The notes under the pieces are model-generated. The model ran no database searches. It was not told the DNA's origin and saw only the letters and a list, made by a program, of their open reading frames with translations. A stretch of DNA of 64,000 bases from Sphingobium sp. HWE2-09 (GTDB lineage Bacteria; Pseudomonadota; Alphaproteobacteria; Sphingomonadales; Sphingomonadaceae): assembly GCF_035989265.1 (NCBI RefSeq), contig NZ_JAYKZX010000003.1, positions 2,108,001-2,172,000 on the forward strand, read 5' to 3'. Each line of letters begins with the position of its first letter. Position 1 is the stretch's first letter. Both the position numbers and the translations under genes were made by a program. Of this stretch, positions 1 to 64,000 are shown one piece after another.

Positions 1-40
1 CGGCCTGAACCGGCAATGGGTATTCAAATAAAGGATGGGC

Positions 41-250
41 TGTTCGCGCAGGCGGGAATCCACAGCCGTCAAAGATAAGCGCACCCTGGAACTAGGCTCC
101 CGCCTACGCGGGAGCACATATTATGCGCCAATACCGCCAGCCCGACCCCGTTGCCAACAAACCTCTCGTGTTCCCGCGCAGGCGGGAACCCAGTCCTGCC
201 GCCAGAGATAATCGCTCCCGAGGGCCTGGACTCCCGCCTTCACGAGAGCG
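41..250. repeat. palindromic repeat cluster, family A (left edge)
   Basis: The left edge holds one good copy (168-195) and several degenerate copies (41-61, 95-117, 225-250) of a short palindrome with core TTCCCGCG-N-CGCGGGAA-like arms (TTCCCGC and GCGGGAA around a CGCAG centre). They lie beyond the 3' end of the GIY-YIG gene. Spacing is irregular and there are no unique spacers, so this is a dispersed intergenic repeat and not a CRISPR array. Nothing else is seen in bases 1-254. Confidence 0.7.
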
Positions 251-254
251 CATC

Positions 255-548
255 CTATCCCACGATATCCTCAAACAAATCACGCCATTGCGGGTTCATT
301 TCTTCGATCAGGCGCAGTTTCCACGCCCGCTCCCATTTCTTTATCCGCAACTCACGCAGACGCGCTTCCTGAATGTCGTCATGGGCTTCGAACCAGACCA
401 GAAAGCGGCAGCCATATTGAGCGCTGAACGCGCCACCGAAGCCATTGCGATGCTGCCAGACGCGCTGGATCAGGTCGCTGGTGACACCCAGATACAATGT
501 GCCATTCTGTCCGCTGGCCATCAAATAGACATAACCCGGCTTGGTCAT
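255..548 (-). CDS. GIY-YIG nuclease-superfamily protein
   Basis: This 97-residue protein reads leftwards from an ATG at 548; a TTG six bases upstream is a weaker alternative. It opens with GYVYLMAS, followed by GTLYLGVTSDLIQRVWQHRNG. Together these give the GIY-YIG pattern: a GxVY strand, a LYxGxT strand, and the conserved Arg and His of the next helix. Short stand-alone GIY-YIG proteins (UvrC N-terminal-like, UPF0213 type) are common in alphaproteobacteria and often lie beside repeats. Their physiological role is mostly unknown, and nuclease activity here is inferred from the fold only. The gene sits alone between two clusters of family A palindromes. Confidence 0.85.
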   Translation of the reverse strand: MTKPGYVYLMASGQNGTLYLGVTSDLIQRVWQHRNGFGGAFSAQYGCRFLVWFEAHDDIQEARLRELRIKKWERAWKLRLIEEMNPQWRDLFEDIVG

Positions 549-562
549 GCCCAATCTCTATA

Positions 563-735
563 GTGTTCCCGCGCACGCGGGAACGCAGTTCAACCGTTCG
601 GACTGGGTTCCCGCCTGCGCGGGAACACACCATCCCCTGTCAACGCACAAAGCGCCCCAGCGATATTATCGGGCAGAGCATATACCCTCACGCCCATACC
701 CCACCCGTGTTCCCGCGCAGGCGGGAACCCAGTTC
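563..735. repeat. palindromic repeats, family A (three copies)
   Basis: Two facing copies (563-590 and 603-629) of the GTTCCCGCG/CGCGGGAAC palindrome lie upstream of the GIY-YIG gene, and a third copy is at 707-735. The pair can fold individually or together into a long hairpin. The same family recurs at 26624-26690 and in degraded form near 37520-37590. No gene is visible between 549 and 784. Confidence 0.75.
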
Positions 736-784
736 AGACGATGCAGCTACTCCCTGCTCGCACAGGAAGCACGCCCCACCAAAA

Positions 785-1585
785 TCAATGCACGAACCGC
801 GCCACCACATCCCTGTACGACCGGCTGACCTTCACCTGCGCGCCGCTTTCCAACACCAGGAAACATTCGCCATTGGTATGCGGCTTGACCTGCCGGACCT
901 GCGACAGATTGACGATAGTGGAGCGATGCACGCGCTGGAAATTACGCGGGTCCAGCCGCTTTTCCAGATCCTTCATCGTCTCGCGCAGGATCAGGCTGTT
1001 GTCGGCGGTATAGATGCACATATAATCGCCAGCCGCGTCGATCCGCTCGATCGAATCGACGTCCACGCGGAAAATCTGGCCGCGATCCTTGATGTTGATC
1101 AGCTTTTCGAAGCGGTTGGACGCAGGCGCATCATCGTCGGCGGCAAAATCGGTCATCGCCTGGGGCGCGACTTCGGCCAGCACTTCGCGCAGCTTCTCGA
1201 TCTCCTGCACCTGCCGCTTTTCGGTCAGCCGCTGGCGCACGCGATCGAGCGCATCGGCCAGGCGGCCTTCATCCACCGGCTTCATCAGATAATCGACCGC
1301 CTGCGCCTCGAACGCGCGGATCGCATGGTCGCTATAGGCGGTGCAGAAGATGACCAGCGGCGGCTCGACCTCCATCAAACCCTGGACGACCGAAAAGCCA
1401 TCGAAACCGGGCATTTGAATGTCAAGGAACACAAGGTCGGGTTTATGCGTCTTGATCGCGCGGATCGCTTCGCGGCCGTTGGTGCAGGTTTCGATAATGT
1501 CGACATCCTCATGCGCTTGCAGACGCAGCTGGAGGCCTTGAATGGCCAGGCTTTCGTCATCGACGAGGATTGTTCTGATGGTCAT
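785..1585 (-). CDS. LytTR-family response regulator
   Basis: This 266-residue protein has an N-terminal receiver domain (about 1-120) with the acidic pair Asp9/Asp10, phospho-acceptor Asp55 in LVFLDIQMPG, Thr82 and Lys102 in YLMKPVDEG. A C-terminal LytTR DNA-binding domain follows (about 160-262), containing RVDVDSIERIDAAGDYMCIY and FQRVHRSTIVNLSQV. Its ATG overlaps the stop of the upstream histidine kinase by four bases (ATGA), so the two form a translationally coupled two-component system. LytTR regulators of this AlgR/LytR group bind direct repeats upstream of target genes. The target here cannot be read from the sequence. Confidence 0.95.
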   Translation of the reverse strand: MTIRTILVDDESLAIQGLQLRLQAHEDVDIIETCTNGREAIRAIKTHKPDLVFLDIQMPGFDGFSVVQGLMEVEPPLVIFCTAYSDHAIRAFEAQAVDYLMKPVDEGRLADALDRVRQRLTEKRQVQEIEKLREVLAEVAPQAMTDFAADDDAPASNRFEKLINIKDRGQIFRVDVDSIERIDAAGDYMCIYTADNSLILRETMKDLEKRLDPRNFQRVHRSTIVNLSQVRQVKPHTNGECFLVLESGAQVKVSRSYRDVVARFVH

Positions 1586-2694
1586 GCGGCCACTTTCGAT
1601 GTTTCATCCATGTTAAGCGGAATTTCGATGATGACCGAAAATCCGCCCGGCGTGGAACGCGTTTCGAAGCTCTGTCGTTCCCCGAAGGCCTGAATTAACC
1701 GGTCCCGGATGTTCGGCAGCCCGATGCCGGTCCCCTCGCTCATGGGGATGTGCGGCCTCATTCCGCTTTCGTTCAATCCCGGACCGCTATCCGATACGAC
1801 GATCCGGACATTATCCCCGGCAGGCTGCGCGCTGACCGCGATTTCCGCGCCTTCCTCCTTGGGCGTCACCGCATATTTGATCGCATTCTCGACCAGCGGC
1901 TGCAGCAGCAGCGATGGCAACCGCGCATGGGCGACCGCCGGATCAATGGTGAAGGACGGCCGCAATCGTTCCTCGAACCGCATCTTCTCGATCTCCAGAT
2001 AGAGTTTGAGCGTCTCGATCTCCTGCTCGATCGTCACCTGCGCGGTCGGCTCGTTGATCAGCGTATAGCGCAGGAAAGACGACAGCCGCGACAGCATCGC
2101 ATTGGCCCTATCGGTCTGCTTGAGCAGCACCAAAGTCGAAATGGAATTGAGCGTATTGAACAGGAAATGCGGATTGAGCTGATAGCGCAGCATCGCCAGT
2201 TGCGCGTTCGCCGCTTGGTTTTCCAGCCGCAGCAACTGGTCCGCCTGTTCCTCCACCGTCAGGTAGAAATTGATCGCATAATAAAGCGCGGACCACGCGC
2301 CCAGCAGAGTCATCGACAGGTAGAAAGCGCCCAGAAACAGTTGCAGCCCCGCCGTCTCGCTCGCCCGGTTCTGCGTCGAAAACACCCAGGCGTCGATGAA
2401 CGCCACCAGCCCCGCCGCCGCGACCACGGTCACGATCGACACGCCCCAGGTCACGATCGGCCGTTTCTTGACCAGAAAGCGAAACATCACCGCGATCAAC
2501 AGCGTCACCGAATAGCCGGTAACGGTGGAGATCAACACCGGCACCAGGCTGGAGAGCGGCTGCCCATTGGCGATGGTGGAGGAGCCGCGCAGCAGGAAAG
2601 CGCCCGCCCACCCCAGCGATTGCAGGTTCCAGAAGGCGCGGTTCTTGTCGGCAAAGAACGGCTGAGGCTTGATGCGAGGCACGGAGACGGACAT
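1582..2694 (-). CDS. LytS-type sensor histidine kinase
   Basis: This is a 370-residue sensor kinase of the His_kinase (LytS/YehU) family. The first 150 residues carry about four hydrophobic membrane segments. A short coiled linker (VEEQADQLLRLENQAANAQ) leads to the phospho-acceptor motif LNPHFLFNTLNS near residue 176. The ATPase domain has PLVENAIKYAV (N box), SDSGPGLN and GTGIGLPNIRDRL (G boxes). I place the start at the ATG at 2694; an upstream in-frame TTG at 2730 would add 12 residues. It is paired with the LytTR regulator immediately downstream through a 4-base overlap. No separate sensory domain is visible, so the signal is probably sensed in the membrane. Confidence 0.92.
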   Translation of the reverse strand: MSVSVPRIKPQPFFADKNRAFWNLQSLGWAGAFLLRGSSTIANGQPLSSLVPVLISTVTGYSVTLLIAVMFRFLVKKRPIVTWGVSIVTVVAAAGLVAFIDAWVFSTQNRASETAGLQLFLGAFYLSMTLLGAWSALYYAINFYLTVEEQADQLLRLENQAANAQLAMLRYQLNPHFLFNTLNSISTLVLLKQTDRANAMLSRLSSFLRYTLINEPTAQVTIEQEIETLKLYLEIEKMRFEERLRPSFTIDPAVAHARLPSLLLQPLVENAIKYAVTPKEEGAEIAVSAQPAGDNVRIVVSDSGPGLNESGMRPHIPMSEGTGIGLPNIRDRLIQAFGERQSFETRSTPGGFSVIIEIPLNMDETSKVAA

Positions 2695-2752
2695 TGCCTG
2701 CAGGCTTAGGCGATTTGCGCCCTTGGTCAAAGTGGGTTTCAGCGCGCCGATG

Positions 2753-3235
2753 TCACGCCGCTACCGCCGGATCTTCGGTCATCGGCGTCACCTCGTCGGT
2801 GCACAGCCACACCAGGTCGGCCAGCTCCAGCATCCGCCCGTCATGCGCCACTATGCCGATCGGGCGGATCGGCTGGCCGTCGCGCTTGTCGGCCAGCACC
2901 TGGCAGGCGGTCGTGCCGCAGCCCCATTTTTCGCCCCACTGGCGCAGCGCGATCATCGCAGGCGCCAGCCCCTGACCTTTTTCGGTCAGGCGATATTCCA
3001 CCTTGCGCCGGTCGCATTGCATCGGCTGGCGCACCAATATCCCGTTTTCCACCAGCCGCGCGAGCCGGCTGGCCAGGATATTGCGGGCGATGCCCAGCGT
3101 GGACTGAAATTCCTCGAAATGGCGAATACCCGACAGGGCGCCCCGCAGGATCAGGAACGACCAGCGTTCGCCCATCATCTCCAGCGCGCTGGGCAGCGCG
3201 CATTGTTCCAGATCCTGGGCCAGATTATGTTTCAT
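2753..3235 (-). CDS. HxlR-family transcriptional regulator
   Basis: This 160-residue protein has a winged helix of the HxlR type: CALPSALEMMGERWSFLILR, then FEEFQSTLGIARNILASRL and LARLVENGILVRQPM. The C-terminal 50 residues extend beyond the minimal HxlR domain, with a possible small metal- or effector-binding region (WGCGTTACQV). The gene is transcribed divergently from rel/spoT, sharing the 112-bp region 3236-3347. HxlR regulators usually control adjacent oxidoreductase or detoxification genes, but no obvious target is adjacent, so the regulon is unknown. Confidence 0.9.
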   Translation of the reverse strand: MKHNLAQDLEQCALPSALEMMGERWSFLILRGALSGIRHFEEFQSTLGIARNILASRLARLVENGILVRQPMQCDRRKVEYRLTEKGQGLAPAMIALRQWGEKWGCGTTACQVLADKRDGQPIRPIGIVAHDGRMLELADLVWLCTDEVTPMTEDPAVAA

Positions 3236-3347
3236 AGTCCATCACGCATAGCGCAAAGCCGCAGGCGTTGCAAAATTGCTGCCTTATTCCGTCAAAATGG
3301 GATTTTTTTGTTGCACGACAAGGGCGTTCCAACACAATCGGGACTAG

Positions 3348-5453
3348 ATGCTACGCCAATATGAACTTGTCGAACGGGTAAAGCGCTACGATCCGCACGC
3401 GGACGAAGCGATGATCAACCGCGCCTATGTCTTTTCGGTCCAGAAACATGGCAGCCAGAAACGCGCCAGCGGCGACCCCTATTTCAGCCACCCGATCGAG
3501 GTGGCGGGCATCCTCACCGACTTCAACCTGGACGACCAGACGATCGTGACCGCGCTGCTGCACGACACGATCGAAGACACGCTGGTCACCTATGAGGAGA
3601 TCGAAAGCGCATTCGGCAAGGATGTCGCGCGCATGGTCGACGGCGTGACCAAGCTGTCGAAGATCGAGGCGATGTCCGAAAATGAGCGGGCCGCGGAAAA
3701 TCTGCGCAAATTCCTGCTCGCCATGTCGGACGACATCCGCGTGTTGCTGGTCAAGCTCGCCGACCGGCTGCACAATATGCGCACGCTGCACTTCATCAAA
3801 AATCCCGACAAGCGCCGCCGCATCGCGCGCGAGACGATGGATATCTACGCGCCGCTCGCCGAACGCATCGGCATGTACGACTTCATGCGCGAAATGCAGC
3901 TGCTCGCCTTTCGTGAGATCGAACCGGAAGCCTATGCCAGCATCACCCGGCGGCTGGAGCAGCTCAAGGAAGGCGGCCATGACAAGGTCGACCGGATCGG
4001 CGCCGAACTGCAACTGCTGCTGGCGGGCAAGGGCATGTCGGTCAGCGTCTCGGGCCGCGAAAAACACCCCTTTTCCATCTGGAAGAAGATGCAGGAACGT
4101 CACATCAGCTTCGAACAGCTGACCGACGTCATGGCCTTCCGCGTCATCACCGACAGTCAGGAGGATTGCTACCGCGCGCTCGGCATCATCCACCAGACCT
4201 TCAAGATGGTGCCGGGTCGGTTCAAGGATTATATCTCCACGCCCAAGCGCAACGGCTATCAGTCGCTGCACACCACCGTCATCCATCAGGACAATGCCCG
4301 GATCGAGGTGCAGATTCGCAGCCGCGACATGCACAACGACGCCGAACTCGGCCTCGCCGCGCACTGGGCCTATAAGCAAAAGGGCGACGCCGCCGATCAG
4401 CACGCCGCCTGGCTGCGCGACCTGGTCGAAATCCTGGAACAGAGCCAGGACGCCGACGAACTGCTCGAACATACCCGCATGGCGATGTATCAGGACCGCA
4501 TCTTCGCCTTCTCGCCCAAGGGCGAACTGCATCAGATGCCCAAGGGGTCGACCACCGTCGACTTCGCCTATGCCGTCCATACCTCGCTCGGCAACCAGAC
4601 GGTCGGCGCGAAGGTCAACGGCCGCGTCGTGCCGCTGCGCACCACGCTTGAAAATGGCGACCAGGTCGAGATATTGAAGTCGGGCGGGCAGGAACCGCAG
4701 CCCGGCTGGCTGACCTTCGCCATCACCGGCAAGGCACGCGCGGCGATCCGCCGCTATATCCGCCAGAAACAGCGGGGCGAGGAAATCAAGCTCGGCGAAA
4801 AACTCTACGAGGAAATCGTCGGCCGCTTCTCCCCCGACCTTGCCAAGGAACTGGGTGACAAGGCGCTGAGCGGCGCGATCAAGCGCTTGAAGCTGGAAGA
4901 TCGCGCCGCCCTGATGGTCGCGATCGCCACCCACCGCCTGCTCGATTCCGAAGTGATGGAAGCGCTGATGCCCGGCTCCACCAGCGCCGAAGGCATGGAG
5001 GAAGCCCATCCGCGCCAGCATGAACCTGTCTCGATCCGCGGCCTGACGCCCGGCATCGCCTATAGCCTTGGCGATTGCTGCCACCCCGTCCCCGGCGACC
5101 GCATCGTCGGCGTCCGCCGCACCGGCGAACCGATCGAGGTCCACACGATCGATTGCCGATCATTGGAGGTCGATCAGGACGATGATTGGGTGGACCTGTC
5201 CTGGGACAGCAAGTCCAAGGGCGGCACCGCCCGCCTTTCCGTCATCGTCAAGAACCAGCCCGGCGCACTGGCCGCCGTCGCCAACGTCTTCGGCGCGACC
5301 AAGGCGAATATTCTCAACCTCCAACTGGTCAACCGCGAAGGCCCGTTCCACACCGACGTCATTGACCTGGAAGTCGCCGACGCGCAGCATCTGATGCGGA
5401 TCTTGTCGGCGCTCCGCGCCATCGATGTCGTGGTGCAGGCGGATCGGGTTTAG
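3348..5453 (+). CDS. bifunctional (p)ppGpp synthetase/hydrolase (Rel/SpoT)
   Basis: This 701-residue protein is the long RSH enzyme of the stringent response. In order, it has an HD hydrolase domain with intact HDTIEDT (about 65-75), a synthetase domain (about 240-360) with RFKDYISTPKRNGYQSLH, a TGS domain beginning near DRIFAFSPKGELHQMPKG, and a C-terminal ACT domain (GTARLSVIVKNQPGALAAVA). Because the hydrolase signature is preserved, the enzyme is expected both to make and to degrade (p)ppGpp, as in alphaproteobacteria with a single Rsh. It links functionally with the polyphosphate genes ppk and ppx 43 kb away. The start is the ATG at 3348. Confidence 0.97.
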   Translation: MLRQYELVERVKRYDPHADEAMINRAYVFSVQKHGSQKRASGDPYFSHPIEVAGILTDFNLDDQTIVTALLHDTIEDTLVTYEEIESAFGKDVARMVDGVTKLSKIEAMSENERAAENLRKFLLAMSDDIRVLLVKLADRLHNMRTLHFIKNPDKRRRIARETMDIYAPLAERIGMYDFMREMQLLAFREIEPEAYASITRRLEQLKEGGHDKVDRIGAELQLLLAGKGMSVSVSGREKHPFSIWKKMQERHISFEQLTDVMAFRVITDSQEDCYRALGIIHQTFKMVPGRFKDYISTPKRNGYQSLHTTVIHQDNARIEVQIRSRDMHNDAELGLAAHWAYKQKGDAADQHAAWLRDLVEILEQSQDADELLEHTRMAMYQDRIFAFSPKGELHQMPKGSTTVDFAYAVHTSLGNQTVGAKVNGRVVPLRTTLENGDQVEILKSGGQEPQPGWLTFAITGKARAAIRRYIRQKQRGEEIKLGEKLYEEIVGRFSPDLAKELGDKALSGAIKRLKLEDRAALMVAIATHRLLDSEVMEALMPGSTSAEGMEEAHPRQHEPVSIRGLTPGIAYSLGDCCHPVPGDRIVGVRRTGEPIEVHTIDCRSLEVDQDDDWVDLSWDSKSKGGTARLSVIVKNQPGALAAVANVFGATKANILNLQLVNREGPFHTDVIDLEVADAQHLMRILSALRAIDVVVQADRV

Positions 5454-5883
5454 GGACTGGGTGGCGGGTTGGTGCCATTGGTCGCCATCCGACGGCTTAT
5501 TCGCATCTCCCGCAAACAGCCACTTGGTCAGATTTGACCGGCCCGTCTGATAAGAGAAAAACGGACAGTCGGTCGTCGATCATGTCGAGACGCTGAACCT
5601 CGCCCTCTCTCATCTTCACCAGCACGCCATTGTTGGCGTTCGCTAGAAGTTATAATTTAGCGCAATTTACTCCGAAAGTCTCGCTGGGAGTTACCAAAGT
5701 CAATCTACGCCGGAATATGAATCCGAAAGCATTTCTAGATTGATAATAACATGGTTAATAGTTCATTTTTAAAATATCGTGAATAGACTTACTATATATA
5801 ATATAATTTTTACCATTTATTATGGGAACTCAACTTCAAAACGATGTGTTGGTAGTGGTGCGGGGATCAGAGGAGAATGTATC
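5454..5883. other. AT-rich intergenic region with possible remnant ORF
   Basis: This is a 430-bp gap. The left half is of ordinary composition and, read leftwards, contains a coherent short frame (GTG at 5625 to TAA at 5497, 42 codons, MREGEVQRLDMIDDRLSVF) that could be the tail of a decayed gene; I do not call it a gene. From about 5640 to 5835 the sequence turns strikingly AT-rich (runs of TATATAATATAATTTTT), unlike the rest of this window. It immediately precedes the small secreted protein and is probably its promoter region. A good Shine-Dalgarno, GAGGAGA, lies at 5870-5877. Confidence 0.5.
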
Positions 5884-6207
5884 ATGCGTACTTTCTACAA
5901 ATCTGCCTTTCTTCCACTTGTCGCTATGGCCATTGCGCCGACCGCCGCCTCGGCGCAGGGTTTGCTCGATAGCCTTCCAAAGATCAGTGTTGGCAATGGC
6001 GCCCCCATCACCGGCACCAACAGTTCGCAGGCGGGCGTTGGCATCTTGACACCACAAGTCAACGGTACGCCCATCAGCGTCCGTGTTCTTGGCAAAGAAA
6101 AGGTGCTGGGCGTCTATGTGAAGAACTCGGCCCTCGGCGACAAGCCGGTACATCTTGAACTGAACTCGCCGATCGACGGCAAATTGAACGGCCTGCTGCC
6201 AAAGTAA
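5884..6207 (+). CDS. small secreted protein, possible TpsB partner
   Basis: This 107-residue protein begins at ATG 5884, preceded by GAGGAGAATGTATC; longer in-frame starts lack a ribosome site and would spoil the signal peptide. Residues 1-24 are a clear Sec signal peptide ending TAASAQ. The mature part is about 83 residues, polar and Gly/Asn/Ser-rich, with VGNGAPITGTNSSQAGVG and LGVYVKNSALGDKPVHLEL, and is cysteine-free. I do not recognise the family. It sits 38 bp upstream of a two-partner-secretion-type outer-membrane transporter with only a hairpin between, so an operon in which this protein is exported by, or assists, that transporter is a reasonable inference. Its AT-rich upstream region suggests lateral acquisition or special regulation. 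Confidence 0.75.
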   Translation: MRTFYKSAFLPLVAMAIAPTAASAQGLLDSLPKISVGNGAPITGTNSSQAGVGILTPQVNGTPISVRVLGKEKVLGVYVKNSALGDKPVHLELNSPIDGKLNGLLPK

Positions 6208-6245
6208 GGAGCGGGGGCGGCGTCATACGCCGCCCCTATCCGCAT
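6206..6245 (+). promoter_or_regulatory. Shine-Dalgarno separated from start by a perfect hairpin
   Basis: A strong AAGGAG (6206-6211) overlaps the stop of the small secreted protein. It is followed by a perfect 9-bp stem, GGGGCGGCG (6214-6222) and CGCCGCCCC (6228-6236), with a 5-nt loop, and then by the ATG of the transporter at 6246. No ribosome site lies between the hairpin and the ATG. The linear distance from AAGGAG to ATG is 34 nt, but with the hairpin folded it shrinks to about 11 nt. The stem has no U tract, so it is unlikely to be a terminator. Confidence 0.55.
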
Positions 6246-7910
6246 ATGCGCAATCACCATTTCATCGCGGCCAGCCGCATCATCGTCAGCGCGATCGTCG
6301 CGGCGCCCTTGACGAGCGTGATGACCTCATCGGCATTGGCGCAATCAAACGGCGGTTCGCCGCTGATCGTCGATCGACAGCGGATCGATCGGTCGCCACC
6401 GACCACCCCGACATTGCTGGACAGAAAGGTGCGCAAGGCGCGTCAAAGCGACAAGCAACCGATCGCTGCGGCGGAGTTTCCCATTGCGCAGGTGGTCGTT
6501 ACTGGCGCTACATCCATAGCCGATACCGCGACACTGGTGCAGCCCTTCGTGGGGCGACAGAGCAGCGTGGCCGTCCTGACCGATCTCGCACGGGCGATTG
6601 CTGCGGTTTATCCCAAATATGATGTTGCCTTCTACACCGTCGAAATTACCGGATTGGACGCGACCGCCCGGCGTGTGACGGTCAGCGCGCAGGAAGCCTA
6701 TGTTACCGATATCGTGATCAAGGGCGATGTCGGCCGCAGTTGGGAACGCAAGGTGCGCCGGATTTTGGCGCCGCTCCTGTCGGAAAAGCCGCTGCGCCGG
6801 TCTGCCTATGAGCGTGCCTTGGTGCGGATCAGCAATATTGAAGGGCTGGCCGTGGAAGCGTCGATGCGCGCGTCCGATGCGACGGGCGGCATCGCCCTGG
6901 ATATCCAGTTGAAGCGCCGCGGCCCCAGCCTGACAGTAGGTTTTCATAATTATGGGAGCGCCCTTATCGGCGCGGATACGCTGGAAGCCAGCGCGCGCTA
7001 TGCAGGATTGGTCACCGCTGGGGATGAAGCCACGCTTTATTATTCAAGCCCCACAAATTTCCACCGCAGCCATTATGTCAGCGCCAGCTACGCGCTTCCT
7101 TTGGGTGACGACGGGACCACATTGCAGGTAAGCGGCGGATGGCTTCGAACCAAATTATTCTACGACCTGTTGCGCGGACGGGCCACGCAGGGTGCCGTGA
7201 CGGTCAGCCGACCGTTGTTGCAGCGTTTCGGCCGTACCGTGACGGGCGCGGTCGGGTTCGACTTTATCAACCTGGACAATGCGCTGTTGGGATATCGCCT
7301 GACCGACGATCGAACGCGAACGGTGAGGGCGTCGCTCCGCTATGCAGAGGAAAGCGCGGCCCATCGGTTGGACGCTGAGATCAGCGCGTCGCAGGGTATT
7401 TCGGCGCTGGGCGCCAGATCCATTATGCCGTTGGCGCAACCAGGTTTTTCCAAGCTCAACCTGCGGGTCGATTATACCCGTCAGGTCGCGACGCGTGTCC
7501 TGGTTCGCCTTAAGACCATGGCCCAACTTACCGGCGCGCGTCTACCCGCAGCCGAACAGATAGCCGTGGGCGGATCGGACTTTGGCCGTGGCCTGTCGGC
7601 GGGGCTGATCGCAGGCGATCATGGCATCGCTGCCTTGGGCGAGATCGCCTTCGTCCCGGCCATGCCGCGCCTGTTGAACGGGACGGAATTTTATGGGTTC
7701 GTCGATGGGGCGTCACTGCGCTACGTGAATAGAGGCCCTTATGAAGGCTACACCCATCGTGCTGGATCGGTCGGAGCAGGGTTGCGTCTGCGGCTGAACG
7801 ACAGGACCGGCGTCGATCTCGGAGGCGCAGCGGTCGTGCGTGCGCCCTACCCGGCTTTTGCCGACAAATGGCGGCTGTTCGTCACCGCGCGCGTCAAAAT
7901 CGGGAATTGA
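6246..7910 (+). CDS. ShlB/FhaC-type (TpsB) outer-membrane transporter
   Basis: This 554-residue protein has a signal peptide (about 1-33, ending SSALAQ). A region resembling POTRA domains (about 75-225) contains FPIAQVVVTGATSIADTATL and a second repeat starting VTDIVIKGDVG. A beta-barrel of some 330 residues follows and ends in an aromatic/Asn-terminated strand. The segment AVGGSDFGRGLSAG near residue 440 matches the conserved loop-6 VRG(Y/F) motif of two-partner-secretion transporters, here as GRGL. Such proteins export TpsA adhesins or haemolysins. No large TpsA gene exists within the window; the only neighbour is the 107-aa secreted protein just upstream. A hairpin sits in the intergenic joint. 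Confidence 0.85.
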   Translation: MRNHHFIAASRIIVSAIVAAPLTSVMTSSALAQSNGGSPLIVDRQRIDRSPPTTPTLLDRKVRKARQSDKQPIAAAEFPIAQVVVTGATSIADTATLVQPFVGRQSSVAVLTDLARAIAAVYPKYDVAFYTVEITGLDATARRVTVSAQEAYVTDIVIKGDVGRSWERKVRRILAPLLSEKPLRRSAYERALVRISNIEGLAVEASMRASDATGGIALDIQLKRRGPSLTVGFHNYGSALIGADTLEASARYAGLVTAGDEATLYYSSPTNFHRSHYVSASYALPLGDDGTTLQVSGGWLRTKLFYDLLRGRATQGAVTVSRPLLQRFGRTVTGAVGFDFINLDNALLGYRLTDDRTRTVRASLRYAEESAAHRLDAEISASQGISALGARSIMPLAQPGFSKLNLRVDYTRQVATRVLVRLKTMAQLTGARLPAAEQIAVGGSDFGRGLSAGLIAGDHGIAALGEIAFVPAMPRLLNGTEFYGFVDGASLRYVNRGPYEGYTHRAGSVGAGLRLRLNDRTGVDLGGAAVVRAPYPAFADKWRLFVTARVKIGN

Positions 7911-7977
7911 GACAATGAAGACTCAACCGCTCTGGATTAAGATAAACCATTGTTTTCGGCGCCTCATCATCTGAACG

Positions 7978-8979
7978 TCAACCGGCCCTAGGCCAAAAGC
8001 GGCCTTGCCAGCGTCCATCGATGAACATCGGGGCAAACGACGATGGTCGCCCGCAACCTCCGACAGCGAGCAAATCTCGCAAGATGCTTTGCCTGCAACC
8101 TGCCGCATGGCAATTCCGCCTCTGGACGAGCGGACCGGCAAGGGGCGTTCTACCCCCCACCCAATCGGCGATAATCTCCCCCCTATGCCCCTCCGGCGCC
8201 AGCGCGACGCGCAGCGCTTCCAGCAGTGGCGGCAGCGCCTGCGTGAAGGCGTAGGGCGGGTTGACGATATACAGGCCCGCGCCATTATAGAGGCCGGGCT
8301 GATCGTCATCGTACAACCAATGCTCCACCCGCAGCAATTTCGGGATGCCTAGCCGACGTAGCTGCTCCCGCCAGCGCCCATGGGTGGCGCGGTCTTTTAG
8401 CGGATACCAGATCACGGTCACGCCATGTGCCCATTTGCGGTGCGCGGCGGCGAGGGTAGCCGTGATCTTTGCGCGTTCGTCCAGCTGCTCGTAGGGCGGA
8501 TCGACCACCACCACGCCGCGCGGCGTGCGCGGCGGCAGCATCGCCAGCCAGAACTCATAAGCGTCGCGCTCATGCACGGCCGCGGATGTCCCGCGCATCG
8601 CGCCGCGCAGGGTATAGGCGTCCTCGGGATGTTTCTCGTTCAGGATCAGGAAATCCTGCGCGCGCAAAAGCTGCGCCAGAATCCAGGGCGATCCGGGGTA
8701 GAGGCGCGGCGCGGCCCCGTCATTCACCGCCCGCACGGCGGCGCGATAGTCGTCCAGCAAAGGGTCCGGATCGGCAAAGGCCCGCTGCACGCCCTGCACG
8801 GACTCGCCGGTGCGTTGGGCTTGGTCGCCGTCAAGATCGTACAGACCGCAGCCGGCATGGGTGTCGATCAGGGTCAGCGCCCCCGGTTTTTGCTGCAACG
8901 CTTGCACCAGGGCGATCAGCAGGCAGTGCTTCACGACGTCAGCGCTATTGCCGGCATGAAAGGAATGACGATAGTTCAT
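7978..8979 (-). CDS. rlmJ: 23S rRNA (adenine(2030)-N6)-methyltransferase RlmJ, with C-terminal extension
   Basis: This 333-residue protein begins MNYRHSFHAGNSADVVKH, the diagnostic RlmJ N-terminus (usually GNFADVVKH; here Phe is Ser). It contains LTLIDTHAGCGLYDL and the catalytic DPPYEQ motif, and matches RlmJ closely up to about residue 280. RlmJ methylates A2030 of 23S rRNA using S-adenosylmethionine. RlmJ proteins are normally about 260-280 residues. The last 50 or so residues here (after WVGGRTPLAG) are Cys/Arg/Trp-rich and unlike the family, suggesting loss of the normal stop by mutation or a frameshift near 8130-8160. The gene is monocistronic and divergent from rplJL. Confidence 0.9.
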   Translation of the reverse strand: MNYRHSFHAGNSADVVKHCLLIALVQALQQKPGALTLIDTHAGCGLYDLDGDQAQRTGESVQGVQRAFADPDPLLDDYRAAVRAVNDGAAPRLYPGSPWILAQLLRAQDFLILNEKHPEDAYTLRGAMRGTSAAVHERDAYEFWLAMLPPRTPRGVVVVDPPYEQLDERAKITATLAAAHRKWAHGVTVIWYPLKDRATHGRWREQLRRLGIPKLLRVEHWLYDDDQPGLYNGAGLYIVNPPYAFTQALPPLLEALRVALAPEGHRGEIIADWVGGRTPLAGPLVQRRNCHAAGCRQSILRDLLAVGGCGRPSSFAPMFIDGRWQGRFWPRAG

Positions 8980-9439
8980 GACGACTCAAAAATCCTGACG
9001 ATCTACACTTATACGCGCAGCCGGACGCAGTGGCGGAGCGTGAAGCGATGGCGCAAACCCATGCGCGCTAGTAGAAAGTCAGGCGGAAAGCTTCAACGCA
9101 CTTCTGCGCACCTGTTTCGAACCGGGCACGCTTCTCCCGGCCCAATCATGCCTGTCCTATTAGGATTTTCTCTGATCCATTCTCGCAAATGGACCACGCC
9201 CCCTTACTCTGCCCACGCGCCACCTCGCCCGACCCGTTGGCGTCGCGTCGCGCTGACCGTCACCTGTTGGAAGAGGCGCGTCGGGAGCGCGTTGCGAGCG
9301 CTTCGGGGACGCATGCAAGACGCGCCGCCTTCCATTTTTCCACCTTTTGCGTTGCCATACACCGACAATGGTGTGAACTTCGCCCCGCTGCCCCCCTCCA
9401 GCCGCCACCGCACCCCAGTTTCCACGTGACATCGCCGCC
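8980..9439. other. intergenic region between rlmJ and the L10 leader
   Basis: These 460 bp have no convincing gene; the open frames on both strands are low-complexity GC-rich shadows. They must contain the rlmJ promoter (left) and the rplJ promoter (right). At 9361-9382 there is a 22-bp segment with core GGTGTGAACTTC that recurs, 18 of 22 bases matching, at about 55527-55548 downstream of a short HTH gene. Confidence 0.4.
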
Positions 9440-9705
9440 GCAACTCTGTAAGGGCACGCGCAGCGAACCCTTCGGGGTTCACCGTCCGAGACAGCTGGTG
9501 AAGGGATCTGCCCTTCTTAATCTCCAGCCGAGGCGGGGAAAAGTTCTTTGCCGAACGGGTGATCTACCCGATTCGGGTCTGCCTGTTCCGGATGGATGCG
9601 GGCCAGTCGATCTCTCCCCTACGGACTTAAGTGCCCCATGCCTCCGGCGTGGGTTTAGTCGTTCGCTTGGCGTCATGCGAAGCGGACATGAAGTGGAGTA
9701 ATGGC
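9440..9705 (+). promoter_or_regulatory. ribosomal protein L10 leader (rplJL autoregulation)
   Basis: The 5' leader of rplJ contains CCGTCCGAGACAGCTGGTG (9483-9501), then CTTAAT and CCAGCCGAGGCGGGG (9516-9537). This reproduces the GAGAC..GGTG ... CTTAAT ... CxGC pattern of the L10-binding leader upstream of rplJ in E. coli and many other bacteria. In those systems the L10(L12) complex binds the leader and represses translation of rplJL. A long run of further stems follows up to the start codon. Assignment rests on motif resemblance and position; a covariance-model search was not possible. Confidence 0.65.
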
Positions 9706-10221
9706 ATGGATCGTAATCAGAAAGCTGAGGTCGTTTCCGCGCTGAACGCAGAGCTGGCAGAAGTTGGCGTGGTCGTCGTGACCCGCAACCTTGGCATGAC
9801 CGTCGCCCAATCGACTGTCCTGCGCCAGAAGATGCGCGATGCGGGAGCCTCCTACAAGGTTACGAAGAACCGCCTCGCCCGTATCGCCCTTGGCGGCACG
9901 GCCTATGGCCCGCTCAGCGACCTGCTGACCGGTCCCGTCGGCCTTGCCACCTCGGCCGACCCGGTCGCAGCCGCCAAGGTTGCGGTCGAATTCGCGAAGA
10001 CCAACGACAAGCTTGAGATCGTTGGCGGCGCGATGGGCGAAATGCTGCTCGATGCGGAGGGCGTCAAGGCGCTCGCATCGATGCCGTCGCTGGATGAACT
10101 GCGTGCAAAGCTGGTCGGCCTTATCGTCGCCCCGGCTACCAAGCTCGCAACCGTCACCCAGGCACCGGCAGCGCAGCTGGCGCGCGTCTTCAACGCCTAT
10201 GCGGAGAAGGAAGCGGCGTAA
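9706..10221 (+). CDS. rplJ: 50S ribosomal protein L10
   Basis: This 171-residue L10 forms the base of the ribosomal stalk, binding 23S rRNA through its N-terminal domain and L7/L12 dimers through its C-terminal helix (PAAQLARVFNAYAEKEAA). The motif YKVTKNRLARIAL is typical of the RNA-binding domain. I chose the ATG at 9706 (MDRNQKAE), 8 bases after GGAG; the in-frame ATG at 9688 would add MKWSNG and is less typical. rplL follows after 72 bp. The usual neighbours rplK-rplA and rpoBC are not adjacent here. Confidence 0.97.
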   Translation: MDRNQKAEVVSALNAELAEVGVVVVTRNLGMTVAQSTVLRQKMRDAGASYKVTKNRLARIALGGTAYGPLSDLLTGPVGLATSADPVAAAKVAVEFAKTNDKLEIVGGAMGEMLLDAEGVKALASMPSLDELRAKLVGLIVAPATKLATVTQAPAAQLARVFNAYAEKEAA

Positions 10222-10293
10222 GCCGTCCTTCACCCGGAACAACTTTGACCCTCATCTGACGGGGCGCATCGCCCCACATAAGGAATTAGACAA

Positions 10294-10665
10294 ATGGCAG
10301 ACATCAACGCTCTGGTCGAACAGCTTTCGGCCCTCACCGTCCTCGAAGCCGCCGAGCTGTCGAAGGCTCTGGAAGAAAAGTGGGGCGTTAGCGCCGCTGC
10401 TGCCGTCGCCGTCGCCGGCCCGGCCGCTGCCGCTGCCCCGGCTGCCGAAGAGCAGACCGAATTCGACGTCATCCTGACCGGCGACGGTGGCAAGAAGATC
10501 AACGTCATCAAGGAAGTCCGCGCCATCACCGGCCTGGGTCTGACCGAAGCCAAGTCGCTGGTCGAATCCGCGCCCAAGGCCGTCAAGGAAGGCGTGAACA
10601 AGGACGAGGCCGAGAAGGTCAAGAAGCAGCTGGAAGAAGCTGGCGCGACCGTCGAGCTGAAGTAA
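10294..10665 (+). CDS. rplL: 50S ribosomal protein L7/L12
   Basis: This 123-residue acidic stalk protein has an N-terminal dimerisation helix ([20 protein letters not shown]), an Ala/Pro-rich hinge (about residues 34-52) and the conserved C-terminal factor-binding domain ([36 protein letters not shown]). It recruits translation GTPases to the ribosome. It is the second gene of the rplJL unit and is followed by a strong intrinsic terminator. The downstream gene is a porin on the opposite strand and not rpoB. Confidence 0.98.
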
Positions 10666-10720
10666 TCGGAAAACGCCCCGCGGCGACACGCTGCGGGGCG
10701 ACCGAACTGGCTTCGGCCGG

Positions 10721-10759
10721 AAAAAGGGCGGCACCTCCTTGGGTAGCCGCCCTTTTTTT
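10721..10759 (+). terminator. intrinsic terminator of rplJL
   Basis: AAAAAGGGCGGC and GCCGCCCTTTTTTT pair around a short loop, giving a GC-rich stem followed by seven T residues. This is a textbook Rho-independent terminator. A weaker GC hairpin (CGCCCCGC/GCGGGGCG, 10673-10700) lies just before it. Confidence 0.9.
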
Positions 10760-10824
10760 GCCTGTCCTACTGGCGGACGCTTGGGATACCAGCATCCCAA
10801 ATGCCCGACATAGCATCCCAACCC

Positions 10825-10860
10825 CGTCATCCCGGGCTTGACCCGGCATCCCGCTGCCTT
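10825..10860. repeat. palindromic repeat, family D
   Basis: CCGTCATCCCGGGC-TTGA-type palindrome downstream of the porin gene. A nearly identical copy is at 37896-37926, and related GTCATCCCAGCG/CGCTGGGAT hairpins occur at 21066-21152. Confidence 0.65.
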
Positions 10861-10872
10861 CTCAAACCCCGC

Positions 10873-12312
10873 TCAATAATTCCACTGCACCTGCGTGCGG
10901 ATCAGATTGCCTTCGGCCCGCCCGGTGCGGCGTTCGTCGGCTTCGGCGCGCTTCATCCGGGCATAGGCAATGGTAAATTCCAGCGCCTTCCACGGCTGCC
11001 ATTCCACACCCAGTTCGAACTCGTCGGTTTCCAGCCGCGGCGCACTGGTGCTGGCCTTCCACCCGCCGCGATAATGTTGCCAGCGGCCATAGGGCATCAA
11101 CGCCCCGATCGAATCCGTCGGCAACCGATACATCATCTGCACATAGCCGCCGTTCAGCTTCCTGGTCTGGATCGACAGGCTGTCGCGGTCATATTCCGGC
11201 CCCTTGCCCCAATTCCATTCGGCCTGAATGCCAAAGGGCTGCGGATAGAGCATGGCGTGCAGGCCGACCCGATTATCGTCATAAGCGATCGCGCTGACCG
11301 CCCCGCTGCGCAGTTCGGGCTGCACCTTGTTCAGCATCGCCGATCCGCCGATTTCGACCACCTGCCCGTCGAACGCGCCGCCCAGCCCATCGAGTTCGAA
11401 CGGCCAGGTGGCGAAGACGACCTTCATCAAGCCGCGATTCTGCTCGGTCCGGTTGGTGCCCTGCCCGTTAAATGCGCCAAGGCCGAACGCGCCATAATTG
11501 CCGAACAGCTTCTGCCCGTCATGCCCCAACCGGTCCCAGATTTTCTGCACCGACGGCGGCGTATAATAGGCAACCACGCCCAGATCGCGTTCGCTCGGCA
11601 CCGCGCTGTTGATCGCATCGCTGCGGTCCAGCGTCAGCCGGTTGGACGATGATTGCATATTCTCCCAGCCATAGGGCACTTTGGACTGGCCGAAACGCAG
11701 GCGCAGGCTCTTGTCCTTGTCTAGGAACACATCGGCATAGGCGTCGCGCAACTGGGCGAAGCCTTCGCGCCGTTCGCTGCCCGCCTGGTTGTTCACCGCC
11801 GTCGCGAAGTCGGACTGAAGATAAAGCGAGACGCGATCGGACACATCGCCCTGCAGCACCAGTCGCACCCGGCGCAGCGAAAAACCGCTACGATCCGAAA
11901 TCGCGCTGTCATGCACCGACCGCAGCCGCGATTGCCCCGTCGGCGCGCTGTCGTCGCCCGACAGAAACGCATTGTAGCGCATCTGCGTATAGCCCCGCAG
12001 CGACAGCTTCTCATACCACGCCTTGCTCTTCGGCGCAGCGGCGGTCGATGCCGGGGCGCCCGTCGGCGGCGCACTCGCGGCGGCGAGCGCGACTGGCGCG
12101 GACTCGGACGGCGCGGCCGACGCAGGAGCCACCGCAACCGGCTGCGCGCCCTTGTTGGCGGCCAACGCGGCGGTCAGCGCCTCCACCTGCGCCTTGAGCG
12201 CATCGATCTGCCGCTGCAAATCGGCGCTGCTTTGGGCCTGCGCCACGCCGGGCATGGATGTCATCAGCAGCGCAAGCGCGGTGCCAGCGGCCAGTCGCAT
12301 TCGAAGCGTCAT
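10873..12312 (-). CDS. OprO/OprP-family (phosphate-selective type) porin
   Basis: This 479-residue outer-membrane protein has a signal peptide (1-27, ending VAQAQ) and a short coiled coil (SADLQRQIDALKAQVEALTA, about 29-48) that probably anchors or trimerises it in the periplasm. An Ala/Pro-rich linker follows, then a beta-barrel beginning LSLRGYTQMRYNAFLSGDD. The barrel repeats VSLYLQSDFA, LRLRFGQSKVPYGWE and FELGVEWQPWKALEFTIAY are typical of the Porin_O_P family and it ends WNY. Members of this family pass phosphate, polyphosphate or other anions; the exact specificity is not readable. It is monocistronic and divergent from a lipoprotein solute-binding protein. Confidence 0.88.
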   Translation of the reverse strand: MTLRMRLAAGTALALLMTSMPGVAQAQSSADLQRQIDALKAQVEALTAALAANKGAQPVAVAPASAAPSESAPVALAAASAPPTGAPASTAAAPKSKAWYEKLSLRGYTQMRYNAFLSGDDSAPTGQSRLRSVHDSAISDRSGFSLRRVRLVLQGDVSDRVSLYLQSDFATAVNNQAGSERREGFAQLRDAYADVFLDKDKSLRLRFGQSKVPYGWENMQSSSNRLTLDRSDAINSAVPSERDLGVVAYYTPPSVQKIWDRLGHDGQKLFGNYGAFGLGAFNGQGTNRTEQNRGLMKVVFATWPFELDGLGGAFDGQVVEIGGSAMLNKVQPELRSGAVSAIAYDDNRVGLHAMLYPQPFGIQAEWNWGKGPEYDRDSLSIQTRKLNGGYVQMMYRLPTDSIGALMPYGRWQHYRGGWKASTSAPRLETDEFELGVEWQPWKALEFTIAYARMKRAEADERRTGRAEGNLIRTQVQWNY

Positions 12313-12454
12313 GTCTGTTCTTCCCTGTTCCGCGACGCCAGTATGAATTTTCGATTACATCCCGGCGTCTGTTGCGTGTCTTTTTTGTGACAATGGCTTT
12401 TGGTCTGATCGCCGGTTGGCGGCGCGGGCCGACCGGGCTAAGTCTTGGCGCGTC

Positions 12455-13948
12455 ATGTTCGCCCCACCAGCCATCCCCCGCCTCTGCCGCCATGCTGCCC
12501 TGATCGCGGGCGCCGGGCTGGTGCTGTTCATGAGCGGCTGTTCCGATGAAGGCCGCGATCCCGTCGTCGTCAGCGTAGTCGGCGATCGCGACGATTTTGC
12601 GAAACCGTTGCAAAACTTGCCGGACCCCGGCGCGAAGCTGATTTTGGAGGCCACCGCGCAGGGGCTGGTCGCCTTTGATGCGGGTGGCGACATCCTGCCC
12701 GCCCTGGCGCAGCGCTGGATCGTGGAAGATGATGGGCGCAGCTATATTTTCCGCCTGCGCCGCGCCTTCTGGGCCAATGGCGCGCGCGTCACCGCGCCCG
12801 ACGTCGCCCGGATGATGATGGCGCGGATCGAATCGCTGCGCCGGTTCGACCCCGACGGCCCGCTCGACGCGGTACAGGCGGTGGTGCCGATGACCGGCGA
12901 AGTGATCGAAATCCGCATGGCCGCGCCGCGCCCCTATGTGCTGCAGATGCTGGCTCAGCCGCAAATGGCGCTGCTGTCGCGCGACGGCGGCACCGGCCCC
13001 TATCGCCGCGCGGCGCATGAAGGCAGCATCCTGCTGACCCCGGTCGACCGGAACAGCGGGGACGATGCGACCGACGAGCCGGTGCAGCCGTGGGAAACGC
13101 GCATCCTACGCGCCGAACGCGCGGCCCTCGCCATCATCCGTTTCCGCGAGGGCGACGCGGCGCTGGTGCTGGGCGGGCGCTTCACCGATCTGCCCCTGCT
13201 GGTCCCGGCGGGGATCGATCGCAACGCCGTGCGCATCGATCCGGTGCGCGGCCTGCTGGGCCTCGCCGTCACCGGCCATGGCGCATTTCTGGATGATCCC
13301 GCAATTCGCGCCGCGATCAACATGACCATCGACCGCACCCAGTTGCCCGCCGTCTTCCCTTTGGGCGGCTGGGCCACCAGCGAACGGCTCCTGCCGGACC
13401 AGATGGACCTGGGTCGCCCCCCCAGCGACCCGGCTTGGGCCGCGATGCCGCTGGACGATCGCCGCGCGCAGGGGGCCGCCAGCGTCCTGCAATGGCGCAC
13501 CGCCAACGGCGCGCCCCCGACCTTGCGCATCGCCCTGCCCCGCGGCGCGGGTTCGACCTTGTTGTTCGCACTGCTGCAACGCGACCTCGCCGCCATCGGC
13601 TTGTTCGCCCGCCGCGTCGCCATGGATGCCGATGCGGACCTGCGCCTGATCGACGAAGTGGCCGCCTATGACAGCGCGCTCTGGTATCTCGGCCGCGTCG
13701 GTTGCGCGCGCAAGGTCCACTGCAGCGAAGCCGCCGAAGCGCAGCTTCACGCCGCCAGCCTCGCCAGTTCGCCCGAGGAACGCGCCGCCCGCATCGCCGA
13801 TGCCGAAGCGCAGATCGTCGCGCATGACGGCTATATTCCACTGGGCGCGCCGGTGCGCTGGTCGCTCGCGGCCAAGCGCCTGACCGGCTTTCAACCCTCT
13901 CCGCGTGCACGGCACCCATTGAACCATCTCTTCCGCACCACCAATTAA
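12455..13948 (+). CDS. lipoprotein solute-binding protein (SBP_bac_5, DppA/OppA type)
   Basis: This 497-residue protein begins at ATG 12455; an upstream TTG at 12416 is in frame. Residues 1-29 are a lipoprotein signal with lipobox FMSGC. The body resembles family-5 extracellular solute-binding proteins: LILEATAQGLVAFDAGGDILPALAQ, IFRLRRAFWANGARVTAPDV and AINMTIDRTQLPAVF. These normally bind peptides or nickel for an ABC importer, but no permease or ATPase gene is nearby. It therefore either serves a remote transporter or is a divergent orphan. The spacing to the next gene (DUF4112) is 20 bp, which suggests cotranscription. Confidence 0.82.
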   Translation: MFAPPAIPRLCRHAALIAGAGLVLFMSGCSDEGRDPVVVSVVGDRDDFAKPLQNLPDPGAKLILEATAQGLVAFDAGGDILPALAQRWIVEDDGRSYIFRLRRAFWANGARVTAPDVARMMMARIESLRRFDPDGPLDAVQAVVPMTGEVIEIRMAAPRPYVLQMLAQPQMALLSRDGGTGPYRRAAHEGSILLTPVDRNSGDDATDEPVQPWETRILRAERAALAIIRFREGDAALVLGGRFTDLPLLVPAGIDRNAVRIDPVRGLLGLAVTGHGAFLDDPAIRAAINMTIDRTQLPAVFPLGGWATSERLLPDQMDLGRPPSDPAWAAMPLDDRRAQGAASVLQWRTANGAPPTLRIALPRGAGSTLLFALLQRDLAAIGLFARRVAMDADADLRLIDEVAAYDSALWYLGRVGCARKVHCSEAAEAQLHAASLASSPEERAARIADAEAQIVAHDGYIPLGAPVRWSLAAKRLTGFQPSPRARHPLNHLFRTTN

Positions 13949-13968
13949 GAGGGGAGGAGACACAGACG

Positions 13969-14391
13969 ATGGCGATTTCGCAGGATCAGTTCGACCGGTT
14001 GGCGCGGGAATTGCCAGGCTTCGGCCGCGACCCCGCCTCCATTCGCCGCCGGGTGGAGGCGATGGAATCGCTGTTGGAAGGGCTGTTCGTCATCCCCGGC
14101 ACCACCCGCCGCGTGGGCCTCGACAGCCTGGTCGGCCTGATCCCGATCGTCGGCGACCTCGCTACCGCCGCCATGGGCGCGTGGATCGTGTGGGAAGCGC
14201 GTAACCTTGGCATGTCGAAATGGCAGATCACCCGCATGGCCGCCAATGTCGGCATCGACACGGTCATCGGTGCCATCCCCTTTGCCGGCGACCTGTTCGA
14301 CTTCCTCTATAAATCGAACACGAAGAACCTGCGCATCATCCACAAGCATCTCGACCGCCACCACCCGGCGACCGCGGTGATCGACGCGTAA
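13969..14391 (+). CDS. DUF4112 domain protein
   Basis: This 140-residue protein is preceded by a strong GGGGAGGAG site. Its body (LEGLFVIPGTTRRVGLDSLV, GLIPIVGDLATAAMGAWIVW, TVIGAIPFAGDLFDFLYKSN) matches the DUF4112 family, with two repeated G(L/A)IP-VGD hydrophobic hairpins likely inserted in the membrane. Function is unknown. It follows the solute-binding protein gene on the same strand. Confidence 0.88.
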   Translation: MAISQDQFDRLARELPGFGRDPASIRRRVEAMESLLEGLFVIPGTTRRVGLDSLVGLIPIVGDLATAAMGAWIVWEARNLGMSKWQITRMAANVGIDTVIGAIPFAGDLFDFLYKSNTKNLRIIHKHLDRHHPATAVIDA

Positions 14392-14465
14392 GCAGGCTGC
14401 GCCTCTCGGTTCCCCGGCGAAGGCCGGGGAACGATCACCCTAAGCGTGAAAGCCTCTTTAGTTTA

Positions 14466-15173
14466 TCAGCCCTTCGGCTCGATCCGCAACCGCGCCCCGC
14501 CCCTGACGCCACCTTGCTGCGGCGGGCAGGTGATATAGCGATAGCGGCGATCCATACAGATCCACACCTCGCTCAAAGCCCCATCGCGCGTCACGTTCAG
14601 GCGAATGCCATCGGCGACCATCCCCTTATTCTCTGCCGCAAACGCCGTCGCGAAATCTTGCGCTGACAAGGTATCCCGCCGCGCCAGTACCGCCATGTCG
14701 GGATAGCGCAACGCATGATACAGCTTGCGCGACAAGGCGAAGAACTTCGTCGGCGTCGTCGGCAGGCAGGTGCCGTGCTTGACCCACTCATGCTGGATCA
14801 GCTGCACCGAAGGCGTCGCGCACAGATGATCGCGGATCACCTTGCGCGGCAGGATGCCCGCAGGCTTGCAATATTGCGGCCATTCCTTGCCATAGCCATC
14901 GGGCCACAGGCCGTGCAGGGTGAAGGCGAAATCATTGTCCGACCGGCACTGAAACGCATCACGCGCACCGCCGCGCGAGGTCTTGCAATATTGCGGCGTC
15001 CAGCTGACCGCCAGCGTATAGTAACCCACGGGCAGAATACGCTTGGGATCGTCGGCCGTCGGCCCCTCGACCCTGGGCCGCGCGATCACATCAGGCAGTC
15101 GGCACTGATTGGCCTGCGCCAGCGCGACGCCGGGCGTCAGCAGCGCGATCAGCGGCAGCAGCATTTTAAGCAT
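14466..15173 (-). CDS. ribonuclease T2-family protein
   Basis: This 235-residue protein has a signal peptide (about 1-20). It carries both RNase T2 active-site segments: CAS I FTLHGLWPDG with His87, and CAS II QHEWVKHGTC with His128, Glu129, Lys132 and His133. All catalytic residues are present, so an active periplasmic or secreted ribonuclease cutting RNA via 2',3'-cyclic phosphate is expected. Its ATG overlaps the 3' end of nadC by 8 bp, making it the last gene of the leftward MBL-DUF4230-nadA-nadC operon. Confidence 0.92.
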   Translation of the reverse strand: MLKMLLPLIALLTPGVALAQANQCRLPDVIARPRVEGPTADDPKRILPVGYYTLAVSWTPQYCKTSRGGARDAFQCRSDNDFAFTLHGLWPDGYGKEWPQYCKPAGILPRKVIRDHLCATPSVQLIQHEWVKHGTCLPTTPTKFFALSRKLYHALRYPDMAVLARRDTLSAQDFATAFAAENKGMVADGIRLNVTRDGALSEVWICMDRRYRYITCPPQQGGVRGGARLRIEPKG

Positions 15174-16013
15174 AAGCGAAATCCAGTCCGATGTCGGCGG
15201 CCGGGGCCGACTGGGTCAACCGCCCGACGCTGATATAGGTGACGCCGGTATCCGCCTTCGCCCGGATCGTCTCCAGCGTCACCCCGCCCGACGCCTCGGT
15301 CGGCACGCGTCCGCCGACCAGCGTAACCGCGCCGCGCAACGTCGCCGCGTCCATATTGTCGAGCAGCAGATGCGTCGCCCCCGCGGCCAGCGCCGGTTCG
15401 ATCTGGTCGACCCGATCGACCTCCACGATGATGCTGGCGACCCCGGCGGCCACCGCGCGGCGCACCGCTTCCTCAACCGATCCGGCGACGGCGACATGAT
15501 TGTCCTTGATCATCGCCGCGTCCCACAGCCCCATGCGATGATTGGTCGCCCCGCCCATCCGCGTCGCATATTTCTCCAACAGGCGCAGCCCGGGTATCGT
15601 CTTGCGGGTGTCGAGCAAGGTCGCGCCCGTCCCGTCGATCGCATCGACATAGGCGCGCGTCATCGTCGCGATCCCGGTCAGATGCTGCACCGTATTGAGC
15701 GCCGACCGCTCCGCCGTCAGCATCGCCCGCGCGCGCCCGCGAATACGCAGGATATCGGTCCCCGCCACCACCCGATCGCCGTCCTGATGCAGCAATTCGA
15801 TCTCCACATCGGGATCGAGCGCGCGAAAAAAGCGACCGCGATCGGCAAACCCGCCAATGTCACATCGTCCCGACTATCCATCACCCCGTCAAAGACCGCA
15901 TCGACCGGAATCACCGCCTCGCTGGTAACATCACGGCCATCGGAACCAAGGTCTTCGGCCAATGTGGACGCGACAAAGGCGTCGAGATCGAACCCTGCAA
16001 GCGCGAAGGTCAT
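15166..16013 (-). pseudogene. nadC: nicotinate-nucleotide pyrophosphorylase (quinolinate phosphoribosyltransferase), frameshifted
   Basis: NadC converts quinolinate and PRPP to nicotinate mononucleotide. The N-terminal part (MTFALAGFDLDAFVASTLAE through VAFF) is in one frame from ATG 16013. The rest (LDPDVEIELLHQDGDRVVAG, LTGIATMTRAYVDAI, LLDTRKTIPGLRLLEKYA, MIKDNHVA) is in another. The switch falls at a run of six A on the plus strand (15826-15831). Seven would restore AFFRALDPDVEIE and a protein of 282 residues, the family norm. All motifs on both sides are intact. Since the gene should be essential for de novo NAD synthesis, a sequencing or assembly error is the likeliest cause, with recent inactivation as the alternative. 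The ATG overlaps the nadA stop by 4 bp. Confidence 0.9.
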
Positions 16014-16999
16014 GGCCGCGCGCCCACATCCCCCTGCCCCACGGCCCCGCTGGCCATCTCGAGCATCCGGTCCAGGCTCTTCTTCGCCTGCAACCGCAGC
16101 GTTTCGTCCATTTCGATCCGCGGCGTCAGATCGCGCAGCGACAGGTACAGCTTCTCCAGCGTATTGAGCGCCATATAAGGGCAGATATTGCAGTTGCAGT
16201 TGCCGTCCGCACCCGGCGCGCCGATGAACTGCTTGTGCGGCACCGCCTTTTCCATCTGGTGAATGATATGCGGCTCGGTCGCCACGATCAGCGTGTCGCC
16301 CGGCATCGTCTTGGCGAAGTCCAATATGCCGCTGGTCGATCCGACATAATCGGCATGATCGACGATATAGGGCGGACATTCGGGATGCGCAGCGATCGGT
16401 GCTTGCGGGTGCTGGGCCTTGAGCTTGAGCAATTCGGTCTCGCTGAACGCCTCATGCACGATGCACACGCCCGGCCACAACAGCATGTCGCGGCCCAGCT
16501 TGCGCTTCAAATAGCCGCCCAGATGCTTGTCGGGACCGAAGATGATCTTCTGGTCCTTGGGGATCTGCGCCAGGATCTTCTCGGCGGATGAGGACGTCAC
16601 GATGATGTCGGACAGCGCCTTCACCTCGGCCGAACAGTTGATGTAGCTCAGCGCAATATGATCGGGATGCGCCTCGCGAAACGCCTTGAACTGCGCGGGC
16701 GGGCAACTGTCCTCCAGCGAACAGCCCGCGTCCATGTCCGGCAGCACGACGATCTTCTGCGGCGACAATATCTTGGCCGTTTCCGCCATGAAGCGCACGC
16801 CGCAGAACGCAATCACGTCCGCGTCCGTCTCCGCCGCCTTGCGCGACAGTTCCAGGCTGTCGCCCACGAAATCCGACAGATCCTGAATCTCGGGCGACTG
16901 GTAATAATGGCCCAGGATCACCGCGTTGCGCTCCTTGCGCAGCCGGTCGATTTCAGCGCGCAGGTCCGTTCCCTGCGGGATTCCCGTAAAAGCGTTCAT
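16010..16999 (-). CDS. nadA: quinolinate synthase
   Basis: This 329-residue protein starts at ATG 16999 (MNAFTGIPQG) behind a GAGGAG site; longer readings upstream are not typical. NadA condenses iminoaspartate with dihydroxyacetone phosphate to quinolinate using a [4Fe-4S] cluster. Conserved features are AVILGHYYQSPEIQDLSDFV, FCGVRFMAETAK, YINCSAEVKA and the C-terminal CNCNICPYMALNTLEKLY, which supply the three cluster cysteines. It feeds nadC through a 4-bp overlap. The third pathway gene, nadB, lies 40 kb away in this window. Confidence 0.97.
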   Translation of the reverse strand: MNAFTGIPQGTDLRAEIDRLRKERNAVILGHYYQSPEIQDLSDFVGDSLELSRKAAETDADVIAFCGVRFMAETAKILSPQKIVVLPDMDAGCSLEDSCPPAQFKAFREAHPDHIALSYINCSAEVKALSDIIVTSSSAEKILAQIPKDQKIIFGPDKHLGGYLKRKLGRDMLLWPGVCIVHEAFSETELLKLKAQHPQAPIAAHPECPPYIVDHADYVGSTSGILDFAKTMPGDTLIVATEPHIIHQMEKAVPHKQFIGAPGADGNCNCNICPYMALNTLEKLYLSLRDLTPRIEMDETLRLQAKKSLDRMLEMASGAVGQGDVGARP

Positions 17000-17045
17000 A
17001 CCCTGTGACTCCTCGGTCCTTGCGGCCGTCCGTTTATAGCGCGCC

Positions 17046-17765
17046 CTAGCGCTGCGAGCGCTGCTTTGCCAGTACCTCGTTGATCGGCGTAGTGACGTCC
17101 CACCGCTCGCGATTGGCGTCATTGCGCTCCGGCGGGAAGGTGACGATCACCCGTGCGTCGCCAAAGCCCATCGCGCCCAGCGGTGCGCCCATGATCTTCG
17201 CGATCGCCGCGCGACCATATTCGCGCGCCTGCGCCATCCGTTCGGGCGACCGCGCCGATGCTTCCGCCCGCGCCTGCGCATGGGCGGACACCTTCCGGCT
17301 CAATTCTTCGCCCGCCGCCCGCGTGACGAACAGGCCGCTGGTCCGCACCAGCGTGCGCTGCGCCTCATCGACATTGGGCTTGTCTGGCTTCACGTCGGGC
17401 GCGTTGACGATCAGCGTGCGGTTCTTTGCGTCCCATTCCAAATCGCCCGCGCCCAACCCCGACAGTTCGACGACATAATCCACCGAATAGGGCATCTTGA
17501 CGACCTGGTCGGATTTCAGCCAGCCAAAGCCGCGCACATCCTGCGCGGTACTCTGGACCGTGCCATTGAGCCGCGACACGCGCAGCGCGCTCGCGCCCGC
17601 AATCTTTTCCGCGATGATCTTCGTCACCGCCGATCCGTCATCCTCGACCGCCACCACATAGTCGCGATTATAGCGCTGCCACCCGACCAGCATCGCCGCG
17701 CCCACACCCAGGATCAGCAGCGCGGCGATAACCGGCCCGGCATAGCGCTTCAGCGCATCTGCCAT
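17046..17765 (-). CDS. DUF4230 family membrane-anchored protein
   Basis: This 239-residue protein has one N-terminal membrane anchor (about 11-28, PVIAALLILGVGAAMLVGW) and an exposed domain with MPYSVDYVVELSGLGAGDL, RTLIVNAPDVKPDKPNVDEA and a C-terminal helix-strand region (ARVIVTFPPE). This matches DUF4230, whose function is unknown. Its start overlaps the end of the upstream MBL hydrolase by 16 bp, and nadA follows after 46 bp, so it is part of the same operon. Confidence 0.85.
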   Translation of the reverse strand: MADALKRYAGPVIAALLILGVGAAMLVGWQRYNRDYVVAVEDDGSAVTKIIAEKIAGASALRVSRLNGTVQSTAQDVRGFGWLKSDQVVKMPYSVDYVVELSGLGAGDLEWDAKNRTLIVNAPDVKPDKPNVDEAQRTLVRTSGLFVTRAAGEELSRKVSAHAQARAEASARSPERMAQAREYGRAAIAKIMGAPLGAMGFGDARVIVTFPPERNDANRERWDVTTPINEVLAKQRSQR

Positions 17766-18637
17766 CGGCCATCCCCGATCGGCGCGGCCAGACCCCGCCC
17801 ATCCAGATCGATCAGATGCGCCAGCACCGACCGCCCCGCCGCCCCATAAAGCCGCGTATCGACGCCCTTGTACATCTCCGCCACCATATCGGGGATTGCG
17901 CTGTCGCCGTTGCGCTCCAGAAAGCGCAAAATCTGCCCCTCGCGCTGCTTGCGATGACCCATCATGCCGCGCACCAGCCGCTGCGGCGTCTCGATCGGCT
18001 CGCCATGGGCGGGATAATAGATGCGGTCGTCCCGCTCCAGCAGTCGCTGCATCGATCGCATATAGGCGCTCATGTCGCCATCGGGCGGCGAAATCACGCT
18101 GGTGGACCAGCCCATGACATGATCGCCGGTGAAGAGGCTATTCTCCTCCAGCAACGCAAAGCACAGATGGTTGGACGTATGCCCCGGCGTCGCCACCGCC
18201 TCCAGCGTCCATCCCGGCCCCGCGACCTGCTCGCCATCGGCCAGCACCCGGTCGGGCCGATAATCGGCATCGAACGCAGCGTCCGCGCGCGGCCCGTCAT
18301 CCTCCAGCGTCAGCGGCGCGCATCCGATGATCGGCGCGCCGGTCAGCTCGCAAAGCGGCCGTGCGGCGGGGCTATGATCGCGATGGGTGTGGGTACATAC
18401 TATCGCCACTACCGGCCGTCCCGCGATAGCGGCGGTCAGCGCGGCGAGATGATCGGAGTCGTCCGGCCCCGGATCGATGATCGCCACGGCCTGCGCCCCC
18501 ACGACATAGGTCTGCGTGCCGGTATAGGTGAAGGGCGAAGGATTGGGCGCCAACACCCGCGCCACCAGGGGAGACAGCGCCATCAGGACGCCGGTCGGCA
18601 GGTCGGCCGGATCGAAGGGAGGTGCCATCCATCCCAT
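17750..18637 (-). CDS. metallo-beta-lactamase-fold hydrolase (LACTB2/glyoxalase-II-like)
   Basis: This 295-residue protein has the zinc-binding motif CTHTHRDHSPAARPL (HxHxDH) near residue 82, a later GHTSNHLCF histidine and FTGDHVMGW. After the catalytic domain, the C-terminal part (about 215-295, RQREGQILRFLERNG, LAHLIDLDGRG) resembles the winged-helix tail of LACTB2-like MBL proteins. The substrate is not determined; nuclease or thioesterase activity is known for relatives. It is the first gene of the leftward operon leading into nadA. The ATG at 18637 is used; an ATG 9 bp downstream is equally possible. Confidence 0.88.
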   Translation of the reverse strand: MGWMAPPFDPADLPTGVLMALSPLVARVLAPNPSPFTYTGTQTYVVGAQAVAIIDPGPDDSDHLAALTAAIAGRPVVAIVCTHTHRDHSPAARPLCELTGAPIIGCAPLTLEDDGPRADAAFDADYRPDRVLADGEQVAGPGWTLEAVATPGHTSNHLCFALLEENSLFTGDHVMGWSTSVISPPDGDMSAYMRSMQRLLERDDRIYYPAHGEPIETPQRLVRGMMGHRKQREGQILRFLERNGDSAIPDMVAEMYKGVDTRLYGAAGRSVLAHLIDLDGRGLAAPIGDGRWQMR

Positions 18638-18710
18638 GTGCCCATTTATGGGCGGATTTCAAGGGAGGGGACAGTTCATAGGACTGCATGTGACCACAAG
18701 CAGCCAAAAA

Positions 18711-18841
18711 TCCTCCCCGCGCCAACGGCGTGGGGAGGGGGACCGGCCGAAGGCTGGTGGAGGGGAATAGCGCGCCGTGGCGCATCCCCCTCCGTCAGCG
18801 CTTCGCGCCGCCACCTCCCCAAGCAAGCTCGGGGAAGACGG
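18711..18841. repeat. palindromic repeats, family C
   Basis: The 380-bp gap between the MBL gene and xerC carries a composite repeat. CCTCCCCGCGCC faces GGCGTGGGGAGGGGG, followed by GGTGGAGGGG, and then an inverse arrangement (CCCCCTCC...CCACCTCCCC) in the right half. Related elements are at 24738-24790, 37717-37862 and 47003-47090. No gene is seen in the gap. Confidence 0.65.
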
Positions 18842-19018
18842 ACCATCCACCCATCCACCATCCATCTGTCCTACCCAACCGCCCTCTGATACGCTCAGCG
18901 CCATGACCACCGCGCACCCCCGCCTCACCCAACCCTCTTCGCAACAATATTTCCAACTCCCGTTCCAAAATGTCGCAAACAACGGGAAATGTGCGAAGTT
19001 AAGCGCAGCGTCTCCAAC

Positions 19019-19909
19019 ATGACCCCCACCCTCCCCGAACGCTGGCGCCAGCACCTCGCGCTCGACCGGCGGCGCTCCATCCATACGGTCCGCGCCTATG
19101 TCGCGACCGCCGAACGGCTGATCGCCTTCCTCGAAACACATCGCGGCGAAGTGGTCACCCCCGCCACCCTCGCCCGGATCGACCAGTCGGACCTGCGCGC
19201 CTTCCTCGCCAGTCGGCGCACCGACGGCATTGGCAACCTGTCGGCCGCGCGCGAATTGTCGGCGGTGCGCGGCTTCCTCAAATTCACAGGCGGCGACGAC
19301 GCCGGCGTGCCCCAACTCAAAGGGCCACGCGTCAAGCGCGGCCTACCCCGCCCCATCTCCCCCGACGAAGCCGTCGCGCTGGCGCAGGACATCGCCGAAA
19401 CCGCCCGCGAAGGCTGGATCGGCGCGCGTGACTGGGCGGTGCTGCTGCTGCTCTATGGTGCGGGGCTGCGCATCGGGGAGGCGATGGGACTGAACGGCGA
19501 CATCCTGCCGCTGGGCGACACGCTGCGCGTCACCGGCAAGCGCAACAAGACCCGCATCGTCCCGCTGCTGCCGCAAGTGCGCGCTGCGATCGAAGCCTAT
19601 ATCGAAGCCTGCCCCTATCCGCCGACGCGGGGCGAACCCCTGTTCAAAGGCGCGCGGGGCGGGCCGCTATCGCCCGCGCTCATCCGCCGGGCGGTGCAGG
19701 GCGCGCGCGGGCGGCTCGGTCTGTCGGACCGCACCACCCCGCACGCGCTACGCCACAGTTTCGCGACGCATCTGCTGGGCCGTGGGGCGGACTTGCGATC
19801 CTTGCAGGAGTTGCTGGGCCATGCCAGCCTGTCGTCGACCCAGGTCTATACCCAGGTCGACGCCGCGCACCTGCTCGACATTTATCGCAACGCCCACCCC
19901 AGGGCTTAG
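19019..19909 (+). CDS. xerC: tyrosine recombinase of the XerC type
   Basis: This 296-residue protein starts at ATG 19019; an ATG at 18989 would add ten residues. It has an N-terminal SAM-like core-binding domain (about 5-90, RRSIHTVRAYVATAERLIAF) and a catalytic domain. The active residues are visible as the first Arg in GAGLRIGEAMGL, Lys in TGKRNKTRIVPL, His-x-x-Arg in TPHALRHSFATH, His in LLGHASLSSTQ and the nucleophile Tyr in QVYTQVD. The size and short linkers fit chromosomal XerC, which resolves chromosome dimers at dif with XerD, rather than a phage integrase. No integrated element or att repeats surround it. Confidence 0.93.
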   Translation: MTPTLPERWRQHLALDRRRSIHTVRAYVATAERLIAFLETHRGEVVTPATLARIDQSDLRAFLASRRTDGIGNLSAARELSAVRGFLKFTGGDDAGVPQLKGPRVKRGLPRPISPDEAVALAQDIAETAREGWIGARDWAVLLLLYGAGLRIGEAMGLNGDILPLGDTLRVTGKRNKTRIVPLLPQVRAAIEAYIEACPYPPTRGEPLFKGARGGPLSPALIRRAVQGARGRLGLSDRTTPHALRHSFATHLLGRGADLRSLQELLGHASLSSTQVYTQVDAAHLLDIYRNAHPRA

Positions 19910-19910
19910 A

Positions 19911-19954
19911 GCGATTTCCAATCAGATGGAATCATCTGATGACTCGGAAATCGC
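19911..19954. terminator. double-stem palindrome between convergent genes
   Basis: GCGATTTCC (19911-19919) pairs with GGAAATCGC (19946-19954), and inside it ATCAGATG pairs with CATCTGAT around a GAAT loop. The element lies between the convergent xerC and BA14K-like genes, so a bidirectional terminator or RNA-end stabiliser is plausible. It lacks a clear T tract on either side. Confidence 0.45.
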
Positions 19955-19966
19955 GGTAAACAAGGT

Positions 19967-20362
19967 TTACAGCATGCAGCGGCGCGTCACGCCCGGCCGC
20001 AGGGTGAACATGTCCGTGCGCGGATTATAGCTGCGATAGCGTTGGTTGCACGCGCGGACATGGCGATACCAGTCGCCATTCTTCGTCCAGTGGCGCGGCG
20101 GCGCGGGCGGACGGCTGCCCCAGCGATTGTCCCAATTGCCATAACCATTGCCGCCACCGACAGGCTGCGGGCGACCCGCGCCGGGACCATTGCCGGGGCG
20201 ATCGGGACCAGGCCGGTTCATCCCGCCCCGGTCGTCACGCATACGGTCGTCACCCGGTCGGCGCTGATCCTGATTGGCGCGCGGACGCTCGGGCGGCTGG
20301 GCCGACACCGAAAGCGGAGCCAGGACGAGCAGGATAGCACCTGCAGCTTTGAACAATTTCAT
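19967..20362 (-). CDS. BA14K-like secreted protein
   Basis: This 131-residue protein starts at the ATG at 20362. Residues 1-22 are a signal peptide (MKLFKAAGAILLVLAPLSVSAQ). A long Arg/Asp/Pro/Gly-rich linker follows (about 23-90). The C-terminal segment HVRACNQRYRSYNPRTDMFT...GVTRRC resembles the BA14K family motif, in which two cysteines frame an RYRSYDPxTxT sequence. BA14K proteins are immunoreactive secreted proteins of unknown function with proposed lectin-like activity. The gene is monocistronic and converges on xerC. Confidence 0.75.
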   Translation of the reverse strand: MKLFKAAGAILLVLAPLSVSAQPPERPRANQDQRRPGDDRMRDDRGGMNRPGPDRPGNGPGAGRPQPVGGGNGYGNWDNRWGSRPPAPPRHWTKNGDWYRHVRACNQRYRSYNPRTDMFTLRPGVTRRCML

Positions 20363-20454
20363 GGACGTTGGAACTCCAATGGGTGCGACAGACCAGCTCC
20401 CGCACGCCCAACGGCGCCGCATCACGAAGGTTCCCCTCCCTTTATTCTCAGCCT

Positions 20455-21054
20455 TCAGCCCTTGGGCCGCCAGGTCGCCAGCCGCCACAGATAGGCGATC
20501 ACCGCGATGACGACGCAGGCGGTCGATACCGGGCCGACATAATGGTCGATATCGCGAAAATGCTGCCCCAGCAGATAGCCCGCATAGGCCAGGATCACGT
20601 TCCAGATCAGCGCGCCCCCCATCGTCCACAGCAGGAAGCGCATATGCCCCATGCGAAACAGTCCGGCAGGCAGCGATATCATCGTGCGGAAGGCAGGCAT
20701 GAAGCGAAAGACGAAGACGACGATCTGCCCATATTTGCCGAACAGCCGGTCCAGCGCCTCGACATCGCGCCATTCCAGCGTCGCCCAGCGGCCATAGCGA
20801 TCGACCAGCGGCTTCAACCGGTGAAAGCCCAGCACATGGCCGACCAGATACCAGAAATAATTGCCGATGGTGGTGCCGACGGTGCCGGCCAGCAACAGCC
20901 ACTCCATCGCCATCCGCCCCTGCCCCACGCGAATGCCACCAATGCCCATGATGAGTTCGGACGGGATCGGCGGAAACACATTCTCCAGGATCATCAGGAA
21001 GAAGATGCCCCAATAGCCGCCCGCATCGATCAGGCGCAGAACCCAGTCGGTCAT
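20455..21054 (-). CDS. DedA-family membrane protein
   Basis: This 199-residue protein has about five hydrophobic segments and the family signatures FLMILENVFPPIPSELIMG (a reentrant loop with acidic and Pro residues) and FVFRFMPAFRTMISLPAGLFRM (the conserved F-x-R-x(2)P pattern). DedA proteins are thought to be lipid flippases or scramblases, for example for undecaprenyl phosphate, and are needed for envelope homeostasis. The gene is monocistronic, reads leftwards and is followed by the BA14K-like gene after 92 bp. Confidence 0.92.
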   Translation of the reverse strand: MTDWVLRLIDAGGYWGIFFLMILENVFPPIPSELIMGIGGIRVGQGRMAMEWLLLAGTVGTTIGNYFWYLVGHVLGFHRLKPLVDRYGRWATLEWRDVEALDRLFGKYGQIVVFVFRFMPAFRTMISLPAGLFRMGHMRFLLWTMGGALIWNVILAYAGYLLGQHFRDIDHYVGPVSTACVVIAVIAYLWRLATWRPKG

Positions 21055-21065
21055 TCCTCAACCCA

Positions 21066-21152
21066 CTCCGTCATCCCAGCGAACGCTGGGATCTCTCTTT
21101 CTTCTCAACGTCCCAGGAAGAAGGAGATGCCAGCCTTCGCTGGCATGACGAA
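21066..21152. repeat. hairpin repeats, family D-related
   Basis: GTCATCCCAGCG/CGCTGGGAT and ATGCCAGC/GCTGGCAT form two hairpins that face each other across a purine-rich spacer, between dedA and gshB. Only the outer GTCAT/ATGAC ends match the other family D copies closely. Confidence 0.6.
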
Positions 21153-21166
21153 AATAGGCCATCAAA

Positions 21167-22147
21167 TCACCCCGCCGCCCTTGCCGCCAACCGGGCGTCG
21201 ATCGCGTCCCAGATCATGCCGCCCGTGTCGATCCCGTCAAACGCATCGATCGACACGATGCCCGTGGGCGACGTCACGTTGATCTCGGTCAGCCACTCCC
21301 CGCCGATCACGTCGATCCCCACGAACAGCAGGCCACGCGCCTTCAACTCCGGGCCCATCGCCGCGCAGATTTCGCGTTCCCTGTCGGTCAGCTGCGTCTT
21401 CGCCGCCGATCCGCCCACCGCCAGGTTCGACCGGATTTCGCCCTTGCCCGGAATACGGTTCACCGCGCCCGCCACTTCGCCGTCGATCAGCACGATGCGC
21501 TTGTCGCCCTGCGCCACGCCGGGGATGAAGGCCTGCACCATGAACGGCTCGACCCAGGACGCCTTGAACAATTCCACCAGCGACGACAGGTTCGCGCCGT
21601 TGCTGCCGACATGAAACACCGCCACGCCGCCATTGCCGTACAGCGGCTTGACCACGATCTCGCCATGCTCGGCCAGAAACTCCCTGGTCGCGCTCAGGCT
21701 GCGCGTGATCATCGTCGGCGGCATGAAGCGCGCATAGTCCAGCACGAACAGCTTTTCCGGCGCATTGCGGACCGATGCCGGATCGTTGACGACCAGCGTC
21801 TCTGCCTGCACCCGCTCCAGCAAATGGGTGGCGGTGATGTAGCTCAGGTCAAAGGGCGGGTCCTGCCGCATCCACACGACATCGACGTCGCGGCCCAGGT
21901 CCAGCACTTCCCATTCGCCATAGGCGAAATGATCGCCCTCCTGCTTCTGCACTTTCACCGGCCGCGCCATCGCCCACACCCGCCCGTCGCGAAACGTCAG
22001 GTCGGGCGCCAGATAATGATAGAGCCTATGCCCCCGCGCCTGCGCCGCCAGCATGATGTGGAACGTCGAATCGCCGCCGATCTTGATGCCCTCCATCGGG
22101 TCCATCTGCATCGCGACGGTCAGGGGGTTGAGTTGCGTCATCTTCAT
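21167..22147 (-). CDS. gshB: glutathione synthetase
   Basis: This 326-residue ATP-grasp enzyme joins gamma-glutamylcysteine and glycine. The N-terminal domain has the typical AMQMDPMEGIKIGGDSTF and VWMRQDPPFDLSYITATHLL. The ATP-grasp part has EIVVKPLYGNGGVAVF, a loop with GDKRIVLIDGEVAGAVNRI and the metal-binding TEINVTSPTG. Length and motifs are those of the bacterial gshB family. The ATG at 22147 or the one 6 bp downstream may be used. The upstream gap carries a long family B repeat, and yraN and rsmI precede it on the same strand. Confidence 0.96.
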   Translation of the reverse strand: MKMTQLNPLTVAMQMDPMEGIKIGGDSTFHIMLAAQARGHRLYHYLAPDLTFRDGRVWAMARPVKVQKQEGDHFAYGEWEVLDLGRDVDVVWMRQDPPFDLSYITATHLLERVQAETLVVNDPASVRNAPEKLFVLDYARFMPPTMITRSLSATREFLAEHGEIVVKPLYGNGGVAVFHVGSNGANLSSLVELFKASWVEPFMVQAFIPGVAQGDKRIVLIDGEVAGAVNRIPGKGEIRSNLAVGGSAAKTQLTDREREICAAMGPELKARGLLFVGIDVIGGEWLTEINVTSPTGIVSIDAFDGIDTGGMIWDAIDARLAARAAG

Positions 22148-22154
22148 TCCTTTT

Positions 22155-22309
22155 CCGTTCGCCCTGAGCGAAGTCGAAGGGCTCCGCCGAGCGTTAGCGA
22201 GGTGCTTTGCCTTCGCTTGCGCTCAGGCCAGGGCTTCGACTTCACCTTTGGTGAAGTTTACCCTGAGCGCCTGCTGCAAGCAGGCAGTCGAAGGGCTCAG
22301 CCCGAACGG
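22155..22309. repeat. palindromic repeat, family B (long copy)
   Basis: A 155-bp element bounded by CCGTTCGCCCTGAGCGAAGTC (with CGAAGGGC following) and the inverse GCCCGAACGG end, with internal copies of GACTTC/GAAGTC arms. It separates yraN from gshB. Same family: 34067-34147, 52712-52810, 53997-54058 and 56549-56647. Confidence 0.75.
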
Positions 22310-22326
22310 TTTTGAGGAGCGGCAAA

Positions 22327-22680
22327 TCACCCCCCATGCCAGACATTGGCCAGATGGCGCGGCGCACGCCCCGGCGCAAGGAGGATGACGTCGATTCGCA
22401 TGTCGTCCCCCGGTTTCGCCAGATCATGCCACAGGATTTCCGCCGCCTTCGCGACCCGCGCCAGCCGCCGCTCGTCGATCGCCAGGTCCAGCTCCGCCGC
22501 GCTGCCCCGCGCCTTCACCTCGACAAAGGCCAGCATCGCGCCGCGCCGCGCGACCAGATCGACCTCACCCGCCGCCGTGCGCATCCGGCGGCCTACGATC
22601 TGCCAGCCCTTCAGGCGCAGCCACCAGGCGGCAATGCGTTCGGCCTGCCGCCCGCGCTTCTCCGCCGCCTCTCTTTTCAA
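22327..22680 (-). CDS. YraN family (UPF0102) endonuclease-like protein
   Basis: This 117-residue protein has the RecB/Holliday-resolvase-like core AAGEVDLVARRGAMLAFVEV followed by KARGS, giving the Asp...Glu-x-Lys metal site of the UPF0102 family. Its biochemical role is not established. The reading frame starts at TTG 22680, which overlaps the rsmI stop as TTGA; no ATG precedes the conserved KREAAEKRGRQAERIAAWWL. It sits between rsmI and gshB, a common alphaproteobacterial order. Confidence 0.9.
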   Translation of the reverse strand: MKREAAEKRGRQAERIAAWWLRLKGWQIVGRRMRTAAGEVDLVARRGAMLAFVEVKARGSAAELDLAIDERRLARVAKAAEILWHDLAKPGDDMRIDVILLAPGRAPRHLANVWHGG

Positions 22681-23519
22681 CCCTTCAATTCCGTCGCCCG
22701 GTCATAGAGCGTCCGGCGGTCCAGCCCCAATTTCTTGGCGACCTCGCCTGCCGCCTTGGACACCGGCAGCCGCGTCAACGCTTCCAGCAATGCCGCGTCG
22801 GCATCCTCCGCGCTCGCGGGGGGCGCTTCCCCCGGCGGCCCGACCGTCACCACGATCTCTCCCTTGGGCGGCGCATCGGCATAGCGGGCGGACAATGCGC
22901 TCAATGTCCCACAGGCCGTCTCCTCGAACGTCTTGCTGATCTCCCGGCTCACCGCCGCCTCCCGGTCGCCCAGATGCGCGGCCATGGCCGACAGGCTGTC
23001 CGACAGGCGCGGCCCGCTTTCGTAGAAGACCAAAGTTGCGCGCAACGCCGCCACCTCGTCCAGCGTGTCGCCCCGCGCCTTCGCCTTGCTGGGCAGAAAG
23101 CCCATGAACAGGAACCGATCGGTCGGCAGCCCCGACAAGGTCAGCGCCGCGATCGCCGCGCTCGGTCCCGGCAGCGTCGTGATCCGCCGCCCCGCCGCCC
23201 GCGCATCGCGCACTAGCTTGTACCCCGGATCGGAAATCAGCGGCGTCCCCGCGTCCGACAGCAACGCCACCGATTCGCCCGCCATCCGCTCGACCAGCCG
23301 CTGCCGCACATTTTCGGCGCTATGGTCGTGATAGGGCACCATCGGCCGGTCGGACCCGGCATGGCGCAGCAACCGTGCGCTCACCCGTGTATCTTCCACG
23401 GCGACCACATCGGCCAGTCGCAGGACTTCCGCCCCGCGCGGCGTAAGGTCACCAAGGTTGCCGATCGGCCCCGCCACGATATAAAGCCCAGGCTCAAGCC
23501 CAGAAGTTCGAGTTTCCAT
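22677..23519 (-). CDS. rsmI: 16S rRNA (cytidine(1402)-2'-O)-methyltransferase
   Basis: This 280-residue protein starts at ATG 23519 (METRTSGLEPG). It has the tetrapyrrole-methylase fold signatures GLYIVAGPIGNLGDLTPRG, VVAVEDTRVSARLL and LLSDAGTPLISDPGYKLV. RsmI 2'-O-methylates C1402 in the ribosomal decoding centre. The last 35 residues (PVSKAAGEVAKKLGLDRRTL) form a helix-turn-helix-like tail common in this family. It is divergent from the lipoprotein gene at 23531, with only 11 bp between starts, and overlaps yraN downstream. Confidence 0.95.
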   Translation of the reverse strand: METRTSGLEPGLYIVAGPIGNLGDLTPRGAEVLRLADVVAVEDTRVSARLLRHAGSDRPMVPYHDHSAENVRQRLVERMAGESVALLSDAGTPLISDPGYKLVRDARAAGRRITTLPGPSAAIAALTLSGLPTDRFLFMGFLPSKAKARGDTLDEVAALRATLVFYESGPRLSDSLSAMAAHLGDREAAVSREISKTFEETACGTLSALSARYADAPPKGEIVVTVGPPGEAPPASAEDADAALLEALTRLPVSKAAGEVAKKLGLDRRTLYDRATELKG

Positions 23520-23530
23520 AAGGACGCCAG

Positions 23531-24736
23531 ATGACAGAGACGGATGCCCCCCGGCAAGCAAACATGTTCGCCGCCATGAAAAGGGGCGCACGCATCGCCG
23601 TCATGGGGGCAGCTTTGTTCCTGGCCGCCTGCCAGTCGATCGTGCCCAAGGGACCGGGACCGGTCGCGCCGACCGGCCCCACCCGGCCGACCGGCCCTGA
23701 AGTGGTGCAGGGCCTGCCCACCGACGCCACCCGTCACCGCGTCGCGCTGCTGGTGCCGATGAGCGGCGCCAATGCGGGCGTGGGTCAATCGATCGCCAAC
23801 GCCACTACCCTGGCGTTGATGGATACCAAGACCGACCGGGTCCGCATCACCACCTATGACACGGCGCTCGGCGCAGCGGCGGCAGTGACCAAGGCGCTGG
23901 CCGACGGCAATCGCCTGATCCTCGGCCCTCTGCTCGCCGAAGACGCCCGCATCATCGGGCCGATCGCCGCGCGCGCCAATGTGCCGGTCATCAGTTTCTC
24001 CAACGACGCCAGCATCGCGGGCAGCGGCGTCTATGTGCTGGGCTACAACACCGCCCAGTCGATCGATCGCGTCGTCGGCTTCGCCCGCGAAAAGGGGCTG
24101 AGCAAGTTCGGCGCGCTGGTGCCGCGCGGCACCTATGGCGAACGCGCGGGCAACGCGCTGCTGCGCGCCGTCGAACAGGCCGGCGGCACCGTCGTGTCGA
24201 TGCAGAATTTCGATCGCTCGCCCGCATCGATCACCGCAGCGGTCAAGGCGTTGCAGGCCTCGTCCAGCTATGACGCACTGCTGATCGCCGACAGCGGCCG
24301 CGTCGCGCTGCAGGTCGCGCCGATCGTCCGCAAAAATGGCGGCGCGACCGCCCGCCTGCTGGGCACGGAATTGTGGAATACGGAAGGCACGCTGGCCGCC
24401 AGCCCCGTCCTGCGCGGCGCCTGGTTCGCCAGCGTGTCCGACGCGCTTTACCGTCAGCTCGCGACCAAATATCGCGCCCGCTACGGCAGCGCGCCCTTCC
24501 GCCTCTCCTCGCTCGGCTATGATTCGGTGCTGCTGACCGTCCGCATCGCCCAGGACTGGAAGCCGGGCGCGCCCTTCCCCGCCGCGCGCCTGCGCGACGC
24601 GGGCGGTTTTTCCGGGATCGACGGCGCCTTCCGCTTCAACCGCGCAGGCGTCGCCGAACGCGCACTGGAAGTGAGCGAAGTCGGCGCGGGCACCGTGACC
24701 GTCGCCGATCCCGCACCCAGAGGCTTCGGCCAATAA
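23531..24736 (+). CDS. periplasmic-binding-protein-like lipoprotein (penicillin-binding protein activator type)
   Basis: This 401-residue protein begins at ATG 23531 behind AAGGA. The N-terminal 36 residues end in lipobox LAAC, preceded by a long n-region; an alternative start is at 23564. The body is a type-1 periplasmic binding fold: VALLVPMSGANAGVGQSIANA, ILGPLLAEDARIIGPIAARA, NVPVISFSNDASIAGSGVYV and GTYGERAGNALLRAVEQAGG. Alphaproteobacterial proteins of this kind beside rsmI-yraN-gshB are usually annotated as penicillin-binding-protein activators (LpoA-related). The peptidoglycan role is inferred from that synteny only. Confidence 0.85.
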   Translation: MTETDAPRQANMFAAMKRGARIAVMGAALFLAACQSIVPKGPGPVAPTGPTRPTGPEVVQGLPTDATRHRVALLVPMSGANAGVGQSIANATTLALMDTKTDRVRITTYDTALGAAAAVTKALADGNRLILGPLLAEDARIIGPIAARANVPVISFSNDASIAGSGVYVLGYNTAQSIDRVVGFAREKGLSKFGALVPRGTYGERAGNALLRAVEQAGGTVVSMQNFDRSPASITAAVKALQASSSYDALLIADSGRVALQVAPIVRKNGGATARLLGTELWNTEGTLAASPVLRGAWFASVSDALYRQLATKYRARYGSAPFRLSSLGYDSVLLTVRIAQDWKPGAPFPAARLRDAGGFSGIDGAFRFNRAGVAERALEVSEVGAGTVTVADPAPRGFGQ

Positions 24737-24737
24737 A

Positions 24738-24790
24738 TCCTCCCCCACCGGGGAGGGGGACCGCGCGCGCAGCGCGTGGTGGAGGGGGAG
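24738..24790. repeat. palindromic repeat, family C
   Basis: CCTCCCCCACCGGGGAGGGGG followed by GCGCGC arms and GGTGGAGGGGG, between the convergent lipoprotein gene and the ABC ATPase gene. Confidence 0.65.
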
Positions 24791-24826
24791 TCGCGCCACG
24801 TTCAACCCAGGCGCGACACCCCTGGC

Positions 24827-25600
24827 CTACACCCGCCCCATCGGCAAAATCAGCGGCACATCCCCGTCCTTCTCGATCCGCGCAGTCACACCATAAACTC
24901 GGCCCAACCGCTCCGCTGTCAGCACCTCCATCGGCGCGCCATCCGCGACCAGCGCGCCGCCATCCATCAACAGCAGCCGATCGCAATAGCGCGCCGCCAT
25001 GCTGAGGTCGTGCAACACCGTGACCACCAGCGCCCCGCCCCGCGCCTCGCCGCGTAGCAACGCCATCACATCGATCTGATGCCCCGGATCGAGCGCGGCA
25101 AGCGGCTCGTCCGCGATCAACCCCCACGCCCCCACCGCCAACGCCCGCGCCAGCAGCACCCGCGCCCGCTCCCCGCCCGACAATTCGGTCGCGACCCGGC
25201 CCTTGAGATGCAGCACATCGGCTCGCGCCATCGCCGCTTCGACCGCTGCATCATCCGCCGCCGTCAGCCGCGACAACGGCCCCAGATGCGGCAACCGCCC
25301 CAGCGCCACCAGCCGCTCGACCGACAAAGGCCAATGCAGCGTCTGCCCCTGCGGCAGATAAGCGACGGCCCGCGCGATCGCCTGTCGGGTCAATCCCACC
25401 ACATCCCGCCCGTCGATCCGCACCTGCCCCGCCATCGGCTTCGTCAGCCCCAGCAGCGCCCGGATCAATGTCGATTTCCCCGCGCCGTTGGGACCGATCA
25501 CGCCCACCAAAGCCCCCGGCTCCAGCATCACGTCGACATCCCGCACCGCCACATGGCGGCCCAGCCGCACCGACAACCCCTGCGCCGCGATCGTCACCAT
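24827..25600 (-). CDS. btuD: cobalamin-type ABC importer ATP-binding protein
   Basis: This 257-residue ATPase has Walker A GPNGAGKST, Q-loop AYLPQG, signature LSGGERARVLLARAL, Walker B GLIADEPLAALDP and H-loop TVLHDLSMAARYCD. This is the FecE/BtuD/HmuV group, which energises uptake of cobalamin, haem or ferric siderophores. It starts at ATG 25600, overlapping the permease stop by 7 bp. Cobalamin is preferred because the adjacent receptor gene has a cobalamin riboswitch and a binding protein of the BtuF type lies beside it. The open frame continues far upstream but without protein-like sequence. Confidence 0.85.
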   Translation of the reverse strand: MVTIAAQGLSVRLGRHVAVRDVDVMLEPGALVGVIGPNGAGKSTLIRALLGLTKPMAGQVRIDGRDVVGLTRQAIARAVAYLPQGQTLHWPLSVERLVALGRLPHLGPLSRLTAADDAAVEAAMARADVLHLKGRVATELSGGERARVLLARALAVGAWGLIADEPLAALDPGHQIDVMALLRGEARGGALVVTVLHDLSMAARYCDRLLLMDGGALVADGAPMEVLTAERLGRVYGVTARIEKDGDVPLILPMGRV

Positions 25601-26589
25601 AGCCGCCGCGCCCGCATCAAATGGACCAAAAATACCGGCACGCCCAGCAACGCCGTCACCACGCCCAGTTTCAGCTCGTTGCTGGTCGGGATCAACCGCA
25701 CGCCGATATCCGCCAGCGTCAGCAACGCCGCCCCGCCCAGCAGCGACGGCAGCAGCACCGCCGATGGCGACCGGTCGGTCAGCGGCCGCACCAGATGCGG
25801 CACGATCAGCCCGACGAAGCCGATCGCGCCCGACACCGCCACCGCGCCGCCCACGCCGATCGCCACGCCCAGCATCATGCGCAACCGCGCGGCGGACAGG
25901 TTGACGCCCAGCGCCTGCGCGCCATCCTCCCCCAATGTCAGCGCGTCCAGCGTCCGCCCATCGGCGATCAGCAACGCTGCGCCCAGCACGACGCAGGGCA
26001 GCGCGATCCAGACATGGGCATAGCTGCGATTTTCCAGGCTCCCCATCAGCCAGCTCATAATCTCCATCGCGGCGAAGGGATTGGGCGACAGGTTCAGCGC
26101 CAGGCTGATCCCCGCCCCCGCCAGCGTCGCCACCGCAATCCCCGCCAGGATCAGCGTCAGCGGGCTTTCCGCCGATCCCGACAGCAAAAACAGCGTACCG
26201 ATCGCGACCAAGGCCGTAGCGATCGCCAGCAACGGCAGCACCAGCATATGCGTCTGCGCCAGCCCGAAATAGAGCGCACACACCGCCCCCAGCGCCGCCG
26301 CGTTGGACGCGCCCAGCACCGAAGGTTCCGCCAGCGGATTGCGCAAATAGCCCTGCAACGCCGCCCCGCTCACGCCCAGCATCCCGCCGACGATCAGCCC
26401 CAGCACCATCCGCGGCACGCGTAGATCCAGGATGATCGCCCGCGCCACCGCATCCCCGCCGCCGCTCAATACCGCCACGATCCGCCCCGGACTGACCGCC
26501 ACCGCGCCCAGCATGACGGACCCGAACGCCGCCGCCACGACCAGCAGCAACAGGCCGGGGATCAACAGGGGATGGCGACGCGCGGTCAT
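25594..26589 (-). CDS. btuC: cobalamin-type ABC importer permease (FecCD family)
   Basis: This 331-residue polytopic protein has about nine to ten membrane helices and FecCD family signatures: DLRVPRMVLGLIVGGMLGVS, GAALQGYLRNPLAEPSVLGAS and GAIGFVGLIVPHLVRPLTD, the last being the ATPase-coupling loop. It forms the membrane channel with BtuD and receives substrate from the periplasmic protein encoded on the other strand at 26712. The substrate assignment follows from the riboswitch-controlled receptor nearby. Confidence 0.87.
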   Translation of the reverse strand: MTARRHPLLIPGLLLLVVAAAFGSVMLGAVAVSPGRIVAVLSGGGDAVARAIILDLRVPRMVLGLIVGGMLGVSGAALQGYLRNPLAEPSVLGASNAAALGAVCALYFGLAQTHMLVLPLLAIATALVAIGTLFLLSGSAESPLTLILAGIAVATLAGAGISLALNLSPNPFAAMEIMSWLMGSLENRSYAHVWIALPCVVLGAALLIADGRTLDALTLGEDGAQALGVNLSAARLRMMLGVAIGVGGAVAVSGAIGFVGLIVPHLVRPLTDRSPSAVLLPSLLGGAALLTLADIGVRLIPTSNELKLGVVTALLGVPVFLVHLMRARRLW

Positions 26590-26623
26590 GGCTTGTATCG
26601 CAATCCCTGATAGACAAAGCCCC

Positions 26624-26690
26624 GTGTTCCCGCGAAGGCGGGAACCCAGTTCGGGCGGCGGGACTGGGTTCCCGCCTGCGCGGGAACACG
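26624..26690. repeat. palindromic repeats, family A (facing pair)
   Basis: GTGTTCCCGCGAAGGCGGGAAC and GTTCCCGCCTGCGCGGGAAC lie head to head around CCCAGTTCGGGC. They occupy the divergent promoter region between btuC (starts 26589) and btuF (starts 26712). Confidence 0.75.
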
Positions 26691-26711
26691 CCCTTCTATG
26701 AGACAGGCTTC

Positions 26712-27521
26712 ATGATTCGCCCCCTCACGCTCGCGACCACCGCCCTCTTCCTGCTCACCGGCGCCGCCACCCCCACGCCGCCCCGCCGCATCGTGTCGCT
26801 CAACGTCTGCGCCGACCAATATCTGCTTGCCCTTTCCGACCCGGCGCAGATCGCCGCGCTCAGCAGCAACGCCCGCGACCCCGAACTCTCGGCCGCCGCC
26901 GCCAAGGCGCGCCGCTTCCGCACCCTGCGCCGCCCCTCCGAGGAAGTCTTGGCGATCCGCCCCGACCTGATCCTGGGCTTCCCGATCGGCCCCAACCAAG
27001 TGGCGGGCGCGCCGCCGGGCGACTGGCGCACGCTCGGCCTCGCCAGCGCCGACAGCTATGCCGCGATCCTCGACCAGATCCGCCAGGTGGCCCGCACGAC
27101 CGGCCATATCGATCGCGGCGAAGCGCTGATCGCAGCCATGAACCGCGATCTCGCCGCCCTGCCCCGTGCCAGACGCGGCGGCGTCGCGGCCTATTATCAG
27201 CGCCGCGGCTATATGACCGGCACCGGCACGCTGATCGATGATCTGATGCGCCGCGTGGGCCTCACCAACCTCGCCGCCAAACTCGGCAAGCCGCCGCTCG
27301 CGCAAGTGCCGCTGGAGGAAATGGTCGCCGCCCGCCCCGACTGGCTGATCGTGGAAAGCGCCACCGACCGCGTGGTGGATCAGGGCACCGAAATGCTGCA
27401 CCATCCCGCGCTCGCCACCATCCCCCGCATCAGCCTGCCGCAAAGCTGGACCGTCTGCGGCGGCCCCGCTTACGTGCAGGCCGCGCGCGCCATCACGCAG
27501 CGCCTGAACGCGCCGCGATAA
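26712..27521 (+). CDS. btuF: periplasmic cobalamin-binding protein (BtuF type)
   Basis: This 269-residue protein has a signal peptide (about 1-22). Its family-II substrate-binding domain opens RRIVSLNVCADQYLLALSD and continues with VLAIRPDLILGFPIG and LIDDLMRRVGLTNLAAKLGK. This matches the BtuF/TroA-like class with a long backbone helix between lobes. It would hand B12 to BtuCD. It is transcribed divergently from btuC and converges on the TonB receptor gene, ending 37 bp from it. No riboswitch-like sequence precedes it, in contrast to the receptor gene. Confidence 0.85.
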   Translation: MIRPLTLATTALFLLTGAATPTPPRRIVSLNVCADQYLLALSDPAQIAALSSNARDPELSAAAAKARRFRTLRRPSEEVLAIRPDLILGFPIGPNQVAGAPPGDWRTLGLASADSYAAILDQIRQVARTTGHIDRGEALIAAMNRDLAALPRARRGGVAAYYQRRGYMTGTGTLIDDLMRRVGLTNLAAKLGKPPLAQVPLEEMVAARPDWLIVESATDRVVDQGTEMLHHPALATIPRISLPQSWTVCGGPAYVQAARAITQRLNAPR

Positions 27522-27557
27522 GGGGGCAGGCCTCACGCCCGCCCCCGATCATGCCGA

Positions 27558-29396
27558 TCAGAAACGGACACGCACGCCGCCATAGGCCGACCGGCCGTAG
27601 GTGCCATAGCCATAGGCCGTCTGGTACGTCTCATCGAACAGATTGTCGATCCGGCCATAGACTTCCAGATGCTCGCCCAGCGGCATCGACGCCCGCACCC
27701 CGGCCAGCGCATAGCCGTCCAGCCGCCGCGTATTGGCCGCATTGTCGAAACTATCGTCCACCATCGTCACGGTCGCCCCCGTGGACAGGCCAAAGGACCA
27801 AACATAATCTGCCGACACGCTCACCGCATTGGCGGCGCGGCGGGCCAGGCGATTGCCATAATTGACCGACCCCGCCGACCGGTCCCGCGCATCGACATAG
27901 CTGTAGCTGCCCGTCACGGTCAGCGCATCGACCGGCTTCAGCGCGATCGATGCTTCCACGCCCTTGGCGCGGGTCCGGTCCAGATTGCCATAGGTGAAGG
28001 TCGCATTGTCATAATTGATCTGGTTGCGCGTATCGCGGCGGAACGCGGTGACCGACAGCATCGCCCGCCCGCCGTCCAAGCTCTGGTCGAAGCCGACATC
28101 ATAGCTTTTCGACCGTTCGGGCCGCAGTGCCGCATTGCCGCTGAACGTGTCGTACAACTGATAGAGCGAGGGCGCCTTGAACCCCTCGCCATAGCTCAAC
28201 CGCACATTGGTCGCGCCGCCATTGGGCGAATAATTGGCGTTGGCGCCAAAGGTCGTGGCCCCGCCGAACTGGCTGTGATCGTCATGCCGCACCCCGCCGG
28301 TGACGGCCAGGCCTGTAAAGGGCTTCACGATCGCCAGCCCATAGACGCTGTCGATGTTGATCCGCGCGCTTTCGGTCGAACCAAAGCCGAAGAAATCATA
28401 ATCCGGCCGCTCATGCTCATAGCCGAACACCAGCTTGGCCTGATCGACCGGCGCATAGACGCCCTCATATTCGAAGCGCAGGTTCGTGCCCGAATAGCCA
28501 TAATCCGGGTCGGTCCCGCGCACGAAATAATAGTCGCGATCGTTGCGCAAATAGGTCACCGCCGCGCGGTTGGTCAGCTTGCCGTCCAGCAGCGCCAGGT
28601 TCAGCCCCGCATAGCCGATATATTGATCCATCTTCGACACGTCGCTGCTGTCGGCGGGCGCGCCGAAGAAGCTGTCATAGTCCAGATCCGCATGGATATA
28701 ATAGCCGCGCAGGTTCAGGCTCAGCGCGTCGGTAAAGTTCAGCGTCAGCCGGGCATTGGTGGCGATATTCTCATAGCCATCCTTTTCCGTGCCGCCCGCC
28801 GCCGACGAAATCCCGTCGGTGCGGAAATAGGCCGCGCCCACCCCGCCCGACGCCATGCCGCTGCTGCCAGACACGTCCGCCTTGGCGCTCAGCGTATCGC
28901 TATAGCCATAGTCGACCGACGCATTCGCGCCAAAGCCCTCGACCGGCACCCCGGTCATGATATTGATCACGCCGCCGATCGCTTGGCTGCCATGCACCAC
29001 GGAATTGGAGCCGCGCAGCACTTCGATCCGCTTGATATTGCCGGTCAGCAGCGGGCCGAAATCATAGCCATCGCCGATGCCGCTGGGATCGTTGACCTTC
29101 ACCCCATCGATCAGCACCAAAGTCTGCGTCGTTTCCGCGCCGCGCAGCGACACGCCGGTCACGCTGCCGACGCTGCCATTGCGATTGAACCGCACGCCCG
29201 GCGTCGTCGCCAGCAGGTCCACCACGTCGATCGTCTGGCGCGTCTTGATCGTTTCCGCATCGATCACCGTGATCGCCTGGCCGACCTCGTCGCGCGACTG
29301 GGCGACGCCTGTGGCGGTGACGACGATCTGGTCATCCTGCGCCAGAACCGGCGTCGCCACGATCAGCGCCACCAACGAAATCCCTGTTTTCAACAT
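27558..29396 (-). CDS. btuB: TonB-dependent vitamin B12 receptor
   Basis: This 612-residue protein starts at ATG 29396, with a signal peptide (1-19, ending VLAQ) and a TonB-box-like DDQIVVTATG just after it. The plug domain (about 40-145) has TTPGVRFNRNGSVGSVTGVS, LIDGVKVNDPSG and IKRIEVLRGSNSVVHGSQAI. The 22-strand barrel ends in VRVRF with the terminal Phe. BtuB-like identity is supported by the cobalamin riboswitch in its 5' leader and by the neighbouring BtuF/C/D genes. It actively imports B12 across the outer membrane using the TonB system. Confidence 0.92.
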   Translation of the reverse strand: MLKTGISLVALIVATPVLAQDDQIVVTATGVAQSRDEVGQAITVIDAETIKTRQTIDVVDLLATTPGVRFNRNGSVGSVTGVSLRGAETTQTLVLIDGVKVNDPSGIGDGYDFGPLLTGNIKRIEVLRGSNSVVHGSQAIGGVINIMTGVPVEGFGANASVDYGYSDTLSAKADVSGSSGMASGGVGAAYFRTDGISSAAGGTEKDGYENIATNARLTLNFTDALSLNLRGYYIHADLDYDSFFGAPADSSDVSKMDQYIGYAGLNLALLDGKLTNRAAVTYLRNDRDYYFVRGTDPDYGYSGTNLRFEYEGVYAPVDQAKLVFGYEHERPDYDFFGFGSTESARINIDSVYGLAIVKPFTGLAVTGGVRHDDHSQFGGATTFGANANYSPNGGATNVRLSYGEGFKAPSLYQLYDTFSGNAALRPERSKSYDVGFDQSLDGGRAMLSVTAFRRDTRNQINYDNATFTYGNLDRTRAKGVEASIALKPVDALTVTGSYSYVDARDRSAGSVNYGNRLARRAANAVSVSADYVWSFGLSTGATVTMVDDSFDNAANTRRLDGYALAGVRASMPLGEHLEVYGRIDNLFDETYQTAYGYGTYGRSAYGGVRVRF

Positions 29397-29580
29397 AGCA
29401 TATACCCCCCGGCGTCGGTGCGACGTGGGCCGGGGTCTCCGCTTGTTCAGCGGCCGAGTCGAAGCCAGGGATGACGCCATATCCCGTCCACAACCCGATG
29501 CGGCCCGGCCGCATGGCGTCGCTCGACGGAAAACCACCGTGCCCCGGCCATCCCCTGGACCAAAGCAAGAGCGACCAAGC

Positions 29581-29765
29581 GCCGGCAGGTCTCCTGGCTC
29601 GCGGGTCGCAGCGTCGATGCAAAAGCCTTCCCGGACGCAAGTCCAGTGGCCGGCCTTTCGGCCATATGCATCGCGCTATCCGCTTACAGTTGCAGGGACA
29701 GCCATGGAATTGAGGGGGTAACCCTCTCACCATATTCCCGATTAAGCCCGTTGCCGGGCACCGGC
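29581..29765 (-). ncRNA. cobalamin (AdoCbl) riboswitch upstream of btuB
   Basis: Reading leftwards from about 29765, the leader shows GGTGCCCGGCAAC, TTAATCGGGAATATGGTG, then CCCTGCAACTGTAAGCGG, GGCCACTGG and finally GAGCCAGGAGACCTGCCGGC (the B12 box, 29581-29600). These are the conserved core elements of the cobalamin riboswitch in the right order and spacing. The 3' end lies 185 bases before the btuB ATG at 29396. Binding of the cofactor should shut down btuB expression, most likely by occluding the ribosome site or by termination. Confidence 0.95.
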
Positions 29766-29849
29766 GCGATCAAGTTGCAGGGCCAGCCAGGCCGCCCCCA
29801 CGCCGCGCGCTCTAAGGGAAAGCATAAGCGATGCCAAGCGGCCCCGCCC

Positions 29850-30659
29850 TTAAGCCAGCGCCCTGTTGCTCCGCAGCAACATCGCGTCCCGCCGCGCCAG
29901 CACCACCAGCGGCAGGCCCGCTTCCTCCGCCCGGCTCACGGCCAGCTTCGTCGGCGCAGAAATGGTGACGAGCAGCGGGCATTGGCTCAGCACTGCCTTC
30001 TCCACCAGTTCGTAGGAACAGCGCGACGACAGCAGCGCAAAGCCGCCGTCCCACTCCGCGCGTGCCGTGTCTCCTTGGCGCGCCATCGCCCCGATCAGCT
30101 TGTCGAACGCATTATGCCGCCCGACATCTTCCCGCACCAGCCGGATCGCGCCATCCGCCCCCACCCAGGCGGCGGCATGGGCCGCGCCGGTGGCCGCGTT
30201 CAAAGGCTGGTGATCGTACAGCGCCGCCAGCGCGCGAAAGATCGCGGCCCGGTCCGCCCGCGACGTTGCGGCAACCGGCGGCAATGGCCGGATCGCCTGC
30301 TCCAGATTCTCGATCCCGCATATCCCGCACGAGGATTCCGACACCCGATGCCGCACGCGCTCCAGCAGCGCATCGGTACGATCCGGCGGCAAGGTCGCCC
30401 GCGCCACGATGCCCTGGTCGGTGCGATGGACATCGACATCGAACGGCGCGTAACCCGACCCGATCAGCCGCTCGGCCAGCGCAAAGCCCAGCACCAGATC
30501 GCCAATGTCGCTGGGCGTCGCCATCAGCACCGCATAGCCGATGCCGTTAAACTCGATCGCGACCGGCACTTCTTCCGCCAGCGCGCGATCGACCGCCGCC
30601 GTGCCGCCATCCGGCGTCAGGCGATCGAAGGTCAGGCTTTGGCGGTCGGCATCCATCAT
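29850..30659 (-). CDS. fdhD: formate dehydrogenase accessory sulfurtransferase FdhD
   Basis: This 269-residue protein transfers sulfur to the molybdenum cofactor before its insertion into formate dehydrogenase. It has the family landmarks TEERLIGSGY-like ALAERLIGSG, the redox pair in SSCGICG, VGRHNAFDKLIG and LLSSRCSYELVEKA. The CxxC pair that carries the persulfide is intact. It is the last gene of the fdsGBAD-fdhD transcription unit, starting 28 bp after fdsD. Confidence 0.96.
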   Translation of the reverse strand: MMDADRQSLTFDRLTPDGGTAAVDRALAEEVPVAIEFNGIGYAVLMATPSDIGDLVLGFALAERLIGSGYAPFDVDVHRTDQGIVARATLPPDRTDALLERVRHRVSESSCGICGIENLEQAIRPLPPVAATSRADRAAIFRALAALYDHQPLNAATGAAHAAAWVGADGAIRLVREDVGRHNAFDKLIGAMARQGDTARAEWDGGFALLSSRCSYELVEKAVLSQCPLLVTISAPTKLAVSRAEEAGLPLVVLARRDAMLLRSNRALA

Positions 30660-30687
30660 CCCGGCCTAGCGATGGATCGCCCGCCGC

Positions 30688-30993
30688 TCAACCGGCGTCG
30701 CAATGGCCCGCCTCGTCCACCGCATTGAATTGCGCCGCATCCACATCCGGCGCCGCCCGGCCCTGCGCCATCCGCGCGACGGCGGCGGCCACGATCGGCG
30801 ACAGCTGCTCAGGCTGTTCCTGCGCAATGGCGATAATCTGCGCCTTCATCCGCGGATCCCAAAAACGGGTCAGATGCTCGGCCAGCGCTTCCACCGCCTT
30901 GGCCTCCCCCATGGTCGCAATATTGCGCGCGATCTGGTGCGCCATATAGACCAGCCGGTCTGTCGTGGACATGACATGCGTGTCGTCGCTCAT
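30688..30993 (-). CDS. fdsD: formate dehydrogenase subunit delta
   Basis: This 101-residue protein has LVYMAHQIARNIATMGEAKA, HLTRFWDPRMKAQIIAIAQ and LSPIVAAAVARM, matching the FdsD/delta family of NAD-dependent soluble formate dehydrogenases. It is a small helical subunit needed for assembly or stability of the enzyme. It starts at ATG 30993, 9 bp after the fdsA stop; an internal ATG seven codons on (MSTTDRL) is an alternative. Confidence 0.93.
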   Translation of the reverse strand: MSDDTHVMSTTDRLVYMAHQIARNIATMGEAKAVEALAEHLTRFWDPRMKAQIIAIAQEQPEQLSPIVAAAVARMAQGRAAPDVDAAQFNAVDEAGHCDAG

Positions 30994-31002
30994 GCCCGTC
31001 CC

Positions 31003-33849
31003 CTATTCCGCCGCTTCCAACGGCGCGATGCGGCGGCTCTGACGCGCCTGATCGGCATAATCCTGCTGCCAGTCGCTGGGGCCGTTGGACGCCATCACCT
31101 GCACCGCCGTCACCTTATATTCCGGGCAGTTGGTGGCCCAGTCGCTATAATCGGTGGTGATGACATTCGCCTGTGTCTCGGGATGGTGGAAAGTCGTATA
31201 GACCACCCCCGGCGCGACCCGCGCAGTGATCAACGCGCGCAGCGTCGTCTCCCCCGCCCGGCTGCGCAGCGTCACCCAGTCGCCATCCTTCAAACCCCGA
31301 TTGTCCGCATCGCTCGGATGGATTTCCAGCCGATCCTCCGGGTGCCAGGCCGTATTGGCGGTCCGCCGCGTCTGCGCCCCGACATTATAATGGCTCAATA
31401 TCCGCCCGGTCGTCAGCAACAGCGGGAATCGCGGCCCGGTCTTCTCGTCGGTCGGCACATAGTCGGTGACGACGAACTTGCCCTTCCCCCGCACGAATCC
31501 GTCCCTGTGCATGGTCGGCGTGCCGTCAGGCGCGCTGTCATTGGCCGGCCACTGCAGCGACCCTTCCGCCTCCAGCCGATCATAATGCACGCCCGCAAAA
31601 GTCGGCGTCAGCGCCGCAATCTCGTCCATGATCTGCGCTGGATGATCGTAGGTCCACGCCAAACCCATGGCGTTCGCCACCAATTGCACGATCTCCCAAT
31701 CGGCATAGCCGTTCAGTGGCGCCATCACCTTGCGCACCCGCTGGATGCGCCGCTCCGCATTGGTGAAGGTGCCGTCCTTTTCCAGGAAGGTCGATCCGGG
31801 CAGGAAGACATGCGCATAATTGGCGGTTTCGTTGAGGAACAGGTCCTGCACCACCACGCATTCCATCGCCGCCAGACCGGCCGCGACATGCTTGGTATTG
31901 GGATCGGACTGGAGGATATCCTCCCCCTGCACGAACAGCCCCTTGAACGTCCCGTCCGTCGCCGCGTCCAGCATATTGGGAATACGCAACCCCGGCTCGG
32001 CATCCAGCGCCACGCCCCATGCCTGCTCGAACAACTGGCGCGTCGCGGTGTCGGACACATGACGATAGCCGCTAAATTCATGCGGGAAGCTGCCCATGTC
32101 GCACGCCCCCTGCACATTATTCTGGCCTCGCAGCGGGTTCACCCCTACGCCCTCCCGCCCGACATTGCCGGTCGCCATGGCGAGGTTGGCGATCGCCATG
32201 ACGGTCGAAGACCCCTGGCTATGCTCGGTCACGCCCAATCCATAATAGATCGCGCCATTGCCGCCAGTCGCATAGAGCCGCGCCGCCGCGCGCACCTCGT
32301 CCGCCTTCACCCCCGTCAGCGGCTCGATCGCCTCGGGCGACCGCGCCGCCTCCGACACGAACTCCGCCCAATCGGCAAACTCGTCCCAGTCGCACCGTTC
32401 GCGAATGAAGGCTTCGTCATACAACTTCTCGGTCACGATCACATGCGCCATCGCGGTCAGCATCGCGACATTGGTGCCCGGCCGTAAGGGGAGATGATGT
32501 TCCGCCTCGACATGCGGCGATTTCACCAGATCGGTCCGGCGCGGGTCCATCACGATCAGCTTGGCGCCCTGCCGCAACCGACGCTTCATGCGGCTCGCGA
32601 ACACCGGATGCCCGTCGGTCGGATTGGCGCCGATCACCAGGATCACGTCGGCCTGCATCACGCTGTCGAAATCCTGCGTCCCCGCGGACGTGCCGAAGGT
32701 CTGGCTCAACCCATAGCCGGTCGGCGAGTGACATACCCGCGCGCAGGTATCGACATTATTATTGCCGAACCCCTGCCGGATCAGCTTCTGGACCAGGAAC
32801 GTCTCCTCATTGGTGCAACGGCTCGACGTAATCCCGCCGATGCTCCGCGTGCCATATTTCCCTTGAATGCGCCGAAACTCCGACGCGGTATAGGCGATCG
32901 CCTCCTCCCACGACACTTCGCGCCACGGCTCGCGCACCGACGCGCGGATCATCGGGTTGAGGATACGATCCTGATGCTGGGCATAGCCCCAGGCGAACCG
33001 CCCCTTGACGCAACTATGGCCGCGATTGGCTTTGCCGTCCTTCCACGGCACCATCCGCACCAGTTCCTCGCCCCGCATTTCCGCGCGGAACGTGCAACCC
33101 ACCCCGCAATAGGCGCAGGTGGTGACGACCGCCCGGTCGGGCGTGCCGATTTCTACCACGCTCTTCTCGATCAGCGACGCCGTCGGGCAGGCCTGCACAC
33201 AAGCCCCGCAGGACACGCATTCGGACCCCAGAAAATCCTCGCCCTGCGACGCCGATACCTTGGAATCGAAGCCCATCCCCGCGATCGTCAGCGCGAACGT
33301 CCCCTGCACCTCGTCGCACGCCCGCACGCAGCGCGAACAGACGATGCACTTGCTGGGATCGAAATCGAAATAGGGGTTCGACTGGTCCTTCGCCTGCCCC
33401 ATATTGGTCGCGCCATCATAGCCATAGCGCACGTCGCGCAGGCCCACCGCGCCTGCCTGATCCTGTAATTCGCAATCGCCATTCGCGCCGCAGGTCAGGC
33501 AATCGAGCGGATGGTCGGAGATATAAAGCTCCATCACCCCGCGCCGCAGCTGCTTCAGCCGCTCCGTCTGCGTCCGCACCACCATGCCCTCGGCGACCGG
33601 CGTGGTGCAGGATGCGGGATAGCCATTGCGCCCCTCCACCTCTACCAGACACAGGCGGCACGACCCGAAACTCTCGATAGTGTCGGTCGCGCATAGTTTG
33701 GGGATCGCCCCGCCCATCAGCGACGCCGCGCGCATGATGCTGGTGCCCTCGGGCAGGGTGACGCTCTGCCCGTCGATGGTCAACGTCACGCTCCTGCCCG
33801 TCGCAATCGCCGCCGGGGTGCCATGATCGGTTTCGCGGGAAAAGCTCAT
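31003..33849 (-). CDS. fdsA: NAD-dependent formate dehydrogenase, alpha (catalytic) subunit
   Basis: This 948-residue protein starts at ATG 33849, overlapping the fdsB stop by 4 bp. It has, in order, a [2Fe-2S] domain (about 15-100, with ESFGSCRLCLVEVEGRNGYP), a His/Cys cluster (HPLDCLTCGANGDCELQD), two [4Fe-4S] sites (CIVCSRCVRACDEV, CVSCGACVQACPT), another cluster (CAYCGVGCTFRAEM), and the molybdopterin domain. The active-site ligand is cysteine in DTCARVCHSPTGYGL, so no selenocysteine is required. C-terminal signatures VTEHSQGSSTVMAIAN and GRILSHYNVGAQTRR fit bis-MGD formate dehydrogenase. It oxidises formate to CO2 in the cytoplasm, passing electrons to FdsB/G. Confidence 0.97.
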   Translation of the reverse strand: MSFSRETDHGTPAAIATGRSVTLTIDGQSVTLPEGTSIMRAASLMGGAIPKLCATDTIESFGSCRLCLVEVEGRNGYPASCTTPVAEGMVVRTQTERLKQLRRGVMELYISDHPLDCLTCGANGDCELQDQAGAVGLRDVRYGYDGATNMGQAKDQSNPYFDFDPSKCIVCSRCVRACDEVQGTFALTIAGMGFDSKVSASQGEDFLGSECVSCGACVQACPTASLIEKSVVEIGTPDRAVVTTCAYCGVGCTFRAEMRGEELVRMVPWKDGKANRGHSCVKGRFAWGYAQHQDRILNPMIRASVREPWREVSWEEAIAYTASEFRRIQGKYGTRSIGGITSSRCTNEETFLVQKLIRQGFGNNNVDTCARVCHSPTGYGLSQTFGTSAGTQDFDSVMQADVILVIGANPTDGHPVFASRMKRRLRQGAKLIVMDPRRTDLVKSPHVEAEHHLPLRPGTNVAMLTAMAHVIVTEKLYDEAFIRERCDWDEFADWAEFVSEAARSPEAIEPLTGVKADEVRAAARLYATGGNGAIYYGLGVTEHSQGSSTVMAIANLAMATGNVGREGVGVNPLRGQNNVQGACDMGSFPHEFSGYRHVSDTATRQLFEQAWGVALDAEPGLRIPNMLDAATDGTFKGLFVQGEDILQSDPNTKHVAAGLAAMECVVVQDLFLNETANYAHVFLPGSTFLEKDGTFTNAERRIQRVRKVMAPLNGYADWEIVQLVANAMGLAWTYDHPAQIMDEIAALTPTFAGVHYDRLEAEGSLQWPANDSAPDGTPTMHRDGFVRGKGKFVVTDYVPTDEKTGPRFPLLLTTGRILSHYNVGAQTRRTANTAWHPEDRLEIHPSDADNRGLKDGDWVTLRSRAGETTLRALITARVAPGVVYTTFHHPETQANVITTDYSDWATNCPEYKVTAVQVMASNGPSDWQQDYADQARQSRRIAPLEAAE

Positions 33850-35486
33850 GCCGCCGCCTCCTTGATGGGCGCAGCAGCGCCGAAATCCTCGGGAAAATGA
33901 TCGAGCGCACTCAGCACGGGATAGGGCGTGAAGCCCCCCAGCGCACAAAGCGACCCATATTTCATCGTATCAGCCAGATCGCGTAGCAGACTGGTCTGCG
34001 CTTCAATCGACACGTCGATCCGATCCGGCGTGCGCGAATAAAGGGCTTTATCCAAATACCCCTCCACCGTTCGGGCTGAGCCTGTCGAAGCCCCTCCCTT
34101 CTCTTGCGAAGAAAAGGAAAGCCCTTCGACAGGCTCAGGGCGAACGGAGTGAGACACATCGCGCGCCCCAATAATCCGATCCATAATCTCCACCCCCCGC
34201 GTCGATCCGATCCGACAGGGCGTGCATTTCCCGCAACTCTCCGCCGCGCAAAATTCCATCGCGAAACGCGCCATATGCGCCATGTCCACGCTATCGTCGA
34301 ACACGGTGATCCCGGCATGGCCGATCAAGCCGCCCGCCGCCGCGAACGCCTCATAGTCGAACGGCAGATGGAACATGGACGGCGGAAAATAGGCTCCCAA
34401 CGGCCCGCCCACCTGCACCGCCCGCACCGGCCGCCCGCTCGCCGTCCCGCCGCCGATGTCATTCACCAGTTCACCCAGCGTGATGCCGAACCCAATCTCG
34501 TACAGCCCGCCATGCCGCACATTGCCCGCCAACTGCACCGGCATCGTGCCGCGCGACCGCCCGAACCCGACCGCCGCATAGGCCTCCGCCCCCTGCGCCA
34601 ATATGAAAGGCACCGCCGCCAAACTCAGCACATTGTTGATGACAGTCGGCTGCCCGAACAGCCCTTTAAGCGCGGGCAAGGGCGGCTTGGCCCGCACCTG
34701 GCCCCGCTTCCCCTCGATCGAATTGAGCAGCGCCGTCTCCTCGCCACAGACATAAGCGCCCGCCCCCTCGCGCACCTCCAGCGTGAAGGGCGCGACGATA
34801 TCCGCCGACGCCATAATCGCCGCGCGCATGGTCGCGATGCAGAAGGGATATTCCGACCGGATATAGATATAGCCATGGCCCGCCCCCACCGCATGGGCGG
34901 CGATCGCCATCCCCTCGATCAGGCCATAGGGGTCGCCCTCCATCAGCATCCGGTCGGCAAAGGTGCCGCTGTCGCCCTCATCCGCATTGCAGACGATGAA
35001 TTTCTCGCCAGCAGGCGCATCCAGCACCGTCTGCCATTTGATGCCTGTCGGAAAACCTGCCCCGCCACGCCCGCGCAAACCCGACGCCTTGACCGCATCG
35101 ACCACGGTTTGCGGCTCCAATGTCCGCGCCGCCTCCAGCCCGGCCCAGCCCCCATGCGCTGCATAATCGGCAAGGCTGAGCGGATCGATCACTCCGCAGC
35201 GCGCAAAGGTAAACCGCTGCTGCCCCGCAAAAAAGGGCAGCTTATCCACCACCCCCAGCCGCGCCCCATGCGTCCCGTCCAGCACAGCCGCCACATCGTC
35301 CGGCCCGACCGGCCCAAAGCCGATCCGCCCGTCCGCCGTCTCCACCTCGACCAGCGGCTCGATGCTGAACAGCCCGCGCGACCCGGTCCGCACCACCTCG
35401 CACCCGGCCTCCGCAAAGGCCCGCGCCACATCGTCTGCGCCCAGCGCGACGGATGCCATGTCGCGGCTAACAAACACCCGGCTCAT
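33846..35486 (-). CDS. fdsB: NAD-dependent formate dehydrogenase, beta subunit, with in-frame repeat insertion
   Basis: This 546-residue NuoF-like subunit holds FMN, NAD and a [4Fe-4S] cluster. It has an N-terminal thioredoxin-like region (about 1-90), SGLRGRGGAGFPTGIKW, NADEGDSGTFADR, GAGAYVCGEETALLNSIEGK and the cluster site SCGKCTPCRIG, with its fourth cysteine in SLCALGG. Between those two cluster segments lies an 81-bp palindromic repeat (34067-34147) read in frame as SVRPEPVEG...STGSARTVEG, roughly residues 447-474. Known FdsB proteins have only a short loop here. The frame stays open to the normal C-terminus. The ATG at 35486 overlaps the fdsG stop by 4 bp. Confidence 0.95.
   Translation of the reverse strand: MSRVFVSRDMASVALGADDVARAFAEAGCEVVRTGSRGLFSIEPLVEVETADGRIGFGPVGPDDVAAVLDGTHGARLGVVDKLPFFAGQQRFTFARCGVIDPLSLADYAAHGGWAGLEAARTLEPQTVVDAVKASGLRGRGGAGFPTGIKWQTVLDAPAGEKFIVCNADEGDSGTFADRMLMEGDPYGLIEGMAIAAHAVGAGHGYIYIRSEYPFCIATMRAAIMASADIVAPFTLEVREGAGAYVCGEETALLNSIEGKRGQVRAKPPLPALKGLFGQPTVINNVLSLAAVPFILAQGAEAYAAVGFGRSRGTMPVQLAGNVRHGGLYEIGFGITLGELVNDIGGGTASGRPVRAVQVGGPLGAYFPPSMFHLPFDYEAFAAAGGLIGHAGITVFDDSVDMAHMARFAMEFCAAESCGKCTPCRIGSTRGVEIMDRIIGARDVSHSVRPEPVEGLSFSSQEKGGASTGSARTVEGYLDKALYSRTPDRIDVSIEAQTSLLRDLADTMKYGSLCALGGFTPYPVLSALDHFPEDFGAAAPIKEAAA
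34067..34147. repeat. family B palindrome inserted in frame within fdsB
   Basis: CCGTTCGGGCTGAGCCTGTC and the following GAAG (34067-34090) pair with the inverse arm at 34124-34147, 22 of 24 positions matching, around a 33-nt loop. The total length is 81 bp, exactly 27 codons. The arms match the intergenic family B copies at 56549-56647 and elsewhere in this window. Confidence 0.9.
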
Positions 35487-35935
35487 GCCGCCACCTCCAG
35501 CGCGATCCGCTCCAGCGCCTCCGCATCGATCTGCGCCACCGGCCGCCCGTCGACCAGCGCATTGGGGCCGATCGCACACAGGCCCAGGCAATAGACCGGC
35601 TCCAGCGCCAACTGCCCGTCGGCCCGCGTCTCGCCCATCGCCACGCCCAGCCGCCTGGCCGCCGCCGCCTCGATTGCCGCGCCGCCCCGCGCCTGGCAGC
35701 TTTCCGCCCGGCACAGCTTCACGACATGTCGCCCCGGCGCGACCCGCCGAAAATCATGGTAGAAGGTGACGACCCCATGCACGTCCGCGCGGCTGAGGTT
35801 CAGCGCCTTGGCGATCACCGGCACCACTGCATCGTCGATATGGCCCGCTTCCGCCTGCACCGCATGGAGCAGCGGCAACAGCCGGTCCCGCGTCGCGCCA
35901 TGCCGCGCGGTCCACGCGCCGATAAACTCTTCCAT
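35483..35935 (-). CDS. fdsG: NAD-dependent formate dehydrogenase, gamma subunit
   Basis: This 150-residue NuoE-like protein starts at ATG 35935 (MEEFIGAWTARHG). It has an N-terminal helical bundle (LPLLHAVQAEAGHIDDAVVP) and a thioredoxin-fold [2Fe-2S] domain with KLCRAESCQARGG (Cys-x4-Cys) and PVYCLGLCAIGPNALVDG (Cys-x3-Cys). It relays electrons between FdsA and FdsB. It is the first gene of the formate dehydrogenase operon, reading leftwards, with its promoter region in the 100 bp between it and the LysR gene. Confidence 0.95.
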   Translation of the reverse strand: MEEFIGAWTARHGATRDRLLPLLHAVQAEAGHIDDAVVPVIAKALNLSRADVHGVVTFYHDFRRVAPGRHVVKLCRAESCQARGGAAIEAAAARRLGVAMGETRADGQLALEPVYCLGLCAIGPNALVDGRPVAQIDAEALERIALEVAA

Positions 35936-36017
35936 CACACCCTGCCTTTTTGGCCCTGTTGTGCGGGCGATCCTGATCGCGCACGGCCGTAGGGTCAAAT
36001 CGAAGACGGATATCTGC

Positions 36018-36034
36018 GATAGAGAAACCCTATC
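36018..36034. promoter_or_regulatory. LysR-type operator-like palindrome upstream of fdsG
   Basis: GATAG-N7-CTATC is a perfect interrupted palindrome overlapping the stop of the LysR gene and lying about 83 bp upstream of the fdsG start. The plus strand reads GATAGAGAAACCCTATC, so the minus strand shows ATAGGGTTTCTCTAT. A related string ATAGGCTTTATAGAG occurs at 36944-36958, just upstream of the LysR gene itself. Interrupted ATAG/CTAT dyads are typical of LysR-type recognition sites. Assignment is inferred from symmetry and position. Confidence 0.45.
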
Positions 36035-36935
36035 AGGCTTTCCGAAAGCCCGGCGGCAACCGCAACTCGCGCGCCACGCCCAGCACCGCCTGTGCCAATG
36101 GTCCCATCGGCGCGCTGTCCGATACGATCACGCCGATCCGGCTGCCCTCCTCCCCATCCGGCATGACATGCGTCCGCGCCCAGGCCAGCCCATCCAGCAA
36201 GGTCGCATGGCTATCGGGAATGATCGAACACAGCCGCCCCTGCTGCACCATCGCCAACAGCGCAACATAGCTATCCGCCGTCACCAGCGGTCGCAGCGCC
36301 AGCCCCCGCTCCGCCAGCCGTGCGTCCAATATCCGCCTATTCTGCATCCCCTGATGCAGCAGGCACAGCGGCAGCGCAGCCAACCCCGCCCAGTCCAGCG
36401 GATCGGGTACGGCCACCCCACCCACCGCGCTCACTAACATCGTCCGCTCGACATAGAGCGGCACGGACAGCGCATGGGCGGGCGGCTCGAAATCCAGATA
36501 GGTCAGTCCCGCATCCAGTTCGAACGCCGCCAGTTCCCGCTCGATCTGCCGCGACGTCAGCGCCCGGATGGAGACGTTCAGCCCCGGATGCCGCGCCAGC
36601 ATCGCCGCCACCAGGCACCCGATGGCGGGCATCGCCGCCGGGATCGCCCCCAGTCGCAACTCCCCCTTCAACGGCCCCCGCGCGGTTTCCGCCGCCTGCG
36701 CCAGCGCCTCGGCCGCCGCGACCAGCTGCCGCGCCCACGGCAAGATCGCCTCTCCCTCCGCCGTCAGCCCGCCATATTTGCGGTCGCGCCGGATCAACCG
36801 CTTGCCCAGTTGCGTCTCCAGCGCGGCGATGCCCGCCGACAAAGTGGGCTGCGACACATTGCAATGTGCCGCCGCCCGCGCGAAATGGCCTTCGCGCTCC
36901 AGCGCCAGAAAATATTCGACAAGCCGGGTCTGCAT
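36033..36935 (-). CDS. LysR-family regulator, probable FdsR
   Basis: This 300-residue protein starts at ATG 36935 (MQTRLVEYFLALE); an ATG at 36962 would add nine residues. The winged helix (about 1-60) reads GHFARAAAHCNVSQPTLSAG and IAALETQLGKRLIRRDRK. The C-terminal effector domain (about 85-295) starts ELRLGAIPAAMPAIGCLVAA. It lies directly upstream of the fds operon on the same strand, as a regulator of formate dehydrogenase would; relatives of this type are annotated FdsR or hydrogen-peroxide-inducible activator. The effector is unknown. Confidence 0.88.
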   Translation of the reverse strand: MQTRLVEYFLALEREGHFARAAAHCNVSQPTLSAGIAALETQLGKRLIRRDRKYGGLTAEGEAILPWARQLVAAAEALAQAAETARGPLKGELRLGAIPAAMPAIGCLVAAMLARHPGLNVSIRALTSRQIERELAAFELDAGLTYLDFEPPAHALSVPLYVERTMLVSAVGGVAVPDPLDWAGLAALPLCLLHQGMQNRRILDARLAERGLALRPLVTADSYVALLAMVQQGRLCSIIPDSHATLLDGLAWARTHVMPDGEEGSRIGVIVSDSAPMGPLAQAVLGVARELRLPPGFRKA

Positions 36936-36981
36936 CGCACGACCATAGGCTTTATAGAGCATGGCTATCAAGGGAGGCGCT

Positions 36982-37518
36982 ATGCGCGAAGGACCGATAT
37001 TGGGCGCGGTGCTGGCGGGCGGACGCTCCAGCCGCTTCGGCAGCGACAAGGCGCTGGCCCGCATGACCGACGGCCGCACGCTGATCGACCATGCGATGGC
37101 GGGCCTCGCTCCCCATGTCGCCAGCATCGTCATCTGCGGGCGCGCGCATGATCGGGGCACCGGCCTGGCCGATCGCCCCGCGCCCGACATGGGACCATTG
37201 GGCGGCCTCAACGCCGCGCTCCACCATGCGCTGGATCACGGCTTCATCGGTGTCCTCACCACCGGCTGCGACATGCCCCTCTACCCCGCCGCCCTCCCCG
37301 CCGCGCTGATCGGCGAAGGCGCCGCGATTCTCAAAGGCCAGCAACTGCTCGGCTGGTGGCCCGCCACGCTGGCACCGGAACTGGACGCCCATCTCTCAGA
37401 GCATAACAACCGCTCGATCCACGGCTGGCTCGACCGCATCAGCGCGCGCGTGGTCGAAATACCCGGCGTCACCCTCCCCAACATCAACCGCCCGGAGGAT
37501 TTGGCGGGCCTATCGTAG
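36982..37518 (+). CDS. mobA: molybdenum cofactor guanylyltransferase
   Basis: This 178-residue protein (from ATG 36982, behind AGGGAGG; an ATG at 36961 adds seven residues) has the nucleotidyltransferase signature GAVLAGGRSSRFGSDKAL, PDMGPLGGLNAALHHA and LTTGCDMPLYPAALP. MobA attaches GMP to Mo-molybdopterin to give the bis-MGD cofactor required by FdsA. Its position, divergent from the fds regulator and operon, fits a dedicated supply of cofactor to formate dehydrogenase. At this length it is a compact version of the usual ~190-residue enzyme. Confidence 0.93.
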   Translation: MREGPILGAVLAGGRSSRFGSDKALARMTDGRTLIDHAMAGLAPHVASIVICGRAHDRGTGLADRPAPDMGPLGGLNAALHHALDHGFIGVLTTGCDMPLYPAALPAALIGEGAAILKGQQLLGWWPATLAPELDAHLSEHNNRSIHGWLDRISARVVEIPGVTLPNINRPEDLAGLS

Positions 37519-37969
37519 GTGCTCTCGCAAAGGCGGAAACCCAGTCCCGCCGTTTCAACCGGCTTCCCACTTGCGCGGGAACCCGCGGCACCTCATCAAG
37601 CATCCTCGCCGCTGCATGCGTCTCTACCCTCACCTCTTTTACCCGCTTCCAGCCCGGCGCTAAGCCAAGGCAAGTTAGGGCGGGTTGAGAACCGGCAAGG
37701 GCTTGATTGAGGGAAAGCGGACGGTCGGCTTGCCCGGCCCCGCCCGCTGGCGGGAGGGGCAGCGAGACTTAATGAGCGAAGCGAATTTAGTCGCAGCGGG
37801 GTGGGCCAGCGCCAGGTTGCGCAAGCCCACCCCCTGACCCCCTCCCGCCAGCGGGAGGGGGAATGAAGTCGGCAATGGGTCGCCGACCACCCCCCGTCAT
37901 CCCGGGCTTGACCCGGGACCCCGCTTCACTTTCCAACGCCCCCGTCGAAAAAGCGACGCCCCCGCCCCG
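37519..37969. repeat. repeat-filled intergenic region (families A, C and D)
   Basis: This 451-bp gap downstream of mobA holds a degraded family A pair (about 37520-37590) and a 146-bp family C composite (37717-37862). The composite consists of CCCGCTGGCGGGAGGGG arms at both ends, inverted relative to each other, around a less conserved centre. A family D copy, CCGTCATCCCGGGCTTGACC, is at 37896. No coding sequence is seen. Confidence 0.65.
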
Positions 37970-39211
37970 TCAGCGTTCCGCGACCAGCAGCTTGTCGATC
38001 TTGCGCCCGTCCATATCCACGATCTCGAACCGCCATCCCTGATCGTCGATATAATCGCCGACTTCCGGCAAGCGCTTCAACAACCAAAGCGCATGACCCG
38101 CGACCGTCGCATAATCGCGGTCTTCGGACAGGTCGATGCCGATCCGCTCGGCCAGCTGGTCGATCGGCATCTGCCCCGACACCAGCAGGCTGCCATCCTC
38201 GCGCTCGACCATGTCCGGTTCGTCATAGGCGTCGCGGTCCGACGCGAAATGGCCCGCAATCGCCGACAGCAGGTCCGCCGGGGTCACGATCCCTTCGAAA
38301 TGCCCATATTCGTCATGCACCATCACCATCGGCACGTCGGACCGGCGCAACACTTCCAGCGCGTCCATCGCATCGACCTGATCCGGCACCACCTCCACCT
38401 TGCGCATCAGCGCGCCGACATTGAGCGCCTCGCCCCGGAACAGCGCGGTCATGATGTCGCGCGCCTGGACGATGCCGATAATATCCTCCACCGACCCGCG
38501 CCCCACCGGCAGGCGGGTGTGCGGCGTTTCCAGCAGGCGGCTGCGAATCGTCGCGTCGTCGGCGGCGATATCGATCCAGTCCACGTCCATCCGCTGCGTC
38601 ATCACCTCGCGCACCGGCCGGTCGGCCAGCCGCACGACGCCCGATATGATCGCCCGTTCGCTTTCCTCGATGATGCCCGACCGGCTCGCCTCGGCGACGA
38701 TCAGATGCAGTTCCTCGGCCGTGACATGATGTTCCGATTCGCGGTCCAGCCGCAACAGCTTGAAGATCAGGCTGCTCGATCCGTCGAGCAGCCACACGAT
38801 CGGCGCGGTGATCTTCGACAGCCACAGCATCGGCGCGGCCACCAGCACGGCGATCGGCTCGGGCGCGCGCAAAGCGAACTGCTTGGGCACCAATTCGCCC
38901 ACGATCAAAGAGGCATAGGTGGTCAGCCCGATGACCAGCGCGAACCCCGCATTGTCGGCCAGGTTCGCGGGCACGCCCAGCGCCTGCAACCGCTCGCCCG
39001 TCGGCCCGCCCAGGCTCGCGCCCGAATAGGCGCCCGCAATGATGCCGATCAGCGTGATGCCGATCTGGACCGTGGACAGGAACTTGCCCGGATCGCTCGC
39101 CAGCGCCAGCGCCGTGGTCGCGCCCTTGCGCCCGGCCTTCTCCATCCCCTGCAGGCGCGGCTTGCGCGCCGACACGATGGCCAGTTCGGACATGGCAAAG
39201 ACACCATTCAA
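37970..39211 (-). CDS. CNNM/CorC (HlyC) family transporter-associated protein, N-terminus probably frameshifted
   Basis: The visible frame gives 413 residues from TTG 39211. It contains a DUF21/CNNM membrane domain (SELAIVSARKPRLQGMEKAG, GITLIGIIAGAYSGASLGGP, GELVPKQFALRAPE), a pair of CBS domains (MTQRMDVDWIDI, GIVQARDIMTALF, VPMVMVHDEYGHFEGIVTPA) and a C-terminal CorC_HlyC domain. The family is implicated in Mg/Co efflux or membrane stability. The frame stays open upstream through TPFPWADLVIILALVALNG, a normal CNNM first helix, but has no ATG. An ATG at 39285 (or 39300) is in a different frame, and the two join if the G7 run at 39268-39274 had one more base. The true gene therefore probably starts at 39285. 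Confidence 0.9.
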   Translation of the reverse strand: MNGVFAMSELAIVSARKPRLQGMEKAGRKGATTALALASDPGKFLSTVQIGITLIGIIAGAYSGASLGGPTGERLQALGVPANLADNAGFALVIGLTTYASLIVGELVPKQFALRAPEPIAVLVAAPMLWLSKITAPIVWLLDGSSSLIFKLLRLDRESEHHVTAEELHLIVAEASRSGIIEESERAIISGVVRLADRPVREVMTQRMDVDWIDIAADDATIRSRLLETPHTRLPVGRGSVEDIIGIVQARDIMTALFRGEALNVGALMRKVEVVPDQVDAMDALEVLRRSDVPMVMVHDEYGHFEGIVTPADLLSAIAGHFASDRDAYDEPDMVEREDGSLLVSGQMPIDQLAERIGIDLSEDRDYATVAGHALWLLKRLPEVGDYIDDQGWRFEIVDMDGRKIDKLLVAER

Positions 39212-39435
39212 GGCGACGAGCGCCAGGATGATGACAAGATCGGCCCATGGAAAGGGCGTGAGTTGGTGGGGGGGATCGTGGCCATGGTGGTCGGCTGCAT
39301 CCTATAACCGCTATTCTTTCAATTTCACAACATTCCCATCACCATCGGTTCAGTTCGCTTGTGGAACAATATATCCGCTCGGCTATTGAACGGGGCAGCC
39401 GCTCCAAAAGGGCGAAAAGACAAGGGAACAGGTTC

Positions 39436-40116
39436 ATGAGGATTTCTCACCGCATCATCGGCGTCGCGGGCCTCGCCGCAATGCTTGCCACCACCGCCTG
39501 CACCACCGACCCGGAAACCGGTCAGCGCTCCATTTCGAAGGCGGCGATCGGCGGCATCGGCGGCGCGCTGGGCGGCTATCTGCTGGGCGATCTGGTCGGC
39601 GGCCGCAACGACCGCACCGAAAAGATCCTGGGCGCGGGCATCGGCGCGGTCGCGGGCGCGGGCATCGGCGCCTATATGGACGCGCAGGAACGCAAGCTGC
39701 GCGAGGAAACCGCCGGCAGCGGCGTGGACGTGATTCGCGACGGCGACAATCTGCTGCTGCGCATGCCCTCGGGCATCACCTTCGCCTATAACAAGGCCGA
39801 CGTGCAGCCGCAGTTCCAGCCGACGCTGAACGACGTCGCCTCGGTCCTGTCGCAATATCCCAAAACCTATATCGACGTGTACGGCCATACCGACAGCGAC
39901 GGCGCGGACGCCTATAACCAGACCCTGTCCGAACGCCGCGCCCAATCGGTCGCCAGCTATCTGGTGAGCAAGGGCGTCCAGTCCGCCCGCATCGGCACCC
40001 GCGGCTTCGGCGAAACCCAGCCGATCGCGTCCAACGCCACCGAAGAAGGCAAGGCCGCCAACCGCCGCGTCGAAATCAAGATCGCGCCGGTGACCGAAGC
40101 CGACGTGCGAGGCTGA
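39436..40116 (+). CDS. OmpA-family lipoprotein (YiaD type)
   Basis: This 226-residue protein starts at ATG 39436. It has a lipoprotein signal with lipobox TTAC (cysteine about residue 22), then a glycine-zipper segment (about 35-75, GGIGGALGGYLLGDLVGG, GAGIGAVAGAGIGAYMDAQE) that inserts in a membrane. The C-terminal OmpA peptidoglycan-binding domain (about 95-215) contains IDVYGHTDSDGADAYNQTLS, ERRAQSVASYL and ANRRVEIKI. The arrangement matches YiaD-like lipoproteins that tether the outer membrane to peptidoglycan. It is monocistronic. Confidence 0.93.
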   Translation: MRISHRIIGVAGLAAMLATTACTTDPETGQRSISKAAIGGIGGALGGYLLGDLVGGRNDRTEKILGAGIGAVAGAGIGAYMDAQERKLREETAGSGVDVIRDGDNLLLRMPSGITFAYNKADVQPQFQPTLNDVASVLSQYPKTYIDVYGHTDSDGADAYNQTLSERRAQSVASYLVSKGVQSARIGTRGFGETQPIASNATEEGKAANRRVEIKIAPVTEADVRG

Positions 40117-40125
40117 TCCCGTTGT

Positions 40126-40674
40126 TCAGGCGCGGGCGGTAATCGCCCGCGCCATCAACGCCAACGCCGCCCGTTCCGCCACCGGGTCGGGCGGCAACCG
40201 GCCATCCAGCGCCAGGGTCGCCAACCCATGCACCAGCCCCCAACAGGCCAGCGTGCCCGCCTCCGCCCGTCCGGGCGCCAATGCCGCCACCCGCGCGGCC
40301 ATCCGATCATAGGCGCCATGGCATTGCGCGGGCGACAGCGTCCGCCCCGCCCCATCCGCGAACATCAGCCGGAACAGCGCGGGATGCCGCCGGGCAAAGT
40401 CGATATAGGCCACCCCCTGCCGCACCAACGCCTCCCCGCCATCTTCGACAGCGTCGGCCTCTGCCGCATCCGCGTCCAGCATCGCAAAGCCGCGTAGCGC
40501 CACGGCGGCCATCAGCGCGCTCTTGTCGGCAAAATGGCGATAGGGGGCCATTGCCGATACCTGGGCCGCGCGCGCCACCGCGCGCAGGCTGACCTCCCCC
40601 TCCCCCGCGCGCAGCAGCTCCAACGCGCACAGCACCAGGCGATCATGTAAGGAGAGGCTATCGTTCGTCGGCAT
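40126..40674 (-). CDS. TetR/AcrR-family repressor
   Basis: This 182-residue protein has an N-terminal HTH (about 10-55, SLRAVARAAQVSAMAPYRHF) followed by ADKSALMAAVALRGFAML, and an all-helical ligand domain (TetR_C_33-like, with HPALFRLMFADGAG). It is divergent from the DUF4188 gene and shares a 58-bp control region carrying two near-identical sites. It probably represses itself and the neighbouring haem-binding-like protein. Ligand unknown. Confidence 0.9.
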   Translation of the reverse strand: MPTNDSLSLHDRLVLCALELLRAGEGEVSLRAVARAAQVSAMAPYRHFADKSALMAAVALRGFAMLDADAAEADAVEDGGEALVRQGVAYIDFARRHPALFRLMFADGAGRTLSPAQCHGAYDRMAARVAALAPGRAEAGTLACWGLVHGLATLALDGRLPPDPVAERAALALMARAITARA

Positions 40675-40716
40675 GTTTACACTGTAATCAAAATGGCGTA
40701 GGTTTACAGCATAAAC
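40675..40716. promoter_or_regulatory. two operator-like sites in the TetR/DUF4188 divergent promoter
   Basis: GTTTACAGCATAAAC (40702-40716) is a perfect GTTTA-N5-TAAAC dyad. GTTTACACTGTAATC (40675-40689) is an imperfect copy with centres 27 bp apart. They flank the divergent starts of the TetR gene (40674) and the DUF4188 gene (40733), where a self-regulating TetR repressor would bind. Confidence 0.6.
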
Positions 40717-40732
40717 ATCATGGAGTCGTCCG

Positions 40733-41185
40733 ATGCAAGCCCGACAATCCGTCGATCTCGACGCCTATCCCGACCTCATCATGATCCTGCTGGGCTTCCG
40801 CGTCACGCGCCTGCGCGGCCTGCCCGCCCTCCTGCGGATCGGACGCGGCCTGCGCACGATAGAGCGCGATCCGCCGGACGGACTGCTCGCGCACGAACAA
40901 TTTCTCTTCGCCTATAATCATGTCGGCATCCGCCAATATTGGCGCGACCTCGACAGCCTGGAACGCTTCACCCGTTCCATGCCGCATGCAGGCTGGTGGC
41001 GCGATTTCGCAAAGGGCGACAATGGTGCAGGCTTCTGGCACGAAAGCTACAGCCGCAGCGGCGCGATGGAGGCGGTCTATATCGACATGCCCGACCCCAT
41101 AGGCTTTAGCCGCTTCGCCCCCGCGCTCGACCCGAGCGGCCCTTTCCTCACCGCCCGCGCCCGCATGGCGCGCAAGGCGCCCTAG
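40733..41185 (+). CDS. DUF4188 (monooxygenase-like) protein
   Basis: This 150-residue protein begins at ATG 40733 behind GGAG. The sequence LIMILLGFRVTRLRGLPALL, HEQFLFAYNHVGIRQYWRDL and GGGFWHESYSR-like GAGFWHESYSRSG with EAVYIDMPDPIGFSRFAP fits the DUF4188 family. Relatives have a dimeric ferredoxin-like fold and include phenylacetaldoxime-dehydratase-related and putative monooxygenase proteins. The specific reaction is not known. Expression is likely controlled by the divergent TetR repressor. Confidence 0.85.
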   Translation: MQARQSVDLDAYPDLIMILLGFRVTRLRGLPALLRIGRGLRTIERDPPDGLLAHEQFLFAYNHVGIRQYWRDLDSLERFTRSMPHAGWWRDFAKGDNGAGFWHESYSRSGAMEAVYIDMPDPIGFSRFAPALDPSGPFLTARARMARKAP

Positions 41186-41799
41186 AAACTCGCCTTCAAC
41201 CCGTCGATCACGAACTGTGCCGCCAGCGCCGCCAGCAACACGCCCAACAGCCGCGTGATCACCGCCTCGATCTTGCGCCCCAAAAGCGCCATCAGCGGCC
41301 CCGCCGCCAGCAGCGATCCCAGCATCAGCAGCAACGTCACCAGCACCGCGCCCAGCACCACCATCCGCTCCGCCACCCCGTCGGCGCGCGACATCAGCAG
41401 CATGACGGTCGCGATCGATCCTGGCCCCGCGATCATCGGCATCGCCATCGGGAAGACGGAGACGTCCTCCACCTCCGGCGTCTCGGCGATCTTCTGCGCC
41501 CGATCCTCGCGCCGTTCGGTGCGCTTCTCAAACACCATGTCCATCGCGATCAGGAACAGCATGATGCCGCCCGCGATGCGGAAACTGTCGAGCGCGATGC
41601 CCAGCGTGCCGAGCAGTTGCTTGCCCCACAAAGCGAACACGAACAGGATCGCCGCGGCAATCCCCACCGCGCGGATCGCCATGGACCGCCGCTGCACCGC
41701 GTTCGCCCCGTTGGTCAGGCTCGCATAGATGGGCGCGCAACCGGGCGGGTCGATCACCACGAACAGGGTGATGAAGGCCGATATGAACAGCTCGATCAT
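41182..41799 (-). CDS. MarC-family integral membrane protein
   Basis: This 205-residue protein has about six membrane helices with the family signatures FITLFVVIDPPGCAPIYASL and FPMAMPMIAGPGSIATVMLL. MarC proteins were once linked to multiple antibiotic resistance but have no proven transport substrate. It is the last gene of the five-gene leftward operon that begins with yggT; its ATG overlaps the preceding stop by 4 bp. Its 3' end overlaps the convergent DUF4188 gene by 4 bp. Confidence 0.93.
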   Translation of the reverse strand: MIELFISAFITLFVVIDPPGCAPIYASLTNGANAVQRRSMAIRAVGIAAAILFVFALWGKQLLGTLGIALDSFRIAGGIMLFLIAMDMVFEKRTERREDRAQKIAETPEVEDVSVFPMAMPMIAGPGSIATVMLLMSRADGVAERMVVLGAVLVTLLLMLGSLLAAGPLMALLGRKIEAVITRLLGVLLAALAAQFVIDGLKASF

Positions 41800-42467
41800 G
41801 ATCCCGCCTTTACCTGCCCCGGCCCGACCTGATCATCGATGACCGCCTCATAACCCTCGCCCGTCCACATCCGCACCGTCACGCGACGGCTGCCATCGGT
41901 CGCGACATCCGCGTTCCAGATCAGGCTCTCATCCCTGGGCATCGGCGGCATCTCACCCTTCTTTCCCACAGGCGGCGGCGGCGTATCCCCCCGCGGCCCG
42001 CCCTTGCAGGTCGCAACCTTGCCGGTCATAAACTCGGGCGCCGCCCGCGCGGTCGTCAGCCTGTCGCCATGATCCAGCACCCATAACCAGCGCCCCTTCT
42101 TGTCGCGCCGCCAGATGGTGGTGAAATAGCCGACCGCCCCGTCCGGCCGCGTCCAGTTGCCGGTGCTCGCCGCCAGGTTGCCGTCGCACGACACATAGAC
42201 GATCGACGGCGACCAGCTGACCGACGCCGCCGGATTGGCCTGTTTCTTCAACCAGTCCTTCGCCACCACCTTCTGCGGCACGAACATCACCGCATCGTCC
42301 GCCGCCGTCTCGGCAAAAGCGGTCCACTGCCCCTTTTCCTGCGCCAGCCGGTTGAACGCGATCTCCGCCGCGATGACGCTGCTCGGATCAGGCTGGAACC
42401 GCAAAGGCGGCTTCGCAGCGACCAGCGCCCCCGCCGCCAAAAGCAGCAGCGCCAGCCGCGCCCTCAC
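41796..42467 (-). CDS. secreted SnoaL/DUF4440-like protein
   Basis: This 223-residue protein has a signal peptide (about 1-18). The first domain (about 30-150, [59 protein letters not shown]) has the cone-fold pattern of NTF2/SnoaL-like (DUF4440) proteins. The C-terminal 60 residues carry a Pro/Lys linker and another beta-rich stretch. No catalytic residues can be assigned. It overlaps folD and marC by 4 bp each and so is translationally coupled to both. Confidence 0.75.
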
Positions 42468-43360
42468 AACCCCTCCGGCTTGGCCAGCCCCGCGCGCGCA
42501 TGGGCCGCCACCAGCGTGTTGCGCAGCAGCACCGCGATCGTCATCGGCCCGACGCCGCCCGGCACCGGCGTGATCGCGCGGACATGGCCCAGCGCCTCGG
42601 CGGTGGCGACATCGCCCACGATCCGGCTCTTGCCCTCTTCCTCGCTATCGGCGACCCGGTTGATGCCGACATCGATCACCGTCGCGCCCGGCTTGATCCA
42701 CTCGCCCTTCACCATCTCCGCCCGCCCCACGGCGGCCACGACGATGTCCGCGCGATGCACCACGCTCGCCAGATCACGGGTGCGGCTATGCGCGATCGTC
42801 ACGGTGCAGCTTTCCGCCAGCAACAGCGCCGCCATCGGCTTGCCCACGATGTTGGACCGGCCCACGACCACGGCTTCCAGACCACTCAGGTCGCCCAGTT
42901 CGTCCTTCAGCAACATGATGCAGCCCAGCGGCGTGCAGGGCACCAACGCCTCCTGCCCCGTCGCCAGCTTGCCCGAATTGACGACATGAAAGCCATCGAC
43001 ATCCTTGGCCGGGTCGATCGCGCCGATCACGGCGGCTTCGTCGATATGCTTGGGCAGCGGCAACTGCACCAAAATCCCATCGACCCGCTCGTCCTGGTTC
43101 AGCTCCTCGATCAGGTCGAGCAGATCTTCCTCGCCGATGCTGTCGGGCCGCTTGAACTCGAAACTTTCCATCCCCGCCGCCACGGTCATCTTGCCCTTGG
43201 ACCGGACATAGACGCTGCTCGCCGGGTCTTCGCCCACCAACACCACGGCCAGCCCCGGCTTGCGCCCGGTCGCCGCGACAAAGCCCGCGACGCCTTCGCC
43301 CACCTTGTCGCGCACAGTGGCGGCGAACGCCTTGCCGTCGATGATCTTGCCGATGGTCAT
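42464..43360 (-). CDS. folD: bifunctional methylenetetrahydrofolate dehydrogenase/cyclohydrolase
   Basis: This 298-residue enzyme starts at ATG 43360. It interconverts 5,10-methylene-, methenyl- and 10-formyl-tetrahydrofolate with NADP. Visible signatures are [15 protein letters not shown] with the catalytic Lys, [57 protein letters not shown] and [18 protein letters not shown]. It supplies 10-formyl-THF for PurN, encoded at 54067. The gene is coupled by 4-bp overlaps to DUF167 upstream and the SnoaL-like gene downstream. Confidence 0.97.
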
Positions 43361-43683
43361 GTCTGTTCTACCCATGTTGCGATAAGCGCGGTCAGGCGCG
43401 CCAAAGCGCCACCGCCGCCGATGATCCGCAGCCGCTTTAGCCGGTTGCCGTCCCCCGATTCCAGCAAAATCGCGCTTTTGGGCCAATCGAGCCTTTTGCC
43501 CAGCAGCGCGATCAACGCGCCATTGGCCCTGCCCTTTTCCGGCACCGCCCGCACCCGCGCGCAGAGCCAGCCCGCCTCGCGCTCATCGATCCACAGCCCG
43601 CCGATCGCGTCCTTCGCCGCCCCCGGCGTCAACCGCACGGCCAGCAGCAGGTCGTCGCCTACTACCGTCCAGACAGAGTTCAG
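43357..43683 (-). CDS. DUF167 (YggU) family protein with apparent CTG start
   Basis: This 108-residue protein has the DUF167 pattern [40 protein letters not shown] and [18 protein letters not shown]. The family is commonly encoded beside yggT and its function is unknown. There is no ATG, GTG or TTG before the conserved region; the only start compatible with full length is CTG at 43683, which overlaps the yggT stop as CTGA. The same 4-base coupling is used by the three following genes, so a CTG start is plausible; a sequence error turning ATG into CTG is the alternative. Confidence 0.82.
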
Positions 43684-43994
43684 GCCGCCGCCCGCATCAG
43701 CGCCGCGAACAGATTCTCGCGTACCGGCCCCTGCAATATGATCACCGCCAGCAACACGACCATCGGCGACAGGTCCAGCGCGCCCAGGTCCGGCAGCACC
43801 TTGCGCACCGGGCGATAGAGCGGCTCGGTCATCCGATCGAGCGCATAAAGGCCGTTGCGGACATATTCGTTCGACGTGTTGATCACGTTGAACGCGATCA
43901 GCCAGCTCAGCACCGCCTGCACGATGATGATCCACCAGACCGCTTCCAGCACGATATAGACGATGCCGTTCAGGGCGTTCAGAAATTCTAGCAA
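43680..43994 (-). CDS. YggT family membrane protein
   Basis: This 104-residue protein begins at TTG 43994, seven bases after GGAAGG, the only start with a good ribosome site. Two hydrophobic blocks (GIVYIVLEAVWWIIIVQAVL, SPMVVLLAVIILQG) flank the conserved LDRMTEPLYRPVRKVLPDLG. YggT proteins are inner-membrane proteins associated with cell division or osmotic adaptation. It heads the yggT-DUF167-folD-SnoaL-marC operon. Confidence 0.88.
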   Translation of the reverse strand: MLEFLNALNGIVYIVLEAVWWIIIVQAVLSWLIAFNVINTSNEYVRNGLYALDRMTEPLYRPVRKVLPDLGALDLSPMVVLLAVIILQGPVRENLFAALMRAAA

Positions 43995-44120
43995 ACTACC
44001 GGCCTTCCAATGCTGCGCCGCCGCAAATAGGACGCCATATCTAACCCCGCGGACGGGCCGCCACAAGCACCGCGCGACGCTTATTCGACCAACGACACGG
44101 CCGCCGACCGGGCCTCGGGA

Positions 44121-44687
44121 TCAGCCCTGCGGCATCGTCCCGGGGCGGATATAGCCGAACATATGCGCCACATAATCGCCTTTACCCAGCGTCACGCCCT
44201 GCGCCCGCAGAATCGCATAGGCGGTCATCAGGTGGAAATAAAATTGGGACAGCGTCCAATCGCGCGCATATTGCTCTGCGGTCAGGTCCAAAATCATACC
44301 GTTGGGCAGGGCGTGCGCGATCGGCATGTCGTCCGCCATGTCCAGCGCATCGGCCGACACGCTGTTCACCACCGCAAGGGTTTCGCTGATGCGCGCCTTG
44401 GCGTCCGCGATCGAACCAGGCTGCTCCCCGGCATTGCGCGCCTCGTTCAACAATATGTCCAGCGCGGGCGGGAACGCCTCCCCCTGCAACCGATAGACGC
44501 CTTCCTGCGCCTGCACGCAGGCAAAGCGGATCTGGGTCGCCAGCGGATACATGTCGGGCGCCAGCCGCGCCGACAACAGCGCCTCCGCGTCCTCGCCGGG
44601 CAACTGCGCCTGCGCCTTGTCCAGCCAGGTGGACAGGGTGTTCAGCATCTGGCTGTACGTCGGGACGAGCAACTGGCTCAGCAACAT
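44121..44687 (-). CDS. DUF1993 family protein
   Basis: This 188-residue protein has the family opening LLVPTYSQMLNTLSTWLDKA and the helical-bundle segments APDMYPLATQIRFACVQAQE and LSQFYFHLMTAYAILRAQG ending GKGDYVAHM. DUF1993 belongs to the DinB-like four-helix bundle class; no enzymatic function is known. It lies 126 bp upstream of yggT and 56 bp downstream of argB, on the same strand. Confidence 0.9.
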   Translation of the reverse strand: MLLSQLLVPTYSQMLNTLSTWLDKAQAQLPGEDAEALLSARLAPDMYPLATQIRFACVQAQEGVYRLQGEAFPPALDILLNEARNAGEQPGSIADAKARISETLAVVNSVSADALDMADDMPIAHALPNGMILDLTAEQYARDWTLSQFYFHLMTAYAILRAQGVTLGKGDYVAHMFGYIRPGTMPQG

Positions 44688-44743
44688 GGTCTATCTCTCC
44701 TACGTGCGGCGCTGTCGGCACCGAAGCGCCGCGTCGGCGCGCC

Positions 44744-45649
44744 TTATTTGTGGACCAGCGTACCGGCGCCCTGATCGGTAAAGATTTCCAGCAGCATCGC
44801 ATGCGGCACCCGCCCGTCCAGGATGACGGCGGCGTCCACCCCGCCCTCGACCGCACGGACGCAGGTTTCCAGCTTCGGGATCATGCCGCCGCTGATCGTG
44901 CCGTCTTCCTGCAGGATCGCGATCGCCGCCGGGTCCAGATCGGTCAGCAACTGCCCCTGCTTGTCCAGCACGCCCGCGACATCGGTCAGCAGGAAGAAGC
45001 GCGACGCCTGCAATTCCGCGGCGATCGCGCCCGCCATCGTGTCGGCATTGACGTTATAGGTATGCCCACCCACGCCCATGCCCACAGGCGCCACGACCGG
45101 AATGATCCCCGCCTGCGCCAGCGTATCCAGGATGCGCCGGTCGACCGACACCGGATCGCCGACAAAGCCCAGGTCGACATTGCGCTCGATCCCCGAATTG
45201 GGGTCCGCCTCGCGCCGCCCGCCGACCTTCTCACACAGGACCAGCCCGCCATCCTTGCCCGAAATACCGACCGCACGGCCACCTGCGCCCGCGATCCAGG
45301 CGACGATCTCCTTGTTGATCGATCCCGCCAGCACCATTTCGGCGATCTTGGCGGTTTCCGCGTCGGTCACGCGCAACCCGCCGACAAACTGCAATTCGAC
45401 GCCCAGTTTCTTGAGCATCGCACCGATCTGCGGCCCACCGCCATGGACGACGACGACGTTGATGCCCACCGCCTTCATCAACACGACATCCTCGGCAAAA
45501 TCGCGCGCCGCTTCGGGATCGCCCATCGCATGGCCGCCATATTTCACGACGAACGTCTTGCCCGCATAACGCTGCATATAGGGCAGCGCCTCGACCAGGG
45601 TTTCGGCCTTCGCCAGGAGCGCGGGATCGGGGGCGTGCTTGCTGTTCAT
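44744..45649 (-). CDS. argB: acetylglutamate kinase
   Basis: This 301-residue enzyme starts at ATG 45649. It phosphorylates N-acetylglutamate in arginine synthesis. Conserved features are [74 protein letters not shown] and [18 protein letters not shown]. The N-terminal extension before the kinase core is of the arginine-sensitive hexameric type, so feedback inhibition is likely. The rest of the arginine pathway is not in the window. Confidence 0.97.
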
Positions 45650-46275
45650 GCGCGGGCGCATAAGGCCAATGCGCCGCGGGAGCAAGAATATGGTTCGTGC
45701 GGAGACGCGGAGCGCGCGCGAACAGCGAGCCTTTACTCAACGCCCGACGCTTATCGCCCGATCAACCTCATCCACCCGGACCTCCCCGGCGGAGGCCGGG
45801 GCCCAGCCCTCCGGCGGGGGTAGTTCGCGCAGAGGCCCAGACCATGCGATCGACACCACCCCGCTGCAACCTCATAACCGAAACGAAAACAAGTGCATCC
45901 CAAAGCATGTCGCCCACAGTCTGGCTTTCGCGACACACCCTCGCCAGCCCGGCGTTCAAAATGCTTCGCACATAGAAGACAGGGCGCACCACCGACGGCA
46001 CGCCACGCGCCGTACAAAGCGGCCCATAAAAAATGTCGTCAACCCCATCCCTACGTTTCCCGGCACAGGCCGGGGTCCAGTCCAGACCATGCAACTGGAC
46101 CCCGGCCTGCGCCGGGGAACGCTCAATGGGACAAGACCGTTACCCAACACGACGCCAGCACAGCCGCTGGGCCGCGCTAAAAAATATAATCATATCAGAT
46201 ACTTAAATAATATAAGACAATTAGTTCGCTAACAAACGATATCGCTAATCGCCCACAACTGTCGCACTCGCTGTC
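45650..46275. other. intergenic region with family E hairpins and an AT-rich pocket
   Basis: This 626-bp stretch has no convincing gene. It contains GC-rich hairpin repeats: CCCCGGCGGAGGCCGGGG at about 45784, and a facing pair at 46064-46117 (CCCGGCACAGGCCGGGGTCC against GGACCCCGGCCTGCGCCGGG). A related element, CCCCGGCGAAGGCCGGGG, is at 14410-14427. From about 46176 to 46240 the sequence becomes strongly AT-rich (AAAAAATATAATCATATC), unlike its surroundings. The argB promoter must lie at the left end. Confidence 0.5.
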
Positions 46276-46950
46276 TCAATTGCGATCCAGCCGCCGCCCC
46301 AGCCCCACCAGCAGATAGATGACCGGCGGCACCAGAATCGCCGACAGCAGCACCTTCGCCAGCATCTGCCCCAGCAGCAGTTCGCCGATCGGAAACACCC
46401 CGTAAAAGGCGATCGACACGAACAGCAGCGTATCCACGATCTGCGACAATATGCTTGCCGTCGCCGCCCGCAACCACAACATCCGGCTGCCTTCCCGCCC
46501 CTTCAAGGCCGCGAACAAAGTGACGTTCAGCGTCTGCGAAATGCCATAGGCGATGATCCCGCCCAGCCAGATGCGCGGCGTCCCGCCCATCATCATGGCG
46601 AAGGCTTCGGCCCGCTTGGGGTCCATGTCGCCCGCTGCCGGGGTGGCCAGCACCAGGATGGATATCAGGATCGATGCGATCAGCGGCAGGAAGCCGATCT
46701 GCACCAGCCGGTTGGCGACCGCCCGGCCATGCAATTCCGCCACCGCGCTGGAAATCGTGACCAGCAGCAGAAAGGCGAAGATGCCCGCCTCGACCGCCAG
46801 CGGTCCCAGGCCCACCATCGGCCCGATCGCCGCCAGCGGCCCCAGCGCGACCTGCTTGTTGCCCAACACCCCGGCGATGCAGACCATCCCGCCATAGAAG
46901 ATCGAGAATCCGAAGAGCGAACGGCTGATAAGCGCAGGCGAAGAGGTCAT
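46276..46950 (-). CDS. queuosine precursor transporter (YhhQ/VUT family)
   Basis: This 224-residue protein has about six membrane helices and the family pattern GIFAFLLLVTISSAVAELHG, RIWLGGIIAYGISQTLNVTL and SILSQIVDTLLFVSIAFYGV. YhhQ-type proteins import queuine or preQ0/preQ1 for tRNA modification. The 135 bp upstream contain a family C repeat and no recognisable preQ1 riboswitch. The gene lies downstream of ppx on the same strand, separated by that repeat. Confidence 0.9.
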   Translation of the reverse strand: MTSSPALISRSLFGFSIFYGGMVCIAGVLGNKQVALGPLAAIGPMVGLGPLAVEAGIFAFLLLVTISSAVAELHGRAVANRLVQIGFLPLIASILISILVLATPAAGDMDPKRAEAFAMMMGGTPRIWLGGIIAYGISQTLNVTLFAALKGREGSRMLWLRAATASILSQIVDTLLFVSIAFYGVFPIGELLLGQMLAKVLLSAILVPPVIYLLVGLGRRLDRN

Positions 46951-47002
46951 CGCCCGCCCTTACCGATATTTGCCGCCAGGGGAAGGGTCACACATCGGCC
47001 GT

Positions 47003-47085
47003 CCACCACCTTCTCCCCATGGGGGAGAAGGATACGCAGCCTTGCCGCGCAGCGGCTAGGCGAAGTTGGAAGAGGGGGTGCGCCC
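47003..47085. repeat. palindromic repeat, family C-related
   Basis: CCTTCTCCCCATGGGGGAGAAGG is a near-perfect palindrome, followed by GCCGCGCAGCGGC and GAGGGGG. It lies between ppx and the queuosine-precursor transporter gene. Confidence 0.6.
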
Positions 47086-48603
47086 CTACCCCGCCAACAA
47101 CCGATATTTGACCCCCATCGCCTGCGCCAGATGGCGCAACCGCCGCTCGACCGTCTCGCCAAAGAGGTCGGCGTCCTCGTCGCGCAGGTGCAGGTCGATC
47201 TGCGTGTCCGTCCGCACCAGATGCGACAGGGCCAGTGGCCCTTCCACCCCGCCCGACAGGCGCTGCGCCAGGCGGATCGCCAGCCCCCACAATGTCGCCC
47301 GGCGCAGTTCTTCGGACTGGGCCAGCCGCTCGACGCCCGGCGCGCCCGTCGTTCCACCGCCGAAATTGCTATGCAGCGCCTGCGCCAGCATCGCCCGCTC
47401 CGGCGCAGTGATCCCCACCCAATTGCTGTGCAGCGCAATCTCCACACCCCGTTCGGCGCGGAAGTCGGGATTGGCGCGCCAGCCGACATCGGCCAGCAGG
47501 CAGGCGGCGCGGCGGATGCGGCGCGCGGCGGCATCGTCATCGGCGAACAGCGGCGCGATCCACTTGTCGATCCGGTCGCCATGGCCGCGAAAGCGCGACT
47601 GCGCCTCCCCTTCCGCCTCGGCCGCGACCAGCAGCGGATCATGCGCGCGAATATCCTCGGGCAGATCCTCGTACAGCAACCCTTCGCGCAGGCCATAGGC
47701 CGACACGACCAGCCGACTGGACCGCAACTGCCGCACCACCACCGACAGCAGCGCCGCCGCATCGGGCAATGTCGGCACGCGCGATCCGGTCATCGCCGGG
47801 ATCTGCTTCAACCGCGCCTTGTCGACATGGCTGACGATCCGGGTCAGTTGCTCGGCCCGCGCGGCGGTCATCTCATATTGATGCACCACCGGCAGCGGAA
47901 AGGCGGTCAGCTGCATGTCGAACCGCGCCAGCGCCCGCCACGATCCGCCGACCAGATAGAAGGGCAGGTCCGGCTCGGGCGTCCACCCCGCCTTGTCCAG
48001 CATCCGCACCACCATCCGCTCCAGCATCCGCGGCCCCTTGGTCCGGATCTGCGGCAGGCGCAGCACGCCCAGCGGCAACGATATCGTCTGCTCGACCACC
48101 CCGCCGCGAATCCGCGCCAGTTCCAGGCTCCCGCCGCCCAGATCGCCGACGATCCCGTCCGCATCCGGTATGCCCGACAGCACCCCCATCGCCGCACCGA
48201 TCGCCTCCTGCGCGCCGGTCAGCAGTTCGACGGTCAGCCCCATCGCCTTGGCCCGCGCGATGAAGGTCGGCCCGTTGGTGGCATCGCGCACCGCCGCCGT
48301 GGCGACGCAGCGTATCTCGCTCACCTTCATCGCCTTGCACAACTGGGCGAAGCGAGCGATGGCGCGCAGCCCCCGCTCCATCGCCTCCGGCTCGATCGCG
48401 CCGGTCTTCGCCAGCGATGCGCCCAGCCCCGCCATCACCTTTTCATTGAACAGGGTGAAGGGGATGCGCCGTGGCCCGTCATAGACGACCAGCCGCACGC
48501 TGTTGGACCCGATGTCGATGATCGCCGTGCGCGCATGGGCGGGCTGGGGCGATGTCGTCATGCTTTCGGCGACCGCCCGCACTCGGCTGAGCATCGAATT
48601 CAT
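47086..48603 (-). CDS. ppx: exopolyphosphatase (Ppx/GppA family)
   Basis: This 505-residue protein (from ATG 48603; TTG 48612 would overlap the ppk stop as TTGA) has the actin-like ATPase signatures AIIDIGSNSVRLVVYDGP, RCVATAAVRDATNGPTFIAR, LTGAQEAIGAAMGVLSGI and GIVGDLGGGSLELARI. The C-terminal half (about 310-505) has the HD-like helical region of long Ppx enzymes. It hydrolyses polyphosphate and possibly pppGpp, opposing Ppk. It lies directly after ppk in the DUF2066-hdaA-ppk-ppx operon. Confidence 0.94.
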   Translation of the reverse strand: MNSMLSRVRAVAESMTTSPQPAHARTAIIDIGSNSVRLVVYDGPRRIPFTLFNEKVMAGLGASLAKTGAIEPEAMERGLRAIARFAQLCKAMKVSEIRCVATAAVRDATNGPTFIARAKAMGLTVELLTGAQEAIGAAMGVLSGIPDADGIVGDLGGGSLELARIRGGVVEQTISLPLGVLRLPQIRTKGPRMLERMVVRMLDKAGWTPEPDLPFYLVGGSWRALARFDMQLTAFPLPVVHQYEMTAARAEQLTRIVSHVDKARLKQIPAMTGSRVPTLPDAAALLSVVVRQLRSSRLVVSAYGLREGLLYEDLPEDIRAHDPLLVAAEAEGEAQSRFRGHGDRIDKWIAPLFADDDAAARRIRRAACLLADVGWRANPDFRAERGVEIALHSNWVGITAPERAMLAQALHSNFGGGTTGAPGVERLAQSEELRRATLWGLAIRLAQRLSGGVEGPLALSHLVRTDTQIDLHLRDEDADLFGETVERRLRHLAQAMGVKYRLLAG

Positions 48604-48608
48604 CGCGC

Positions 48609-50747
48609 TCAAGCCCGCCCGCGCAGGCGCAGCGTCGGCACCGCTTCATTGTCGAACGCCGCGCCACGACCGGACAGCGACGGGTTGGTCATGAAATAGC
48701 GGTGCAGGTTGAACGGTTTGTCGCCCGGCTCCAGCCGGGTGTAATGACCATCGCTGTCCAGCGACCAGCTTTGTTCGGTGTCGATCAGGTTGGCGACCAT
48801 CACCTGGTCCAAAATCTGGTCGTGCACCGTCGGATTTTCGATCGGCGCCATGAACTCGACCCGCCGGTCGAAATTGCGCTGCATCCAGTCGGCCGAACTG
48901 ATGAAGACCTTCGCGCCATTATTGGGCAGCGCATTGCCGTTGCCGAACACGGCGATGCGGCTATGCTCCAGGAAGCGGCCGACGACCGATTTCACCCGGA
49001 TATTCTCCGACATGCCCGGAACGCCGGGCCGCAAACAGCATATGCCCCGGATGATGAGGTCGATCTGCACGCCCGCATTGCTGGCCGCATAGAGTTTCTC
49101 GATGATCGCCGGGTCGACTAGGCTGTTCATCTTGGCCCAGATCGTGCCGGGCCGCCCGGCGCGGGCATGGTCGATTTCGGTATCGATCAGCTGGCACAGC
49201 CTGTTGCGCAGATCGCGCGGCGACATGACCAGCTTTTCCAGCCGCTCCGGCTCGACATAGCCGGTGATGTAGTTGAACAGCGCGGCGGCGTCCCGGCTAT
49301 AGGCCGGATCGGCGGTGAAGAAGCTGAGGTCGGTATAGATGCGCGCCGTGATCGGGTGATAATTGCCGGTCCCGAAATGGCAGTAACTGCGGAACTGCTC
49401 GCCTTCCCGCCGGATCACCATCGAAATCTTGGCATGGGTCTTCCAGTCGATGAAGCCATAGACCACCTGCACGCCCGCCCGCTCCAGCGCGTCGGCCCAC
49501 ATCAGGTTCTGTTCTTCGTCGAACCGCGCCTTCAACTCGACCACCGCGGTCACGGACTTGCCCGCCTCGGCGGCATCGATCAGCGCGCGGATGATCGCCG
49601 ACTGCTTGCCCGCGCGATACAGCGTCTGCTTGATCGCCACCACATCCGGATCGGACGCCGCTTGCTTCAGGAAAGATACGACGACGTCGAACGCCTCATA
49701 GGGGTGATGGACGACGATGTCCTTCGCCCGGATCGCCGCGAAACAGTCGCCCGCATATTCGGCGATCCGCTCGGGGAAACGCGGCACATAGGGCTCGAAC
49801 TTCAGGTCGGGCCGGTCGGTATCGACGATACCGCTCAGGTCACCGATGCCGATAAAGCCTTCCACCTCCACCACCACCGCGTCATGGCCCTGGAGCATGT
49901 CCTGCAACATATCCTCGACCGGCTCGGGAATGCGCTCCTCTATCTCCATGCGGATCACCCGGCCGCGCCGCCGCCGCTTGATCGCGCTGCGATAATGGCG
50001 GACCAGATCCTCGGCCTCTTCCTCAATCTCGATATCGCTGTCGCGGATGATGCGGAACACGCCGCTGTTGCGGACGCGGTATCCAGGAAACAGATCGGCC
50101 GAAAAGCGCCGCACCACCGCCTCCAGCGCCATATAGCGCGCCGGTTCGCCCGGCACCCGCACGAACCGAGCAAGCGAGGGCGGGATCATCACCAGCTCGC
50201 GAATCGGCTGCTTGTCCGACAATCGCTCCAGATCGAAGATGATCGACAGCCCCTGATTGGGAATGAAGGGAAAGGGATGCGCCGGGTCCAGCGCCTGTGG
50301 GGTGAGGATCGGAAATATCTGCGTCAGGAAATGCTCGCGCAGCCACTGGCCGCACGCGTCGTCCATTTCGCTGCCCGGCCCGATGACCTCGATCCCGACC
50401 TGCGCCAGTTCGTCATGCACCGCGCCCCAGACCTTCTGCTGGGCGCGCATCAACCGCGCGCTTTCTTCGGTGATCGCGGCCAGCTGCTGCATCGGGGTCA
50501 GCCCGTCGGCGGAGCGCAGATCGACATTCTGCAACTGCTGCCCCTTCAGCCCGGCGACGCGGACGGAGAAAAACTCATCCAGGTTCGCGCCCGATATTGA
50601 CAGGAACCGCAACCGCTCCAACAGCGGATGGGCGCGGTTCATCGCTTCTTCCAATACCCGCTGGTTGAACGCCAGCCAGGACAGCTCACGGTTGAAATAA
50701 CGGTCGCTGGGCGGCGACAGGCTGACGGATGGATCGGCTTCGGCCAC
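48609..50747 (-). CDS. ppk1: polyphosphate kinase 1
   Basis: This 712-residue protein polymerises the gamma-phosphate of ATP into polyphosphate. It has the N domain (YFNRELSWLAFNQRVLEEA), the head domain, and two phospholipase-D-like catalytic domains. The autophosphorylated histidine lies in DWKTHAKISMVIRREGE, and a second conserved His is in HFGTGNYHPITARIYTDLS. VELKARFDEEQNLMWADALE and VFISSADWMQRNFDRRVEFM are also typical. All catalytic motifs are intact. The gene starts 3 bp after hdaA ends. Confidence 0.97.
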   Translation of the reverse strand: MAEADPSVSLSPPSDRYFNRELSWLAFNQRVLEEAMNRAHPLLERLRFLSISGANLDEFFSVRVAGLKGQQLQNVDLRSADGLTPMQQLAAITEESARLMRAQQKVWGAVHDELAQVGIEVIGPGSEMDDACGQWLREHFLTQIFPILTPQALDPAHPFPFIPNQGLSIIFDLERLSDKQPIRELVMIPPSLARFVRVPGEPARYMALEAVVRRFSADLFPGYRVRNSGVFRIIRDSDIEIEEEAEDLVRHYRSAIKRRRRGRVIRMEIEERIPEPVEDMLQDMLQGHDAVVVEVEGFIGIGDLSGIVDTDRPDLKFEPYVPRFPERIAEYAGDCFAAIRAKDIVVHHPYEAFDVVVSFLKQAASDPDVVAIKQTLYRAGKQSAIIRALIDAAEAGKSVTAVVELKARFDEEQNLMWADALERAGVQVVYGFIDWKTHAKISMVIRREGEQFRSYCHFGTGNYHPITARIYTDLSFFTADPAYSRDAAALFNYITGYVEPERLEKLVMSPRDLRNRLCQLIDTEIDHARAGRPGTIWAKMNSLVDPAIIEKLYAASNAGVQIDLIIRGICCLRPGVPGMSENIRVKSVVGRFLEHSRIAVFGNGNALPNNGAKVFISSADWMQRNFDRRVEFMAPIENPTVHDQILDQVMVANLIDTEQSWSLDSDGHYTRLEPGDKPFNLHRYFMTNPSLSGRGAAFDNEAVPTLRLRGRA

Positions 50748-50750
50748 GGA

Positions 50751-51389
50751 TTACTCGCGTTGCAGAGGAGGGGGATCGGGCGGGACTATAGGCAGAAAGC
50801 CTGCGGATTGCAGAGCCTCTTTCGCCATTGCGACAGAAATCTTGCGTCCAGATGACAAGGATATGCGATCGAGCAACTGCGTGACCGTATCGATCGCGCC
50901 ATAGCTGCGCTCGACCCGGCGCAGCAGCCAGTCGGGGAGGTCGGCGGCATAGCCCGCCCCGGCCCGGTCGAACGCCCGCTCGATCAGCGCGCGGGCCAGC
51001 GCCTCGTCCGGCTCGGCGATCGCGACATGCGGCGCCGCGGCCAGGCGCGATCGCAGGTCCGGCAACGCCACCGTCCAGCTGGCAGGCGGCGTCCGCCCCA
51101 CCATCAGCAATGGCCGCTGCTCCGTCTGCGCCGCGTTCCAGGCGTGGAACAGGCGATGCTCGTCGTCCCCTTCCGCCTCATCGATGATCGCGCCACCGCT
51201 CATCTGGGCGAAATGGCGCGCCAGCGTGGATCGGCCCGATCGCGGCGGGCCGGTCAGCACGCTCACCGACAGCGGCCAGTCGCGCCAGCGCTCCAGATGC
51301 GCGACCGCCAGCCGGTTGGCGTCGCTGACCAGGAAATCGCCATCACCCGCGCCACCATGCCATTCGAAAGGCAGGCTGATCTGGCTCAT
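50751..51389 (-). CDS. hdaA: HdaA/DnaA-related regulatory ATPase
   Basis: This 212-residue protein has the DnaA AAA+ core in compact form: ISLPFEW start, VLTGPPRSGRSTLARHFAQ (Walker A, GPPRSGRST), the region around AIIDEAEGDDEHRLFHAWNA and sensor region LPDLRSRLAAAPHVAIAEPD. This is the Hda-like group that inactivates DnaA by stimulating ATP hydrolysis after replication starts. The N-terminal QISLPF resembles a clamp-binding motif. It overlaps the upstream DUF2066-like gene by 4 bp. Confidence 0.9.
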   Translation of the reverse strand: MSQISLPFEWHGGAGDGDFLVSDANRLAVAHLERWRDWPLSVSVLTGPPRSGRSTLARHFAQMSGGAIIDEAEGDDEHRLFHAWNAAQTEQRPLLMVGRTPPASWTVALPDLRSRLAAAPHVAIAEPDEALARALIERAFDRAGAGYAADLPDWLLRRVERSYGAIDTVTQLLDRISLSSGRKISVAMAKEALQSAGFLPIVPPDPPPLQRE

Positions 51390-52699
51390 TGCGGCGGGGG
51401 CGACGCCTGCCGCCGCGTGATCCGCAGCGTATTGCCCGACACCGCAACGCTATAGCCGCGCGCTTGCAATCCCGCGCGCAGCATATCGACCGTGCCGTCG
51501 AACGTGACCTGCATCACCGACGTGCCGCCCAACGCCAGGCTGCTGGTATTGGCCAGCCGCACGCCGGGGATCGAGCGCACCGTCGATTCGCCCGCGCCGA
51601 TCGATCCCACGTCGGGCGTATCGAACTGGATGGAGAAACTCGCCCCGCTGGTGGCGACCGTCGGCAACTCCACTGCCTCGACCGGTGCCTCGACCGCATT
51701 TTCGATCTCCAGCGTGGCGGGATCGACCGGCTCCTCGATGATCAGCGAGGGGTCGGGCCGCAAGCGTCCGTCATTGAGTGCACGGATATAGAGTTCATCG
51801 ATCCGTCGCGCGCCTTCGTCCATCATCTTGGCGAGGCCGCTATCGTTCGACGCGCGCAACGTCACGCTGCCGATCAGGCTGTTGTCGGGACCATAGCGGG
51901 CGGTGAAGGTGCCGGTGACCGGCCCGCCGGGATAGGCGCGGTCCAGCCGCGCGATCGGGATGACGACATCGGCCGCGCCATATTGGTCCAGCAGCACCCG
52001 CCACCACAACCGCCCGCGCCGCCCGGTCTGCCCGGCGTTCAGCAGGATCGGATCGGCGATGGAGCCAGCGACGCGGACATAGTCGATCGCGCTGTCGCCG
52101 GTGCGATATCGCGCCCAGGCCTTCTGCCATTCATTGGTCCGCTCATAGGACACGGCCGATCCGCCGTCCCACAGCACCGGGATCACCAGCAAGGGCGGCG
52201 ATCGCATGACATTGCCCGACACGCCCAGCAGCGCGCCCGTCCGCGCCCGGTCGAACAAAATCCCCAACGTAGCGACATAGCGCGTCGGCCCGGCCTGTTC
52301 ATATTCGATTTCGATGCCCGAAATCATTGCTTCCAGCTGCGAATCGGACAGCGCCGGTGCGCCGCCGCCGCCATGGGTCCGCGTCCACAACATCCGCCAC
52401 GCCTGCCGCTGCGCCATGCGCCACCCGGCATAGCGGGCGCTGTCGGCATCCTTGGCGAACACATCGACCTTGACCCCGCGCACCTCGAAATCGCCGCCAC
52501 TGGCGATCGGCGGCACCCCGCGCTCCCCCTCCATCTGCGCGAACAGGGCAGCGGCGGCCAGGCCCAGCGCGATGGCGATCGCAATCTGGACCGGCCGCGA
52601 GAGCAGGCGCAACAGGGCTGCGGGGCGGGAAATGGTCTGGCTCAGGCTCACGCGCGCCCTTTTGGCGAGGTTTGCCCGTCCTGCCAAGCGTGAACGCAT
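51386..52699 (-). CDS. DUF2066-like membrane-anchored protein
   Basis: This 437-residue protein starts at ATG 52699; a TTG at 52708 is also in frame. It has one membrane segment near residues 35-55 (VQIAIAIALGLAAAALFAQM), then a periplasmic domain starting VRGVKVDVFAKDADSARYAG with LEAMISGIEIEYEQAGPTRY. An acidic Pro/Val linker leads to a small C-terminal domain (SSLALGGTSVMQVTFDGTVD, LQARGYSVAVSGNTLRI). The N-terminal part and its position between purM and hdaA match the DUF2066 family of proteobacteria, function unknown. The name rests partly on synteny. Confidence 0.7.
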   Translation of the reverse strand: MRSRLAGRANLAKRARVSLSQTISRPAALLRLLSRPVQIAIAIALGLAAAALFAQMEGERGVPPIASGGDFEVRGVKVDVFAKDADSARYAGWRMAQRQAWRMLWTRTHGGGGAPALSDSQLEAMISGIEIEYEQAGPTRYVATLGILFDRARTGALLGVSGNVMRSPPLLVIPVLWDGGSAVSYERTNEWQKAWARYRTGDSAIDYVRVAGSIADPILLNAGQTGRRGRLWWRVLLDQYGAADVVIPIARLDRAYPGGPVTGTFTARYGPDNSLIGSVTLRASNDSGLAKMMDEGARRIDELYIRALNDGRLRPDPSLIIEEPVDPATLEIENAVEAPVEAVELPTVATSGASFSIQFDTPDVGSIGAGESTVRSIPGVRLANTSSLALGGTSVMQVTFDGTVDMLRAGLQARGYSVAVSGNTLRITRRQASPPPQ

Positions 52700-52711
52700 G
52701 AATAACAACGC

Positions 52712-52810
52712 CCGTTCGCCCTGAGCGAAGTCGAAGGGCCAGGCAGAGCCGAAGGCGAAGCCGCTTCGCTCCGCTCAGCGGAAGGCTTCGACTTCGCTCA
52801 GCCCGAACGG
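52712..52810. repeat. palindromic repeat, family B
   Basis: A 99-bp element with outer arms CCGTTCGCCCTGAGCGAAGTC and the inverse GACTTCGCTCAGCCCGAACGG, and a second stem GAAGCCGCTTCGCTCCGCTC inside. It fills the divergent promoter region between the DUF2066-like gene (starts 52699) and purM (starts 52880). Confidence 0.8.
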
Positions 52811-52879
52811 AGATGACAAGTCGTTCCGGCGTCGCAAAACATCCAAACTTCCGTTTTCCGCGCCATTGCTCTAGGGGCC

Positions 52880-53980
52880 ATGACCATGAGCGACAACGAA
52901 TCCTACAGCTACGCCAAGGCCGGCGTCGATATCGCCGCGGGCAACGCCCTCGTCCGTGCCATCGCCCCCCTGGCCAAGGCCACCCGCCGCCCCGGCGCCG
53001 ACGCCGAACTGGGCGGCTTCGGCGGCTTCTTCGACCTGAAGGCGGCGGGCTATGACGACCCGTTGCTGGTCGCCGCCAATGACGGCGTGGGCACAAAACT
53101 CAAACTGGCGATCGACCATGACCGCCATGACGGCGTGGGCATCGACCTGGTCGCCATGTGCGCCAACGACCTGATCGTCCAAGGCGCCGAACCCCTCTTC
53201 TTCCTCGACTATTACGCCACCGGCAAGCTGGAGAGCGGCGTTGCCGAACGCGTCATCGCGGGCATTGCGGAAGGTTGCCGTCAGGCGGGCTGCGCGCTGA
53301 TCGGCGGCGAAACCGCCGAAATGCCCGGCATGTATGCCGATGGCGACTATGACCTGGCGGGCTTCTGCGTCGGCGCGGTGGAACGGGCCAAGGCGCTGAC
53401 CGGCAACCGGGTCAAGCCTGGCGACGTCCTGCTCGGACTCGCTTCCTCCGGCGTCCACTCCAACGGCTATTCGCTAGTCCGCCGCCTGGCCGCGGACAAG
53501 GGCTGGCGGCTCGACCGCCCGGCGATCTTCGATCAGGACGTGCTGCTGATCGACGCGCTGATGGCCCCGACCCGCATCTATGTGAAAAGCCTGCTGCCCC
53601 TCGTCCGCGCGGGCATGATCAATGCGCTCGCCCATATCACCGGCGGCGGCCTGCTGGAAAACATCCCCCGCGTCCTGCCCGAAGGCGCCCATGCCACGGT
53701 CGACGCCGACGCCTGGGAACAGCCACGCCTGATGGCCTTCCTCCAGGCGCAGGGCCATATCGAACCGGCCGAAATGGCGCGCACCTTCAACTGCGGCGTC
53801 GGCATGGTGCTGGCCGTGGACGAAGCCCATGTCGCCGCCGTGACGAAATCGCTCGAAGATGCAGGCGAAACCGTCTTCCGCATCGGCGCGATCGGTGAAG
53901 GCGACAAGGGCTGCACCGTCAAGGGCAGCACCGAAACCTGGAGCGCCAAGGCCGACTGGTCCGCCACGCATCTGGGCTGA
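52880..53980 (+). CDS. purM: phosphoribosylformylglycinamidine cyclo-ligase (AIR synthetase)
   Basis: This 366-residue enzyme makes aminoimidazole ribotide in purine synthesis. It shows [80 protein letters not shown] and [18 protein letters not shown], all standard PurM signatures. The ATG at 52880 or 52886 may be used. purN follows after an 86-bp gap carrying a family B repeat. Confidence 0.97.
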
Positions 53981-53996
53981 CCATTTTCCCCCATCT

Positions 53997-54058
53997 CCGT
54001 TCGGTTCGAGCTTGTCGAGAACGGCGCGCTGAGTTCTCCACAAGCTCGAACCGAACGG
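53997..54058. repeat. palindromic repeat, family B (short copy)
   Basis: CCGTTCGGTTCGAGCTTGTC at the left and the inverse CAAGCTCGAACCGAACGG at the right, with GAGAAC/GTTCTC inside, between purM and purN. It could form a stable hairpin in a purMN transcript and modulate expression of the second gene. Confidence 0.8.
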
Positions 54059-54066
54059 ATGTTGTT

Positions 54067-55017
54067 ATGCAAAAGGCAAAAGTCGGCGTCCTGATTTCCG
54101 GCCGTGGCTCCAACATGGCGGCCCTGCTTTACGCGGCCAAGGCGGAAAGCTGCCCCTATGAGATCGTGCTGGTCGCCGCCAACGATCCGCAAGCCCCCGG
54201 CCTGGCCCTCGCCGCTGCCGAAGGCATCCCCACCTTCGGCCAAAGCCACAAAGGCCATAAGCGCGCCGCGTTCGACGCGATCATCGACGCGCAACTCCGC
54301 GCGGCGGGCGCACATTATGTCGCACTGGCCGGCTATATGCGCTTGCTCTCGCCCGAATTCGTCTCCGGCTGGGAAAACCGGATGCTTAACATCCACCCCA
54401 GCCTGCTGCCCAAATATAAGGGGCTGGACACCCATCAGCGCGCGATCGACGCGGGCGACAGCCATGCGGGCTGCTCGGTCCATATCGTGACGGCCGAACT
54501 GGACGACGGCCCGGTGCTGGGCCAGACCCCGGTCGCGATCCTGCCCGACGACACGCAAGACAGCCTCGCCGCCCGCATCCTCATCGCCGAACATCAACTC
54601 TATTCCCGCACCCTCGCCGATTTCGTCACGCGCGAGCGTCAACCCGACTGGCTGCTGAACAAAGTGCGCGAAGCCGCCCTCGCCTTGCCGCAAGCGGACG
54701 AGATCGTCTCGCACGGCATGGCCTGCTTCGGCATCGTGAAGGGCAAGAAATTCGCCTATGTCTCGCGCGATCATCATGGCGACGGCATCACCGCCCTGCT
54801 GGTCAAGACCAGCGCGCCCGAAGAACAGGCGACCCTGATAGAGGCCGACCCCGAACGCTATTACCGCCCCGCCTATTTCGGCGCCGACTGGGTCGCCATC
54901 CGCCTGGACCTGGGCGACACCGACTGGGATCATATCACCGACCGCCTGCGCGCCAGCTGGCGCCAGATCGCGCCCAAAAAGCTGCTCGGCCTGATGGATA
55001 TCGCGGAAGACTTTTAG
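54067..55017 (+). CDS. purN: GAR formyltransferase fused to a YjbR/MmcQ domain
   Basis: This 316-residue protein has a complete PurN domain (about 1-190): VGVLISGRGSNMAALLYAAK, VALAGYMRLLSPEFV, LNIHPSLLPKYKGLDTH with Asn108 and His110, and VTAELDDGPVLGQTPVAI with Asp146. It transfers a formyl group from 10-formyl-THF to GAR. Residues about 197-316 (KVREAALALPQADEIVSHGM, GKKFAYVSRDHHGDGITALL, RYYRPAYFGADWVAIRL, SWRQIAPKKLL) form a second domain of the MmcQ/YjbR type, normally a separate ~115-residue protein of unknown function. There is no stop or frame change at the joint. Confidence 0.93.
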   Translation: MQKAKVGVLISGRGSNMAALLYAAKAESCPYEIVLVAANDPQAPGLALAAAEGIPTFGQSHKGHKRAAFDAIIDAQLRAAGAHYVALAGYMRLLSPEFVSGWENRMLNIHPSLLPKYKGLDTHQRAIDAGDSHAGCSVHIVTAELDDGPVLGQTPVAILPDDTQDSLAARILIAEHQLYSRTLADFVTRERQPDWLLNKVREAALALPQADEIVSHGMACFGIVKGKKFAYVSRDHHGDGITALLVKTSAPEEQATLIEADPERYYRPAYFGADWVAIRLDLGDTDWDHITDRLRASWRQIAPKKLLGLMDIAEDF

Positions 55018-55097
55018 GCCGGAAGAAAGAGCCTCGGGCCTTTTGCTGCAAGCCAAGTCCCTTTCCTACACGCGCCTTTTATGATCCATCCTGTCGG

Positions 55098-55394
55098 ATG
55101 GACCAGCACCCCACTTCCCATCCGCCCGCCCCCGCAACCCGCCCCGCGCGCAGCCACTGGACGCCGACGAAGCAGCGGCTCTTCCTTGCCGCGTTGCTTG
55201 AATATGGCAGCGTCGGCCGCGCCGCGCGGGCGGCGGGCATGTCCCGCTCCAGCGCGCATCGGCTTCGCGCCCGCCTGCCCGGCACCGAATTTGATCGCAT
55301 CTGGGCCAATGCGCTGGCGCTGCACGCCGCGCGGCTGGCCGATCCCTTCGCGCCGCCAGCCCCCCATCGCCCCGCGCCCCGTCAAACCCGATGA
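55098..55394 (+). CDS. short HTH-domain protein, probably a truncated relative
   Basis: This 98-residue protein has one helix-turn-helix-like region, WTPTKQRLFLAALLEYGSVG then RAARAAGMSRSSAHRLRARL, and FDRIWANALALHAARLADPF. This resembles the HTH end of a group of sphingomonad proteins that are usually two to three times longer; here the sequence stops shortly after in a Pro-rich tail. It could be a functional short DNA-binding protein or the remnant of a longer gene. It is flanked by about 80 and 215 bp of non-coding DNA. Confidence 0.6.
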   Translation: MDQHPTSHPPAPATRPARSHWTPTKQRLFLAALLEYGSVGRAARAAGMSRSSAHRLRARLPGTEFDRIWANALALHAARLADPFAPPAPHRPAPRQTR

Positions 55395-55609
55395 GATACG
55401 TCGCTTCACTGTCGCCTCCCTGTCCCGCCGATGTCGCGTCCTTGTCGCCCCGGCGTAGCGTCGCTGTCGCGTCATGAGCGCTTCGCGAGCGCAAAATAGT
55501 GGCATCGGGCCAAAACAGGCTGACGACGGTGTGAACTTCACCTGTCGCGTCGCGAATGGGACAATCAGCCCCTTTCCATCGCCGTCTCCGATCCCCATAG
55601 AGTCGAGCC

Positions 55610-56539
55610 ATGACCGACAGCTCCGCTCCCGCCGCGATCGAGATCCGCAACCTCACCAAAGTCTATAAGGGCGGCAAACGCGCGCTCGACGGGATCAACC
55701 TCTCCATCCCGCGCGGCCAGATCTACGGCCTGCTCGGCCCCAATGGCGCAGGCAAGTCCACCACGATCAACATCCTGGCGGGCATGGTCAACAAGACCGA
55801 CGGCGACGTCCGCATCTGGGGCTTCGACATCGACGCGAACCCGCGCAATGCGAAAAACTCGATCGGCATCGTGCCCCAGGAAATCGTGTTCGACCCCTTC
55901 TTCACCCCGTTCGAAACGCTGGAAAACCAGGCGGGCTTCTACGGCGTGCCTAAGGAACGCCGCCGGTCGATGGAATTGCTGCGCGCCGTCCATCTGGAGG
56001 ACAAGGCGCACGCCTATGCCCGCACGCTGTCCGGCGGAATGAAGCGCCGCCTGCTGGTGGCCAAGGCGATGGTCCACAGCCCGCCGATCCTGGTGCTGGA
56101 CGAACCGACCGCGGGCGTCGACGTGCAATTGCGCCAGCAGCTCTGGGCCTATGTCCGCGAACTCAACGCCATGGGCGTCACCATCGTGCTGACCACCCAT
56201 TATCTGGAAGAAGCCGAAGAATTGTGCGACCGCATCGGCATCATCAACCATGGCAAGGTGATCACCGACAAGCCGACCCGCGAACTGCTGGCGATGGCGC
56301 AGGAAAAAGTGGTGCAGGTGACGGTGGACCGCGACGTAACCACGATCCCCGACGCGCCTTGCTTTGAAAAGGTCGAACTGTCGGACGACCGCACACTCAC
56401 CATCACCTATCTGAAAGACCGCGCCAACGCAGGCCAGGTGCTCAGCGCCGTCCAGGCCAGCGGCCTCGCCATCGTCGATGTGGTAACCCGCGACCCGGAC
56501 CTGGAGGATGTGTTCCTCAACCTGACGGCAGCGGCTTAG
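55610..56539 (+). CDS. ABC-2-type exporter ATP-binding protein (orphan)
   Basis: This 309-residue ATPase has Walker A GPNGAGKST, Q-loop GIVPQE, signature TLSGGMKRRLLVAKAM, Walker B ILVLDEPTAGVD and the switch LTTHYLEEAEELCDRIG. It ends in a DUF4162-like C-terminal domain (VVQVTVDRDVTTIPD ... DPDLEDVFLNLTA). This is the CcmA/NatA/DrrA class that drives two-component exporters. No permease gene is next to it; downstream is nadB. The partner is presumably encoded elsewhere. Confidence 0.92.
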   Translation: MTDSSAPAAIEIRNLTKVYKGGKRALDGINLSIPRGQIYGLLGPNGAGKSTTINILAGMVNKTDGDVRIWGFDIDANPRNAKNSIGIVPQEIVFDPFFTPFETLENQAGFYGVPKERRRSMELLRAVHLEDKAHAYARTLSGGMKRRLLVAKAMVHSPPILVLDEPTAGVDVQLRQQLWAYVRELNAMGVTIVLTTHYLEEAEELCDRIGIINHGKVITDKPTRELLAMAQEKVVQVTVDRDVTTIPDAPCFEKVELSDDRTLTITYLKDRANAGQVLSAVQASGLAIVDVVTRDPDLEDVFLNLTAAA

Positions 56540-56548
56540 ATATTTTCT

Positions 56549-56647
56549 CCGTTCGGGCTGAGCTTGTCGAAGCCTTCGCCTGAACGTAGTGAAGGCAAAA
56601 CCTCACGCCGTTCGGTCGAGCCATTCGACGTCGCTCAGGACGAACGG
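56549..56647. repeat. palindromic repeat, family B
   Basis: CCGTTCGGGCTGAGCTTGTC (with GAAGCC following) at the left and GACGTCGCTCAGGACGAACGG at the right, with CCTTCGCCTGAACG-like inner arms. It fills the gap between the ABC ATPase gene and nadB. Its left arm is the closest match in the window to the element inside fdsB. Confidence 0.8.
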
Positions 56648-56668
56648 TAGAAAGAATTTAGGACGACG

Positions 56669-58273
<1,605 letters not shown>

Positions 58274-58324
58274 GGCCGACGGCTCTTTCCTACAGGCGTT
58301 TTCCGGGACATGATCCGACCCATG

Positions 58325-59182
58325 TCACGCCGCCAGAAAATCCTTCAGCGCCGCATTGAAGCGAGCAGGCTGGTCGGCCATCACCATATGCCCGCTGGGG
58401 CCGATCGACTTGAGCAACACGCCTTTCTTCCCCGCATAGTCGGTACGAAAACGGCTGGTGATAGATGCGGCCTGCTGCGCGTCCGATCCGACGGCATAGA
58501 CCACTTCCAGCGGCGCGGCCAGGCGCGGCAATTGCGGGCCAAGGTCGATATTGGCAAGGTCGCGCAACGCATTGGCGATGACGTCAGGATCGCTGCCCTT
58601 CGCCCCCCGCGTCTGCGCGACCATCTGCGCCAAATAACGCCGCCCCGCCGCCGTCCCCGTGAAATAGCCGCTCAGTTGATCCGCCAGATACCCCATGCCG
58701 CTCGCCGTCCCGCCGACCATCGCCGCGCCTGCGGGCAGCATATCGACTACCATCACGCGGCGCGCCAAGCCCTTCAGCCCCAGCAGCATCGCCAGCGTCC
58801 CGCCCATACTGTGCCCCACGATCGCCGGCCGCTTGAGACCGGCAGCGACGATATAGCGGGCAATCTCGTCCGCGATCGGCTGGATCACCGCGCCGCTGGC
58901 ATTGGCCTCCGCCGCCAATCCTGCAAAGCCGCGCACATGCACCAGATGATAGCGATAGTCCGGCACGCCGCTCAGCACGCCATTCCATATGCCTGGCCCA
59001 CTCGCCAAACCAGGGATCAGGATCACGTCGCGCGCGGCGGCACCCGTCGCGCCGCGCACATTCATCGCGATACGCCGCGACACGAAGGGCGCAGCCGCCG
59101 CCGCCTGCCCCGCCCACGCCATGCCACCGGTCGCGAGCGCCCCCAGCATCAGCGCGCGCCTGTCCATCTTTGTGTCGATCAT
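58325..59182 (-). CDS. exported alpha/beta hydrolase
   Basis: This 285-residue protein starts at ATG 59182 behind AAAGGCGG; MDRRALML at 59167 is an alternative. The N-terminus has an Arg-Arg pair followed by a hydrophobic stretch (DRRALMLGALATGGMAWAGQ), a weak Tat-type signal. The hydrolase core reads VILIPGLASGPGIWNGV, the nucleophile elbow AIVGHSMGGTLAML, the likely acid in YAVGSD and the catalytic His in GPSGHMVMADQP. Substrate unknown. Monocistronic. Confidence 0.88.
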   Translation of the reverse strand: MIDTKMDRRALMLGALATGGMAWAGQAAAAAPFVSRRIAMNVRGATGAAARDVILIPGLASGPGIWNGVLSGVPDYRYHLVHVRGFAGLAAEANASGAVIQPIADEIARYIVAAGLKRPAIVGHSMGGTLAMLLGLKGLARRVMVVDMLPAGAAMVGGTASGMGYLADQLSGYFTGTAAGRRYLAQMVAQTRGAKGSDPDVIANALRDLANIDLGPQLPRLAAPLEVVYAVGSDAQQAASITSRFRTDYAGKKGVLLKSIGPSGHMVMADQPARFNAALKDFLAA

Positions 59183-59353
59183 GCCGCCTTTTGCCATTTT
59201 CGCCCTGAACCGCAACTGAGCGATGTCGCGTCTATCCAAGCGGTTGCATCGTTCATCCTCCTTACATCGCATTTGTGGAATCATTCGTCGCATGGGTCTT
59301 GCCGACCAACCGGCAGCCCGCCCCTATGATGCAAAGAGAGTTCGGGGACGCTA

Positions 59354-60517
59354 ATGACATCGAATGAACGCCGGGGCGGTTTTACGCGCCTGGTCCTGTT
59401 GATCGCGGCGCTATCGGCCTGTGTCAGCGCGCCTGAACCGCCCAGCGCGCAAGCGGCGGCCAATACGCCGCAAAAGCCCCAGCCTCAACGATCACAGCCT
59501 CAACGGCCACAGCCCACCACCAACACATGGCCGATCCGCCAGGTGGCGAACCCGCCCTTGCCCTATCGCGACATCGACCAGAATCAAACGCCGCCCCCCG
59601 CGCTGGTCAGCGTCGTGCGCAATCTGGGCCAGAGCTTCAATGGCAAGGTCGGCATCGCCGTCCGCCGCATCGGCACGGACTGGACCGTCGCCTGGAACGG
59701 CGGCGCGCTCTTCCCGCAGCAGAGCGTATCGAAACTATGGGTGGCGATGACGTTTCTGGATGCGGTCGATCGCGGCAAACTGCGCATCACCGATACCACC
59801 ACCATCACCCGCAACGACCTGACGCTGTTCCACCAGCCCAGCGCCGCGATGCTGAAGGATGGCAGCTGGACGACCAGCTATTCCGACCTGATGCGCCGTG
59901 CGATGACGCAGAGCGACAATACCGCCAACGATACGCTGCTGCGTGCGGTCGGCGGGCCGGAAGCAGTGCGCAGCTTCCTGGCGCGGCGGATGATCCGCGA
60001 TATCCGCTTTGGCCCTGGCGAACGACTGCTGCAATCGGCCACTGCGGGCATGGATTGGCGGCAGGATTATTCGGCGGGCCGCAATTTCTACGCCGCCCGC
60101 GCCAAACTGCCCATGGCGGTGCGGGTGAAGGCGCTGGACAATTATCTCGCCAGCCCGCCAGACGGCGCAGCGCCTTCCTCGATCGTCCAGGCGCTCGCGA
60201 AGCTGCGGGAGAACCAGATGCTCTCCCCCGCCTCATCGCGCCTGCTGCTGTCGATCATGTCGGAAGCCAAGACCGGGCCGCAACGGATCAAGGGCGGCGT
60301 GCCGCCGGGCTGGTCCTATCTGCACAAGACCGGCACGGGGCAGGATCTGCCGCCCCGGTCAACCGGCTTCAACGACATCGGCATCATGACTGCGCCCGAC
60401 GGCACCGGCTATGCCGTGGCGGTGATGATCGGATCGACCACCGTAGGCATTCCCGAACGCTGGGCACTGATGCAGGCGGTGGCGAAGGCGGTCGCGGCCA
60501 ACCATGAAACGCGCTGA
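59354..60517 (+). CDS. class A beta-lactamase-like serine hydrolase, lipoprotein
   Basis: This 387-residue protein has a lipoprotein signal (lipobox ALSAC, Cys23), then a low-complexity Gln/Pro/Arg linker (about 38-58). The penicilloyl-transferase fold has SxxK as SVSK (Ser124, Lys127), SDN (187-189) and KTG (325-327). A Glu in GPGERLLQ (Glu223) could play the role of class A Glu166, though the surrounding ExxLN motif is not exact. The sequence is closest in style to the beta-lactamase2 family of envelope serine hydrolases in sphingomonads. Real beta-lactamase activity is possible but unproven. Confidence 0.85.
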   Translation: MTSNERRGGFTRLVLLIAALSACVSAPEPPSAQAAANTPQKPQPQRSQPQRPQPTTNTWPIRQVANPPLPYRDIDQNQTPPPALVSVVRNLGQSFNGKVGIAVRRIGTDWTVAWNGGALFPQQSVSKLWVAMTFLDAVDRGKLRITDTTTITRNDLTLFHQPSAAMLKDGSWTTSYSDLMRRAMTQSDNTANDTLLRAVGGPEAVRSFLARRMIRDIRFGPGERLLQSATAGMDWRQDYSAGRNFYAARAKLPMAVRVKALDNYLASPPDGAAPSSIVQALAKLRENQMLSPASSRLLLSIMSEAKTGPQRIKGGVPPGWSYLHKTGTGQDLPPRSTGFNDIGIMTAPDGTGYAVAVMIGSTTVGIPERWALMQAVAKAVAANHETR

Positions 60518-60523
60518 CCTGCC

Positions 60524-61336
60524 CTAAAAACGGCGCACCACGCCCAGATAAAGCTCACTATCCGGGCTGTCGCCATTCAGCCCGGCATTGAAACCGATGT
60601 CGAACTGCATGTCGTCCGACGGCTGCCAGGCAAAAGACAGGCCACCCAGCGCCTGCGTGGCGTGCCCCGCCGGATCGTCGTCGCGCGTCACCTGCGCCTC
60701 GATCGTGCCCGACACCGCATCGCTCAACGTAAAGCCCAGTCCCACGACGCTGCCATAAGCCAAGTGACGCCCCGACCGGTCCTCATCCACCGCGGCGTCG
60801 ATCTCCGGCGTCAGACCCAGCGAAAAGCCGCCACCCAGATCGTAACTCACCGGCACGATCAATCCCGCGCCCCAATCGCCAGCGCCGATCGCCCCGCCGC
60901 CCGTCGGCAAAGACGCATAGGGCATGATCGCGATCGAAAAGCCTGACCCATCGGGATGTGACAGGTTCCGGCGCAGCGCCACCTGCACGTCGCCCACGCC
61001 GCTATCCTTGTCGATTGCCCCGCTCAGCCGGTCGCGCGTGCGCACATGACCATAAGCAGTCCAGCCGACCTGCGCCTCCAGATGCTCGGCCAGGCCCAGC
61101 CGCACCAGCACATCGCCTGCCTCTATCGTATTGGTGCGGCTCGTCGCATCCTGCTCGCGGGTCCAGTCGCCCAGCCCCAGTTCCACCACCACGCGCCCGG
61201 TATCGACCGTGCAGGCCGGCGTGCCCAGTCCCGGCCGGTCGGCGCACAGGTCACGCGACGCCTGCGCCATCGCCATGCCGGACCCTGTCGCCCCTGCCAG
61301 CAACCCTGCCACCACTATCCGCCGCCACATACGCAT
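60524..61336 (-). CDS. outer-membrane beta-barrel protein (phenol MetA-like family)
   Basis: This 270-residue protein starts at ATG 61336, seven bases after GGGGAG. A signal peptide (about 1-26, ending AMAQA) precedes a region DLCADRPGLGTPACTVDTGR with two cysteines. Alternating beta-strands follow: VVVELGLGDWTRE, LEAQVGWTAYGHVR, VGDVQVALRRNLSHPDGSGF and AIMPYASLPTGGG, ending LYLGVVRRF. The length and strand pattern fit the MetA-pathway-of-phenol-degradation outer-membrane family. No aromatic degradation genes are adjacent, so substrate transport is a guess. It converges on the serine hydrolase gene. Confidence 0.72.
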   Translation of the reverse strand: MRMWRRIVVAGLLAGATGSGMAMAQASRDLCADRPGLGTPACTVDTGRVVVELGLGDWTREQDATSRTNTIEAGDVLVRLGLAEHLEAQVGWTAYGHVRTRDRLSGAIDKDSGVGDVQVALRRNLSHPDGSGFSIAIMPYASLPTGGGAIGAGDWGAGLIVPVSYDLGGGFSLGLTPEIDAAVDEDRSGRHLAYGSVVGLGFTLSDAVSGTIEAQVTRDDDPAGHATQALGGLSFAWQPSDDMQFDIGFNAGLNGDSPDSELYLGVVRRF

Positions 61337-61452
61337 CGCCGTCTCCCCGCTGATCCTGCTGCTATAGGCATCTTCCAGCCGGAAATAATGCAGAAATATT
61401 GAAGCGGGAAACGACGATGGAATAAGCGCGTACCGGCACGCGTATATCTGGC

Positions 61453-62709
61453 ATGAACGCCCTCTTCCCGTCCCCTGCCACACCCACCGTCGTCCCGATC
61501 CGCCCATCATCGTCGGGCCAAGGCCGCCCGATCCGCGTCGCCCTGTTTTCCGGTAATTACGACTGCGTGCGCGATGGCGCCAACCGCGCGCTCAACCGTC
61601 TGGTCGGCCATTTGCTGCACCAGGTCGGCGCGCAAGTGCGCATCTATTCGCCCACCGCCCCGCGCCCGGCCTTCGCCTCGATCGGTGACGTACGCTCGGT
61701 GCCTTCGCTCAGCCTGCCGGGTCGGCCCGAATATCGTCTCGCCATCGGCCTGACCCGCGCCGTCCGCCGCGATCTGGACGCCTTCGCGCCCGACATCGTG
61801 CATCTGTCCGTCCCAGACCTGCTGGGTCGCCAAGCGCAGAAGCATGCGCGGGCGCGCAGCATACCGGTCGTCGCCAGCCTGCACACCCGGTTCGAAACCT
61901 ATCTCGATTATTATCGCCTCGCTTTCCTGCGCGGCACGATGGAGCGCTATCTCGATCGGTTCTACGGCGACGCCGACCATATATTGGCGCCGACCGCGCC
62001 GATCCGCGACGAGATGGCGGCGCGCCACGGTGCGGCGCGCGTGTCGATCTGGGGCCGCGGCATCGATCCCCATCTCTTTGCGCCATCCTTGCGGGACCCG
62101 GCCTTCCGCGTAGCGCATGGCTATGAGGAACAGGACGTCATCCCGCTCTTCTTCGGTCGGCTGGTGCTGGAAAAGGGGCTGGGCGTCTTCGCCGATACGA
62201 TCGCCGCGATCCGGACGCACGGCCATCAGGTCCGGCCGCTGGTAATCGGCGACGGCCCGGCGCGATCCTGGCTGGCGCAGCGCCTGCCCAACGCTACGTT
62301 CATCGGCCATCTGAGCGGCCGCGACCTGGGCCGGGCGGTGGCGAGCGCCGACCTGCTGATCAATCCCAGCGTCACCGAAGCCTTCGGCAACGTCAATCTG
62401 GAGGCGATGGCGTCGGGCCTTGCCGTCCTGTCCGCCGACGTGCCCAGCGCCGCCAGCCTGATCGATCCGGGCCGCACCGGCCTGTTGCTGCCGCCGACCG
62501 ATGCCAACGCCTATGCTGATGCCGCCGATGCGCTGATTGGGTCGCCCGCCCGGCTGGCGCGTCTGCGTCAGGCCGCCGCGATCGCCGCCAGCCGTCATCG
62601 CTGGGACGATGTGCTCGACGCCGTGGTGCAGGCCTATGCCGGGCTGCTACCGCGGGACGCTCCCTTCCACGCGCACGCCCCTTGCTCCGCGCGAGCCGGA
62701 ACCGGATAA
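61453..62709 (+). CDS. GT4-family glycosyltransferase
   Basis: This 418-residue GT-B enzyme has a long N-terminal leader (about 1-28), then VALFSGNYDCVRDGANRALN, an acceptor-domain region SLHTRFETYLDYYRLAFLRG, and the C-terminal donor domain with FFGRLVLEKGLGVFADTIAA and the retaining EX7E motif in TEAFGNVNLEAMASGLAVLS. It resembles MgtA/SQD2/PimB-type mannosyl- or sulfoquinovosyl-transferases acting on lipids. The actual sugar and acceptor are not determined. The ECF sigma factor gene starts 7 bp after it ends, so cotranscription is likely. Confidence 0.9.
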   Translation: MNALFPSPATPTVVPIRPSSSGQGRPIRVALFSGNYDCVRDGANRALNRLVGHLLHQVGAQVRIYSPTAPRPAFASIGDVRSVPSLSLPGRPEYRLAIGLTRAVRRDLDAFAPDIVHLSVPDLLGRQAQKHARARSIPVVASLHTRFETYLDYYRLAFLRGTMERYLDRFYGDADHILAPTAPIRDEMAARHGAARVSIWGRGIDPHLFAPSLRDPAFRVAHGYEEQDVIPLFFGRLVLEKGLGVFADTIAAIRTHGHQVRPLVIGDGPARSWLAQRLPNATFIGHLSGRDLGRAVASADLLINPSVTEAFGNVNLEAMASGLAVLSADVPSAASLIDPGRTGLLLPPTDANAYADAADALIGSPARLARLRQAAAIAASRHRWDDVLDAVVQAYAGLLPRDAPFHAHAPCSARAGTG

Positions 62710-62716
62710 GCACGGA

Positions 62717-63256
62717 ATGGACGACGCGCACGACATGGAAGCGGACCTGCTGGCGATGCGCCGCTATGCCCGCGCGCTTGCCCGCGACGATGCCGATGCC
62801 GACGATGTCGTGCAGGATGCCCTGCTGCGCGCGATCGAGCGCCAGGCGACTTACCAGCCGAACCGCAGCCGCACCCGCTGGCTGCTGGCGATCGTGCATA
62901 ATGTCTTCATATCGGCCAGGCGCAAGCAGGCGGCCGAAGCGCGCCGCAACGACCGCTTTGCGCAAACCCTGCTGTCGACCATCGGCCCGCAGCAGGAGGA
63001 GCATGTGCGCCTGACCGAAATCGCCCATGGCTTTGCCGCCCTGCCCGATGCCCAGCGCGCTGTATTGCATCTGACCGCGATCGAGGGGCTAAGCTATCAG
63101 CAAGCGGCCGAGACGCTGGACGTGCCGATCGGCACGGTCATGTCCCGCCTGTCGCGGGCGCGCGCCGCCCTGCGTGACGGTGGAACGGTGCACGACAAAC
63201 AAACAGAAAAAGCCGCGCCGCATCTGCGGCTGGTGGGAGGACGCGATGACCAATGA
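62717..63256 (+). CDS. ECF-family RNA polymerase sigma factor
   Basis: This 179-residue protein starts at ATG 62717 (MDDAHDMEADLLAM). Sigma region 2 reads RYARALARDDADADDVVQDA, followed by LLRAIERQATYQPNRSRTRW and LLAIVHNVFISARRKQAAEA. Region 4 is FAALPDAQRAVLHLTAIEGL, SYQQAAETLDVPIGTVMSRL and SRARAALRDG. This is the two-domain ECF organisation. Its last 11 bp overlap the putative anti-sigma gene, the usual sigma/anti-sigma pairing. The target regulon cannot be read here, but the upstream glycosyltransferase gene may be autoregulated with it. Confidence 0.93.
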   Translation: MDDAHDMEADLLAMRRYARALARDDADADDVVQDALLRAIERQATYQPNRSRTRWLLAIVHNVFISARRKQAAEARRNDRFAQTLLSTIGPQQEEHVRLTEIAHGFAALPDAQRAVLHLTAIEGLSYQQAAETLDVPIGTVMSRLSRARAALRDGGTVHDKQTEKAAPHLRLVGGRDDQ

Positions 63257-63971
63257 CGTGAACGCGGTGGAGATCGACGCCTATGTCGATGATCAGCTCG
63301 ACTTGCCACGCCGCTTCGTGGTGGAAACGCATCTGTCGCGTCATCCCGATCAGGCCGCGCAGGTCATGGCAGACCTCTCCACCCGTAGCGCGCTGCGCCT
63401 GATGACGCCGATGCCCGCCGCCCCGTCCGCCGCCTTGGCCCAAAGCGCCGCTGAGTTGGCGGCGATGCCCGCCCGCCCGTTTTGGCGGCGCCCCTTGCCT
63501 ATTGTCAGTGCGATGGCGGCGGCGGCCAGCCTGGCACTGCTCATCCTACGCCCGTCCGGCCCGCCCGACTATGTCGACTATGCCGTCAACTCGCACCGCA
63601 TCGCGATGATGCGGGCGTCCATGGTTTCGCAGGTCGAAACCCCCAAATATGACGCGCGCGAAATCGCCAGCAACACCCGCATCGCCATGCCGCACCTGCC
63701 CGCCGACTGGCGCGTCACCGACGTCCAGCTCTTCCCCACCGAACGCGGCCCCGCCCTGGTCGTCGCGGTCAGGACCGACGCGGGCCGGAATTTCTCCCTC
63801 TTCGCCCTGCGCGATCGCAGCCGCGCGCCGGAACGACCCGACGCGGTGCAGGAAGGCGCGGAATTTGTCGCCTATTGGCGGCGCGGGGACATGTCCTATG
63901 CGCTGACCGGCAGCGGCGAACCGCGAGCGATGGACGCCACGGCGGAGGCATTGACGCGCGACTGGTCCTGA
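63246..63971 (+). CDS. putative transmembrane anti-sigma factor
   Basis: This 241-residue protein starts at ATG 63246, behind GGGAGG within the end of the sigma gene. Residues 1-50 (VEIDAYVDDQLDLPRRFVVE, THLSRHPDQAAQVMADLS) form a cytoplasmic anti-sigma-like helical domain without the zinc-binding HxxxCxxC. One membrane helix follows (about 84-101, LPIVSAMAAAASLALLIL). The rest is periplasmic (about 105-241, with DYAVNSHRIAMMRASMVSQV and RVTDVQLFPTERGPALVVAV). Position and topology support an anti-sigma factor responding to an envelope or redox signal. It ends 29 bp before the window edge. Confidence 0.88.
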   Translation: MTNDVNAVEIDAYVDDQLDLPRRFVVETHLSRHPDQAAQVMADLSTRSALRLMTPMPAAPSAALAQSAAELAAMPARPFWRRPLPIVSAMAAAASLALLILRPSGPPDYVDYAVNSHRIAMMRASMVSQVETPKYDAREIASNTRIAMPHLPADWRVTDVQLFPTERGPALVVAVRTDAGRNFSLFALRDRSRAPERPDAVQEGAEFVAYWRRGDMSYALTGSGEPRAMDATAEALTRDWS

Positions 63972-64000
63972 CCACTGGAGGGGCGGGCTATTAGCCGCTA

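Follow-up and report, generated by a model that had tools for sequence, protein, structure and literature searches.

An in-frame REP dimer in the formate dehydrogenase gene fdsB of Sphingobium lies in a linker occupied by several REP families

In Sphingobium sp. HWE2-09, the gene for the beta subunit of NAD-dependent formate dehydrogenase, fdsB, carries in frame an 81-bp palindrome composed of two REP hairpins, and the same linker of FdsB is filled in other sphingomonads by elements of several REP families. With a probability of roughly 0.8, we think that non-autonomous REP dimers of this kind, spread by putative transposition, survive inside genes only in frame and at a few tolerant linkers. 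The original prediction, made from the window (the whole 64-kb stretch of DNA analysed), had taken the palindrome for a mobile element tolerated by the protein and likened it to the Rickettsia palindromic elements, reportedly described by Ogata in 2000 and 2002.

Results

The locus has the following features.

31003..33849, minus strand: fdsA, molybdopterin subunit (start picked by eye)
33846..35486, minus strand: fdsB, beta subunit of NAD-dependent formate dehydrogenase (FMN and 4Fe-4S), 546 aa, frame intact
35483..35998, minus strand: fdsG, 2Fe-2S thioredoxin-like subunit (start provisional)
33954..34235, minus strand: FdsB region from CGKCTPC (residue 418) to just before SLCALGG (residue 512), containing the recurrently occupied linker
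34067..34147: family-B REP dimer, 81 bp, in frame in fdsB, encoding FdsB residues about 447-473, VRPEPVEGLSFSSQEKGGASTGSART
34067..34090, plus-strand letters: left arm, CCGTTCGGG... type
34091..34123: variable interior of the fdsB dimer, 33 nt
34124..34147, plus-strand letters: right arm, CC type on the minus strand, 5'-CCGTTCGCCC

The palindrome stands exactly where it had been predicted, at 34067-34147 inside fdsB, with 24-nt outer arms complementary at 22 of 24 positions; with a repeat tool the arms reach 39 nt at 82%. Its arm pattern matches the window four times, compared with a mean of 0.00 in 100 shuffles, and the RNA folds at -57 kcal/mol, whereas shuffles give -29.3 (z -8.7). In FdsB, residue 447 is the first of SVRPEPVEG and residue 467 the first of STGSARTVEG. 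The proposed placement between the CxxCxxC site and the last cluster cysteine was borne out (C418, C421 and C424 on one side, C514 on the other), as was the intactness of frame and catalytic motifs: the 546-aa frame is open, and these four cysteines are invariant in 48 aligned FdsB.

FdsB has the FMN and 4Fe-4S domains of NuoF/FdsB, and its best sequence matches are solved formate dehydrogenase beta subunits from R. capsulatus (6tg9, 9wxb) and C. necator (6vw7), the last of which also ranks first in a fold search; the alignments to these structures are interrupted at the insert. Modelling of FdsB with the extra loop, which had been suggested as a check, gave an AlphaFold2 structure with a mean pLDDT of 81, in which residues 446-486 fall below 50 and are flanked by helices 422-441 and 494-511. 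The insert is thereby predicted to be disordered and to connect two helices within the 4Fe-4S domain, although the alignment of only 48 rows may contribute to the low pLDDT. Other stretches of the model also have low confidence, above all 242-274. On the minus strand, ATGA overlaps join the fdsG stop to the fdsB start and the fdsB stop to the fdsA ATG, and because of these overlaps a frameshifting insert in fdsB would probably also disturb fdsA.

The palindrome is a REPIN-like dimer, each of whose arms forms a small REP hairpin, because the arms show compensatory CC/GG changes and a CC arm is paired with a GG arm in most dimers. Among 64 arms of the genome, 24 read CC...GGGC and 23 read GG...GCCC, the two variable bases co-varying with the bases across a 13-nt loop. 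The 27 distinct arms fold as small hairpins with a stem of four pairs, in which pairing reaches 90.7% of cells (shuffles 69.8%) and covariation 0.514 (shuffles 0.209), none of 500 shuffles being as high on either measure; stem columns 7 and 10 are almost invariant through the search pattern itself. Sliding the stem partners by one column lowered the covariation to 0.230 and 0.284. Two of the five stem measures do not exceed the shuffles in these 27 arms, namely pairs changed on both sides (2 against 2.2) and further pair types (5 against 4.6). All 26 dimers of the genome consist of inverted REP units around a variable interior, and they comprise 21 CC/GG heterodimers, two with equal arms and three others; the two arm mismatches of the fdsB palindrome are this recurrent asymmetry.

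Family B is dispersed through the genome (4.44 Mb, three contigs). At up to three mismatches the arm pattern has 76 matches, with none for the reversed control; they merge to 51 sites, of which 11 have 3-mismatch arms only and are doubtful, leaving 40. The 26 head-to-head dimers measure 60-92 bp between outer pattern ends, and the copies have varied flanks. A codon model retrained against antisense ORFs was used to ask which sites with an arm at up to two mismatches have coding-like sequence to their left and right in a single frame; 3 of about 40 sites fell inside genes, all in frame: the fdsB dimer and one arm each in coaBC and glyS (named by NCBIfam at E 1e-127 and 1e-205), the coaBC arm lying between the CoaC and CoaB parts. 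By this flank coding score the family is predominantly extragenic, as REPINs are. Two further dimers that looked intragenic (L221 and L237), seemingly through shadow ORFs on the antisense strand, were no longer supported once codon-position G+C entered the training, and a 3-mismatch match in pth (L217) was judged to be chance.

Beyond this genome, the pattern occurs in 89 of the 94 genomes of the genus, own included. In a plasmid collection, 18 records matched at 227 places; 14 of the records are Sphingobium, and the best place lies outside any listed gene in 17 records, the remaining one being unannotated.

The view that further copies lie only between genes does not hold genome-wide, given the in-frame arms in coaBC and glyS, and the window copies on which it drew (22155-22309, 52712-52810, 53997-54058 and 56549-56647) are related 'CCGTTCG' variants. 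Compared with the B arm, the arm at 56549 has one mismatch and that at 22287 three, and the other two variants are unmatched at up to three. The inner sequences of these four palindromes differ (GAGCGAAGTCGAA and TCGAGCTTGTCGAG types), which marks a wider superfamily. The window also holds a CGTC-type REP dimer, of the M/R pattern, at 21069-21150 and, at 94-730 and 26625-26688, several matches (0.83-0.91) to the REP type TGCTCCYGCGAAGGCRGGAGCCC, some as inverted pairs.

The FdsB linker was compared across 149 genomes of the family, 94 of the genus and a named species set, the best 80 loci being kept from the last. Of 127 loci, eight were transposase loci; the other 119 linker regions included 24 duplicate rows, leaving 95 distinct FdsB. 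The linker stretch spans 35-49 aa in 39 loci from outside the sphingomonads, and some sphingomonads are equally short (for example L064, L067, L077, L118 and L119). Among 32 element-free rows of the 55-row Sphingobium-type tree, 28 have 65-68 aa, and the rest are L056 and L060 (57 aa, other genera), L038 (70 aa) and L178 (85 aa), whose long linker is perhaps a relict. No homologous loop is thus common to all relatives of the strain's own FdsB, with 87 aa, and the claim of an in-frame, tolerated palindromic element without a counterpart in many relatives is upheld.

A REP occupies this linker in 26 of the 95 distinct FdsB, called at an arm match of 0.8 or more, with the relict L036 assigned by eye: 15 are of family B, six M, two R, two S and one C. 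The M, R and C elements start with CGTC and may belong to one superfamily, from which B differs in sequence and stem. The families at this site are dispersed repeats in their own right. The M/R pattern is present in 80 of 94 genomes of the genus and the S pattern in all nine genomes tried, with 8 to 55 matches each; the C pattern has 176 matches in G114, the genome of L114, none in G021, and six in G011 with one in the control.

On a codon tree of 55 rows, computed without the linker, the six states require at least 12 changes, and inserted versus none at least seven; L195 was left out of this tree (split ORF), and the element-free L188 was lost at a motif filter. A single clade for B is rejected (p-AU 6.3e-94). 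The protein tree of 95 rows needs 15 state changes, and inserted versus none needs nine. Alleles at 90-92% DNA identity differ in occupancy, L031 having B, L040 having M and L066 none. Arm matches occur in 22 of 55 linkers compared with none in 78,939 bases of remaining fdsB, the reversed control giving none in either, although the M/R, S and C patterns were derived from FdsB linkers themselves, which leaves B as the one family whose focus is unbiased by the choice of pattern. In 169,609 bases flanking fdsB in the named loci there were four arm matches and none for the reversed control. The locus L195 (genome G187) has FdsB in two frames, split near residue 206, with an M element in the linker, either through a sequencing error or in a broken gene.

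The strain's own fdsB belongs to a clade of six rows (support 100/98). Since all six have B, half of B (L035) or a relict (L036), the insertion probably predates the species of this clade; the element is present in the strain as predicted, yet it is not strain-specific. Between FdsB copies, the arms differ at 0-3 of 44 positions, where the rate of the gene itself would lead to about 4-8; this might reflect selection, re-insertion or gene conversion by copies elsewhere. The interior types of the B dimers (33 and 30 nt), L111/L032 versus L141/L142/L033, disagree with the fdsB tree, as if replaced or converted.

The frame is kept, as it is in Rickettsia palindromic elements that enter protein genes. 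Forward B arms in FdsB, drawn from at least three genera, are read in one phase in 13 of 13 cases (VRPEPVEG type), although many of these rows are related and do not count as independent events; the strain's own coaBC and glyS arms share this phase. All ten two-arm B copies measured in FdsB are 60, 78 or 81 bp long, compared with 9 of 25 dimers of the genome (fdsB included) with a length divisible by three, and divisibility by three is therefore a mark of survival and not a property of the family.

Recurrent filling was also observed in GlyS, for which the best 30 of 93 genomes with a match were analysed; matches upstream of the start (positions 0-5) were excluded, as were two scoring 0.80, at positions 158 and 782. 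Two linkers hold M/R, S or B:

Positions 394-423 of the strain's own 821-aa open frame: first GlyS linker
Positions 691-724 of the same frame: second GlyS linker

The first is filled in 17 of 30 loci (nine M/R, eight S) and the second in 13 (seven M/R, four S, two B), so that one or both are filled in 22 of 30 loci; reversed B, M/R and S patterns gave no match in these loci. The first linker of the strain's own GlyS (L218, ORF 395-2857) also holds a SLEGEGR...PHPSPLPVGER peptide, which resembles a further repeat family, probably a common one.

For CoaBC, the best 30 of 92 genomes with a match were taken and 29 loci parsed. At 0.82 or better, five of the 29 linkers are occupied, one by a B arm (the strain's own) and four by arms of type V (TTCGAGC..GTCGAG), a related CCGTTCG type that is read in another frame as DRLEPNG; L317, with a B arm at 0.80 only, would be a sixth case, and reversed patterns gave no match in the 29 loci. 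CoaBC was considered a clear counter-example at 2 of 29 and was dropped as such, the type V arm, outside the first patterns, being present in four more linkers. As far as these alignments go, the CoaBC linker is filled less often and by two related CCGTTCG types only, and strong recurrence is not general. The V-type arms lie in the CoaC-CoaB linkers of L308, L311, L315 and L321 (DRLEPNG/DKLEPNG), and other CoaBC rows have FSTSLETNG-like peptides, perhaps relicts read in a different frame. When 30 of the 52 M/R matches of the genome, those that had loci, were examined, an in-frame copy was found in ileS; this CGTC-type REP (RHPGESRDP, about 1501-1525 of L279) makes ileS, in addition to glyS, a second tRNA synthetase gene with such an insert. 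A 2-mismatch match in the same scan (L296) was judged to be chance.

REPINs are accompanied by a RAYT (Y1 transposase) in the same genome, and none was detected here: PF01797 (Y1_Tnp) had no match in the genome, in a search that detected controls in 5 of 14 and that a very divergent copy could escape. Among the 94 genomes of the genus, 23 have a Y1_Tnp match, and its presence shows no link with family-B copy number (medians 49 and 33, p = 0.33). RAYT was rejected as the mover, as the genome itself has no match and no REP arm accompanies the eight best-scoring, IS200-like Y1_Tnp loci (L170-L177) of 32 listed. Weaker RAYT-like matches are present in G167, G224 and G225; the one at G225:C2:3348664-3349026, in one of the closest FdsB relatives, is a weak Y1_Tnp match with an internal stop, possibly a lost transposase.

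Discussion

We propose that the insert in fdsB is a copy of a dispersed, non-autonomous, REPIN-like dimer of the 'CCGTTCG' family, in which two small hairpin units set head to head make one long palindrome. Copies of family B and of other REP families would have landed across sphingomonad genomes, most surviving family-B copies being those between genes. Within genes, only in-frame copies would survive, mainly at a few flexible linkers where about 15-30 extra disordered residues may do little harm. The linker of FdsB and the two of GlyS would have been refilled by different families, with the copies then decaying to relicts. The mobility contained in the original prediction is suggested by comparison among relatives, the genome having no match to the Y1_Tnp family; transposition is the putative route, presumably with a moving enzyme, and the insert is probably neutral for formate dehydrogenase. 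Conservation of the FdsB arms above that of the gene speaks against this explanation, as it is not what plain drift following a single insertion would produce. If fdsB alleles were exchanged between species, some of the recurrence of B could be mimicked, but not the different families.

A more far-reaching reading, possible and in our view rather doubtful, is that the linkers of FdsB and GlyS, and less so that of CoaBC, are standing entry ports. Different families would enter, contribute disordered linkers read in a favoured frame, and later decay and give way to others, the REP pool supplying linker sequence and the arms perhaps being kept uniform by conversion.

It is unlikely that the insert is kept for a function, either as a useful linker peptide or as an mRNA hairpin that adjusts transcript decay or the translational coupling between fdsB and fdsA. 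The slow change of the arms relative to the remaining gene, the invariable reading frame, the very stable hairpin (-57 kcal/mol), which may affect the fdsB mRNA, and the ATGA overlaps at both ends of fdsB would all suit such a role. However, 32 of 55 rows of the Sphingobium-type tree are element-free, the element is partly or mostly gone from L035 and L036, different families sit at the same place, and the conservation of the arms also fits gene conversion or re-insertion from other copies.

We also give little weight to the idea that the linker is a true DNA-level target, such that sequence or structure would steer insertion into this stretch of fdsB and into the GlyS linkers, tolerance coming second. 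In its favour, the forward B, M, R and C cores begin 62-75 nt after the end of CxxCxxC and the S hairpins at 84-86, with none of the cores in the remaining fdsB. Tolerance alone would produce the same focus, however, and the B and CGTC types differ at their ends, the empty linker is itself variable in sequence, and the copies elsewhere in the genome have varied flanks. Palindromes can provoke assembly errors, but we give almost no credence to an artefact of sequencing or assembly, or to a pseudogene, as the identical site is filled by the same element in records of other species (for example L031, L032, L033, L037, L141 and L142) and the frame, the cluster cysteines and the domains of the neighbouring fds genes are all intact.

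The FdsB linker, filled often by different REP families in sequenced relatives, amounts to a natural replicate experiment in which insertion preference can be told apart from survival. The linker lets the cost of a disordered insert of 20-30 residues in an enzyme be measured, and it bears on the way REPs spread where no RAYT is detected. In addition, variable loops of sphingomonad proteins may derive from repeats.

Among known systems, REPINs are the closest in kind. According to Bertels and Rainey (2011; PMC3116915), REPINs or REP doublets are inverted short REP units around a variable interior, dispersed and mostly extragenic, with singles as likely remnants, and the genomes that carry them also encode a RAYT transposase. 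Family B is likewise an inverted, dispersed, mostly extragenic doublet, and the alternative hairpin and 'clover' folds described there fit its CC and GG arms; unlike those REPINs, it stands in a genome without a Y1_Tnp match, and some of its copies lie in frame inside genes. The analogy with Rickettsia palindromic elements holds as a parallel and not as the nearest relationship: according to the review PMC10969869, these too are palindromic repeats that keep the frame of the protein-coding genes they enter and are considered compatible with protein function, and that description sets them apart by a length of about 150 bp and by nearly half of them lying inside genes, against 3 of about 40 sites for family B.

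Neither family-B arm strings nor the peptides encoded by the arms were matched in a literature search, and for shorter arm strings no title among the matches listed concerns a family-B repeat. Among the papers listed, and in the text of Di Nocera (2013) outside its supplement, we recognised no report of family B or of one linker filled by several REP families over many species. In-frame REPs as a class are not new, being described for Rickettsia and by Di Nocera (2013; PMC3733652). CGTC REPs are reported there from S. chlorophenolicum and S. wittichii and without a dedicated transposase, and so are REPs inside genes of sphingomonads, among them tRNA synthetase genes of E. litoralis and S. alaskensis. 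Like these CGTC REPs, the M, R and C types in FdsB start with CGTC and are arranged as inverted dimers. Family B, by contrast, has neither a CGTC nor a GTAG end: CGTC-tagged REPs have an unpaired CGTC, TGTC or CCTC end, a stem of 8-9 bp and a loop of 4-5 nt, whereas family B starts with CCGTTC and has a 4-bp stem and a 13-nt loop, and where GTAG-tagged REPs have an unpaired GTAG at the end, its ends read, by eye, CCGTTCG and GAAGGGC or GAAGCCC. Di Nocera (2013) gives one case of different REPs at about one site, in recB of two Xanthomonas species; compared with that single shared site, the occurrence of five types in one FdsB linker over many species is a recurrence that, on present sequence comparisons, seems to be new.
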